From NCBI GenBank assembly GCA_008802785.1, contig VUYT01000022.1:186001-250000 (forward strand): a stretch of DNA of 64,000 bases, in the 5' to 3' direction. The stretch comes from Symmetrospora coprosmae. Its lineage: Eukaryota > Basidiomycota > Cystobasidiomycetes > Symmetrosporaceae. Numbering within the stretch: position 1 is the stretch's first letter; each line of letters starts with the position of its first letter. Below, piece after piece: positions 1 through 64,000 of the stretch. The notes under the pieces are model-generated. The model saw nothing but the letters and a program-made list of their open reading frames with translations, was not told the DNA's origin and ran no database searches. The translations under genes and the position numbers were made by a program.

Positions 1-340
1 GAGCCTGAGGGACGCGCGCGCAAGTGAATGAGAGATGTCCGTGTGCACAACGCCAGATGGAGGGCAGCCGGACTTCGGGTGCTAGCCATGCTCCCCCTAC
101 ACTCCTTCGACGCCTGATGTTCCTTTCATAGGGAGACGGCCAGCCGGGCCGGAGCTCGCGCACACAAAGGCGTATCCCCGGTGTAGACGTGCTCACTTGG
201 CTGGTCTGCATCACGTACATCACGGTGTCGTGCGCGCTGCCCGCCTCCCTCTTCCTCCTGTGCATCAGATCTAGCACAGCAGCACAGCGGACCCGGCGTT
301 CAGCAAACCCGTGCACTTGTAAGACACGTCGTCAGCAGTC
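1..340. other. Upstream region of the CFEM-like gene
   Basis: No gene was recognised here. The stretch is GC-rich and ends directly before the ATG of the CFEM-like gene, so it probably holds its promoter and 5' UTR. No clear TATA box or repeat was seen. Confidence 0.4.
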
Positions 341-1141
341 ATGAAGCTTACCACCGCGACCCTGTCCGCGACTCTGGCAGCCGCTTTTGGACTCCTTTCA
401 GCGGCATCATCCGCCTACGCGCAGCGTTTCAAGCTGCCCGCTTGTGCCAATGCCTGTGTCGCCCTCAACCCAAGTGAGCATTAATAGCCAACTGTCAAGG
501 TGATTTCGGCATGTCGCTGATATCTGTTGGGCGGATCTACAGCCTGCGACACCACGGGCACGTTCTGTAATTCAGTCTGCTTCGGACCTTGCCTGCAGCA
601 AGGGTGTCGCACGGGCGCAGATCAGCAGCGCCTGATTTCAGCTTGCGCAAAGCCGTTCGAGAGCAGCCTGATTGCACCCGCTGCAACAAGCACCCCGGCA
701 ACGGCAGTGACCACGACCAGGCGACCAGCTCAGACTCCCTCGAGTCCGGCTGCCGCTGACTCTGCGACTCTTGGTGAGCTGACCGCGGCCTGCACAAGGT
801 AGGGGAAGCCTCGTCCCGTGCCTGACGCGACCACTTGTTACGTTGCAGGCACCGGAGATGACGGAGCGGGGGATGCGTCAAGTGTCGGCAGCCTTGAGCC
901 GTCAGCGTCAACGGGGACCAAGGCTCTCAGCCAGCCCATGAACACCATCCCCATCAATGGCACCAGCAAGAACAGCTCGTCGACGATGCCGCAGTCCAAC
1001 TCGACCTCGACCAACAGCACAGGGGAGAGTGGGGAGGCGGAGGACACTCCGGCTTCGGATAGCGGTGCTGGACGGGTCATTGCGGGCGCCTTTTCCATCG
1101 GGCTGGCCTTTGCATTCGTTGGCCTCATTCTGCTCATCTGA
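341..1141 (+). CDS. CFEM-like cysteine-rich GPI-anchored surface protein
   Basis: Predicted secreted cell-surface protein of 218 aa. Exons 341-473, 543-773 and 849-1141 join in frame across two introns (GTGAGC...AG and GTGAGC...AG). The first ~27 residues form a signal peptide (MKLTTATLSA start, hydrophobic core, AYAQ cleavage site). Residues ~33-80 hold eight cysteines in a compact block (PAC, NAC, TCD, FCN, SVC, GPC, QGC, SAC), which fits the fungal CFEM fold although spacing is not a perfect consensus match. A Ser/Thr/Asn-rich stalk with several N-glycosylation sequons follows. The C terminus is a small-residue omega region plus a hydrophobic tail (GAFSIGLAFAFVGLILLI), as in GPI proteins. 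CFEM proteins act in heme capture, wall structure or host interaction; which applies here cannot be told. The alternative is a generic cysteine-rich mannoprotein. Confidence 0.75.
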
Positions 1142-1325
1142 CGAGCGCGAACCGCAGAGCACCGTCTCTCATTCATGTCGATATTTCGTAGTCTGCTTGA
1201 AGTGGGCGTCGTCCCTCGTTACTGCTGCTACAGTCCTCTGGCTCGAGATTGCGAGAGTCCATGTTGCCCTCCTTCCGCTCGCTTGCCCCGTGCACAGTGC
1301 AGGCAGCACTACTGCGCTCACTTGG

Positions 1326-4300
1326 ATGGAAGAGGGCAGCAGCAGCAGGGAGGACAGCCACGTCAGTGTGGCCCACCCTGTCCTCTCGAGCTACTATAAG
1401 CACGTCCTGTCCCTCGGCGAATATCTGGCTGCTTGTCGCATCGGTACGCGCCAGCAGGAGCAGCAGGAGAACGACGCGCTGCAAGAGGCGCAGGATGAGG
1501 AGGATGGTGACCTCGCTGCCTTTCTGAGCGGGACGCGCGTGGCCTGGAACGATGAGGGCACGAGCAGCCCACGACCGCTCCACTATGTGGAACCGCAGGA
1601 GAGCGTCAGAGACCATCTGGAGCGAGTCCAGCTTGAAGTCCTCAAGCTCGAAGCCGCTGCGGCGCGGTCAGCCAGAGCCGTGCCGCTTGTCGCGTCGACC
1701 AGACCTGGCGGCCCGTCGCTGTGGAAGCCGCAAGCCTCATGCAACATCATCGCGTCCGGGTACGCTCTGGTACGTCGGGTTCACAGCCATGTCCACATGT
1801 TCGCCGCTCTCACTTATGCGCTTGAAAGTCCATGGGAGACGCGCTCGTGGCAAAACGGATCAACAGCAGCATCACCGAAATGATCCTCAATCCAGTATGG
1901 CACGACCTCCTCGTCAGGTGCCTGCTCTGTCTCTCTGCATCCTCGTCTCTGGCTGCGGCCTCTAACGGCGTCATGAACTCTCTGCTCCCTTTCGTCCAGA
2001 GCGGGCTCCGCAATCTTTCTGCACCTCCTGAAGCACACATCCCTCTTCGTCTCTCTTCGTAGCGAATGCTATCGCCAAGTATCCGGCGTTCCGATCTACG
2101 ACTTGCTGCCTCTAGCCGTAGTCGGCGTCAAGCGAAAGGCGGAGGGTCCTGCTGCGCAAGAAGCGACTGCACCCAGCAGGGCGCAAGCCAATCACCAAAT
2201 ACCCCTAGCTGCGTCCGATGTATTGCTGCCTAGATCAGCCATCTTCTATGCTACTCTTGGCAAGACCAAAGCTGCCAGCTCAGGGGTGTCATCTAGCAGT
2301 GAGACCATTCGCAGGATCCGCGCGCGATGCCTCTCGACCCTGACCTGCCCTTGTCCGCTAGACGTCCTCAACAGCGTTCTCGAAGCCTTCCCGCCGACGA
2401 CTTCGCCGGACTACACGCACGATCTGGCACCTGCCCGGCACCTCAGCAAGCATATCTGGCGAGATGAATACGGACTAGACCTGGCCTGTTTGCAGCGCAC
2501 CGAGCCACATCATCGGAGGCAGCTCGTGGAGAATGCCATCATGGCCAAAGGCCCTACAGGCACGCCAAAGAGACTTCGCGCCGTCCTTCCGCTCCTGAGG
2601 GACATGGCGCTCCGCCACCAAGGGCTTGACTACAGGGCATTGCGGGACAAGATATGCCCGAGCACCGTGAGTCGCCAAGGAAAGAGCTGCCCTTTGCCGC
2701 AAATGCTTATCTCCTGCAAGCCACCACTAATCAGTTGCACAAGAAGGAATTCTCGCCTGAAGAGAAGGTACTCCTCCTAGTAGGTGGGATCGGGGTACTC
2801 TGAACAGCCGATAATAAGCTGAGAGGGGCATGTTGGAATAGGGTGTCATCGCAGAAGACGTACCTCCGCCCCTGACCCAGGCCGAGCTATCAGCGGGGTC
2901 GATCGTGGCTTCCGATACCAACAGCACAGAGCAATCTTTCGAGCTGCTACGACTCAGCAACTTCGCCAGCCAGCATGCTCTGCGCGGCAAGACGCAGCAC
3001 AGCGGCAGCAGCGGGCACAGCCGCGCATCCCGGCTTGCTAAGGAGAAAGAGCGCGAAAGGGACAAGGAGAGACCGCGCTTCGTCGAGTTCACAATGACGC
3101 ACTACCAAGTTGCCCGCTTCGTGCAAGTCTGCATCGCCCAGGTTCTGCCACCGGAGCTTCTCGGTTCGGAGAAGAACATCAAATGCCTTTACGCATGTGA
3201 GGGACGCATGCGGTCTCTGCAGAGGCCCACTCCGCCAGCTGACGCAGCTGGAAATGCAGTCATCGAGCGCTTCGTGTCAGCCCGTCGACATGAAACGTTT
3301 TCCGTGCACCAGCTCATGCAGGGCATCAGCCTTACGGACTGCGCCTGGCTCAATTCGACAAGAAGAAACGGTGCCATAGGCGAGAGAACGCGCTCGACGC
3401 CTACTGAGAGCGCCAAGAAGCGAGCAATGATGGAGAGCTTCCTTCGCTGGCTCATCGAAGACTATGTGGTAGACCTGCTGCGAGTGGGTGTCGTAACAAT
3501 TCTGCTCGTGCAGGGAGACCGAGAGTCTGACAACAATATCCCGTCACTCGATGTCATTCCAGACCAATTTCTACATTACCGAGTCCGGCGCTCTTTACCG
3601 GCGCACACTGTACTTCCTCCAGTCTGATTGGCTAGCCATTTGCCAGCCTCTGCTCGACAGCATGGCCGGTACACACTTCCGAAAGATGGAGCAGGACGAG
3701 GTGGCTCGCGTACTCGGAAGGCCTGGCCGCAAGCTCGCCTTCTCGCACGTACGCCTGCTGCCGAAAGAGCAGGGCGTCAGACCTATCGTCAACTTGAGTC
3801 ATAAGCCGGTGGGTGTGCTTGTGCGATGTCCGATGATGGCCTCGGTCCGAGCGACAGACGCTGACCTTCTCGCTCTACCGTCCAGGCGAATGGCTCCGTC
3901 AGTGCAGAATTTGCCAGCCCTTGACCAGCCCGCGCTGAGACATCACTGAGACATCCGCTTTACTTTCAGAAGTACTCCCGCTCCATCAACCAGATACTCA
4001 GCGACGCTTTCGCCATATTGGGCTATGAGAGGGTGGGTCGGCATCGCCAATCTATGGTTATGAGCAGGAAACTGATGACATGGTTCGATCGCGCCATCAC
4101 CTGCAGCACCGACGAGCGGAACTAGCTGGAGCAGCCGTACAAGCCTCTGGCCAAGTCTATGCGCAACTCAAAGCGTTTCGGGGCCGCATCAAGACTCCTA
4201 CTGGCGACCTGTGAGTCGCGCTCACCTACTTCAGGGAGCCGCACGAAGCCTGACGTTGTCGGCTTGCCCTCGCCAGACCCCGCATATACATGGTCAAGCT

Positions 4301-6122
4301 AGACATCCGAACCTGCTTCGATTCCATCAAGCAAGACAAGCTTTTTGACATTCTCAAGGGCGTTCTCAGCGAGGTAGGCATGACTAACCAAAATACACGC
4401 CTTGCTGTTGGCCGCTTGCTGACTTTCGATCGTAACCGACTGCAGCGGGAATATGCCATCTCACGCTATGTGGCCGTCGTCAAGAACCGCGACTACCCTC
4501 TTCGAAAGTTTGAGCGTGAAGTCCGGGCCAAGGACGATCACATCGACTTTCCCGAGTTTGCGTTTCAGCTTGCTGGCGCCCTACGAAAAGCGGTCTTCGT
4601 CGACCAGGTCAAGACGCAGAAACCAGAGAGCAAGGAGGAGGTGCTTCGATTGCTCCAGGAGCATGTCGAGGAGAATGTCGTCAAGGTGAGGCTGCACTCT
4701 GCGGCGGGGCGTCATCCCCATGTGCTGGGCTGACATTGAGTCTCGCCTGTCCGGCAGATCGGCTCCGATTACTACAAGCAGGTTGTGGGCATACCTCAAG
4801 GATCCATACTGTCGACGTTACTCTGCAAGTGGGTGCATCCGCGCGCCATCATGGCCACGGCGGCGGAAAACTGAGAATCTGCTTCGCGTTCAGCTTCTTC
4901 TATGCAGATCTCGAGAAGTCGGAATTGGCATTTGTCGATGGCGATCACAATGTAAGTTAGGCTGCACCGCGGTCACACATTGCCTCCGCACCGTCTTACT
5001 CTGCCCCGCTTCGGCCCTTCCCACAGCTGCTGCTCCGCCTAGTCGACGATTTCCTCCTCATGACGACTGACCGCTCCGTCGCCGAGCAGTTCCTGCGAAA
5101 GATGCATGCCGGCGATCCGGAATACGGCTGCTTCGTGTCGACCAACAAAACCCTGATCAATTTTGACCTGTCGCTCGACGGCGTGCAGGCAGTCAAGCGC
5201 GTGCAGGCGAAGGAAGGGTTTCCGTGGTGCGGGTACCTGCTGCACCAGAAGCTGCTTGAGGTTCGCTATGACTACTCCAGGTTTTCCAGCAATCGTGAGT
5301 GCTTGCAGAGGCGGATGAGATGCGGTGCTCCGGCTGACCTGCGCGACCGCCATGGCGCAAGATCTCGGCAATAACCTGACCGTCAAGACGCACAAAAGGC
5401 CGGGAGAGACCTTCATTACCGCGATGATGCAGTACGTACATGCGAGCGCGCTCGCGGGTCGCCCGCAGCGACCCTTACCACAGCTGATGAGGACATCTGC
5501 CTAAACAGCGCATTCAAGCTGCGCTCCCACCTCATCTACTACGACACGGACCTTAATTCGGTAAAGACGGCATACGTGAATGTCTACCAGTCGTTCCAGA
5601 TGATCGCGATGAAATACCACGCGTATCTCAAGGTCTGGCGGCCACACATTGCCCGCAACCCGATGTTCTTCCTGAGTGAGCATGCGAGCGGATCGACGGC
5701 GAGAGGGTAGCCGCACAAGCTGACTGTTTTCTGGTTTGCCGTACCAGACGCCATCCACCGCATCGTACATTATGCTTTCCTCGCCATCCGGAGCTGGTTC
5801 GACTTTGACGTGGCCAGGGAGCACAAGGCGTCTCACTCCGGCTTTCGCAAGAGCCACGTTACATGGTGAGCACTCCACGCGATACCGTCTTATGTGCCAG
5901 AGATGGAGTGAGGGTTGACTATCCCTTTCCTGTCGGTGGACCTTCAGGCTGGGCTATCGCGCCTTCTTGCTGGTTCTGTCGCGCAAGCCAACGGCGTACG
6001 GCGTGATCCTGAACCATCTCCGACAGCTGTGCCGCGCCCGCGAGACGACGGGAATGAAGCGACAGCTGCAGCCGGTCCTGTCGGACCTTTCCAATGCTAC
6101 GTTGAGGACAATCCGATTCTAA
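1326..6122 (+). CDS. TERT: Telomerase reverse transcriptase catalytic subunit
   Basis: Adds telomeric repeats to chromosome ends using the telomerase RNA template. A 17-exon model gives about 1212 aa with every junction in phase: 1326-1769, 1829-1917, 2000-2666, 2735-2783, 2855-3483, 3563-3808, 3886-3897, 3970-4032, 4107-4210, 4277-4685, 4758-4828, 4894-4951, 5027-5294, 5362-5431, 5509-5675, 5748-5865, 5948-6122. The TEN domain spans residues ~1-220 (SYYKHVLSL, then NPVWHDLLVR). The RNA-binding domain has its CP and T motifs (PKRLRAVLPLL, DYRALRDKICP, TNFYITESG). RT motifs 1 and 2 (RLLPKEQGVRPIVNLSHKP), A (KLDIRTCFDSI), B' (VVGIPQGSILSTLLC), C (LLRLVDDFLL) and E (FPWCGYLL) are present. Catalytic aspartates are about D777, D954 and D955. 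The C-terminal thumb ends WLGYRAFLLVLSRKP. TEN and TRBD exclude a mobile-element RT. The least certain junctions are 2666/2735 and the 12-nt exon at 3886. Confidence 0.95.
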
Positions 6123-6148
6123 GAGACCGCGGTTGTCCAGCACGGTCA

Positions 6149-7449
6149 TCAGGCGCTCGAGACCTGCAGGTAGCTGGTCCAGCCGGCGGCATGCACAGCT
6201 TCGATGCGCGAGACTGAGAAGGGGAGCTCGACCGCCGCCAATGTGCTCCTGTCCTCAGTATCGCAAAGCCCCAGCTGCCCAACGTGGTCTGCGGACGACA
6301 GTGGAGTAGGCAGAGTCAGTGCTGGCAGGGGTAGAGCCCAGCAGATGTGGGAATCAGACGCACTGCTTCCTGTAGCATAGAGAGTGCGGTTCGTCAAAAG
6401 CAAAGTCTGGTTGCTGCCACACGCAATATCTATAACGTCCTCCTCTTCGTCCGGCAGCTCGACGAGCACCGGCTCGCGCGCGCTAAAGCCGCCAGACTGG
6501 CCCTTTGCATCGCTCCCCAGCATGTACGCCCCTCCGCCTTGAGTCAGCACGACCGAGTGCAGGTCGCCCATTGCAATCTTGGTGATGTCGCTTCCAAGAT
6601 CGTGGAAGGAGTCCACCTGGTGCAGCTCGGTCCAGCTGGACGGGTAGGAGTGTCCCTGCTGGAAATGGCGATTGTCGCCCAGGCCGTACAGGACATCGCT
6701 GCTGATGTGGACGAGGAAGTGGGCGGCGCCTGAGTAGATGCGTGAGCTGCTCGATGTCACATGTGGTCCAGGACAGACGAGGCGTGTGGCTGGGGCTGAT
6801 CCAGCGAGGAGCGCGTCCAGGTTTGCAAAGAGCAGCAGCTCTCGTGCGCCTTGAACGCGGCCGGCAGCGGTCAATCAGCGCTCCGAGTAGCCATCCGACT
6901 GCAGAGAGCCATGCTACGCACCCGCCTCGATGGCCAGCACGCGGCCATGCGAGTCCATGGCAGCGTCTGCGTACCTGGCCCCGGAGCTCTCGCGCTTCTT
7001 GCCGGCCAGCTCGCGGATTGTGCCTTGCTCCGTCAGGTACGCGGCAAAGACTGTCCTGCCGAGCAAGCGAGGAAGGTCTTCTGCGCTCATCGAGCGGGCC
7101 AGCTCTGCCAGCAAGCTTGCATTCTCCGAGTCGCTGGCTTGCGGGTCGAGTGGGAAGCCGGTGAGGATGAACGACGGCTGCTTGTGCTCTGTTGGCTGGC
7201 CATCAGGGGCACCTGGGATGTGACGCAAGCACTGCGTCAGTGCACACTCAGAGCGAGAGCGCGCCTGCACTCTTCTGGCCAATATGGCTGTTCCGCACAC
7301 TGCAGCAAGACCTGGCAGTCCGAGACGGCGACGACCCGGCCGGCCTTGACTGCCTCGGCATCCACAAAGCTCAGGAACTGGAGGGTGCGTGCATGTTCAT
7401 CTCTCTGCAGCTGACGGTGGAGGTTGCTGCCGCTGCCATGCACGCTCAT
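6149..7449 (-). CDS. RCC1-repeat (beta-propeller) protein, ATS1-like
   Basis: Likely a seven-bladed RCC1-type propeller used as a protein- or chromatin-binding scaffold; substrate or partner unknown. Exons in gene order are 7449-7248, 7188-6922 and 6849-6149, giving 389 aa with matching phases. RCC1 signatures are VLYGLGDNRHFQQGH, ITKIAMGDLHSVVLT, AYMLGSDAKGQSG and IDIACGSNQTLLL, so the repeats are clear in the last exon and weak before it. The size is near that of small fungal RCC1 proteins such as Ats1 and shorter than nuclear RanGEFs, so Ran exchange activity should not be assumed. The first intron (7247-7189, donor GTGTGC) is less certain than the second (6921-6850). The stop lies only 26 bp from the TERT stop, so the two genes converge and their transcripts probably overlap. 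Confidence 0.75.
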
Positions 7450-7540
7450 GCGCTGCTCCGTGGTGGGTGATGGCCTGGCCACGAAGAGCAGCGGCCACGA
7501 GTCTGCCCAGGAGGCACGTGCAGGGTTGCCAGGGAAAAGA

Positions 7541-7564
7541 GGGGAGGGGAGGGGAGGGGGAGGG
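7541..7564 (+). repeat. G-rich tract with G-quadruplex potential
   Basis: Five consecutive runs of three or more G separated by single A (GGGGA-type units), inside a longer purine tract at about 7531-7568. It lies in the 293-bp gap between the divergent RCC1-like (start 7449, minus) and phosducin-like (start 7743, plus) genes. The pattern fits a short-loop G-quadruplex on the plus strand. A promoter role is inference from position only. Confidence 0.6.
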
Positions 7565-7742
7565 TGAGACACAGCGGGCAAGCTGACACTGTTTCCAACT
7601 CTTGAGGCGATAAAGCTACAGCACCTGCATACACACACAAGGACCGCAGGGCCGCGTCCTGACTGTCTGCGTCCGCCGCCCTTCCTCGTCCTCACTCCCT
7701 CTCCGTCCTCTGGACATCCCCTGACAGCCCCATAGCGACGAG

Positions 7743-8797
7743 ATGGCCCAAAGCGTCACCGACCCGCTCGAGAAGGCCGTCTTGTCGGGCGCCATCTTCG
7801 CAGGGCCGGACCCAGATGGCGCAGAGCCCCGGACGCGCGGCGAGGCGAACGAACCCAGTGACCGGGCGAACACGGACGACGAGCTGTCCCTGAACGGCGA
7901 CAGCGACGACGGGAACGCCTTTACGCACCCCCCGGACGAGCTGCAGCCAAACAGGCCAGGGCCCGTGCGCACGACCAAGGGCATGTCGCACAACACGGGC
8001 GTCAAGGGCGTGCTCGCCGACTACAGGAACCGCAACACGCCCGGGTACGACGAGCTCGGAAAGGGCAGCGCGGCGGATGCGGAGGACGGAGGCGATGACG
8101 ACGGATCCGACGGCGAGCGGGAAGCGAGGGAGGCATACCGCCGCACGCGCCTGCAGGAGATGATGAAGATGGGCAGCTCGGAGCGGCGAGACGAGAGCAG
8201 ACAGCATAGCGGGCCCAGCAACGGCGATACCGTCGGCGGGCCGAGATATCGTGCCAAGTTTGGGCACCTGCGCGAAGTAGGCCAGGTCGGGTTCCTCAAG
8301 GCTGTCGAGGAGGAGGCGGGCGGTGCGCTGGTCGTCATTCATGTCTACACTCCGGTGGGTCCAGTCAGGTCAGCAAAGCTCACATGCTGGTGTTCAGGCG
8401 GACTAACGCCGCACGCCCCGCTCACCGGCAGACCCTACCCGCCTGCAATGTCATCAACCACCACCTGTCTTCGTTGGCTCGCGCGCATCCCAACGTCAAC
8501 TTCCTCCGGGCTCTATCGTCTGAGCTCCAGTTCGCATCGGGCTCGGAGGCGGATGTCCTGCCCACTGTGCTCGTGTACCGCAACGGGGAGAATGTGCAGA
8601 GCCTCGTTGCGTTTGCGAGAGAGTTCCGTCCTGCTGGTAGGCAGGACGACGACGAGGAGGAGGAAGATGATCTTGATCAGCGCGAAGTGGAGAGGCGCAT
8701 AACAAAGGTCAAGCTGGAGCAGGTTCTCGAGAGGTGGGGGGACTCTCGCTTGTCTGCTGCGGAGAAAGCTCGAGCTCACGCTGCCTTGCCTTCCTAA
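7743..8797 (+). CDS. Phosducin-like protein (thioredoxin-fold Gbeta/CCT co-chaperone)
   Basis: Phosducin-family proteins help CCT fold Gbeta or regulate Gbeta-gamma. Exons 7743-8354 and 8432-8797 give 325 aa, with the 77-nt intron in phase 0 (GTGGGT...CAG). The N-terminal ~110 residues are acidic and disordered. A basic/acidic helix (EAYRRTRLQEMMKMG) leads into the phosducin domain: REVGQVGFLKAVEEE, then VVIHVYTP. The thioredoxin-like half has CNVINHHLSSLARAHPNVNFLRA and DVLPTVLVYRNGE, followed by VQSLVAFAREF. The C terminus has an acidic run and a charged helix. The absence of a CxxC pair shows it is not a redox thioredoxin. The start is the first ATG after a pyrimidine-rich leader. Confidence 0.85.
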
Positions 8798-9313
8798 CTC
8801 CGCACATCCAGGCATGGCATACTTGAGTCGACAAATTCGAAGAGCGCGGGCGCAAATTACGATGACGGGGACGATGACGATGCGTGACAGAGACGCGCTC
8901 CATCGACGCGTGTGTCAGCATGAGGGGCATCAGCCGGCGCAACCTCCTTCAGCTTCTGTGCTTTGGACAATCGGTCTGCAGGTAGTGTTCCTTAATCAGT
9001 TGCATATCAAGCAGGCTAGCAGAGTGTTCGTCGTCCTTGTAACATTCAGAAGTCACCGCGGCGTTCTGTTCGCCCAAGCGCGTCATATACAGCGGCCGGC
9101 CGTTGCCAAGTCAGAGGGGCAGCACGCAGGACACGACCACGTCGCCTCTGCTTCAGCCAGGGCAGACACTTTCGAGATTCGAGCACAGTGGAGAGGTAAA
9201 GTGGTCAGGGCAAGGCAGCAGCGCGTCGACGAGTGGGAGTGTCGACACCTCCAAGCTCGCCTCCATCCAAGTCAGGCGCAGGCGCAGGTGCAAAGGAGGC
9301 CCGTCGCCTGAAC
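8798..9313. other. Intergenic region upstream of the Yak1-like gene
   Basis: No gene was supported. The open frame continues upstream of the chosen Yak1 ATG to about 9233 without another ATG, so part of this stretch may be 5' UTR or an upstream exon. No repeat or RNA gene was seen. Confidence 0.4.
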
Positions 9314-14132
<4,819 letters not shown>

Positions 14133-14784
14133 TTGGCGCCCCGCAGCTAAGCTGTGTGGACCACTGTCTCACTCAACTCTGGCGCTCCACCTCTGGCAAG
14201 CGGCAAGCGGCATCCGGCGCCCATCCACCATCAGCAGCTCCCGCGCAAGCTTGCGCACGCCCCGCGCCTACCTCGCTCTTGCGTCAACCCCCAAACCCGT
14301 GCAACTTTGCAGCCAGTCGCTCTAGGCTACTGCAAGGCAGATCGATCTCAAAATCAGGACAGCGCAGGTCCTTTGGAAGTCCATGTTGTTACATCGCCGC
14401 GTTGTACGTTCACGCCAATTGCCGGCCGTCTTCTTCTAGTCTGTCAGTATAGACCATGCTGGAAAGTCACGAAGGTAACGAAGGAGTAATGCGCGGCCAG
14501 ACAGATTGAAGGAGTATTGCGCGGCCAGACAGATTTCCAACTACAATGTGCGACAAACCTAGACTGCTAACGAGGAACTGCAACGTGAAGACCGATACGT
14601 CAACGTGTCTGATTGAGGACTCTGACCGCAGTGCGCATTCTTAAGTGTATCGGTTCTGCCTGCTCAGCGCAAGGTCATCCTCCGCGTCGGTCGACTCGGT
14701 GACTCGACTGCTCAGCGAAGACAGAGAGACCAAAAATCCAGGCGGTCAGCATGGCTCAGTAGCAATCTGTAAAGAAGTGCGGAC
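14133..14784. other. Intergenic region between convergent YAK1 and DUF6533 genes
   Basis: Contains the 3' UTRs of two converging genes. No further gene was supported. A 28-bp tandem duplication lies at 14480-14535. Confidence 0.5.
14480..14535 (+). repeat. Two-copy 28-bp tandem repeat
   Basis: Two adjacent 28-bp units, 14480-14507 and 14508-14535, each starting GAAGGAGTA and ending CCAGACAGATT. They differ at a single position. It is a recent local duplication in the YAK1 3' region; no function is implied. Confidence 0.8.
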
Positions 14785-16475
14785 TTACACAACCTCGGAA
14801 ACGACCTGCACACCGGGGTAGAAGCTGACCCCCGTCGACTCCCCCGCCGTGCCGGGTCGGCTGCCCGTGTTCATGTAAGGTGGAAGACGGGGCTGATCAT
14901 CCTGCGTGACCTTGACTTTGGGAGGTGAAGCCTTGCCCTTGAGGTCGTCGTCGCTGCCCGCCATCGTGTCGTCGGCGTAGTGCCAGTCCTTGCCGTCCGA
15001 GGCACTGCCCGCGCCCACGCTGTTGCGCGTGCCATTGGGCGAGGTCAGGACGGCCATGGGAAGCTCGACAGCCTGCGGGTGCGGGCCAATGCTGTCGACG
15101 CCCGTGCCGGAGCCGAGCTGGGAGCGGCCTGCAGCTTGCGAGTGGGCGTCGCCAACCCCTCCAAAGCCTTTGAAGCCGAACCGATTCTTGAAGGTCGCCT
15201 TGTCATTCGAGCGGGCGCTGGCGCGGGACTGGCTGTGGCTGAGCGTGGTGAGAGTGTCGAAGGAAGCCTTGTACGTGTCCTGGAAGATCCGGGAGGCCAT
15301 CATGGACGACATGATGAATGCCAAATTGGCATTGCGGTTCTGTTGACCAATATCGGATAGTCACGTTAGGATAGTGCATCCGGACTGCTTCTCGAGATGA
15401 CTCACCCTGAGTTGCAGCTCGGTGTGCGTGTTCTCCCATGAAACGTTGACGATGCTGGTAATGAGCAGGACGCCGTAGTAGAGAATGCTCGTTCTGGGGG
15501 ACGGAAGTTGCCTCAGCTGAGGCTCTCGTTATTCGTGTTTCGGACGCAAGGCCGGCTCACTGGCTAGTGCACAGCGAGGAGAACGACAGGACTGGCTCTT
15601 TGGATATGTTTTGCGGAGAGAAGCGCTTTGCCGCGACGAGGGCAAACAGGACGGAGTGGTAGAGGAGTGGAGCGACCCAGAAGAGGGCATAGTAGCTGCT
15701 GTTGGCATCGGTCGGTACGCTGAAGCAGCCTCCATTGCTATTGGTGATGGGGCGTATCGTCAGTATCGCGCTTCTCCCTTGTGAGTATGGTGCGACGTTG
15801 GCGTCTCTTACATGAGGGCGGGTGGAGCGCGAAGGACTGTGTTGGATGAGCAGCGTGGTCAGGCAAACATCCAGACAGGCGGCATCCCGCAAGGCACGCT
15901 TGACAGCTCACATGTGTTGTGGACGGGTATGATGACCTGCAGGACGAATTGAACGGTCGCGAGAGCGCCAAGGAGGGCTGCCACCCATTTTGCCGAGCTG
16001 TAAAGGCCAAAGACGCGCTGGCCGAGGGTGAAGTTGGCAAAGGCTTTCAGGCGAGTTGGAGCAGTGTCTGTCGTCAAGAGGCGCTATGAAGCGGGTTTCC
16101 GGGGAGGGCCACCTACCCAGGAAGACTGTCATGAAGTAAGGGACAAGGCGGTGGACGCTCTTGCATGTGGCGTCGTCCATCTCCCTGAAGGTGAGGGCCA
16201 TGGTGACGACCATGGTGGCCAGTGCGCCGTATCTGTCGGACCGTGGGGTGAAGTGAGCAACTCAGTACGCGATTGACCGTCTGTCGGTCCGCAGACACAG
16301 GCCGGTTGACCCACCTCGAGAAGCAGTACATGACCTCCTTCAGCCCAATGTGTGCGCCAGACTCCCTGCGCCACAGAGCACGGTATTCCCTCCTCGTCGT
16401 GAGCACAGTGTCCCAGAGGAGGACGGCCGTGCACGCCGTCGTGTAGACTTTGGTCACAAAGAACTCGTCGTCCAT
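14785..16475 (-). CDS. DUF6533-domain seven-helix membrane protein
   Basis: Integral membrane protein of the DUF6533 family, abundant in basidiomycetes and of unknown biochemical role. Exons in gene order: 16475-16315, 16232-16117, 16043-15912, 15836-15812, 15737-15561, 15493-15406, 15339-14785, giving 417 aa with every junction in phase. The N terminus carries the DUF6533 signature (helix TACTAVLLWDTVLTTRREYR, then W and a Cys-Phe-Ser-Arg-Tyr turn). Further hydrophobic segments are YGALATMVVTMALTF, AALLGALATVQFVLQV, YYALFWVAPLLYHSVLFALV and SILYYGVLLITSIV. The ~180-residue C-terminal tail is hydrophilic, Ser/Gly/Pro-rich and probably cytosolic. The 25-nt fourth exon encodes the link FLRAPPAL before NGGCFS; without it the frame does not hold. 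Codon use matches its neighbours. Confidence 0.85.
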
Positions 16476-17092
16476 TGGGGGTGCGTCTGCGCGTGGGTGG
16501 CGGTGGTGGAGAAGCAGAGTCGACCTTGGAGGGATGGAGTAGAGAAGAGAGAGGACAGAAGAGCAGAGAAAGCAGAGCACGACATGGTCCCCCTCGCACT
16601 ACATTCTTCGCGCTAAACTGGCCCGCCCCACCCCGGCCAGGGGGTTTTCGTCAGAGTCCGGACCCGCGAGCTGACGACCGGGAAGAAAGGAGAAAGGAGG
16701 TGCACGGGCCTCCTCCGATGCTTGGAATGCAGGTGGGAAGACGAAGTATAGACGTGTGATGTTGAATTCGCCAAACGTTTGTCGACGCGTACATACGCGC
16801 GAGCTCGTGTGCTCCGGTTGCTCCGCATGGGAGAGCGCGCCCGAGGACCATCCTCGCGAAAGCTGGCAGTCTGCTTGTATAGCTTTGCACGGATGCCACA
16901 GTGTAACAACAACAGAGAGGGTCAGAACAGAGTGCCGGAGATGGTCGTCCGTCGGGAGTAGCGGAGAAGCGCAGAGCAACACGGAAGGTTACGGCGTCAT
17001 CCGTGTCGGTCCCCTGTGGCACAGGCCCATCCCCGTCTCTTCGAGGGAGTTCCCGCAAGACGACCTAGCAACGAGCAACCGAGCGAAAGCAA
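16476..17092. other. Intergenic region upstream of the DUF6533 gene
   Basis: Lies between the DUF6533 start (16475, minus) and the mL54 stop (17093, minus). Open frames here are short and show no recognisable motif. It likely holds the DUF6533 promoter and the mL54 3' UTR. Confidence 0.4.
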
Positions 17093-17701
17093 CTACTGCG
17101 CACGCAGGAAGTTGTCGTTCTGTGCGCGTCAATGCAGGGATGGCAGGTCGTCAGTCTGCGTTGGCCTTTCTCCGGTTAACGACGCTAGACCGGCCGTATC
17201 GCCCACCTTGATGTTCTCGCGGTTCTTCTTGCGCAGCTCGCTCTTGTCGATGGTCGTCTTCTGCCCCTTGATGGTGACCTGCGCTCTGAAACCCCTGCTC
17301 GTCGCGCTGGGCCGTGACGATGATGATGAACCCTTCTGGTCGGAAGAGGAGGAGGCAGCGGCATCGGTTTTATCGAGGAGCCTCCACAGCCACGCCGGGT
17401 ACTCGTCGTCTGGCAGCGCGACGGGGTCCGGCTTGTTGGCGTGGAACCCGAGACCTTTCAGTACCGTTCCAGCGGGGCACGACGACTTTGCTGCTTTCTT
17501 TGCGGTGGTGGTCGTAGATGGCGCAGCGACGGGCGTAGGGTTGACGAGCTCCCCCGTTTCCTTGGTGTTGGCCGAGGCGTCTGCCAGCGCACACAGAGAC
17601 AGTCATAAGCATCTGCTGCTCGTGTTCGCATGCCACAGCGCCATCACAGGGAACTCACATCGCACAGACTGGCGCGCTCCTGCTGTTGGTAGTGACAGCA
17701 T
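17093..17701 (-). CDS. MRPL37: Mitochondrial large-subunit ribosomal protein mL54
   Basis: Component of the mitochondrial 54S ribosomal large subunit (yeast Mrpl37, unified name mL54). Exons in gene order are 17701-17659, 17580-17207 and 17119-17093, giving 147 aa in consistent phase. Residues 1-14 (MLSLPTAGARQSVR) look like a cleavable mitochondrial presequence: basic, with no acidic residue. The family core is plain: CPAGTVLKGLGFHANKPDP, then ALPDDEYPAWLWRLLD, and a basic C-terminal helix LRKKNRENIK continued by NDNFLRAQ from the last exon. That last coding exon is only 27 nt including the stop. The antisense strand has a long open frame of no recognisable content. The model fits known mL54 length (about 100-150 aa). 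Confidence 0.9.
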
Positions 17702-18235
17702 CACGCTCCGCCGAGAGAGCGACCGGCCACCGACACGGCAGCAACTCGAGAGGTGCTGCATGAGGATGTATGTGCGGACTGAAGAGCAGGCGCAAGGATC
17801 TCGTCTGAGGCTGTCGTGCTGATTTCACTCGCAAAGGTAGGAAGAGGCGGAAAGAAGAGAGCCTGCATGCATGCATGCGGGTCAGCTCTCAGCTCTGTGC
17901 TCTGCTTCATGCACAAACACCATCACCATCAACTTGTTGATACTGTCGCCGCGTCTCCGTCACGAATATATAACGACATCAATCTTCCTCGGCTCTGCCT
18001 GCGCAAACAGTAGCCCCCGTACCGCCTTCGCCAACGCTCAAACCGCATCGCTCTGTTCCAGCGAAGTCGAAGTCACGCCTCTTTTTTGCCCGACTGCGAA
18101 CCGGCACGTTCTCCAGGATTCTCCCTCTGACGTGAGGCACAGGCGGCCACTGCAGGCAGAAGAACGGTTGCCTGACTGACATTTCCAAGTCACCAGACGT
18201 TTCCTCCATCTCTCAGCCATCTCGCGCCCGCCGCC
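17702..18235. other. Divergent promoter region of mL54 and MRI1
   Basis: Sits between the mL54 start (minus) and the MRI1 start (plus). It contains a short CATG-type microsatellite (about 17866-17878) and an AT-rich ATATATAA element near 17965, about 270 bp before the MRI1 ATG. No gene was supported. Confidence 0.45.
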
Positions 18236-19679
18236 ATGAGCTCCCTTTGTGCACTCCGCCTGCCCGAGGGGCAGTCGTCACTGTACTCGTCCCGCGCCAT
18301 TGAGATCATCGACTGCCTCCAGCTGCCTCACACCATTCAATGGCACACTGTCCGCACGAGCCCGGAGGCCTTTGAAGCCATCAAGAGCATGAAGATCCGA
18401 GGGGCGCCCGCGATAGCCTCGCTAGCCGCAGTGGCAATTGCGTGCGAACTGCTCAACATTCTCGATGACGAGGCGGACGCGAGCGCAAGCCCGAGCGCAC
18501 TGTCGTCCCAGGAGGCGCTCAGTAGCTGGCTCGATGACAAGTCCAACTATCTGCTGAGCAGCCGCCCAACCGCCGTCAATCTGCGAGAGGCCATGCACAG
18601 GCTGCAGGCCATTGCGGCGGGGGCCTCGCAGGGAGACGACACGCGCGAGACGGCTCAGAAGATAGTGCAGGCCGCCGAGCTCATCTGGACGGAGGATGTC
18701 GCGCGGAACGTCCTCATCGGCGACAACGGAGCGCACTGGCTGCTGCAGAAGCTGGAAGGCGAAGGAGCCATCCAGGCAGGAGAGAAGATCAACGTGCTGA
18801 CCGTGTGCAATACGGGATCCCTTGCTACGTCTGTGGGTCCGGGACATCGTTGGCGCTGCTTGGTCAGCCGTAACGAGGGGCCGACTGACCTTGGATCTCC
18901 TGCAGGGCTACGGCACTGCTCTGGGCGTCATCAGCTCGCTCCACCGCCTCCACCGCCTCAACCACGCCTTCTTCGCCCAGACCGGGCCTTACCAGCAAGG
19001 AGCGCGCCTGACGTCGCTCGAGCTCCTTTTGCAGAACATTCCCTGCACCATGGTGTGCGACACGGCCATGGCGTCCCTGCTCTCCGGGAACAGCGGGCAG
19101 CGGAACGTGCACGCATTTATCCTGGGCGCAGACCGCATCGCCGCCAACGGCGACACGGCCAACAAGATCTCATCGTACCAGATTGCGCTTCTCGCGCATC
19201 ATGTTCCGCCCCCGACGGGCAAGCAGCGCGCCAAGGTCCTCGTGTGCGCCCCCGTCGCGACCTTCGATCTGAACATGGACGACGGTAGCGCCATCGTCAT
19301 TGAGGAGCGGCCATCGTGGGAGGCGTGTACAGTCCGCGGCAAGATCTACACGCACAATGCGGCAAAGGAGAAGAGCGCAACGTCGGAAGCGACGGCGCCA
19401 TCGGCGGAACAGACGTCAGCCGACCCCAGCGAGGTCGTCACTGTCCTCGTCACGCCAGAGGGGACAAATGCGTGGAACCCGGCATTCGACGTCACCCCCG
19501 CTGCGCTCATCGATGGCGTTGCCTGCGAGCTCGGCACGGCCGAGAAGCAGGCCGGTCAAGGTGATAGCTTTGCGCTGCGAGAGTATGTCAAGCAGAGGCG
19601 GGCACAGGACGCTGTCCTTCAATCAGAGTGGAAGGGAGCGGAGCAGGCTGGCGGGGCCAATGGTGTCAAGATAGCGTAG
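18236..19679 (+). CDS. MRI1: Methylthioribose-1-phosphate isomerase
   Basis: Converts 5-methylthioribose-1-phosphate to 5-methylthioribulose-1-phosphate in the methionine salvage pathway. Exons 18236-18832 and 18906-19679 give 456 aa; the 73-nt intron is phase 0. The isomerase core of the eIF2B-alpha/MtnA family is clear: MKIRGAPAIASLAAVAIA near residue 45, the catalytic-Cys motif TVCNTGSLAT and the catalytic-Asp motif LGADRIAANGDTANK, then ISSYQIALLA. The presence of both catalytic residues separates it from eIF2B regulatory subunits. Two low-complexity insertions (Asp/Ala/Ser near residue 85, Ala/Ser/Glu near residue 320) make it longer than the yeast enzyme (~411 aa). The gene converges with THO1, with 102 bp between stops. 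Confidence 0.95.
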
Positions 19680-19781
19680 ATTGCCATCGTTGGGAGTCTA
19701 AGCTCTAGATGAACAACATGGGAATCGCTCACGGCTTGGGAGCACTGACAGCCTGCTGCCACAATTTTTGCCGGCTGAAAC

Positions 19782-20813
19782 TCAAGCCGCCTCATTTGAC
19801 GCAGCTGGTGCGTTGAATCTGGCAGCGCGCTGCTTCCGCTTCTCCTCCTCTGCCGGGTCCAGCTTGGGCGGCGCAGGTTTGGCCGCGGCGGCAGGAGCGG
19901 CCTTGCTGCTCGGCTTGGCCGCGTTTTGACCTCCTGCTTTGGTCTGAGGCTTGCCCTTTCCGCTGGCCGACTGTCCTCGGTTGAGACCTGGTCGTCCATT
20001 CTTCCCGCCGTTCTGGGCGCCCCCTCCGCGGCCGGAAGAAGCGGGACTGCCTGTACCGGCATCTGCGGATGCGCCGGCTTTGTCTGTCCGGATGCGCTTG
20101 TTGGAGAGCTCAGAGTCGAGAGCTGACACGGACTGCGGTGTGTATGCAGGGACGAGCGTGAGCTGCAGCGTCGTATAGTTGGGTAGACTGACGCGCCCGA
20201 CTCACCTTTGCGTCTACGGCGTCACCAGAGATACCGAACCGTTCCGCTCGCTCCAGCTTTGCGATATCCTCCGAGCCTCCGAACCGCTTCAGGCGCTGAG
20301 CGCGCTTCTCCGCCTCAGCAGCTTTGTCTGTAGCACTGGCGTCGGGAAGCGATGCTGCTGCCGCCTCTCCTGCAGTCGCCCCTGTTGAGGCTGTTCCCTC
20401 AGCACCTGCTGTAGCGACGTCCTCGTAGGCAGGAGGAGGGTCTGTTGCAGTGCTTGCACCTGCGGAAGCTGCATCTCCACCGTTCGCGGGTGCCGCGCTG
20501 GCGGAAAGAGACGAAGGGAGCTCGCTGTCCGCCGGGATGGCGCCGAGCTTGTTGCCGGCAGCGGGCTGGTCGGTCGTGCTCTGCCCCGCCTCGCCGGCGC
20601 TCTTCTGGTGCTCCAGAATGCGCGAGACGAGGTCCGCCTTCACGCCGTTCGTGGCCAGGCCGAGCTCAGTGAGGATGGTCTACGAGCCACAGCGCCGTCA
20701 GCTTCGTCTGTCGCTTGGCTAGGCCAGGAGCAAGACACGGCAGGACAGAGCTGCGCACATACCTTGAGCTCTGGCACCTTCTTCACCTGCAGATCTGCTT
20801 GCGTGTATGCCAT
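19782..20813 (-). CDS. THO1: SAP-domain mRNP protein, Tho1/SARNP-like
   Basis: Tho1/SARNP proteins bind RNA and DNA and work with the TREX/THO mRNA export machinery. Exons in gene order are 20813-20763, 20679-20206 and 20108-19782, giving 283 aa in phase 0 throughout. The SAP domain is at residues ~1-40, split by the first intron: LQVKKVPELK, then TILTELGLATNGVKADLVSRI. An Ala/Thr/Ser-rich linker follows. The Tho1-type repeat is recognisable as RAQRLKRFGGSEDIAKLERAE-type sequence (one split motif, RAQRLKRFG and RAERFG), and a basic RGG/Lys-rich C terminus ends in RKQRAARFNAP. The RxxRF pattern occurs three times, as in SARNP. The short first exon (17 codons) starts with the expected MAYTQADL. 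Confidence 0.85.
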
Positions 20814-21259
20814 CTCTTTCTCGTTCTGCGGGGTCTAGAGCTATCGTCTCTGTCAGTCTGTCGGCGCGGGCACGGTTCTCGGTCGGCGAGTCGATTCGAG
20901 GAAGGTCGAGGGAGTCTTGCAGCGCTGTGATCAAAGCAGTCTGTACTGGTCTATTCTTTCTATTGTTCTGCTGAGGGATTGAGCTGATGTCAACGAGCGC
21001 AGCCAGGCTGGGAAGCTGTCTCCGTCTCTCGCGCGTCAGAGGGGTACGGCTGCCCGTTCGTGGACTGACTTCTTCCCTTGCTGCCGTCTCCTGCAGCAAC
21101 CACAGCATGCATGCATAATATATTCGTTGCTCGCCTCGTTTCTATGCCTACACGTCGTAGCGCCCAAGCTCGTACCTAGCTGAAGCGCTCATCACCACGC
21201 CTCGTTCGACACGCTCATACATATGATGCCCGCTCTTCCCCACTAATTCTAGCGAGTGA
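20814..21259. other. Intergenic region between THO1 and the MFS gene
   Basis: Upstream of THO1 and downstream of the MFS transporter stop. No gene was supported. AT-rich around 21110-21130 with a CATGCATG run. Confidence 0.4.
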
Positions 21260-23384
21260 TCATACAGGCCTCCTCGCGGCGGCCGTCGATGATATGCCCC
21301 AGACCATGACTGCGGAGACTCGGAGACATTCAGCGCCTCAGTTCTCTACATCCTCGGAGGACCACGCAGCTCACCACATAAGACCAGGGAGGTCTGCAAG
21401 TCATCATGTGCTTTAGCATTGCAGTGGGTCTCGCAGGTCAAACACGGCGCACGAAGACTCACTGCAGATAGACCCAACATGAGTGGCGGTAATACACGGA
21501 TGCCGTACTTGCTCGACAGAGCTCCGACAAAGAATGGGAATACCTGCGATGCCAGGTGACGTAGAATCAGCTCAGGGAGCCATCTACAATACCGAGATCC
21601 AGCATGTTGTCCGCACCGCTGACCCGCTCATAGCGAAGCTGCCGAGGAAGCCCAAAGAACGGACTTTGACACTGGGGCATCGCGATTCGTTCAGCTGCCT
21701 GAACGCGATACGTGTAGTCTGGCCAGGAGGCCGGGACGACTCACTCTTCGGGAAGAGTGCGCAAGATAACGGACAGCAGCACAACTCCGATTGGGCCTGT
21801 AGGGATTGGCCGTTGTCAGCAAGCAGTAAGACTCGATTACACGTACAGCCCTCACGCCTAGACACACCTATGCAGAGACCGAAAAGGACGATCATGGCGG
21901 CACTGGCAACGAGGTTGTCGAACTGCCACATGCCGATGGCGAGCAGGTGGCAGATGACGAGGTAGATCAGGAGCGATCGCTCTTGGCCTATAGCTTCATT
22001 GACTTTGGGCAAGGCCACCCTGCCGAGTGTAAATAGCGCATAGTAGGCGGAGAGGACGTAGCCGCACGACTCGGTGCCGCCTTTGAGGTCAATGAGATAG
22101 TTGAGGCACCAGCCCGCGAGCGCAAACTCCATCCCCTGCGCCAACGGCCAGCATCAGCAGGAGTCAACCAGGCTTCGGATGGCAGAATCCGCAGTCGAAA
22201 CCCTCACCACGAAAAGCCACCAGATAGCCCCGAATAGCCAGAGCAGAGGGTTTCTCCAAAGCGACTGGGTAGGAGCAGCACCTTGCATTACCACAGTCGA
22301 CGGTGCGATGTTAGTACCAATCGCAGGCGGCTGCTTCTCCATGTCCAGCGATGACGTCGTCGTAGGCGTGGGGGCACCGACTTGTCGAGAAGAGCTGGCG
22401 CTGGTTGAGACGGGGACTCCGAAGCTCCGTTGCCCTCGACATGTCCTCCCCAATTTCCTCCGAAAGCGACGGCCAGGAAGGCAGCATTGAGCAAGGTGAA
22501 CCCGATGGCAACGGTGTAGACATACGTGAATCGGATCCCGCGACTGACGAAAGCCGTAGAGACGAATGGACCGACGAGGTTACCCAGGCCGTAAAATGCA
22601 TGCATGAAGCCGAGTTTCTGGTGCGGCTCCGGCAGAGACGAGACATATATGTTGAAGAGGCCAAATGGCATACCGAATCCAATGCCTGCAAGTACGAGTG
22701 GTATAGGCAGCTGTATCTGCTTTGGTCATGTCCTCAAGCTGGACAGCAAGGAGAGGCACCTACCGATGAAGACGTAGGTCGCGGGAATGACCGGGAACGG
22801 CGGGACACAGCTGATGGCAATGTGCGGGATGAGAGGGCAGAGCGCTCCCCCGACAATCACCTGATGCGCAAGGCGGTCAGCTTGTAAACTATTGACGGGT
22901 CCTTGCGCAGGAGCATGCGCCGCACTTTCGTCCGCCCGAATCTACGCGTGAGTGTGTCCGCAGCCAACGCTGCGATGAAGAATCCGCTAGCTTGAGGGAT
23001 GAACAAGCTGAGAGACAGCTGATAGATTAGTCCTCTTCCTCCTCTTTAGGGCCAGATGCTCGGGCGGCCCACGTCGCGACCCGCATATAGGTCATCTGCG
23101 AACGAAGGAGACCTAGCCGCAGGTCAGACATGCAATGTCTTTCTCTAGCTCTAGGACGCGCGCTGCACCTTGTAGTATGTCTGCATATAAGGAAGGACCG
23201 AAGGGGCCAGAATGTCGTTCCAGCTTCCGAAAAGACAGAAGGCCGGTGAGCCCAGCGCGCTACTTCGATCAAATTGATCAGAGACTTACGCGCAAACGAA
23301 CATGCCCCAGAAGCTGAAGCGGATGTACAAGCTCAGCTGGCCGGGTCCTTGCCGACGCGGATCAGCCATGAGTGTACTTGCCAT
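21260..23384 (-). CDS. Major facilitator superfamily transporter
   Basis: Multi-pass membrane transporter; substrate not predictable, closest in style to the uncharacterised fungal Bsc6/FucP-like MFS group. Thirteen exons in gene order: 23384-23290, 23223-23169, 23095-23073, 23007-22926, 22860-22764, 22685-22378, 22330-22208, 22135-21868, 21796-21745, 21671-21617, 21543-21463, 21393-21375, 21309-21260, giving 435 aa with all phases closing. MFS marks include WNDILAPSVLPYMQTYY after helix 1, TLTRRFGRTKV in the loop between helices 2 and 3, GIGFGMPFGLFNIYVSSL (helix 4), HAFYGLGNLVGPFV (helix 5), a hydrophilic central loop, GWCLNYLIDLKGGTESCG (helix 7) and GPIGVVLLSVILRTLPE. Two exons are very short (23 and 19 nt) and one intron is only 47 nt (22377-22331). 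That intron and the start ATG are the weakest parts. Confidence 0.82.
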
Positions 23385-23664
23385 GCATAGAGCTTCACAT
23401 GTCTTCGCAAATGCACCAACATGCCTTTGAAGTGGAGCTCGGAAAAATGCGAAGCGAGGGAGAGAAGGAAACGTCAGTGGCTCACGAACTTTGTCAGTCT
23501 TGTGGGCTGTCAGTCCCGTCAGACCCAAACAAGGCGGTGGGGCGAGCAGACTTTGCGGCGGAGAACGGACGGAGGTGACGATAACCGGGTGCATGCCGGA
23601 CTTCCCGCATCTAACCCCCCAAACAGCAAGGCAGACACTCCGTTACAGGCGTGCCTTACGTGGC

Positions 23665-26191
<2,527 letters not shown>

Positions 26192-27332
26192 GCAGCGGAG
26201 GGGCAGGGGCAAGGGCACGGGCAAGGGCACGGACAAGCAAGCTGCACGGGTTCCAGGTCGACCGGGGCGCTCTCTTCAGATCCTCTCCAACAGCTCGCTC
26301 ACCCCCTCACGCAGGGGAAGGCAATACTACATCTGAGAATAAACGAGTCAGAGCTCATCTGATTGGGACCTCGAGATGCCCGCGCTTGTAGACTGATCTG
26401 GCTGCGGCGTCGGATACTTACGCTCTGCTTGCACTGGCGAGCAGCGGATGCACATACCTGCCCTGGAAGCGTTCTAACTGCTTTCACGACTGACAACAGC
26501 TATATATCTTCTGTCCTCCCTCCAGCTAGGATGCCGCGCGCATGGGCTCCTCTGTTCTTCGCAAAGTACTCGAGATTTCTCGAGGCCAAGCTATGCCGGG
26601 CCACTATCTTCCCGGCAACGCTCCAGACCGAGCCAACCGTACACTGCAGTCTATACATGGTACCTGCAGACGGGATCATGAGTGTACTCCCCTCCCCATG
26701 TCCTGACTGGCCGTGCTGCTGAGCGCCCTACGTGTCAAGGCTGACAGCCTCTTCACAACACCTCCTGCTAGACGGACAGCATCGACCATCATCACGCTCC
26801 TCCGCGATCACTGGCACACTGCCACGCCTGCCATCTTCGGGAACCGCATGTAGATGGCGAGCATCGCGCCTCCGGAACGCCCGAGGGAGCTGGAGGACGT
26901 TACGTGGACGTCTCCGCTTTCAACCACATGAATCGCTTGCGCACCATCTCACAGCACTGCAAGGGAGAGTACCATACAAAACGCTACGACTGTATCTGCA
27001 CTTGTGATGTTACTCTTGATCTCCTGCAGTCCATCTGCCTCGCTTGCGTTGTGTCACGCTTGATGGCTTCTGTGGAGCCTCATCTGGGGTGGCCGGCCAC
27101 CCGGGGCTGCACTGGCTGGCGTGCCGCATCTTCTGTACCATTAGCTGTATGTAGTTGTCATGGGCTACATCGAAGCGCAGGAAGATGCTCCCCATGCGCG
27201 CACCTTGTCGGACCGCCGTCCCCACCCCCTTTTTTCGTTCTTATCGACGCCCAAAGCCGGCAACGCCGGACAGGCACAGGTCCTTCGAGCAGCGCTCCGC
27301 CTCTTGTCCACCCAGGCACAGTTGCAGTGAAC
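26192..27332. other. 1.1-kb intergenic region between KRS1 and the SDR gene
   Basis: Divergent upstream region of two genes. It holds a GGGCAAGGGCACGG-type short tandem run near 26205-26235 next to the KRS leader. Several open frames (for example 26363-26722 plus) show no motif or plausible splice pattern. No gene or RNA was supported. Confidence 0.4.
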
Positions 27333-28571
27333 ATGTTCTGGCACTTCTTCACGCGCACATACACGCCATTCAGCTTCCCGGCTCCAGATGCAGACCTGAG
27401 CGGGCTCACGGCCGTCGTCACAGGCGCGTCGAGCGGGGTGGGCCTGGAGACGGCTGCCCACCTGATGCGGATGAACGTCGGCACACTCATCTTTGGCGTG
27501 CGCGACGTTGCCAAAGCACAAAAGGTCGAGCTGGAGCTGCGGGGGCGCTTCCCGGCCTTCAAGGGCGAGATCCGCATCTGGGAGGTGGAGATGGCCAGCT
27601 TCGAGTCCGTTGTCGCGTTCAGCAAGAGGGTCGAGAAGCTCGACAGGCTGCACATCTGCGTGCTCAATGCTGGCGTCGGCGCGAGCGAATGGAAGGTCAC
27701 GGCAGACGGCTGGGAGGAGCAGTACGTGCCTGCTGCGCCACTGGCGTACGGACATGCCGAACGCTTGCACGGTAGAGGCTGACATGCAACGATCCGTATG
27801 AACCAAACCTCACAGCTTGCAGATCAATGTCCTCTCCACTGGCCTGCTCGGGCATCTCGTCCTACCTGTCTCCGCTCGCACAGCCGAGAGTCAGGGCAAC
27901 ACCTTCAAGCCGCACCTCACATTCACCAGCTCGATGGGCAACTACACGGGCAAGTTCCCGGAAGGTGCACACAAGATTCTTGGCGCTCTGAACGATGAGA
28001 AGACGTACCCGAGCGGTTTCGGCGGGCAGCACCAGCGGTACTGCGATGGCAAGCGTGCGTCGCCGCCTGTCTGCCCTTTTTCCACGCCTGGAGTAGGCAC
28101 GAGAACTAAGACATTGTTATCACCCCGTGCACAGTGGTCGTCACACACATCGCGCAAAAGCTGGCGGAACTTCCCGGGGCAGCTTTGGTCACCGTTAACA
28201 GCTGCTGCCCTGGATGGACCCGCAGCGACGTCAGGCGAACTCTCAACCCATGGGTTGCCTGGTGGGCGGAAGGAAGCTGGGAACGCGCGTGTGGGAGTCG
28301 AGGATCACATGGCTGACCCGGTCTGTGTCGATTCAGGGTGCTCAACATGACGTGCTGGCGAACCGAGTACGGCGCCCGGATCATCGCGTGGTCCGCGACG
28401 CATGAGACCAGCCCCGGAGCCTTCATCGAGGACTGTCGAGAGGTAGAGCCAAACGCGGTTCTCAAGACACAGAAAGGCATTGACGCGGGTGACAAGGTCT
28501 GGGAGGAGCTTGTGCGACTGTGGATCACGCTCGACCCGGAAGTCCGCTTGATGGAGGCTGCGGCTCCATGA
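27333..28571 (+). CDS. Short-chain dehydrogenase/reductase
   Basis: NAD(P)-dependent oxidoreductase of the classical SDR type, similar to fungal retinol-dehydrogenase-like enzymes; substrate unknown. Exons 27333-27721, 27816-28054, 28135-28288 and 28337-28571 give 338 aa in consistent phase. The cofactor motif is TGASSGVGLETA (TGxxxGxG), the beta-4 motif LNAGVGA stands for NNAG, a serine lies in TFTSSMGNYTG, and YCDGK supplies the YxxxK pair. CCPGWTRSD matches the usual PG-x-T region. A short N-terminal segment (MFWHFFTRTYTPF) may be a membrane anchor. The last intron (28289-28336) is only 48 nt; its phase fits. The C-terminal part after ~residue 260 is less conserved. Confidence 0.85.
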
Positions 28572-28951
28572 GCAGTGCATGGAGTCGGCGCATACGACGA
28601 GGTGGCATTCGACGAGGTAGAGGGTGCACAGCGAAGCTAGTATGCTACGCCCTCTGTACGTGATGTAGCAGTTGCACGGAACATAGAGGTGGCAATTCTG
28701 GCGCTCCTTGCTTGTCTTGCAGCTCGTCACGCTTTTCCGCCTGGTGCGCTCTGTACGACTCGCATCACCGCACGCACCACTTGACATTATTCAACGGCTG
28801 AAGCAGCACACAGAGTGTAGCAGGGAGGCCCATATTCAGTCACAGCGCCATCAGATGTACTCGACCCTGTGGTGAGAGGGCCACGGAGGGAGACGGCCCC
28901 GAACACATCAAAGTCACATGTGCCGTCGCACACTACTGCAAGAGCGCCACG
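28572..28951. other. Intergenic region upstream of the HSF-type gene
   Basis: No gene was supported. It holds the 3' end of the SDR transcript and the presumed promoter of the HSF-type gene. Confidence 0.4.
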
Positions 28952-30943
28952 ATGGAACAACAGCAGCAGCAGCAGCAGAAGCTTGACAGCGACGTGGATA
29001 TGCTGCTCGACGGTGACTCGATACCCGTCACGCAGCAGCCGCCCTCCCCTGCCGGGTCCGACGACAGCGCCAGCGGGCAGCAGAATCTCAGTGGCGGGAA
29101 GGACGGTGTCACAGGAGCAACAGGGACCGCGGGAGCAGCAGGAACCGCTGTAGCAGGAACGGCAGCGTCGGCTCAGTCAGCTGGTGCCTCTACTGGTCGG
29201 CGGCGCGACAACAACTTTCTCGAGAAGCTGTGGAAGTGAGCCTCCGCGAACTCGCCTGCCTGCCTGTTTCGGAGGGCCGCTCAAGCTTCCAAGCTAGAAT
29301 CACTGACGCTCGCTATGCATCCGCAGCTTCCTGGACGACGACGTCTCAAAAAGTACCATGGGCTTCTCCGTCAATGGCCAGTACCTGGTCATCTACAACC
29401 CTGACGAGGTCCCGAGGCTGCTTGCCGCTGCGAACGTCTGCAAGCACAAGGACTATGGCTCCTTCCAGCGGCAAATGTGCATCTATGGCTGGAAGCGACT
29501 GGCACAGAATGAGATGAACAAACTCGTGCTCACGGACGGGGAGGCTCCCGGAGCGACCGTCAGTCAGCTCGGGCCAAGCATCAAGATCATGCAGCACGAG
29601 GTCCTGGTGCGTTCGATGCAATTTGCAAAGCAGCTCATACTGCTCAAAAAGGCTGATTCTACTTTATGTGTCTCCAGGAACGGGACTCGCCCATGGACGA
29701 AGTGCGCGCCGTTCCGAGGAAAGCAAAGCCAAAAGCGTCCAGGGCTAAAGATGGCGGAGCTGCAGCAGCAGCCAAAGCTGGCGTGCCCCTCGATGTCTAC
29801 AACGCACAGTATCAGGCCAGGCAAGAAGCACCTGCGCACGTCCAGCAACAACCGAACGTGAACGGCCACCGCCACCAATTGACGGAAGGCGAGATGATGG
29901 GTCTGCTAGCCAGCAATCCGGCACCTCGGTCGGCTCACGTCCCATATGCAGCAGTTTCGGGCAGTGCGCAAGGATCGCTGGCAACACATCTCCACGGCAG
30001 AATGCCGATGGTACCTCAGAAACGACCGGCGGAGGCCATACGCGCGGATCTCGAGGCTATCGAAGCGATGAGAAGCCGGTCAGGGGACGCTGGCATGTCT
30101 GAAGCCGAGGTCGAGGCGCTCATCGCCAGCGTACAGGGCCATGACATCATCGTGCAGCCGGCAAAGCACGCGCGGGTGGATGCTGGGCCTTCGCATCAGC
30201 ATCAGAACGGCGCACTCACCACGTCCCAGGTGCAGGCGGGATCCGGCCCGCAGGCACAGCCAGCTCCACCTCCTCCTCCAGCAAACTATCGCTATCGTAG
30301 ACCTACACCATACGGACCGGCCCAGCTACCTATGCCAGGCCTTGACGATGATGCTTCCTCGCTCGCCAAGCTGGCCAGATTCGATATGGAATCGTTGCAG
30401 CGGTCGATGCAGGAGGCATTCCTCATGCTCGACAACTATCGGCCGTCCGCAAACGGAGAGCATCTCGTCCTGCCAGACGCGGACTTCTTCGTCGAACCCG
30501 CCCTCGCGGGACTGCGATTCGACGCGACAGGCGTACCGATAATGAATGCCGTGCCGGTATTACAGCCGGCGCAGCAACAGGATCGTGGGCATGCAGCAGT
30601 AGCACCGCAAGTGCAAGAACAGACAAAGACGCGTCCGCAAGCGCCGCCTGCTCCGCCGCAAGCAGGGCGGCCAAGGGCAGTACAGGCAGCAGCCAAGCCT
30701 AAACCACTAAATAACGCCAGCGCACCCGCGCTGATTGCCGCAAGAAGCGCATCGCCGATCACGATAGGAACGGCTGCCGATGCATTCACCGAGCTTACCA
30801 CGTTGCCGACGACCGACCTGCTGTCTAACAAGCTGGGCCTGCTGCCGCATGCGGACTCCGCGGCTTCGAGCCTCTCCCTCTCGCCGGCACCGCTCCGACA
30901 GGCCTTCGCTTCGGCCTTCAAGCAGCCTTCGCTGTGGGTGTGA
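28952..30943 (+). CDS. HSF-type DNA-binding transcription factor
   Basis: Predicted nuclear regulator with a heat-shock-factor-type winged helix. Exons 28952-29235, 29327-29606 and 29678-30943 give 609 aa, phases consistent. Residues 1-88 are Q-rich then Gly/Ala/Thr-rich. The HSF domain starts at about residue 90: NNFLEKLWNFLDDD, FSVNGQYLVIYNPDEVPRLL, then KHKDYGSFQRQMCIYGWKRL, the recognition-helix region. It differs from canonical HSF1 (SFVRQLNMYGF), so it is likely an Sfl1/Hms2-like or lineage-specific paralogue rather than the essential Hsf1. No clear heptad oligomerisation coil follows at once. The rest is disordered, with Pro/Gln/Ala tracts. The two introns sit inside and just after the DNA-binding domain. 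Confidence 0.85.
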
Positions 30944-31253
30944 GAGAGGGCAGCTCGGGCACTTGAGTGAGCGCATGGGCAATGCAGATGCAGGAAAGGG
31001 TCAGACACGCCGGAACGGGTGTAGCGTAAGGAGAGAGTCGGTCGTGTAGCCTTTCGGAGTTCCAGACTGCAGTATAGAGTCATGTTGTCGTACTACACAG
31101 GTGCTATACGCGTTCTCTGCACAAGCCATCTCTATCTGCCCAGGCTGCGCGGGTGTGTTCCGAACGCGGCATACCCTCTCGCGATGTCGCGATGTCCCTT
31201 GCCTTCGCACGTCCACCAGAAACCGTCGATTGACAAGGGGAAACGTCGAACCA
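30944..31253. other. Intergenic region upstream of the DEAD-box helicase gene
   Basis: No gene was supported. The helicase frame stays open upstream to about 31101 without an ATG, so the 5' UTR probably starts here. Confidence 0.4.
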
Positions 31254-33230
31254 ATGTCGATATGCTGCATCTGTCTCCGAGCATCTGGGAGCGCCTCGTC
31301 CAGCTCGGCCGCGCGGGCTCTCTCGACTTTTTCGCCTCGAAGATCGGTCTACACCGACGCGTCCCCATCATTCGCTGTGCGCCTTCATCCTGAGCTATGC
31401 TTGAACGACAAGCTCTGCACTGACGCTTGCGGAGCATTACGACAGAAACTCGGCCTGCCTCCGCTCCTTCTGCAGGCGCTCCAAGTCGCGTTTCCGCACA
31501 TTCAGGCAGCGACGCCTTGTCAGGCAGCGTTGCTGCAAGCTCTCGTTCCTGTGCAGTCGAAACGACTTTCTCTACGAGGAGCGCAAGGTAGTGCAGACAG
31601 CGAAGCCTCCGCATCGGGAAGGAGCTTGATCCTGCGCGATGTGACTGGGTCAGGAAAGTGGGTCCGCCTCCACATCTCTTGCCCTCACTTCGTTGCACCC
31701 CTGACACTTGCCGTTCGATGTCCACCCAGATCCCTCGCACTACTTTTGGGTATGCTCGCCCGCTCGCACCTCGGACAAGAGCAGTTTGCCAAAGCTCGCT
31801 CATCCAGCAGAGCGCGGAACGTAAAGCTCGAGCAGCTTCTGCTTGTCCCGCATACAGAGATCGCTCGCCAAATGGAGTACTGGATCGAACTGCTTCGAGC
31901 TGCAGTAGCACGTCCGGCTCAAACGACACAGGGCCAGCTTATGTCGGACAGCGCAGACACTGCAAGGGCCTCTGTCGCGATGACATCGGACACAAGACCG
32001 GCAGAAGGAGACACGCCCTTCTCGGGCGCACAAGTTATATACCGCGGTCTTGCCGAGTCGCTGGCAATAGAACCATCCACAAATCTCCTCATAGCCACAC
32101 CAAGCGCACTCCTTGAAGTCCTAGTCTCTCTTCGAAGCGAAGACATATGCACAATTGCGCTAGACGAAGCAGACAACATGCTCAAGCTGCCTAATCGCTT
32201 CTCAACGCACAAGGAGATTGAGAAGTGGGAGAGGCATCCCCCAGCTCTCATGGGCATCATGGAGGAGCTCCTGGCTCTGCCTGCAAAGCCAAAGCCGAAG
32301 CCATCCCTGCCATCGAGGAGGGCTTCAAGTCTGCGGAAAGGCGACAGAACGTCATCGAGAGGTCAGGGAGTGCTGTCCGATCAACCAGATGGCGACAGCG
32401 AGGCTCCTGGCAAGCGCATCATCGCGGTGTCGGCTACGGCAAACTCTGTCTTTCGGGATTGGATGGTGCGGAGAAGCGGCTGGATCAAGCTCAAGGGCGA
32501 TCTCGGCGAGCGACAAGTGGATTGGTACGACTTTTCAGCGGCTGAGGAGTCGGATGCGCAAATCGCCTCAAGAGGGCGTGACCAGCTAAGCGTCTACCAG
32601 AGGGCAGGTCAGACGCTCCTGCCGAAAGCTGAGATTGAGCACCTGCTGTACCGGGTCAGCAGCAAGGGCGACCTCGTAGCCGATGCGGAGATTTCCGATG
32701 CAAGTGCTGGAGAGGCCTCATCGGCCAGCGCATCAGCAGGCAGGGGCACCCCTCCCAATCTCGAGCCCTTTTTCCTAGCTGCATCCACCGTCTTCGCGGT
32801 TGAACAGATCACCTCTGCGCTCATGCTCATCCCGTCCGGCACGTCCCTGCCCAAGACACTCGACTATCTTCATTCACTCGACATCCCCGCAACCACGCTC
32901 GCCGAGGCGCGGCGCTTGAACCTTCCGGCAGACGAGCCCCGGCTGTACGTGGTCGCTGCGGATGCTGTGCGGGGACTCGACATCTCGCAGCTCAGCCACG
33001 TCTTCATCCTGCCGGGAACTGTGCAGGACTCGGCCGCCTATCTACATACGAGCGGCAGGGTGGGCAGACTGGTCGAAGGTGACGGGAAGCGTTTGGCGGG
33101 GAAGGTTGTCAGCCTCGTCAGCGCTCAGACGGCATCAGCTGTAACACAAAGGGAGGAGACACGCATCAGAAGGTTCTGGGAGTTGCTCGGCATCGACGGG
33201 AGGCTGGGCGAAGTACCCGAGCTGGAATGA
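31254..33230 (+). CDS. Mitochondrial DEAD-box RNA helicase, Mrh4-like
   Basis: ATP-dependent RNA helicase, probably acting in mitochondrial ribosome assembly as yeast Mrh4 does (inference from overall layout). Exons 31254-31657 and 31730-33230 give 634 aa. The N terminus is rich in Ser, Arg, Cys and Ala with few acidic residues, like a mitochondrial presequence. Motifs seen: Q-motif region AATPCQAALLQAL, motif I DVTGSGKS (the Lys codon is split by the intron), motif Ia-like LLLVPHTE, motif II LDEADNM, motif III AVSATANS, motif IV-like ALMLIPSGTSLP, motif V DAVRGLDIS and motif VI HTSGRVGR. The intron is 72 nt and has no stop in frame, but skipping it restores GSGKS followed by LALLLGML. Low-complexity inserts lie between motifs II and III and between III and IV. 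Confidence 0.88.
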   Translation: MSICCICLRASGSASSSSAARALSTFSPRRSVYTDASPSFAVRLHPELCLNDKLCTDACGALRQKLGLPPLLLQALQVAFPHIQAATPCQAALLQALVPVQSKRLSLRGAQGSADSEASASGRSLILRDVTGSGKWVRLHISCPHFVAPLTLAVRCPPRSLALLLGMLARSHLGQEQFAKARSSSRARNVKLEQLLLVPHTEIARQMEYWIELLRAAVARPAQTTQGQLMSDSADTARASVAMTSDTRPAEGDTPFSGAQVIYRGLAESLAIEPSTNLLIATPSALLEVLVSLRSEDICTIALDEADNMLKLPNRFSTHKEIEKWERHPPALMGIMEELLALPAKPKPKPSLPSRRASSLRKGDRTSSRGQGVLSDQPDGDSEAPGKRIIAVSATANSVFRDWMVRRSGWIKLKGDLGERQVDWYDFSAAEESDAQIASRGRDQLSVYQRAGQTLLPKAEIEHLLYRVSSKGDLVADAEISDASAGEASSASASAGRGTPPNLEPFFLAASTVFAVEQITSALMLIPSGTSLPKTLDYLHSLDIPATTLAEARRLNLPADEPRLYVVAADAVRGLDISQLSHVFILPGTVQDSAAYLHTSGRVGRLVEGDGKRLAGKVVSLVSAQTASAVTQREETRIRRFWELLGIDGRLGEVPELE

Positions 33231-33466
33231 TACGGTCCGATGATGGTGATCCAGGCTCAACGGGCTTGGTGCAATTCGAGTGCCATTCTTACAGCCTTAC
33301 GGGTCTGATTCTCGCACATTACGAGCTGGCTTGTAAATGGCAGGACTGCGCAAAGCCTCGAAGAACAGCGCTAAGTCGATAACGCGGTCCATCAACAAGA
33401 GCATCTCCCTTGCTTCCGGTTGGAGCTGCAGGGCAACTAGGGCTACAATCGGCCTGCACGGCCAGC

Positions 33467-34259
33467 TCAGGCGATTGACGGAGGCTCAACCTTCTCGACT
33501 GGTGCAGCGGTATCATCGGGAGCCTCGTCCTCTGCGTGCCACAGTATGCTTTCAGCTGCGTACTTGATGCAAATCAACAGCTCGCACATGCCCACCACTC
33601 AAGATACCCTTCTTGACGAGCTCGTCCGAAGTTGGGCGATGTGCAACTGCGTGCTCGAGCTTGTCCTGTGCGGTAGTGATAAAGAGTGAGGTTCAGTAAA
33701 GCAGCGGCTCATGACTCGGCTGGAAGGATGAGCCGCTTTGGCACCTCGAGCTGGTGGCGCTTGAGGTCGGCCTGTGCGGCCTGGAGGGACGGTGCAATCT
33801 TCGGGTCTGCATAGGAATGCGTACGCATGAGCACAGCTTGTCAGCATATTAGCAGCCAGCTAGGCATAGTCCCTGCTCACCCTTGATGATGTTCCTCTGT
33901 GAGGTGGAGATCCATGCCATTGCGGAGCCAGGAACGAGAACGCGCACGGACTTGGCGGGCGAGAGTAGCATTGTATCACCAGCTGAATGGGGATCAGGCC
34001 TAGCGGTCACGCCAGGTGCTCACCTCGACGAGCTCCTTCTCGTCAGGCCGTCTGCTGAGACCCTTCTCCAGGGCTGTCTTGATGTCGCCTCCGACGGGAG
34101 ACAGCGGAGCCTCGTCGACCTCGCCCTGCTTGAACTCGTCGGGAACCTGGGATGCTGCATGGGAGGAGTGCCGTAAATGGCGGGCCGGTTCTTCTACAGG
34201 ATAGCTGCCACTCACCCATGTGTGCTGGTACTGCTGCTGTTGCTGTGTGTGCTGCTGTC
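33467..34259 (-). CDS. RPEL-repeat protein (5' end unresolved)
   Basis: RPEL repeats bind G-actin in animals; the fungal small RPEL proteins are poorly characterised. Exons in gene order: an upstream part ending at 34216, then 34146-34024, 33896-33881, 33806-33745, 33665-33599 and 33531-33467. From 34146 onward all phases close and give about 111 residues. Two RPEL motifs are present, each crossing exon borders: SRRPDEKELVE joined to RNIIK by the 16-nt exon, and HRPTSDELVKKGIL. Between them lies APSLQAAQADLKRHQLE, typical of the family. The protein ends PVEKVEPPSIA. The first exon appears to hold a Gln/His-rich stretch (34257-34216) in phase with the next exon, but no start codon is in that frame before a stop, so another 5' exon is needed. 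The start is therefore unknown. Confidence 0.7.
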
Positions 34260-34654
34260 ACCTCGAGTGCCGCAGTCGTCACGTCCCGGAGCGGACTGAC
34301 CCCACCTCTCGGGCCTGACGACGTGACGGGACCTCGTCCTGCAACCAAACAAAGCCATCGAGCGGCTCAACATTTCGAACACGAGAACGAAGAGCAGCAG
34401 AAGCTATCATATCACGCAGCCTCGCCGTACCTGCCCTGCTTCAGCTCTCTGCTTGAGCGTTCATCTCTTTGGTCCGGGCCGTACCCGAATCACGTGCGAG
34501 CGCCACGCGACGGATTGCCACGCGAGTCCTCACGGACATTCTTCTGTCAGTCGAGGTCAAGACGCTGCCGTGACTGGGGCTGTCTCTTCGGGGGAGCCTT
34601 GTCTTCTTCTATCTGGTCTTCCACCTCTTCACATCGTCCTCACTCCCCCGCACC
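34260..34654. other. Divergent upstream region of the RPEL and P450 genes
   Basis: Probably contains the missing first RPEL exon (minus strand; an ATG near 34366-34376 is a candidate) and the P450 promoter. No repeat was seen. Confidence 0.35.
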
Positions 34655-36946
34655 ATGTTATCCCACCTGGACGCAACGTCCATCACACTCCCAGGCACAC
34701 TTGTGCAGGCTCTGCTTCTCTCGGTCGCGCTGTACTTCAGCTATCACCTCCTTCTGCTGCCCACCTACAATCTTCTCTTCCATCCACTCAGGCGCCTTCC
34801 AGGTCCCCTACTCGCGAGATCCACACCGGTCTGGCTGTTCTCTCGAGTGGTCCACCTCGACAGGAACGGTGACTTGCAACTGCTACAGGAGCTGGCGCTG
34901 CTGAGGCGACAGTGCGACCTAGACTGACTTCCACGTACCCTCATCTGCCTGTCTGCAGCCAAAACCCACGCCCTCCTGCAGAAGTACGGTCCGGTAGTTC
35001 GGATCAGCCCGAACCACGTCCTGGTCAACGATGAAAGCCTGCTTCTCCAGGCCTATACCACCGGTGAGCCGTTTCCATCTCGCCCATCTCACCTCCCTCT
35101 CGCTGATGCAGCCTTGACTTGTCCTGCAGGTCCAAAGACGTGGCGCAAGAGCCCATGGTATGCGAGCTGGACCTTCAACGGCGAGTCGCCCCTCTTTGCC
35201 GAGTGCGACTACACTCGCCATGTGGCAATGAAGAAGATCTCGAGCTCCATCTACCTGTTGCGCAACCTACGGCCTTTTCAGGATGATCTCAAGCGAATCA
35301 GCTTTGAGGATCTGGTGGCGTTCGTCCGGAGGGAAGGGAAGAACGGAGCGCAGGAGCTTGACTTGCTCAAAGTCTTCAGATACTATGCCTTCGATGTGAG
35401 GGTGTATGCGCTCCTTCGTCGGGCAGTACTCCAGCTGATGATCGTTTACAGTCCAGCAGCCTGCTTGCTTTCGATCAGCGGTACAATCTGCTCAAGGACT
35501 CCAGGCATCTCAGTGTCATCGATGACTTGGATCATACCGCCATGTAAGTCGACTGTGCTCCTGACGGGGCATGCCATCAAGATTGTCGTGTCTTGGATAT
35601 TGACTGTCTTTGAACCTCTCTAACAGCGCGTCGACCATGAGGAGCCGCCTGCCTAGCTGGCTGTACTTTGCCATCTCGTACGTGTTTCTGGTACGTCGAA
35701 GCGTGGCTCCCTTGTGCTGATACGACTTTCGTGTCATGCACCCACGTTCAGGTCAATTCCTCTTGCGGCCGTTCAGCACCTCTTCTCCGCTCCATATCGT
35801 CTCTGGACCCACGGTACGGAGGTGTACGATGCCTATGAGGCCAAGGTTATGGGAGGAAAAGCTACAGATCGCATGTCGGCCGTGAGGAACCTTTACGAAG
35901 CGATGGACCCGACCTCCGGCCGAAGGATGAAGAGGAGTACCGCCGCTGGGGAGATGACCAGTCACAGTGGGTCGGCATCTCGCTCGATGTTCAAGGTTGC
36001 GGCCATGCTGGACCTGGACACATGCGCAGTCTTCGGCGGAACAGACACGACCTCTTGCACGCTTACGTACGCCCTGTGGGAGCTTTCGCGCAGGCCAGAG
36101 ATCGCCGCCAAGCTCTTTGAGGAGGTCTCGACCGTCATCACTTCCCGTGACTTTGCCGCTCTGCCAAAGGACGAAGTTCTGGCCGAGCTGCCGTACCTGG
36201 TGCGTTCGAGGGTCGAGGGAGCTGGAGGCATATAGGGGAGTAGCTAACGGCAGTCGGGTTCACAGGACGCCTTCATCAAGGAGACTTGCAGGCTCTACAC
36301 TCCTGCACCGGGTATGCTCGAGAGGGTCGTTCCGGAAGGTGTCAGTGTGGCCACTACTGTACGTGATGCTGCTCCAGCTGAAGAGCCTCTCTCATCCTGC
36401 AGGGAGCCCTCATCGCTGGTCACTTCATTCCGGCCGGCACCATCGTTGGGTCCCAAGCGTACTCATTTAACCGGCGAGAATCAGTTTTCCCTGATCCTTA
36501 CGAGTTGTGCGTGCGCTGTATATCGTGCAGGTAGCAGATGCTAACGACCTCTTTTCGGTGATATAGTAACCCCGAGAGGTGGTTCGAGGAGACAGACGAG
36601 ATGCGCAAGATCTAGTGAGTGACGCAGAGATTGAGCAGCGTATGCTAGAATGAGTGCTTACCTCCTTGTATCCACGGTCTAGCATCCCCTTCGGAAAGGG
36701 AGAGTTCGCTTGCGGCGGCAAGGCGTTCGCCCTGTTCTCGCTCCGCTGGACCATCGCCGTTATGTCGCGGTTCTTCACTTTCGAGACACATGCAAGCACC
36801 ACTGACGAGTCCATGGATATACGAGGTGGGTGGCAGGCGTATCCGAGACTGGCCTTCGACTGAAGTGTCGTGTTGCAGACGCCTTCGTCATGTTCCCTCG
36901 AGACCACCGATGCCTCATGTATGCGCTTCCCAGGTCCGACGTTTAG
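34655..36946 (+). CDS. Cytochrome P450 monooxygenase
   Basis: Microsomal heme-thiolate monooxygenase; substrate not predictable. Eleven exons: 34655-34868, 34959-35063, 35130-35395, 35452-35543, 35627-35677, 35752-36199, 36266-36358, 36403-36506, 36567-36614, 36683-36825, 36879-36946, giving 543 aa with every phase closing. An N-terminal membrane helix (ALLLSVALYFSYHLLLL) precedes the proline hinge RRLPGPLL. The helix-I oxygen motif is GGTDTTS, the helix-K ExxR is KETCRL, the PERW-type motif is NPERWF and the heme loop is PFGKGEFACGGKAF with Cys as the axial ligand. The layout LHLDRNG to KTHALLQKYGPVVRISPN matches fungal ascomycete/basidiomycete P450s. No biosynthetic-cluster partners lie next to it; the flanking genes encode an RPEL protein and an EEP phosphodiesterase. 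Confidence 0.93.
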
Positions 36947-37231
36947 GTTCGGATCTCTGCGATCTGCCGCATCTTCACTATCTGTCTGAGGCAACGTATC
37001 CTCAACGTCTACCTAGTCTTCATCCATCCTGTCCGCATTAGTCCAGCCTAGCCGTCTCCCTGCATCAGGACTTAGCCATAGTGACTACGTTAGCAATAGT
37101 GCCTAGTTTATCACCAGCAACTGGGCATCGTCATCTCACGCATTGCGATTGCTTCAACGAATCTTGCAGCAGTACGGAGGCAAGATGCGGCGCTCGGCGC
37201 AGATGCGGGTCTCCTCCGCTCGCACCGCTGC

Positions 37232-38481
37232 ATGACATCCCAACGATCGCCCGTATCAGTTTCGCTTCTGCACTACTGCCAGTCCGCAAAGCAATGGCAA
37301 CCACTGGCGGCACATTCCACGCGCCCTTCTGAGGCTGGTGCGCAGAGCGCGAAGGGCAAGAACGTCAACCGCGGAATGGACCTAACGGAAGCGGAGTCCA
37401 ACCGCCTGACATGCCTCACCTACAATGTCTTCTCTGGTCCATCCTCCTCTTCTATTCCACACCTCTCCCTGCGTACCCGATCCGCAATTGCACTCTTGCG
37501 GCGAGTGGCCACTTCGGCAGATCGTGAACGCGCTACAGTGCAGGTCATGGCGCTGCAGGAGGTTAGCTCGACTTTCGAGCGCGCCCTTCTGCGCGAGCGA
37601 TGGCTGCAGGCCGATTGGGCTATCACGAGCTTGCGTGACTACTTTCGAAGCTCGACGGGCGGGAAGAGCGAGAGGGCCAGTGCAAGAGGCGAGGACGATG
37701 GCGTTTTGCTCGCCGTGCGCAGGGACGTCCTGCAGGAGGGTGCAGGCGGAGGCTCAGCCACCATGATGAGGCTGTCGGGACCACAGGGCAAGGTGCTCGT
37801 TTCTCTAAGTCTCGCAAATAGGGTGAGTGAACTCGGCTGTACTAAAGACGAGGACCCCGTTTGAACAAGTCCGGCCTGCAGATGCGGATAGCTACAAGTC
37901 ATTTCGAATCACTCGCGCCGAATGAGGCTATTCGCACCTCGCAATACCGCGAAACTGCGTCACACCTCCTCGACATCTCGGACGAGCCGCCGCCATGCAT
38001 CTGCATAGGAGACTTTAACCACGCCAGCTATTCCGAACTTGCTCCACTTGTCGGTTGCGCAGGTCCCGGCTTGTTCAAGGATGTCGGCACGTCCAGCGAA
38101 CCCTTTCGAGCGAACGCTACGTTTGGCGAGCTCTACCCTTTCTTCGATGGCTCTAGAGAGCGACGGAAACCGCGACGCATTGATTTGGTGCTCGTTGGTC
38201 CCGGTCTGGAGGCTACGGATACTTGGACAGACGGAGGTGATGCCATCCAAACGGAGAAGAGCAGGCGACCCAAGCCGGATGAAGCAGGAGGGAAGAAGCG
38301 GCGCGAGAGACCAAAGAAGACCAAGCTTAGGTGCAAGGAAGGGAAGGGAGGGTACTGCTGTGAGTGCGGGCCTTTTGTCGGAGAGGGTCTGGCTGACGCT
38401 GTTGCGATAGACCCCTCTGATCATCTGGCGGTGCTGGCGACGGTGGGGCTAACGTACCAAAGGAGGGTGAATGTTGCGTAG
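37232..38481 (+). CDS. Endonuclease/exonuclease/phosphatase (EEP) family protein, Tdp2-like
   Basis: Metal-dependent phosphodiesterase of the EEP fold. Exons 37232-37822 and 37882-38481 give 396 aa, phase 0. Catalytic landmarks are in order: Asn in LTYNVFSGP (~residue 62), Glu in MALQEVSSTFE, TSHFESL, the Asp/Asn pair in CIGDFNHASY and the final Asp/His in PSDHLAVLA. The GDFN and SDH motifs with a TYNV start and LQEV are the pattern of tyrosyl-DNA phosphodiesterase 2 and related enzymes, so removal of 5'-tyrosyl adducts is possible; other EEP enzymes cannot be excluded. A long basic insertion (rich in KKRRERPKKTK) lies between the GDFN and SDH motifs and could act in nuclear import or nucleic-acid binding. 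The first ~45 residues are not conserved. Confidence 0.8.
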
Positions 38482-38520
38482 TATCTGGCGGTTCCGCCTG
38501 TGATCGCATGTAATTAAAGT

Positions 38521-38835
38521 CATTCGTTTCAGACGGCGCAAGCGGCATCCCCCACGAACGGGAGATCGTCGCGACATCAAACGAATGTGTTTAAACTGTC
38601 AAACGAATGCGATTCAAGCACATTCGTTTGCTTATCAAGCGAATGAGAAGATCGCTGTATTCTCAGATGCGCATCCATCAAGCGGCATGTGAAAGTCCGC
38701 AGGCGGACTTTTGAGGCTCATTCGCTTGAGCGAGGTCGGGAACAAAGCGAGACCGGGAGCGGGAGCGAGAACAGGACATGAACGAAACCAGTCAAAGCGC
38801 AACCAAACGAATGCATTTGATAGCTCATTCGTTTG
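38521..38835. repeat. Cluster of eight CAA(A/G)CGAATG motifs in inverted pairs
   Basis: The 10-mer CAAACGAATG or its complement, with one-base variants, occurs at 38521-38530 (minus sense, last base differs), 38578-38587, 38600-38609, 38621-38630 (minus), 38636-38645 (G variant), 38719-38728 (minus, G variant), 38804-38813 and 38826-38835 (minus). Three pairs are perfect inverted repeats: 38600/38630, 38804/38835 and a 13-bp pair 38635-38647 with 38717-38729. Chance clustering of a 10-mer at this density is very unlikely. It may be a set of protein-binding sites or a fold-back sequence. Confidence 0.85.
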
Positions 38836-38920
38836 ATAGATCGCTGCGCTTTTAGGTGTTGGAAAACATGCGATTCTATCCGTCAGGCACAGGTACAGGC
38901 TCAGGCTTGGTGGCGTAAAT

Positions 38921-39063
38921 GCGCGCGACTGCGTGAGTTCGCGCGCGCTTGCGCACCCTTGCGTATGAATGTATGAATGCGCGTGAGTGCGTGCGAATGC
39001 GCCTCAGTGTGCGACATTGCACGCCAGTGCTTGCGGCTGCACGAGGATGCGCTTCGTGTCGCC
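38921..39063 (+). repeat. 10-bp-periodic GCG array
   Basis: Over about 14 units the trinucleotide GCG (or GTG/ACG/GCC variants) recurs at almost exactly 10-bp steps, preceded mostly by TGC or TT: units start at 38921, 38931, 38941, 38951, 38961 and so on to 39061. Units are diverged between copies, so it is an old tandem array or a sequence under helical phasing. It does not code in any frame I could recognise. Confidence 0.7.
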
Positions 39064-39105
39064 AGATTGCGACGTCCTCGAAATGGCAAAAATCGCATGG
39101 TTTTT

Positions 39106-39200
39106 ACAAAAAACTCTCTGTCTGGGAATTGAACCCAGGTCACGGCCGAACTGCGAGGAAGCTGACAAGGCCCTGTGATGGATGACAGGTGAGAAGAGAT
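39106..39200 (-). other. tRNA-like Pol III element (B box, T arm, T6)
   Basis: On the minus strand, GGTTCAATTCC (39135-39125) is a perfect match to the B-box consensus, inside a 5-bp stem with 7-nt loop (CTGGG/CCCAG, 39138-39122) like a T arm. A run of six T follows at 39113-39108, as a Pol III terminator would. The acceptor 3' strand would be ACAGAGA, but I could not find a matching 5' strand, D arm or anticodon arm upstream. It is therefore a degenerate tRNA gene or the head of a tRNA-derived SINE, not a confident functional tRNA. Confidence 0.4.
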
Positions 39201-40576
39201 TTCGTATTGCGATTGAGGGGAAGTGTCGCTTACGTATACTAGCCACTGCAGATTGGAAGATCGAATTAGAAATGCGAATAACGCAGAGCGGATGAATTTT
39301 CTCTTACCTATACGAACAGAGAATCCTTTCTGATTGATGTAACCTGTGCGCGTCAATTGTGAATATATTCTTCTAACCAGAATGGAGCAATGCGTCTCTC
39401 CGTGGAGCGTGTCAGCCCTCCGAACCTCGGTCTGTAGTGCGGTAAAGCAAAGCCCGCCTCCACTGTGGACAGGACTATCCGCGCAACGTCACTTGGTCGT
39501 CGCATCGCCGTCCCTTCCGTAGCATCGGAGCCTGACACTCTACATCGCGTCAGACGGGCAGGCCGCAACCGCCATCTCGAGCCGGAACCACGCCGCTTCC
39601 GCTTTCGCTCGGGCATCTGCCGGACGACGCCTGCGCATGGACCCTCTTTCCAGTTCAGTTGCAAGAAGACGCGGACGACCGGAGGTGGCCCGCGCGCTCC
39701 GCTTACGGATACGCTATCCGCTTACCCCACAGTGCAGTGCAGCCCGCTTTTAGCCCTTGAGAACTCTTCCATGCGCTCGTTCTGCAGCGCCAGTCCCTCC
39801 CCTCTCATCATCAAGCTGAGTGCCGTCAGCCCAGCACTCGATATGTCAATCTCGTCATCTATATGCATACAATGTCGACATTCGACAAGTATACGGCAGC
39901 CAGACATTGGCATCGCTGCTATCTTCGGCAGCCCAGCATGGTCGAGATGGGCGTGGCGCGGCCAAGATGCGGTCCTGTCCGGTCGGCTCGAGAATCGGTG
40001 TACGAGACGATACTGGAGTTATTGGCTTCAGCAATCCGTCAGTTCGGACTTGAATTCGACTCAAGAAGGGCGGTCATTCCAGCATAGATATCCGGCCACG
40101 ATCCGGCTCGTCGATGCGCCGAGAGCCATTGAGCTCGTTAGAGTCTGGTGAATAGAGACATCAATGGAGCTCCCGAAGATGGGCGAACACAATCCTAACG
40201 CTCTTTGCTTCTTCACCGCGAAGAGAGCACAATCAGTACTGAACACATCGCTATCAGCGTAGCCGCCGCTGTCCGCGGTCTTCTCGTCAGTCCGCGAGCC
40301 GGCTTGAAGCCAAAGGACATCTGGCATTCGACACTATCGACACGCAGTGTCTGCAATGCCTCGCGGGACATTGTCATGGCAAGATGAACACTCCGTATGA
40401 GGACAAGAGGCGGTGGCGGCGCTGCGAGAGAAGAAGACGTCGATCGGGAGGAAGCCGGCAGTCTAGAGACGCGTTAAGCCGCTGCAGAGTCCAGGGCAGA
40501 GCTCCAACCGGGACGCCAGCAGCTGCACCACCTTCTCAGTGTCTATTGAGAGCGTAGAATCGAGCGATCACCCACC

Positions 40577-42792
40577 ATGGACTCCAGCAGCTCCACTACA
40601 TCCAGTCCCTTCGCCTCTCCGAGCCGCATTGCGCCCTCGACGCTCGCCAGGCTTAACGACTTCAGATGTGGCAGCAGCAGCAGGCCTACGCGCCCACTTC
40701 CAGTCAGAGCATCAGGACAGGGACGTGCACAGCGACAGCAGACCCCTGAGAATGCTCCCGTCAGCCCTTCCTCGGCACTCGCAGCCCAGCTGTTCCCGAC
40801 GCCGCCCAAGACGGCACGCGCACCCCAGGCCCAGGTCGGCGGCTCCAGCGGCGGCTGCTCCGTCGCAACACCCTTGGCCAAGCGCAAGGCGGGCAGCGAG
40901 CCGGAGACATCGTTTGGAAAGTGTAGGTGTCTTGCATCTGTGCATTCAGTAGCATCTTATGTGTCGTGCTGACGGCCTGCAAACCCCTGCCCCTGCAGCA
41001 CCGAAGAAGAAGCGCGCCGGCACTTCCGATAACGGTACGTTATGCTCGACTGCCATGTATCTCCTTCGTACGCTGTGAGCGGTCAGCTAACGCCGCGTGA
41101 GCTTTGTCATCCTGCAGAGCTTCTCAAGCAAGCATCTCCTGCCAAGAAGCAAGGAAGAGATTCGCGTGCCTCGCGAGTCAAGCAAGCTGCTTCGCCCTCA
41201 AGGGTCATCGCCAAAATCGCCAAGAAGAAGCTCACTGAGAAGGAAGAGCGGCGAGCGAAGGCCCAGGCGGAGGCAGATGCACTGCTTTGCTTGACCTGGA
41301 AGGAGACGACACTCAAACGTGCAAAGAACGAGGAGGACGTCCACGTTCCCGCCGATGCTGCCAAGGACTGGAAAGAGACTGACGACGTAAGTTCGCAAAT
41401 CGAGACAGGCGGTAGCTCCACACTGATACGACTCCCTGTGCACCAGCCTCGATGGCTCGCTCGCGGTCAGCTCCTGCTTCGAGACTGGGATGAGAAGAAT
41501 CCGGCCACGCCGCATGTACACGTTCCCCTCCCTGTCTATGACAGGTCGTTCATTCTCCCCCAGGGGGAGCACTTCGATCTCTCCCTGCCTGCTCTTACTC
41601 TGACGCCCGAGGAGATGGCCTACTTCGCCATTCAGGCGCAGACAAATCCCGGAAGGAAGACTCCCAGCGTTGATTGGGATAACATGACCCAGGAGAAGAT
41701 GGGTTACATTGCTGGACAGTTCGAGGGCGACGGCACGGTGATCGTCGAGAAGGTCGACATCCGCGCTGAGGCGAAGGGAGGCAACACGGGGCAGCTCATC
41801 CTCCGCGTTGAGAAGTCCGAGAACGCATACGACATCTTGTACGTCTTGCAGATCCTCTGTGGAGGCAAAATCTACAAGGGCAAGAAGGAGAAGGGAAATC
41901 AGCAGGCCACCAGGCACTGGAAGCTCGCCGGCTACCCTGCCTTGGATCTCATCAAGAACCTGCTCGCCTACACCACCAGCAAGCGCAACCAGTACAGGGT
42001 CGCCGGCGAGTACCCGCTTGGCATCAATCTCGCCAAACCCAGCTGCAAGCCCAAGCCACTCGCCGTCTTCGATCCGCGCACCGATCCCGAGAAGACCAGC
42101 ACTCCGAGATGGGTCTTCCGATACTTCTCGCAGCTATCGGCACAGAATGACGGCCATTCTGGCATCATGCGATTCCTCGGCGGTGAGATTAAAGCCGTTT
42201 GCAATGGAAAGCAGTGGGTGTGCTTCTCTTTCTCTCGTGTCTACGCGCTCGTTCTGATTATTATTCAAGTCTTGACAGGATTCTGCACATGGCCAATCCC
42301 GTCACTAATGAGATGGCTGCTGCACGCATCAACAGCGTGCGCGACCAGCTCAAGGTGTTGAAGGCGAGCCCTCAGGTCGAGGTAATCGAGCCTCTCACTG
42401 GTCCACAGATGGCAGGATGGATCGACTCAGATGGCTGCCTCTGCCTGACGAAGGATGGCGACAAGTCGTACTCCTTGACCCAGAAGTATCCCCAGATTTG
42501 CCAGGCGTTCCAGCGTCGCTTCCCCGGCAGCCACGTCTACACTTACAACACGCCGTACGGGCCGTACGCAGTCTGGAGTGCCAGGGCATGGAAAGTGCAA
42601 GAGCAGGTAGCGCGGGAGGTCTTCCCTTACCTGTTGGAGAAGCGAGAGCAGGCCGCGATCGTCCGCGCTTCCTCCTTCGAGACCCGCGCCAAAGATCTTG
42701 CGCGTCTCAAGCAGCTCAAGGGTCACTCGAAGATCATCATGGGCGTCGTCCCGCATGTCGCGCCCAGCATGCAGCCCGATGCCGACGACTAG
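40577..42792 (+). CDS. Nuclear LAGLIDADG-type protein with basic N terminus
   Basis: Looks like a domesticated or free-standing homing-endonuclease relative. Exons 40577-40922, 40999-41034, 41118-41386, 41447-42213 and 42279-42792 give 643 aa, all phases closing. The intron 41387-41446 has a GTAAGT donor and a branch-like sequence but is stop-free and a multiple of three, so it could be retained. Residues 1-115 are Ser/Pro/Ala-rich. Basic NLS-like segments follow (PKKKRAG across exon 2, then AKIAKKKL and KEERRAK). LAGLIDADG motif 1 is MGYIAGQFEGDGTVIV (about residue 370), followed by YDILYVLQILCGGKIY as in the endonuclease fold. Motif 2 is MAGWIDSDGCLCL (about residue 520), followed by QICQAFQRRFPGSHVY. 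Both motifs keep the acidic residue before the last Gly. Nuclear introns and local codon use argue against a recent mitochondrial insertion. DNA cleavage, RNA splicing or a lost activity are all possible. Confidence 0.8.
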
Positions 42793-43122
42793 AACGAAAA
42801 TGGGGACAAGGGTAAAGACGAAGAGGACGAGGCTGGCAAGCTCGGCTGCAGTACAAGGGGTTCGAGGGAACGTGAGGAGAAGAAAAGCTACATCGGAGGC
42901 AGACATGGTAGTCGTCTTGTTGTCTGTAGACGCGTCGACGATGACATCCCATTCTGTCCGTGCTCGTGACCCAGCTTCCGTTGCCAACGTCATCCAGCTT
43001 GACCTTACGCCCTCTGCATGCACCAGTACTCCTAGGGTACGTTGCACGCACGTTGTCCCACATCACCGAGGGATGCTGCATCGCTTGCTGCAGCTGTCGA
43101 TAACACCGCAATAGTGCAGAGG
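42793..43122. other. Intergenic region between the LAGLIDADG and GT15 genes
   Basis: No gene was supported. It contains the LAGLIDADG 3' UTR and the GT15 promoter. No repeat was seen. Confidence 0.4.
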
Positions 43123-44603
43123 ATGCCCGTCACCCTTCGCGGCTTTGGGAGCCTGCGGACGCCCGTGCTCGCTCTGCTGGCTCTCCTGGCGACAGCGTAC
43201 CTGCTCCACGCATCGTCATCGCGGCCAAGTACGCTCAAGCCGAATGCTCATGCTCGCCGCGCCCGCCGTGACCCGCCAGTGCGGGGCTGTCCGACCATAG
43301 TCGATACCAAGAAGGAGAAAGCCGCCATCCTGCTCCTTGCCCGAGATGGAGACCTCGAAGCGCTCGTACCGACGCTGGCCAACTTTGAAGAGACATTCAA
43401 TGCAAGATACCGGTATCCCTACGTCTTCCTGAATGAGGACGGCTTCTCCGCGGCGTTCGAGCAGGGCGTAAGGGCAGCTCTCCCGAGCCACGCAGTTGTC
43501 GAGTTCGGCACTATCCCTCAGGAGCACTGGAGCATACCCGACTGGCTCGACAAGGCTCAAGTCAGGAAGGGATTCGAAAAGATGAAGGAGGACGGCATAC
43601 AGTACGCAGACAGGGAGAGCTACCACCACATGTGCCGGTACTACTCGGGCCTCTTTGCGCTGCATCCGCTTCTCGAGAAGTACAACTTCTACTGGCGGCT
43701 AGAGCCAGGTGGTGAGCTTATGCTACTACGCTCTCTTCGCATCGGCGAATACTGAGTCTGTCTCCCCGTCCCGCAGTCCGCTTCTACTGCGATCTGCAGT
43801 ACGACCCTTTCCGGTTCATGGCGCAGAACAACAAAGTTTACGGCTGGGTAATCACAATCGTCGAGACTCCCAATACCATTCCGACTCTCTTTGACAGCAT
43901 TCTGCAATGGCGCGACAACGTCACTGCCGCCAATACGGCTTACTCGCGCTTCAGCGAGCAGACCAAGCTTGTCGACTGGGAGAAGCAAGGCGAGCTGTGG
44001 GACTTTTTCATGAGCAACACCACCAGGGATCGTAGCGGTGACTATGCGCAGAAAGAGGAATACAATATGTGCCACTTTTGGACCAACTTCGAGATTGGCG
44101 ATCTGCGCTTCTTCAGGAGCAAGGAATACAGAGCGCTCTTCGACCACCTCGATAGAGCTGGCGGCTTCTACACTGAACGAGTGCGTGAGGTCAGAACAAG
44201 AGTGATCCTCGAGCATCGTGCTGAACCTACACTCGACCTCTTCGCAGTGGGGAGACGCGCCCATCAGGAGTCTTGCGCTAGGTCTGCTCGCAGGTTTCGA
44301 CCGCGTACACTAGTGAGCGCCGACAGCAGGTCATCAGATGTCAACTCGCTAAACTGTCACTGCCCCAGCTTCGAGGACATCTCGTACCAGCACGACTGGT
44401 TCGTGCACGTTCCGCAAACCGAAGGGGTAGGGTGCAATTGTAAGGAACCACCCTGGGGCGAGTGGGTCAGGCCAATAGGTGCGTTACGGCGCTCCCATTC
44501 ATCGACTCCCTGGGCTAAGCTGAGGAGGTACCCGGCTGCAGACAAGGATCCCTGGTATAGCTGCCTGCCGCGGTGGAATGCCCTAGACTCGCCGGAGCAC
44601 TGA
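43123..44603 (+). CDS. GT15-family alpha-1,2-mannosyltransferase (Kre2/Mnt1-like)
   Basis: Golgi type II membrane enzyme that transfers mannose from GDP-mannose to O- and N-linked glycans. Exons 43123-43711, 43777-44180, 44248-44312, 44369-44478 and 44542-44603 give 409 aa with consistent phases. A short cytosolic tail and signal anchor (PVLALLALLATAYLL) open the protein. GT15 motifs: KAAILLLARDGDLEAL, YPYVFLNEDGFSAAF, YHHMCRYYSGLF, FYWRLEPGVRFYCDLQYDPF (split by intron 1 at the Gly-Val junction), the catalytic-region YNMCHFWTNFEIGDLRFFRS, WGDAPIRSLALGLL and the Cys-rich end CNCKEPPWGEW. Length matches family members (about 390-440 aa). Intron 44479-44541 is 63 nt and stop-free. Start chosen as the ATG giving a compact signal anchor. 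Confidence 0.93.
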
Positions 44604-44782
44604 CGGGCTGCCATCCACGTATATCAGTTGCAACAGCATTGTAACATAGTCGTTTCGTAGCTCGCTAAAGTGCCGCATATTCTCATGCACATCTGCAAGT
44701 GCACACCTGCGCGCCTCGAGTCAGGAGAATCTCACGCATCGACTTCGATGGTCGAAGTCGCTTGACATTCGTCTGATCAAAG

Positions 44783-45989
44783 ATGGCCACTTTTGCAAAG
44801 AAGACGTTCGACGCCGCCGCCTATCTGAAGTACCGCTCTTGTGCGTCTGCCAGCCATATCATCTTAAGGGCATCGCTCACTCAGGCCTCAGCAAGATGCC
44901 GCCATCCTGCGCTCCTCATATTGGACGCACCGCCAGGACGCGCGGACTGACGCTGCGCACTCCCCCTCTCCTAAGCCTATCCGCAGAGCTTGATCCAGCA
45001 CGTTATCGATTATGCGCGACCTCCTTCGGGCGGCGTTGCCCTCGACCTCGGTTGCGGGCCCGGCCAAGCTACCACCCTCCTCGCGGCATCCGGCGCCTTC
45101 CGCAAGGTCACTGGGGTGGACCCCTCGCATGGAATGATAGATGCGGCCATCTCGACGCTCAAGCGCGACCCATCAGCTCTCGTCGATGGCTCCCTCAACC
45201 AGGACGCGCTGGCGGAAACCGAGTATCGCGTTGGCTCGGCGGAGAAGCTCGACTGGATACCGGACGCCTCTGTCGACCTGGTAACCGCAGGTATGCTGAC
45301 TGCTCATGTTTCCTGGTCAGAAGGGCAATGCGCTGAAGCACCGCTTGCGACAGCCCAAGCCGCACACTGGTTCAAGCACGGAGACGTCTACGCAGAGCTA
45401 CAGCGGATCCTCAAACCGGGCGGAACAGTCGCCTACATCGGCTACGGATACATGCACTTTCCAAAGTACCCGAGCGCGACGCCTAAGATCCACAACTTTG
45501 GATTGAAAAAGCTAGGTAGGCATCCCGTGTCCAAGCTCCAGCACGCCCGAAAGTGTTGGTCTGACTCCGTCCTCAACGTGTTTGCGTTGCACAGGACCGT
45601 ACTGGGAGCCTGGCCGGAATGGCCCTGATTCGCTGTATGATCTCGTGCCTTTCCCAACCTTGGACGCTCAAGGCTGGGATCGGTCTAGCTTCATCCGCAA
45701 CAAGTTCGACCAGAGCTCTTCAGAGGCCTACATCGAGTTGAATGGCGACAACCCCGCTCCGCCCGAGACGAAGCACTTTCCCATTGCCATGAAGAAGACG
45801 CTGGACTTTGAGGGCATCAGGAGGTCCCTGTATACCTGGTCATCCGTTCATACCTACATGGAGAAGCACAAGCCGGCAACGCACGTTGTGGATGAATTTA
45901 TGGACAGCTTGAAGGAGGAGCTGCCAGTGAACGTTGCCATCGATGTAGCGTGGCCCACGGGGCTGCTGTTGATGAAGAAGCAAGTGTAG
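44783..45989 (+). CDS. SAM-dependent class I methyltransferase (Crg1/trans-aconitate MT type)
   Basis: Small-molecule methyltransferase with a Rossmann fold, most like fungal Crg1 and trans-aconitate methyltransferases; the acceptor is unknown. Exons 44783-44840, 44976-45290, 45354-45515 and 45595-45989 give 309 aa in phase. The N terminus reads FAKKTFDAAAYLKYRS and SYPQSLIQHVIDYARP, split by a 135-nt intron. SAM motif I is ALDLGCGPGQATTLLA, motif II VTGVDPSHGMIDAA, the post-motif acid is in GSAEKLDWIPDASVDLV and AAHWF matches the family. RILKPGGTVAYIGYGY is motif IV. GPYWEPGRNGPDSLYDLV recurs in this family near the active site. Intron 45291-45353 is 63 nt and stop-free, so unspliced transcripts would stay open. 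Confidence 0.9.
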
Positions 45990-46150
45990 GGATACAGCAA
46001 ATGTGCAAGGAAGGCGGAACAAAGATGGATGTAAGATGATGAGGTGGCGGTATGCGCCGATTGGACTATTCCTTGCAGAGCAAAGGTTTGATAGCTACAT
46101 GTAGAGTGATCGTATATGGCGAGACAAAGGTCTACGATGATGCAAGCATC

Positions 46151-47217
46151 TTAGAGAGTCCTGTCGGTGGACGAGTGGTGGTGGCTGCCGTGCGACTTGT
46201 CGTCAACGAGGGCATCCCGGGGGCCGTGCGAGCCGCCGAGGGCACCTGCACCCTGACCCTGGAACTGGCTGAGGGAGATGGGAGCGTTGACGGTGGTGTC
46301 GTGGACCTTGGGCGCGTGGGTGACGTGCTCCGAGATGTTCTGGATGGTGTGGTGGTGCTCGGTCTGGTTGGTCTGCCTCTCAATGACCGGCTGGATCTCT
46401 GTAGTGTGAGTACACAGCAGACGTCAATGAGCAGTCGCGTACGGTACGAGGAGAACTACATAACGCACCCTCAACAATGTGCTTGTTGACGTGCTCGTGC
46501 ACCTTGGGGGCGTTCACGCTCGTAGAGTGCGTCTGCTCGCCAATGTTCTGGGTGTTGGTGTGCTGAGCCTGCTGTGCGTACTTGGCGGCGTCACGGTCGC
46601 TGATGTCCTCGCCTCGCTCGCGGTGGACCTCAGGGGCGACGTGCTGGTGGTGGGTGTGCTTCTCCTGCTGGTCGCTGGGATAGCAGAAGTGGGAGAAGGT
46701 CAGGCACAGGCGCTCTGAGTGACGAGAGACTGGTAGGCAAATTGCTACTAACAGGACGGGCTGAACCTTCTGGTGGATGTCGACCTCATCGCGCTCTCGG
46801 CCGACAACGGGGGTGACCTCGTGGTGGGCGTGGCGGGTGACGTTCTCGTGGGTGACGGCGTCCTTGACGTTCCTCTGTGAGAGCAGACGAAGCACCATCA
46901 CTATCCGGATTCAATGTCGCTGCACGCCGAAAGAGCGGACGCACCGTGTGGGTTCCACCGATCTTGTCGTCGACGATGGTCTCGGACGGGCGGCCGTCGG
47001 CGAGCGTGGCAACACCGTCCTTCGAGTCACCAGAGTGGAGCGACGAGTTGTGCTCCTTGCGGGTCTCGTGCGAGCTGAGGCCTCCCATGACTTTGTCGAC
47101 CTGCGAGCGGACGGACGAGCGAAGGAGCGGGAGAAAGCGGAGACGGAAGGCGTCAGTGGGGACCACGGCGGGGCGGAGCCTGGAGTGACACGGCAGGAGG
47201 TGACTCACGATGCCCAT
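46151..47217 (-). CDS. His-rich allergen-like stress protein
   Basis: Small hydrophilic protein of the fungal 'allergen-related' type; family members are stress-induced in other fungi but have no defined biochemical role. Exons in gene order: 47217-47209, 47100-46945, 46874-46753, 46674-46469 and 46398-46151, giving 246 aa. The first coding exon is only 9 nt (M-G-I). Characteristic pieces are VTRHAHHEVTPVVGRERDEV with DIHQKVQPV after it, HTHHQHVAPEVHRERGED, and EIQPVIERQTNQTEHHHTIQ followed by HAPKVHDTTVNAPI. The recurring unit (His-rich segment, PV or AP, Glu-Arg, then Gln-Pro-Val) suggests internal repeats. It is about 10% His, so metal binding is possible but unproven. No signal peptide or membrane segment was seen. 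Confidence 0.8.
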
Positions 47218-47740
47218 GATTGCTGTTTGGTTTGGTATGAAGGTGTTTGAGTGTGTAGTAAAAAGTCGCTTAGTGAACTGTGGTGAGCGAAGCAGAAGAA
47301 CAGTCCAGCTTGTCTGGTTCGTCTTGCCTCTGCCTGGCCGGTCCAGCCTTCTCGACGTCATTTCACCCCAATTCCGCCTTTCCCCCTTCCTCGAAGCGCG
47401 CATTTCGTCAAACATTCCACCGAGGGGGGAGAACGAGCGCGCAGCCAGCTGGCAGCACTGTCGTGTCGTCATGCTTGCACGCCCCAACTCGGTGTCCTTT
47501 GTTTCGCAGCAGCAAGTGTCTCGCATTTTTAGACTTCCGCTCTCTTTCATGACGCGCGCGCGCACAGCAGAGAGGCGGCCGAGAGTCCCGCAGTGGCGAT
47601 CTGCGCAAAGATCGGCAAGCACGTGAAGAGGCCAGCAGGAGCAAGGCAACGCGTCTTCGTTGCAAGCAGTCAGAGCTCCTTGCACAGTGTCGTAAATGGA
47701 TCTGTCCGTGCTACATGTCAACCGATTCCCATACAGCGTC
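47218..47740. other. Intergenic region upstream of the allergen-like gene
   Basis: Between the allergen-like start and the ADH stop, both minus. No gene was supported. It presumably carries the allergen-like promoter and 5' UTR. Confidence 0.4.
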
Positions 47741-49963
47741 TTACTTCCTGTGAGGGTGGATGAGGACCTTGGTGTAGCCCTCGACCCTGGCGTCTTACGA
47801 AGGTGGAGAAGAACGGAGAGTCAGTCTGACAGACACCGTGACGATGCACACCTCGCACATCCTCCGCGAAGTGTGACTCACTGAACTTGACGTAGGCGTC
47901 GGGAGCCTCGTCGATACCGATGTGGTGCGAGGCCACGAACGAAGGCTTGGCCTTGCCGGCGATGATGAGGTCACGAAGCTGACGGTTGTACTGAGACGCG
48001 TATGAGGAGGTGGTCAGTCTCGCATTTGGCACGCTCTCTCCCGCCTTCACCGCTTGATTGTACTTACAGCCTTGACGTTGCACTGGCCAGTGCCGACAGT
48101 AAGACCCTTCTCGAACAGCTTGCCGAAGGGCTACATCCCGGATAAAGCATGGGTTCAGCATGCGCTCCACCGGTGCTCTCGATCGATGGTGCGGCCTTGC
48201 TTACCAGCGAGATGATACCCTCAGCGTAGTTCTTGTCGGGTGCTCCCGGGTCGGACGGGACGTAGAGACCCGGAATGCCCAATCCTCCGGTGGGCCTGGT
48301 GACCCTGATGAGGTTGGACAGGACAATGTTGGGCTCCTCCTTGTCCCCGCTCATTCCGACAGCCTGGTATCCGACAGCGTCGACGGCGCGGTCCACGAGA
48401 CCGCCGTTGAGCTTCTCGATCTGCTCGACCGCGTCGCTCTTGCTGAAGTCGATGGGAATAGCACCGATCTCCTTGGCTTTGGCGAGACGCTCGGGAACGC
48501 GGTCCACAACGTAGACCTTGGGGGATCCTCGCAGGAGGGCAGAGTATGCCGCCATCAGACCCACAGGACCTGCGCCGAAGACGGCCACAGTGTCTCCCGG
48601 CTGAGCGGACGTGTTCAAGCGTTAGTGAACCTCGTGCGACTACCAACCATCAGATAAGAAGCACACCTTGAAGCCCGACAGCTCAACGCCGTGCCATCCT
48701 GTCGGGAAGATGTCACAAAGCATGATCTGCCCGCACGCGGAAGTCAGCCGGTCGTCGTGAGATGCGAGCCATCGCAGATTGGCCTGCGATTAACACTCAC
48801 GAAGTCATCCTCGTGCTCCTCTCCGGGTGGGAGGGAGAGACAGTTGAAGTCTGCGAAGGGGATACGGATGTACTCGGACTGTCCTCCGTGGTAGGGCCCC
48901 CTGGGTTGGTGCAGGTGCGATGTCAATTGACGATCTAAGCAGGATCGGAATAAGGAAGACTCACATGGCGACGCTGTGTAGCGAAGAAGTGGACGTCAAC
49001 AGTCAGCAGGAGCACCTTGCCGCAGTGGAGCCCCGAGTCGGTGGAACGCACTAGCCGCTGCGGGTGTTGACAGGACAGTCAGCTCAAATCTGAGACAATC
49101 GTGATAATGTGGCCCTTCATCGCTCACTAGGCTCCTCCAGCAAAGCCAGGGTTAACCACGGTGCAGAAGGCCGTCCTGCGTGTCACTGTATCAGGGGATA
49201 GGTTCCTGAGCCTAAATCCGGACGGGTCAACCTACTTGCCGGTCTCGCAGTTCTTGCAGCGGCCACACGCGACATTGAAGGGAAGACAGACGCGGTCGCC
49301 CTTCTTGTGTAGAGTAACACCCGGGCCGACCTCCTCGACAATGCCCTAGAACGAGATGGTATTAGTTTTTCTGGACCCCTGGACCCCCGAAACCCGGGAA
49401 ACGACCCGGAAACGATGACTTTTCTTGAAGATTTTACGCACCATGTTTTCATGCCCGAACCTGAGTCCTTTCTGGCAGGCTGTACGGCCGTCCCACCTGG
49501 CATGCGAAAGAAGATCTTGTCAGTTGGTGGACGATTTTGGGGGTGGTGGCGGACTGGGGCAGGGCGGGGGCATCCCTGATCAAGGCTAGCCTGCGACGAA
49601 CATGTGGAGGTCGGAACCGCAGATGGCAGACGTGGTGACCTTGAGGACTAAGTATCTGGCGTTAGCATGGCCTAATTGGAAGTCTTCGTGGGAATGATGG
49701 CGGCGGGCTCACCGATGTCGTCGCTGGTGAAGGCGTCAAGCCAGTCAACATACGCGTAGGGAACATTGCATGGCACAGCAGAACCCACGGATGCTCAATC
49801 TTGGGCCTGTCGACCTCGATGATGTTGACGGACTGCGGTCCTCCATCTGCACGCGTTTTGCGGGGACACAGCGGCAAGGCACGTGCCGGTCAGCGAGGCT
49901 GCAGCGCCGGCCACAACGAAGCCCGCAAGACTGACATGCGACGGCCTTCATGGTCTTGGACAT
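47741..49963 (-). CDS. Zinc-dependent alcohol dehydrogenase, glutathione-independent formaldehyde dehydrogenase type
   Basis: Medium-chain Zn/NAD dehydrogenase close to bacterial glutathione-independent formaldehyde dehydrogenase. Fifteen exons in gene order: 49963-49936, 49846-49789, 49723-49713, 49647-49602, 49496-49442, 49345-49236, 49175-49128, 49057-49052, 48973-48965, 48900-48801, 48726-48667, 48600-48205, 48130-48068, 47990-47882, 47793-47741, giving 383 aa with every phase closing (family about 398 aa). Catalytic zinc ligands lie in [12 protein letters not shown] and FGHENM; the structural-zinc cysteines are in [16 protein letters not shown]. The NAD fold is [19 protein letters not shown]. 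The tiny exons encode P-D-D-I (11 nt), G-Y (6 nt) and V-A (9 nt). They rebuild the family sequence [20 protein letters not shown], which supports them strongly. The donor at 49601 is GTTCGT. Confidence 0.93.
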
Positions 49964-50589
49964 GTTGATCTAGGTGAATGGATGTCTTCTTGAGATGTAA
50001 AGGTGCGGAGATGGCAAGAGGAGAGGGAAGCTGGGACTTTGAGCCTCTTCAGCGCTCGGGGGACGGGCGGGCAGGTGGATCAGCCGCGCCAGAAGGCGGA
50101 GCGTTCCTGGCAGTCCCAAGGCCGCGCCGGATTCCAGAGCGTCTCCACCTTCGAAGCACAAGGAAAGTCGGGTCTTCTTCGCGCATGCACAGAACATCCG
50201 GAGCGAGGTTGCAAAGGCGGCTCGTATTCGAGTAAGCGGTCCTCTCCGCAGCAGGTCTCGTGAGCACAAAGGGCGCGTGCTTGACAAGTGTCCGAATTGT
50301 CACAAAGTCCCGTCAGTCGTTCGTGGTTCACCGGCAGAGAGGACGGCGACGGACCGAGATAGTGCAGAGAATCTGCATTGCGATCTACTCGGGCATTGAG
50401 TAGGAGACATCGCCTGCAGGCGAGCCGTAGCTCCCGCCAGCCGCTTTGGTCCTTTCCCCCCGTACGTGGTACAACAACGCGGATGATGACCAAGCGGACT
50501 TCAATTGCGCACGATTTTGGCAGATGTCGCAGAGGCAGGACGTGGGTTCGGCAGCACACCAGGACCGTAAAGAGCCCGGCCGCGTCTCA
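49964..50589. other. Intergenic region between TAF5 and the ADH gene
   Basis: Upstream of the ADH start and downstream of the TAF5 stop. Open frames on both strands lack motifs. No RNA gene or repeat was seen. Confidence 0.4.
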
Positions 50590-53151
50590 CTAGAAGATGG
50601 GCCCTGCCGCGAGGCACAGGTTCCTTGGCGTGAACTTTGTCGTAAAGACGGGAGTGCGTTTCGTGGGCAGCGTAAGGAGCAGATCGGGATTCTCGTCCTC
50701 TCCGACGCGCTGCCTGCTGTCTTTCATGCCCACGAGTGCGCCCTCACTTGCACTTGCTGATTGTGGCACGCCGTTGACGGAGAGCGCGGTCTGCTGGCTT
50801 GAGGCGACATCCCATGCGCGCATCGTGCAGTCTGAGCTGCCTGACACGAGTATGCTCGATTCGGCCGAGAATGAGAGCGAGTGTATGCGCGAGGTGTGGC
50901 CCGCCATCGTCTTGATGAGGCGTGAGCTGCCGAGATCCCAAAGGTTGATCGCATAGTCATCGCCTGAGGATTCTCGCCAGGAGTCAGCATCTGCATAGAG
51001 ATCATCAACAGAGGCTGAACTCACCTGCACTCGCGAGAAACCGTCCGTCGGGCGACATTGCGATCGTAGATACCGGCGCCGAGTGCCCGACAAACACACG
51101 TACGCACGTCCCCTTCTGCACGTCCCAGAGTCGGCAAGTTCTGTCTGCAGACCCAGTCGCGAGGTATAGCGAATTGGGATGGAATTTGACAGTCTGAGAA
51201 ATAGTCAGGCCAGAATTGTCAGATTCTTTTTTTCTCGCAGAAAACGCTCCCCCATACCGTGCAACGTACCTCGACGTTGCTGAGATGCCCCGCAAAGATC
51301 CTGACAGCTGCGACCCGTTCTGTCGTCCACAGGCGCGCCGTCCTGTCCCGTGACGCAGTCGCAAAGTACACTCCTCTCGGTCCCCACTCAACGTCCCACA
51401 CTGGATCGCGGTGCCCTCTGTATGCGACGATATTGCTGAACGTGTCCATGCTCCACAAGCGCACCGTCGCGTCCTGCGAGCTGGAGAGGAGATACCGCGG
51501 CGGACCGGACGGCCCCGGTATTGGGTCAAAGCTGAGCGAGTACACGGGTCCCGAGTGCCCGACGAGCTTGCGCGTGTACGACGCCTCACTTTCGCTTTCG
51601 CGATGATTCGAGTAGAGCGAGGTGGAGGAGGTGATGAAGGTGGAGTCGAAGTCGGAAGTGACAGCCCGCAACGGGTCGCCGCGGAGGTTCCAGAGGCGGA
51701 TGTAGGACTCGCTGAAACCGCAGGCGAGTAAGGAAGAGTCGTCCGAGAACTCGGAAGAAACGAGGCTGTTGTACAATTCGACAGGCAGTCAGTACACGGC
51801 ACTGGTGCACATCAACACGAAAACGATGTAAGACCCACGTATCTGTGGTATCGTGCAATGTGAACATGCACACGCTTGGTAGATTGTACTTGGCCTGACT
51901 CGCCGACCGGGTGAGAATTCCGGCTGCCTTCTTAGCAGCCTCCGCGTCTGATAACTGGCCCAGCTTGATTCGACGCCGAGCTTCTCTGACCTTCTCGACC
52001 TCACGCTGCACGTCGACTGTGCGGAACGAAGGCGGGTATGGAGGGAGGTCACTCTGATGGACTGGCGTCAAGCCAGCCGCAGCTGTGCCATCGCTCATGG
52101 CGGTGTCTCCGTTCGTTCTCGCAGCCACAGTCTGGGCAGCGCTGTCGGCCAGACCTTCCGTCTGGAGAGCTCGCTGCACCTCCTTCTCCAGCCTCGGGTC
52201 GGTGGGCATGGGTCCCAGCTTGAGCTCGGTAGGCCCTTGTTGTTGCTGTTGCTGCTTGTCCTGAGCAGGTGTCACCTTGTGCGATGTGTCCACTTGCAAT
52301 TCGCTCTCGAGTCCGCCCTGCATGGACTTGGCTCCTAGCAGCCTATCCGACAGTCCTGCTGTGGCGCCCGCGCCAGCCACCCCTTTCTGATTCACGACGT
52401 CAACGCGGACGCGCTCGTTGATGATGCCCAGCATCTTTTCCCTCCCTCGCTCGGCGATGTCTCCCTGACTCGAGGTTGTGCCCAGGTTGGATGTGCCTCC
52501 CTGCAGCCAGCCGAGCAGGAGTGACCATCCTCTCCGTGTCATTTTGACAATGTACCGCTCCCGCCTCCATCGGTTGGCCTGCTCGCTCTCGACAATCTGT
52601 GCCGGTGTCTTTAGGCTCGAGAGCAGGGAGACGATGCCCGGGTTGAGCGACTCGTAGTCGGCCACGAGGGACTGGTAGATGATCTCTGCCTGGTCGCGGT
52701 AGCCGAGGAGGACGAGGTCGAGGACCGAGTGGACGTAGACGGGAAGGAGGATTGGGAGGAGCTCCGGGCGGTGGATATCGAGCGAGCCATAGACAAAGTC
52801 GCGGAGCCCGAGCAGACCGTCCCGCCACGGCATGGGATCCTCCCTCCGGTGCCCAGTCTTGCCCTGGCTCTTTCGCTCAAAGCCGTCCTGCGTGACGGTC
52901 TTTCCTGCTGCACTCGCCCCGCCGTCAATCTCGCTGCGCAGTGCCTGTGCAGCGCCATGGTAGCCGCGCTTGATGAGGTACTCGAGGACGATGGACGTGT
53001 GATCAGAGGACCCTCCTCCTCCCCCTCCTCCACCGCCGCTGCCGCTGCCGCTGCCGCTTCCTCCTGATGATGCTGTTGGCTGTCCCTGCTGCCCCTGCTG
53101 CTGCGGCTGCCCGGACGCAGCGCCGGCAGGCCCAGCCTTGTTGGCCGACAT
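50590..53151 (-). CDS. TAF5: Transcription initiation factor TFIID (and SAGA) subunit TAF5
   Basis: Scaffold subunit of TFIID and, in fungi, SAGA. Exons in gene order: 53151-51839, 51765-51270, 51193-51025 and 50963-50590, giving 783 aa, phases consistent. After a Gly/Ser/Gln-rich leader comes the LisH motif ([20 protein letters not shown]). The TAF5 NTD2 domain follows ([20 protein letters not shown], then ESLNPGIV). WD40 blades run from ~residue 440: [89 protein letters not shown]. The C-terminal [20 protein letters not shown] is a TAF5 hallmark. The Gly run near residue 30 is coded by a GGA/GGT-rich repeat at 53010-53035. Confidence 0.95.
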
Positions 53152-53397
53152 CTGCGCGCACTCTTCTCTCCTTCTCTCTCCCTCTTTCTTCCTCAATTGA
53201 GCTGCTTCTGGTTCGTTGTCGTCCGTATGTGCTTTTGCGTGAGGGAGCAGAGGTGAGAGCGGTGCCCGCTCCCTCCCCGAAGAGGTGCAGTGCAGCTCGC
53301 GTCGGGACAGCTACGCTCATCCCATCTAGTCTCATCAGGAACGACACCCTTCCAAACTGCTTGGCTTGCTCGGACAGTCCAAGAGCTGCGCTATGCG
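53152..53397. promoter_or_regulatory. Compact divergent promoter of TAF5 and the LRR gene
   Basis: Only 246 bp separate the two divergent start codons. The region is CT-rich near 53160-53200. No clear TATA box was seen; a shared initiation region is inferred from spacing alone. Confidence 0.4.
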
Positions 53398-56300
53398 ATG
53401 CCAGATGAGCACAGCGAGGTAGTAGCAGCGTCCACTCTGCCGGCGAGCAAGGATGCGGAGGCGGAGGCTGCTGCAGCCGCGTCAAGCGCGAACGAGGACG
53501 ATGGCCCGAGCTCAGCAGGCAGCGAGTCTGCGCATGAGGCCACAGCAGACCAGGGGCAGGGACAGCATCAAGAGGGAGACGACGAGAAGTCGCATCCGTC
53601 GGCCAGCTCCCTGAAGCCCGCAACTGCAACTGCGGCGGATGGCGGCAGCGCTGGAGGTCCAGCCACGTCCGTGCCGGCATCAGAAGCCGGCACCACCGCA
53701 GCAGCATCGACAACGGAGAGCAGCTCATCATCATCAGCAGCAGCAGAAACGAGCACTGGGCCATCTCCTCCTGCTGCTGCTGCCGTCTCTGCGCACCCAC
53801 TGTCCGCTGGCGCGCCCGAGGAGAACGTCCCGATACCCGTGTCGGGGCCATACAGGCACAACCGCAACCGCATCCCTGCCCACAAGCTCCCAAAGGGCAT
53901 CCTCAAGCCCGCACCTACACCAGCCCCGCGCTTCAGCTTTCGACGTGATGTCCTCTCGTACATGGGCGATTCGCTCAACAGCCCCATCAACCTCAGCCTG
54001 AACAGCATTGGCAACGCACTCAGCGCGGCAACAGGTGGCGGCGGCGGTAGTGGAGGAGGAGGAGCAGGACTGAGCAGTCCAGATGCGCAGTTGCAGCAAG
54101 GACACTCGGTACAGCCTGCGCATCCGCCTCATGCAGGCGACTTCTCTGCAAGGCAGGTCGAGGGGAGCACGTCGCACGCACCCATCCAGGCTGCCCCAGC
54201 GCAACATCCGCCGACAAAGTCCGGCGCATTCTGGAGACGCCTGGGAGGCGCAGTCACAGCTGTCGCAGCGCAGGTGCCCGTCCCGCAAGCCGCTCAGCGC
54301 ACCATCAACCAGCTCGCGGAGCGAGGACATCATCAGCATGGTGGACACGGTTCAGCAGCGCAGTCGCACAACCCAAGCACTTCGAGCGCTCCCGCATCAG
54401 GCCACGGAAACAGTGACGCATCGTCCGCGCTATCGCCAACCAACGCGTCAACCTCGAGTCTCTCACTCGACTCGGTCAAATCGGTGCGATTCACAATGTC
54501 CTCTCTAACCGTTGTCTATCCGATCAGCGCGCCGATTCCACCTGGTGCGGAGGCCAGCACCAGGAAGCGAATCCACCGCGAATACAGAGCGAAAGACCAG
54601 GAGAGGTTAGGCAGAGGCGGCTGGACGGTCGAAGAGCTCACACGCCTGTACGACGAGTGCTGCCGGACGAGAGAGGAGCCTGGTATCGACCAACTCAGGC
54701 GCATACTGATGGTAGGGGGCCTCTCTCGTTGATGGTGTAGCATGGTCGGTCGCCTGCTGACCACCTCTCGTTCTCCGCCAGGCCTCGACCGCCCCTCCGA
54801 AGGTCATCGACCTGAAGGACGTGCAACTCACCAAAGGGGCAGTCGATGTTCTATCCGATCTTCTCTCGGTAGAGTTTGGGCTCAAGAAGCTTGTGCTCGA
54901 AAATTGCGGCCTGGATGATGAGGTGAGTGGGAAGGATAGCCTCAAAGGGGAATGAAACAATGGCCCGACTGACACAGCATCAACGCGTGGATATCTAGTC
55001 CCTCAAGCCATTAGTGCACTCGCTACTGGTCTCTGCCACACTGCCTACCATCTCGCTGGCCAACAACAAGCGGATCCGGAACAAGGGTTGGCGCCTGATC
55101 TCTCTGCTGGTCCGCAAGTCCCCCGCTCTTCGATACCTCGACATTTCCGACAACCTGATCGATAAGAAGATTGCCGAGAATCTAGTCGATGCCATCTCTA
55201 ACGCTGGTGTCGCAGCTTCCTTGCCACCTAGCACCTCACGCCAGGCGGATCTGCCTGCGGGCGACTCTGCCACGAGCGAGTCGCCGGAGGGAACAGAAGG
55301 CGAACAGACGGACGCAGAGGAATGTGATCTACCGCCACCAAAGAACGCCCCTCTGCTATCGCGATCGGCGTCGGCCCGGAGCAATGCTTCGGAGAAATCG
55401 TCGGCTCTGAGCTCACTTCGGCTCGAGTCGTGCTCGCTGAAGAACCCGACACTAGAAGCGTTAGCGACCGGCGTTCGCCAGTCCGAGATCAAGCATATCT
55501 CGCTCCGACGGAACAAGATCAACAATCTCGGTGCTGTGGCCCTGGCCGTCATGATACGAGACTACGAGCTCCCATCTTCCTCGGGTCCGTCGCAACCGGC
55601 CGGTGGAGACGCTCACCAGGGCGCGGAGGGTGCTGGCCTCTTCAGCCCGACACTAGATGAGCACCGACCTGGCTCGCCGAGTCTCCACCAGCCAGGCTTC
55701 AGCTTCAATCATGCACACAAGGCGGGCACCCCGCTCCCTCCGCCACCCACTCACCCTGCCCTCAACAATCGCACTCACCTGTCGTCATCGACATCATCGG
55801 GCAATTCCGTCACCGCTCGTCTCGAAGCAGCTGCATCGCAGCGATCCTCCCTTCCAGCCTTGCCAGCAGCGGGCTCGCCACCTCGTGCAACTTCCTCCTT
55901 GCCAAGCTCCTTGCTATCGCACGCGGCTGCCTCGACATCGTCTACTCGGGATGACTCGGAGGACGCAGACCACGAAGCTGCCTTCGGGCCCGAAAGGAAC
56001 CGCGGCAGAGTGATTCTGCCCGAGCGCGAAGCCGTCAGGCATGCGGAAATGAAGGCTCGCTTGAAGAAGCAGATTGATGCATTGCCCCGCGTTGGCAGCC
56101 TGCTCACGCTCGATGTCCGCTCTAACGAGATCAAGGGAGGCGTCACCTACATTGCCCAAGTGCTCAAGCGTAACAGAACGCTGAAAGTGCTCAATCTGAG
56201 TGACAACAAGATCGACAGCCAAGGTCTGATGAACATTGCCGAAGCATTGGTTGGTTCTCTGATCACTCACGGCGCTTAGGGTTGTTGCACATGGCTGACC

Positions 56301-57733
56301 GGGGTTTTGCATGGCAGAAATATAACTCCACGCTAGAAACGCTAGACTTGTCCAACAACCCCTGCTGCGGTGGCACCTTGGAAGGCGTCATGACTCTTCG
56401 CACTGCCTTCGCCTTCAACACCTCGCTCATGCGCATCTTCCTGAATAACACCGACTTTTCGACTGCCGCTTCGATCTCACTGGCCGAGTTCCTCCCGGAG
56501 GTGCACTCGCTCATCCACCTTGATCTTACAGACAACCCCGACATCGAGATCGCTGGCATCATGGCCCTCGCTGCCTCAGTCAAGCTCAATCGGACCCTGC
56601 GCTGTCTCGATCTCAGCATCCCGCCGAACGATGCCGAATACGCCCGGCTCAGCCAGGACATACTCCAGTCATGCATCCGAAATACAGAGCTGGCGCAGGA
56701 GCAGTCAGCACTCAAGGGCATCAAAGGCCCCATCGCACAGCCTATCTACAAGAGCGAGATTGCCCGCGAGCTGCGCGAGCTGGAGGAGCACAGCAAACAG
56801 AGGCGACAGGATATCGATGCCGTTCTTGACAGTATTCCAGAGGGAGCAGGCAAGAGTAACGCCCTGCATACATCCGTCCGCGTCGCCAAGGAGTGCGTGG
56901 AGCTGCTGGAGGAGATTGTCCTGCCGGATGAGGAGAGGAGGAAGAGGTCGGAAGCGATCCAGGGCGCAGAGATCGCAAAGCTCGTGCTCGATCAAGCCAC
57001 TGCAGCTGAGTCGCAGCTGTCCGAGGCCATGCGTCCATTGCGAGCAGGTTCCGATGAGCGAGAAGCTGTCGGCGCGCTAGCCAACACTCTGTCTGTTCTG
57101 CTGCTCAAAGCTGGCAGGCTGTACGGGTCTCCATCCGTGCCTGTCTCTTCGGTCAGTTGTTCACCTGCGCGGCAGAGCTCACTGACCGCTCTATCCACGA
57201 CAAATCTGTCTGAAGGCACCTTCCTTTCGCCGGTATCCACGCCGTCGAAATCGCCAGCCTCACCCGTTGCGCAGATCCCATCGCCTTCCTTCTCCATCAC
57301 GGATTCGGACGATTCCGATACCGACACACTCGATTCTCGCGCAGACGGGCGCACGCCTCCAACCTCTCCGCATCGCCTGCAGCGCTTCGGCGAGCAGCAG
57401 ACCACGGCCCGCAGGTCACGCCCGATCTCGCTGGAACTTCCTGGATCAGGCGACGCCTCATCGTCAGCTGCTGCGGCAATGCAGAGCTCGCCACGATCGC
57501 CTGTCGAGAGCCATTCGCGGGTCATGGTCCTCGAAGAAGGCGAGGTCTTCCGCAAAGGCACGAGCATGGTCGCGGGCAGCAAGACCTTGCTGGATGTGCT
57601 CGATGACGAGAGCGAGGACGGGCAGGAGCTCGAGCAGAAGATCCTGGACACGGAAGTTGAGCGCACGAGCCGCAGAGCCAGTGTGGGGAGCCTGGAAGAG
57701 ACGAGCGAGACGAAGGACCCGGGGCCGGTGTGA
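53398..57733 (+). CDS. Large leucine-rich-repeat protein, PPP1R37-like
   Basis: Probable cytoplasmic or nuclear scaffold with RNI-type LRRs, in layout like protein phosphatase 1 regulatory subunit 37. Exons 53398-54711, 54782-54922, 54999-56249 and 56318-57733 give 1373 aa in phase 0 throughout. Residues 1-150 are disordered. LPKGILKPAP with RFSFRRDVL and a later SVKSVRFTMSSLTVVYPI (RVxF-like SVRF) sit before the LRRs. Repeats run from ~residue 440: VIDLKDVQL, LKKLVLENCGLDDE, ISLANNKRI, LRYLDISDNLID, IKHISLRRNKINNLGAVAL, LTLDVRSNEIKGG, LKVLNLSDNKIDSQG, LETLDLSNNPCCGG, IHLDLTDNPDIEIAG. Long disordered inserts interrupt the solenoid near residues 550-590 and 640-760. The ~450-residue Ser/Pro-rich tail has a helical part (ELREL and EELEE-like) before it. 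PP1 binding is inference. Confidence 0.8.
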
Positions 57734-57955
57734 GCCGGGGGGTCTCGCTCGTACTGCCTCGGACATAGACGTACGATACCCCTCCTGCTACCGCTTAGCT
57801 GTACTCTGTTCTACTCTGTCCTTCACGTCAGCATAGTCGTATCTCTAATGATGGTTCTAGTAGGAAGAAACAGCAATCTACCCTGTCAGCCAGTCAGTCC
57901 GCGAACTCTCCTTCGCCTTTTGCCACACGACTGAAAGTTTCAGTGTGCAAGCATC

Positions 57956-60545
57956 ATGATGATGGATACAGACACGGCAGTACCGCAGGCGCAGCAGCCG
58001 TACTGGCAGACGCGCACCTCCGTCGCGCCCATCAAGGCAGAGTACGTGCTCTGGGATCGTGTGACGGCCCGCGACCGACCAGCGTCGGCCTCGGTATCTG
58101 CAGAGGGTGCATCCAGAGACCGCGGCGACGTAGCGGCCGCTGCAGATGATGCAGCCAGTCTGCCTCCTCCGCCTGCCATGGACGACGATGATGCTGCTGA
58201 AGGACGGCCAGGCGGCAGCAAAGCTCCCGGGACGTCCGACCTGAGCAGGAGCAACGAGGACGGTCCACCTCGCAAGAAGCAGCGAGGCGGCAACGGCAAC
58301 GAGAAGGAGAGGAGCAACGGAGGAGCAGACAGCAGTCGCGGAGGAGGCAGCATGAACAAGGGCAGGACCTTTGCGCGCGTCACGGAGGACGGCCCGAAAT
58401 TGTGCAATTCAACGGCAAGAGGTATTGAGTGCGACAAGCTGGCCAGCGTGGGCATCGAGTGCAAGATGTCCCATGACCTGAAAGCCTACCTCGAGAGCAA
58501 CAAGGACGAGGATATCCAGATTCAGAAGCCTAACGACGAGCCGCAACAAATCGCCTGTCCGGTGCGCATTTTCGCCACTGGAGGTGCTTCCATGTCGGAA
58601 TGCGAACGTATTGGCTGACCTCAGCCTACATATGCTTCTACACCATGTGCAAATAGCTGTTCTCCAGCCTAGGCACCTGTCCGTTCGGCTTCCGCTGCCG
58701 CTTCCTCGCATCACACGAGATCCGCCATCCCGAAGCAGATGCCGGTTTCTTGTCGAGTGGCAGAAGTCTTGCGCACGACTTTGGCAAGCTGCGGTCAGCG
58801 GCGCCATCAGCTCTGAAGGAGGCCACGGAAGCCGAGCTCCTTACCTGGGCGTTCGACACGCGAGGCGAGCAGAACGTCGTCACGCCTGACATGCTCTACA
58901 AAGCGCGCAAGGTCAAGGTGGCCGAGCTTCCGTACACGAAAGCCTATCTAGAGAGTATAGGAGAGAAGCTTGAAACGAGAGGCGAACAAGGCGGACGCGG
59001 CGGCAGGGGCGGGCGAGGAGGAAGGGGTGGGAAAGGAGGGCGAGGGGGCAGACAGAAGGACTCTGGCTGGGAGCGAAAGAATGGAGAGAACGGTGAAGCA
59101 ACGGCCTCCGGTGCGGGCTTTGACGAGCCGCGGACAGAGGAAACTGCTGCAGCGGCGCAGGAGTCCTTGCAGGTGACGGATGCGCAGAAGGATACCCCAG
59201 ACGTCTCGCTTCGACCGGCAGAGAAGCCGCGGCTCAACTTTGAAAACAAGCTCTACCTGGCTCCGCTCACTACCGTCGGCAATCTTCCTTTCCGCCGTCT
59301 GTGCGTGCAGTACGGCGCCGACATTACCTGTGGCGAAATGGGCCTGGCGCAGGAGTTCCTGAGCGGCAACAAGTCCGAGTGGTCGCTCATAAGGCGGCAT
59401 CCAAGCGAAAAGTACTTCGGCATCCAACTCTGTGGGAACAAGCCGCAGACTCTGGTGCCGGCGACCGAGCTGATCAAGCAGCAAGTCTCGGATCTCGACT
59501 TCATCGACATCAACCTCGGCTGCCCGATCGACCTCGTCGTCAAGCGCGGAGCGGGATCAGCCCTGCTCGAGCACTCGACTAAGCTGAGCAAGATCATCGG
59601 CGGCATGAACATTGCCAGCGGGACCACGCCAATCACCATCAAGATGCGGACGGGCATCAAGAAGGAGGTGCAAAATACGCATAGGTTGATGCCGCGTGTG
59701 GTCAAGGAGTGGGGAGTCGGGGCTGCGACCGTCCACGGGCGCACTCAGCAGCAGCGATATTCGAAGCTGGCAGATTACCAATACATCAAGACCTGCGTGG
59801 ACTCGTTACGGGAGAGTGCTGTGGAAATGGATTGTGAGTGAGAAGACCCCTCTGCAGGCTCTTATGAGATGGCCTCTTTTCTGATGACGAGCTGCGCAGT
59901 GCCTCCTATACCGATCTTCGGCAACGGAGACGCATACGACCACCGTACGTACTGGGAGAACGTCGAAGCCACGGGCGTCGATGGTATCATGATCGCCCGT
60001 GGAGGCCTCATCAAGCCCTGGCTGTTCACTGAGCTCAAAGAGCGCCGCGACTGGGACATCTCCTCCCGCGAGCGGTTAGATATGATCGGTGACCTAGCCA
60101 AGTTCGGGCTCGAGCACTGGGGAAGCGACACGCAGGGCGTCAACTCGACAAGGAGATTTCTGTGTGAAGCGCTCAGCTTTACGTACCGCTACGTACCAGT
60201 CGGGCTGCTCGAGCGCTTGCCGGCACGGATGAACGACAGGCCATATCCGTTCAAGGGGAGAGATGAGCTCGAGGTGAGCTTGACATGGCTTTGTTCAGTT
60301 GAACCATGCCAATGCTCACCATCGCTCCGCGCAGACCCTCCTGGCTTCTGGAAATTCTGCCGACTGGGTGAAGATCAGCTCGATGTTCTTGGGCCCGCCT
60401 CGTGAGTCTTGCGAGCTGCGAGATCCTCGTCTCAGTAGCCCAGTGTCTCTGACTCTCACTCCCGATTGCCGGACCAGCTGCCGAATGGTCCTTCTTGCCG
60501 AAGCACAAGTCCAACTCGTACGAGAACGACGAAAGCAACGGGTAG
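57956..60545 (+). CDS. DUS3: tRNA-dihydrouridine(47) synthase Dus3
   Basis: FMN- and NADPH-dependent enzyme that reduces uridine 47 in the tRNA variable loop. Exons 57956-58583, 58673-59833, 59900-60273, 60335-60401 and 60478-60545 give 765 aa, phases consistent. The N-terminal ~130 residues are disordered, with a basic PPRKKQRGG. Two CCCH-type zinc fingers follow: [20 protein letters not shown]-like Cys/Cys/Cys/His, and [13 protein letters not shown] formed across intron 1. An RGG-rich linker (about residue 300) precedes the synthase core: [58 protein letters not shown] with the catalytic Cys, [24 protein letters not shown] and [19 protein letters not shown]. The C-terminal helical domain ends [13 protein letters not shown]. 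The zinc fingers identify Dus3 among Dus families. Confidence 0.95.
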
Positions 60546-60685
60546 TCGCCTATGTCCCAACGATTATATGTGCTATAGAGGCGTATACATCGATTACGGC
60601 AATGCACGTCATCCCCTACTGACAGAGCCACGCGCCCTGACTGCCCCAATGCCCGCGTAGACTTACATTCAGCAGGCCATGATGC

Positions 60686-63086
60686 CTATCTACCATCCCT
60701 AGTATCGACTACGTCGAAGTAATCCGGTGGAAGCTCTCCGCCCTCGTCCTCCTCCACCACCTCGAGCGATCGCCGCACGGCTCCGGTCGATGCCTGAGCT
60801 GCGGTGTTTCGTTGCACCTCTGCAGCATTACGCGCTACAGGCGGAATGCTAACGAGCAGGATTGGGACGGTCGCCAGAGTCTCCAAGCCCATATCACTGA
60901 GCAAGGATAGCGTCACGAAGTACTGAGTGCACCGGTCGATGTTAGCAGGCCTCGGATTCACACGCGCGGGCTGCTCGGCCTACGCTCTCACCTGGACCGC
61001 GAGATTGAAAGAAGAAAAGGTGGAAGCAGGCGCTTTCACCAGCGATAGACTCCCCTTGAAGTGCCGGAGCCCTGCATCGGTGGCACCTGCGAGCGCATTG
61101 ACGGCTATGTCGGTCTTGCCCTTACACACGACAGTGTCATGGTGTCCAGGTGCTCCTTGCGCCCCTGTCGGTGCCAGAACTGATCAGACGCAAGACAGCT
61201 CCACCGCTTGTCAGATCGGGCAAGCTCGACGCACAGACAGTCGTACGCTGCACCAGTCTTACGACGATGGAGGCCGGGCCAAGCTTGTTGAGCGTCGCAT
61301 TGTCATCGGAAGACAGCTCAACATAGAAGGGCAATGTCTCCAGTTCTGCGCAGACGAGGAATGCCTTAGTGTCGGTTCGAGCGTCGGCGGTGCCCATCTG
61401 ACGAGACTCACTGCCAAAGACCAAGGGTTTGGGAAGGAGAAGGGCCGCCTTGTATGCCGTCTTCTTGCCTATCCCAAATAGTCCCTTTCGCACCTGCCGC
61501 TCTTCTGATCGGCTCTCCCAATCGTCCGGCGCTTCGAGGGGAGAGGGAAGAGGTATTGACTGGACCAAAGCAGCGCGTCTGCCGTTGGACATGAACGAGA
61601 TGTCCGTCTCTCGAGCGAGGTACACGATCGGTGCAAAGAGGCGCTCGTTCGGGCGTAGGAAGCCTTTCCTAGCCATAGTGACCTTGACATAGCTAAGAGA
61701 CGCAGGCAGAACCCTGTCAATCCCAAGTCCGCAGATATTACGTGCCACGAGAGTCTGCGACTGGAACTCACTACCGGATGGAAGCGCTATCCACCCCGCC
61801 AGGGTAGGCGAAAGGCGCCGATAGAACGAAAGATGGAGGCATCGCAACTGCTCCAAGTAGGCATCAGTCACGCTCTGTTCGGCGGTACGAACGCACACCG
61901 CTACCGACATTGCTTTCTGATCCGTGCGCTAGTTGGGACTATCGGCGGTATGGTGAGCGAGAAGGGGAACTCGTGCACCTCCTTGGTCATGTCCAGCGTT
62001 GGTTGCTGCTCAGTGGCGGTCCAGAGCAGGGAACTGGCGTACCAGAATTCCTCTGCAAAGCCAAGGAAGGAGTTAAGACCGGCGCGGCGAGGGAACCTCC
62101 GTGCCACTCACCCTCTTCGCCTAGGCCTCGGGCGTTGGACTGCGTGCGCTTAATGGCGGTGGTAACCACCCCTGTATAATGCGGTAGCATCAACACGACA
62201 GTTTCGGCAGTTGTAAAAGGCGTAACAGCGGCCCTGTCTTACCTTTGACGCGAATGCGAAGCTCGTTGACGCTCGCGTCACCGCCGAGCTTCAAGAGCAC
62301 CCGTCCAGAGACCGTGGGGCACAGCTCCTGCACGTAGACTGGGTGCTGCTTCGACCCAGCACTCTCAAGTACAAGCTCCATCTTGTTTGATGTGCTCGAT
62401 AGACTGTGCTGATATCGGACGGTAGATCCCTGTAGTACGCAGCGCCGCGGCGCATAGCCGGGAAGGTGCTCGTTCGCACCGTCCACGCCTTCGTCGTAGC
62501 CGCCTTCCTCTAGGCCATTCAGACTCGGCCATGGGGTTGTCCTGGACGTCGGAGGCTGCTGCTCAGGAGGCGGCCTGGCTAGGTTGAAAGCCGTCTCCAC
62601 GTACGGCGAGGGTGCTGACCGTCCGCTGCCGGGTGGCGCTACCGGGCTGACCGGGCCCAACGCTCGATAGGCCGATCTTCGGAAGGCCGGCGCTCCGCTC
62701 GGAGTGGTGAGGGGAGCGGCTCCATTCGTCGGAGAAGCCTGAAGCGCAGTCTGTATCGTCGCACCGACTCTGTTGAGGAACGCGCTTGCTCCTGGTGGAG
62801 ACGATGATAGCGAAGGCCCAGGCTTGTTCGCTGACACACTCCGCGACAGTTGCGGGGCAGCAGAGGAGGATGCAGTCGAAGGCGCAGCATTGGAGAATGA
62901 GCGGTGCCGAGAGGGTCTATCTGAGCCATGTGGGCCTGCAGACGTCGATTGCGAGCCAGCATTCAGCGGCCTCGGAGCTGATCCGTTGCCGTTATCGGCG
63001 GTCGAGGCTGTTGATGTTTCGAGCGCTCGAGCGAGGGTGCCGAAGCTCTCGAACAGCGCATCGCGTCTGCTCAGATCGTCAGCCAT
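60686..63086 (-). CDS. Arrestin-like protein with C-terminal PY motif (ART-type ubiquitin adaptor)
   Basis: Alpha-arrestin family adaptor, likely linking a Rsp5/NEDD4-type ligase to plasma-membrane cargo. Exons in gene order: 63086-62243, 62171-62112, 62052-61909, 61847-61775, 61713-61235, 61164-60992 and 60922-60686, giving 669 aa with all phases closing. Residues 1-210 are disordered and Ser/Pro/Ala-rich. The arrestin N domain begins PGYAPRRCVLQGSTVRYQHS, then PTVSGRVLLKLGG and LRIRVKG; EFWYASSLLW and HEFPFSLTIPPIVPTSA follow, and SLSYVKVTMARKG is the usual link between the lobes. The C domain includes TLPFYVELSSDD and SIVVRLVQRTTV. The tail ends GGELPPDYFDVV, giving a PPxY WW-domain ligand. 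The start at 63086 is the first ATG; an in-frame open stretch extends further upstream. Confidence 0.83.
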
Positions 63087-63265
63087 TCGCGTCTGTCCTT
63101 CCGAGAAGAGGGATTGCAGCGAGGTCGAGCTGAAAGAGACGGCATCCGCGCCCGAATTTACCCCGCGCCCTTTGCCACCGCTATCAACCACTCAAGCTGT
63201 CTCCTTGCTGTCTACTTACTCTTTGTCAACTCCCCCACCCTATTCCTGTGCATTTCCGACCGTAC
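63087..63265. promoter_or_regulatory. Compact divergent promoter of the arrestin-like and phytochelatin synthase genes
   Basis: 179 bp separate the two divergent ATG codons. No clear core-promoter element was recognised. Assignment rests on gene orientation only. Confidence 0.35.
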
Positions 63266-64000
63266 ATGCTCCCTTCCAAGTCTGTAATCACCGTTTCGAC
63301 AGCACTGCGGATAGCGTCTAGATACTCCCGCAGTCCATTTAGGCCAAGGACGTTGGCGCCGCGACAGACAACCCAGGAGCGCACGCTCGCAACTATGGTA
63401 TCAGGCAGTACCGGCCAAGACCGTCTGTCGCCGCAGACGGATCTGCTCCCGCCTGTACCTCCGTCGACCGCATCCTCACTGCCAGCGCCAAACGCTATGC
63501 CTTCTTTTTTCAAAAGACCCCTGCCCAGCACCTGCATTGGCTTCGACTCTACGGAGGGCAAGCAGCTCTTCCAGAAGGCGTTGATTGAAGGTTTCATGGA
63601 AAAGTACTTCTCGCTGGCACAGTCATTTCTAACACAGAACGAGGTAGAGCCGGGGTCACGCCTCTCATACCTACCGGACCCAGCTAACGCCTGTCACTTC
63701 CAGCCCGCTTTCTGCGGTCTAGCCGTGAGCTTTTTTGCTCGCATGTGTCCGTTGCCTGGCTGATCGCGACATGTCTCTAGACCCTTTGTATGATTCTCAA
63801 CGCCCTTGGAGTAGACCCGCAGAAACAGTTCAAGGGGCCCTGGCGGTACTACTCGCAGGAGATGCTGGAGTGAGCAGGCTGCTCACGATAAGATGCCTAG
63901 CGGGTACTGATCAGCGTCGCTTTCTAGCTGCTGCCGCTCGCTCAGCGACGTGGCAGATAGCGGCATCACCTTAGCTGAGTTCGCCTGTTTGGCACGCTGC
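63266..64000 (+). CDS. Phytochelatin synthase, 5' part (runs off the window)
   Basis: Papain-like gamma-glutamylcysteine dipeptidyl transpeptidase that makes phytochelatins from glutathione on heavy-metal exposure. Exons 63266-63643, 63704-63724, 63781-63869 and 63928 to beyond 64000; all phases close. Family sequence is strong: [43 protein letters not shown] joined to PAFCGLA with the catalytic Cys, [20 protein letters not shown], and [13 protein letters not shown] at the edge. The second exon is only 21 nt and encodes just P-A-F-C-G-L-A. Before the core lie ~80 extra residues; the first 43 ([20 protein letters not shown] start) are basic and nearly free of acidic residues, like a mitochondrial presequence, and an internal in-frame ATG at 63395 could give a shorter form. 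Catalytic His and Asp lie outside the window. Confidence 0.93.

What the first reader, a model, noticed from the sequence alone, without database searches (positions are those of the whole stretch)
40577..42792. Intron-containing nuclear gene with two LAGLIDADG motifs and NLS-like segments
Seen directly: two motifs, GYIAGQFEGDG and MAGWIDSDGCL, ~150 residues apart, each with the acidic residue used in metal binding and each followed by a plausible endonuclease-fold segment, in one 643-aa frame with four nuclear introns and basic PKKKR and KIAKKKL stretches. Known: most LAGLIDADG proteins are encoded in organelle introns or inteins. A spliced nuclear, free-standing copy with an added disordered, basic N terminus suggests domestication, perhaps for nuclear DNA or for RNA maturation.
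Basis: partly seen in the sequence, partly recalled or inferred. Interest (0 to 1): 0.78.

Follow-up and report, generated by a model that had tools for sequence, protein, structure and literature searches.

The report
Spliced fungal nuclear LAGLIDADG endonuclease pair
This apparently fungal chromosome carries an intron-containing gene for a two-part, probably DNA-cutting protein of a kind best known from organelle introns and inteins, together with an old sister copy and a small dead fragment, and our searches turned up no close relatives elsewhere except one of the sister copy.

Summary
Window 40577-42792 encodes a 643-aa, five-exon protein with two LAGLIDADG half-domains (motifs at residues 303 and 517: 214 apart, not ~150). 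Pfam support is borderline, but the PHROG profile that also recognises I-CreI, I-MsoI and I-OnuI matches it at 4e-15, and its second half alone at 5e-5. The motif Asp, and the Lys aligned with I-CreI's catalytic Lys, are kept in 5 of 5 half-domains aligned. A paralogue on contig C5 (41% identical over the core) shares two introns in position and phase; a public protein 83% identical to that paralogue exists. A 150-bp, 91% identical remnant with a one-base insertion lies ~50 kb away. GC3 is that of nuclear genes; no self-splicing intron or intein domain was detected. So this is a small, old, nuclear, free-standing LAGLIDADG family that still looks catalytic. Best reading: a host-retained (possibly still selfish) site-specific nuclear endonuclease. 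Nuclear-localisation evidence is weak; a maturase role for two ORF-less mitochondrial group I introns remains a live rival. Structure prediction failed, a public copy may carry a frameshift, and no target site, expression or selection test was possible. The organism could not be named.

The parts
40577..40922 (+). Exon 1: Ser/Pro/Arg-rich N terminus (residues 1-115), disordered by eye
   Evidence: open frame with GT donor; no Pfam match in residues 1-300
40923..40998 (+). Intron 1 (76 bp, GTAGGT..CTGCAG)
40999..41034 (+). Exon 2: carries the PKKKR basic run
   Evidence: the motif is weak evidence by shuffling
41035..41117 (+). Intron 2 (83 bp)
41118..41386 (+). Exon 3: basic linker with KIAKKKL. 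A public protein (P0001) reads as if its DNA were one base shorter near 41300
41387..41446 (+). Intron 3 (60 bp, phase 0); same position and phase in paralogue B
   Evidence: alignment
41447..42213 (+). Exon 4: ~85-residue, weakly conserved pre-domain and LAGLIDADG half-domain 1 (motif GYIAGQFEGDG at residue 303, D312, K396)
   Evidence: Pfam, PHROG, alignment
42214..42278 (+). Intron 4 (65 bp, GTGGGT donor, phase 2); same position and phase in paralogue B
   Evidence: alignment
42279..42792 (+). Exon 5: LAGLIDADG half-domain 2 (motif MAGWIDSDG at residue 517, D524, K594), C terminus and stop
   Evidence: phrog_5046 E=4.8e-5 on this half alone; alignment

Best explanation
The gene encodes a nuclear-encoded, free-standing, two-domain LAGLIDADG protein that most likely still works as a site-specific DNA endonuclease. 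[quoted passage not shown] The basic N terminus would aid DNA binding or nuclear delivery. It belongs to an old gene pair kept by the host lineage, which argues for a host role (a programmed or repair-linked break) over a recent selfish insertion. Shown: gene structure in the sequence, family match, retained active-site residues, paralogue, shared introns, nuclear-type GC3. Inferred: fold, cleavage, nuclear location, host role. The general mechanism is established (recalled) knowledge of LAGLIDADG enzymes.
For: phrog_5046 is the best PHROG for the whole protein (4.2e-15, two stretches) and paralogue B (7.5e-10, two stretches), for half 2 alone (4.8e-5), B half 2 (4.7e-5), P0002 (3.1e-4) and the control I-CreI (9.4e-11), and for the control I-MsoI (9.3e-10); it is second best for I-OnuI (2.2e-12). 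Asp of the xDG triplet and the I-CreI K98-equivalent Lys are kept in 5 of 5 half-domains aligned. A and B are 41% identical over the core, with introns 3 and 4 at the same position and phase, so those introns most likely predate the duplication. P0002 is 83% identical to B over 248 aligned positions and ends in FE, where B's frame stops at its intron 4 donor. GC3 is 0.74 and 0.72 for A and the B core, 0.62-0.68 for four neighbouring frames and 0.35 for a mitochondrial cox1 stretch. Only A, B and one remnant were found in the genome (the tool calls its counts lower bounds), so there is no sign of proliferation.
Against: AlphaFold models are unusable (mean pLDDT 40 and 30), so the fold is untested. 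The NLS evidence is weak. No orthologue of A from another species was found, so A itself has no selection test. P0001 reads as if one base shorter in exon 3, so A may be broken in another strain, or one record has an error. The decayed remnant 50 kb away fits a gain-and-loss cycle as well as a stable host gene. Pfam scores are borderline, a Pfam search of the whole genome misses the gene, NCBIfam gives nothing, and profile comparisons with I-CreI/I-MsoI are weak. No target site is known.
Confidence: 0.5

Rival explanations
1. A still-selfish, free-standing nuclear homing endonuclease gene (WHO-like in behaviour) that cuts an empty allele and is copied in by repair; A and B are two lineages at two sites.
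For: Active-site residues are retained in both halves. A 150-bp, 91% identical fragment of A with a one-base insertion lies ~50 kb away in inverted orientation. The family looks patchy: of 5,958 candidates in the widest protein search only 2 scored, one of them A itself.
Against: Only two complete copies were found. Introns are shared by A and B, and B has a public relative at 83% identity, so residence is long. Neighbouring frames look ordinary (GT15, a zinc dehydrogenase, a TFIID subunit) and no interrupted host gene was seen. A search with the gene plus 77 and 108 bp of flank found no further copy of the flanks.
Confidence: 0.2
2. A nuclear-encoded maturase imported into mitochondria to help splice group I introns, in the way that the nuclear gene OTP51 serves a plastid intron in plants.
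For: The mitochondrial contig C77 (26,122 bp) holds two group I intron matches spanning 178 and 301 nt, too short for an endonuclease ORF; the second is barely over its gathering score (50.6 against 50). LAGLIDADG_1, _2 and _3 gave no match in the assembly, C77 included, though these searches also missed the present gene. LAGLIDADG proteins can be maturases (PMC8393795, passages). The first 40 residues carry net charge +3.
Against: The best helical-moment window starting in the first 60 residues is modest (0.41) and contains two prolines. Paralogue B's exon upstream of the core has acidic stretches and basic clusters unlike a presequence, though B's true N terminus is unresolved. Retained Asp and Lys in every half-domain are not expected of a pure maturase.
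Confidence: 0.17
3. A domesticated DNA-binding protein (regulator) that keeps the LAGLIDADG fold but no longer cuts DNA, as WhiA does in bacteria (recalled).
For: Long basic N terminus; the first LAGLIDADG helix is degenerate in B (YIVTQLEGDG).
Against: Asp and Lys of both sites are kept in A and B, which a non-cutting binder would not need.
Confidence: 0.08
4. A decaying gene or wrong gene model: the frame is open by chance or no longer functional.
For: P0001 reads as if shifted in exon 3; a third copy is already a remnant; donor 4 is GTGGGT, which I judge a weaker site; 8 splice variants are open.
Against: Both half-domains are open, match a profile, and align with B across two conserved splice junctions.
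Confidence: 0.05

Closest known systems
I-CreI / I-MsoI (LAGLIDADG homing endonucleases of green-algal organelles; origin recalled)
   Same: Share best PHROG profile phrog_5046; same Asp in xDG and Lys near the end of the domain
   Different: Those are single-domain homodimers from organellar introns (recalled); here two fused half-domains with a long basic N terminus in a spliced nuclear gene. Direct profile comparison is weak (hhalign probability 22% and 4%)
HO endonuclease and WHO elements (yeasts)
   Same: Nuclear, free-standing LAGLIDADG gene; HO is the model of a domesticated one (PMC7282813, passages)
   Different: That paper describes HO/WHO as related to intein-zinc finger fusions; the scan here shows no intein or zinc-finger domain
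OTP51 (Arabidopsis PPR protein with two LAGLIDADG motifs)
   Same: Nuclear gene with two LAGLIDADG motifs (PMC8393795, passages)
   Different: No PPR repeats detected here; location and RNA role unknown
UMAG_11064 of Ustilago maydis
   Same: Homing endonuclease gene in a fungal nuclear genome (PMC7593156, abstract and section headings)
   Different: That one is GIY-YIG, recent, telomeric, with mitochondrial codon usage and a mutated active site; here two LAGLIDADG motifs, nuclear-type GC3 and shared introns
Prp8 inteins with LAGLIDADG domains in smut fungi
   Same: LAGLIDADG domain in a fungal nuclear gene (PMC10849329, passages)
   Different: No intein splicing domain was detected and it is not embedded in a host protein

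Membership tests
LAGLIDADG endonuclease superfamily | Significant profile match | tested here: met
   Pfam LAGLIDADG_1 23.2 bits against 23.1 (borderline); phrog_5046 4.2e-15, with controls I-CreI, I-MsoI and I-OnuI
LAGLIDADG endonuclease superfamily | Two motifs (or one in a dimer) with acidic metal ligand | tested here: met
   D312 and D524; Asp kept in 5 of 5 half-domains aligned
LAGLIDADG endonuclease superfamily | alpha-beta-beta-alpha-beta-beta-alpha fold | tested here: inconclusive
   Models with mean pLDDT 40 and 30; no fold search was run
LAGLIDADG endonuclease superfamily | Site-specific DNA cleavage | not testable with these tools
   needs biochemistry
HO / WHO family | Intein-like region and zinc-finger domain | tested here: not met
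   Pfam scan at E up to 10 lists LAGLIDADG_1 and _3 only
Intein | Embedded in a host protein with splicing blocks | tested here: not met
   No splicing-domain match; free-standing frame with its own ATG and stop
Organellar intron-encoded endonuclease | Lies in a group I or II intron of an organelle genome | tested here: not met
   Not on the mitochondrial contig; no Rfam match at gathering score in window 36-47 kb; GC3 0.74
Nuclear-encoded organellar maturase (OTP51-like) | PPR repeats | tested here: not met
   No PPR match in the Pfam scan
Nuclear-encoded organellar maturase (OTP51-like) | Organelle targeting and intron-splicing role | tested here: inconclusive
   Weak presequence features; two ORF-less mitochondrial group I introns exist; the splicing role cannot be tested here

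The most novel reading that the evidence does not exclude
A lineage of fungi outside the budding yeasts has kept a pair of nuclear LAGLIDADG endonucleases for a host-programmed, site-specific double-strand break, an independent parallel to the HO mating-type endonuclease, and the two copies have diverged to cut different sites.
Probability: 0.2. Interest if true: 0.85.

Novelty: new variant of a known kind. Interest (0 to 1): 0.55.

Why it matters
Nuclear, free-standing LAGLIDADG genes seem rare: HO/WHO in yeasts and OTP51 in plants are the cases that my literature searches turned up. A further fungal case, with an old gene pair whose active sites are intact, would let one ask how such enzymes become host genes, what breaks they make, and whether programmed double-strand breaks evolved more than once in fungi. 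If active, it would also be a natural two-domain meganuclease from a eukaryotic nuclear gene.

Tried and rejected
Structure: exon 4 aligned with P0001 and P0002, and exon 5 alone, gave mean pLDDT 30 and 40; fold search was not run because such models are meaningless.

Relatives: protein searches returned 1 protein of 4,665 candidates, 2 of 5,958 and 0 of 240. tblastn on 50,697 phage records gave only a 9%-coverage match at E=7, in two records of one phage. Viral contigs: 0 confirmed of 68, 56 and 49 stretches. Genome contigs: 0 of 319. PDB by sequence: one irrelevant match at E=0.51, none for the profiles. hhalign was weak for half 1 and half 2 against I-CreI/I-MsoI and for half 1 against half 2 (22%, 4% and 4%), perhaps because each profile holds two sequences.

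Species: the 18S search errored and 5.8S gave nothing. I considered Salmacisia buchloeana because of its 20.1-Mb genome and rejected it: its mitochondrial genome is 86,026 bp (PMC10849329, passages) against 26,122 here.

Mating-type link: of 9 window frames scanned with Pfam, 6 matched (Exo_endo_phos, just below its cut-off; GT15 in two frames; a zinc dehydrogenase; WD40; a TFIID subunit) and 3 did not. No mating-type gene is among these, but most of the window was not scanned. A recent transfer from mitochondria is rejected by GC3 and introns.

Literature: 9 searches. Among the titles and abstract starts that I saw, none described a fungal nuclear free-standing LAGLIDADG gene outside HO/WHO. 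Several searches listed only part of what they found (for example 20 of 86, 10 of 33), and the library lacks most subscription journals, so this is not proof of novelty.

Full report
What is there. The window lies on contig C14 of a 20.05-Mb, 77-contig assembly. The mitochondrial contig has TGA codons inside cox1, and the window's neighbouring frames include a GT15 mannosyltransferase and a TFIID subunit. I take it to be a fungus, perhaps a basidiomycete; that is my inference and the species is unknown. Among the splice combinations enumerated, eight are open, 643 to 650 aa. The motifs start at residues 303 and 517, 214 residues apart rather than ~150.

Family. Pfam LAGLIDADG_1 just passes its cut-off on the whole protein (23.2 against 23.1 bits, E=1.4e-4) and fails on half 1 alone (19.7) and on the paralogue (16.3). 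A six-frame search of the genome with it finds nothing, and NCBIfam gives no match to the core. On half 2 alone Pfam's only hit is a sub-threshold dioxygenase family. The stronger test is phrog_5046, labelled 'HNH endonuclease'. It matches the whole protein at 4.2e-15 in two stretches and half 2 alone at 4.8e-5. To find out what that profile is, I scanned known enzymes: I-CreI has it as best PHROG (9.4e-11), I-MsoI too (9.3e-10), and I-OnuI as second best (2.2e-12, behind phrog_33155 at 2.9e-15). It therefore recognises LAGLIDADG enzymes, whatever its label. These three sequences were recalled; I-CreI and I-OnuI were checked against the PDB, I-MsoI was not. Direct profile comparison with I-CreI/I-MsoI is weak.

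Active sites. In an alignment with I-CreI, I-MsoI and the I-OnuI C-terminal half, the Asp of the xDG triplet and the Lys aligned with I-CreI K98 are present in 5 of 5 half-domains: both of A, both of B, and the one half that P0002 covers. I-CreI residue numbers and roles are recalled. The I-OnuI half has a gap at the Lys column in this alignment. I-CreI's Gln47 seems to have a counterpart only in the second halves (TQK, CQK), by eye.

Paralogue and kin. Searching the genome with the protein gives ten matches at E up to 10: four are the gene itself, two are a paralogue B on C5 (43 and 46%), one is a fragment on C14, and three are weak matches to the N-terminal region. B's core is 41% identical to A's in a global alignment. 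Its two introns coincide in position and phase (0 and 2) with introns 3 and 4 of A, so the duplicated ancestor was most likely already a nuclear gene with spliceosomal introns. B's upstream exons were not resolved; what is visible has acidic stretches and basic clusters. A public protein, P0002, is 83% identical to B over 248 aligned positions, so B has a counterpart in other, probably related, DNA. P0001 is identical to A across exon 4 and ends inside intron 4, so it does not cover half 2; in exon 3 it reads as if one base shorter near 41300, and in the window's sequence the frame it uses there meets a stop further upstream. I saw only its protein. This is either a strain difference or an error, and it is a caution against calling A intact in all strains.

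Remnant. 150 bp on C14:278551-278700, minus strand, is 91% identical to part of exon 4 and carries one extra base. It is not a gene. It shows that another copy, or a copied piece, existed about 50 kb away.

Not mitochondrial DNA, not an intein, not in a ribozyme. GC3 is 0.74 (A) and 0.72 (B core), 0.62-0.68 for four neighbouring frames and 0.35 for a mitochondrial cox1 stretch. No Rfam family reaches its gathering score in window 36-47 kb. Pfam shows no intein, zinc-finger or PPR domain. LAGLIDADG_1, _2 and _3 each give 0 matches in the assembly, but all three searches also miss the present gene, so these misses are weak evidence about other copies.

Where it acts. The NLS-like runs are weak evidence: a run of four basic residues occurs in 17% and K[KR]x[KR] in 51% of 20,000 shuffles of residues 1-216. 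A mitochondrial presequence is not convincing either (best helical moment 0.41 with two prolines). The mitochondrial contig has two group I intron matches of 178 and 301 nt without room for an endonuclease ORF, the second barely over threshold; the first overlaps the cox1 match. This keeps a maturase role open.

How it most likely works. A single-chain LAGLIDADG endonuclease with both active sites kept would bind one asymmetric site and cut both strands. Shown: sequence features, family, paralogue, introns, GC3. Inferred: fold, cleavage, compartment and host role. Long residence with few copies favours a host-kept function over a purely selfish element, but the decayed remnant, the lack of any orthologue of A from another species and the possible frameshift in P0001 are on the other side. 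The structure models were too poor to use.

Compared with the known. It resembles I-CreI-type enzymes in its residues, HO in being nuclear and free-standing, and OTP51 in being a nuclear gene with two LAGLIDADG motifs, but it lacks the intein and zinc-finger parts described for the HO/WHO group and OTP51's PPR repeats. It is best filed as a new variant of the LAGLIDADG kind. Of the papers cited I saw the abstract and section headings of PMC7593156 and passages of PMC7282813, PMC10849329 and PMC8393795; all others were seen as search listings only.

Noticed in passing
L016:5869-6046 and L016:9679-9979 (C77:15869-16046 and 19679-19979): Two group I intron matches of 178 and 301 nt in the 26-kb mitochondrial contig, too short for an endonuclease ORF; the first overlaps the cox1 match, the second is barely over its gathering score.
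   Followed up: partly
L014:4552-4701, minus strand (C14:278551-278700): Decayed 150-bp piece of exon 4, 91% identical with one extra base, about 50 kb from the gene.
   Followed up: yes
L013:1793-3914 (C5, upstream of paralogue B core): Open frames with very acidic and Ser/Arg-rich stretches that may form a long N terminus of paralogue B; exon structure not resolved.
   Followed up: partly
PHROGs phrog_5046, phrog_12980, phrog_33155: All three are labelled HNH endonuclease, yet known LAGLIDADG enzymes match them (I-CreI and I-MsoI the first two, I-OnuI all three); the labels look wrong.
   Followed up: partly
window 41290-41310, against P0001: The public protein P0001 reads as if its DNA were one base shorter here, which would shift exon 3.
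   Followed up: partly
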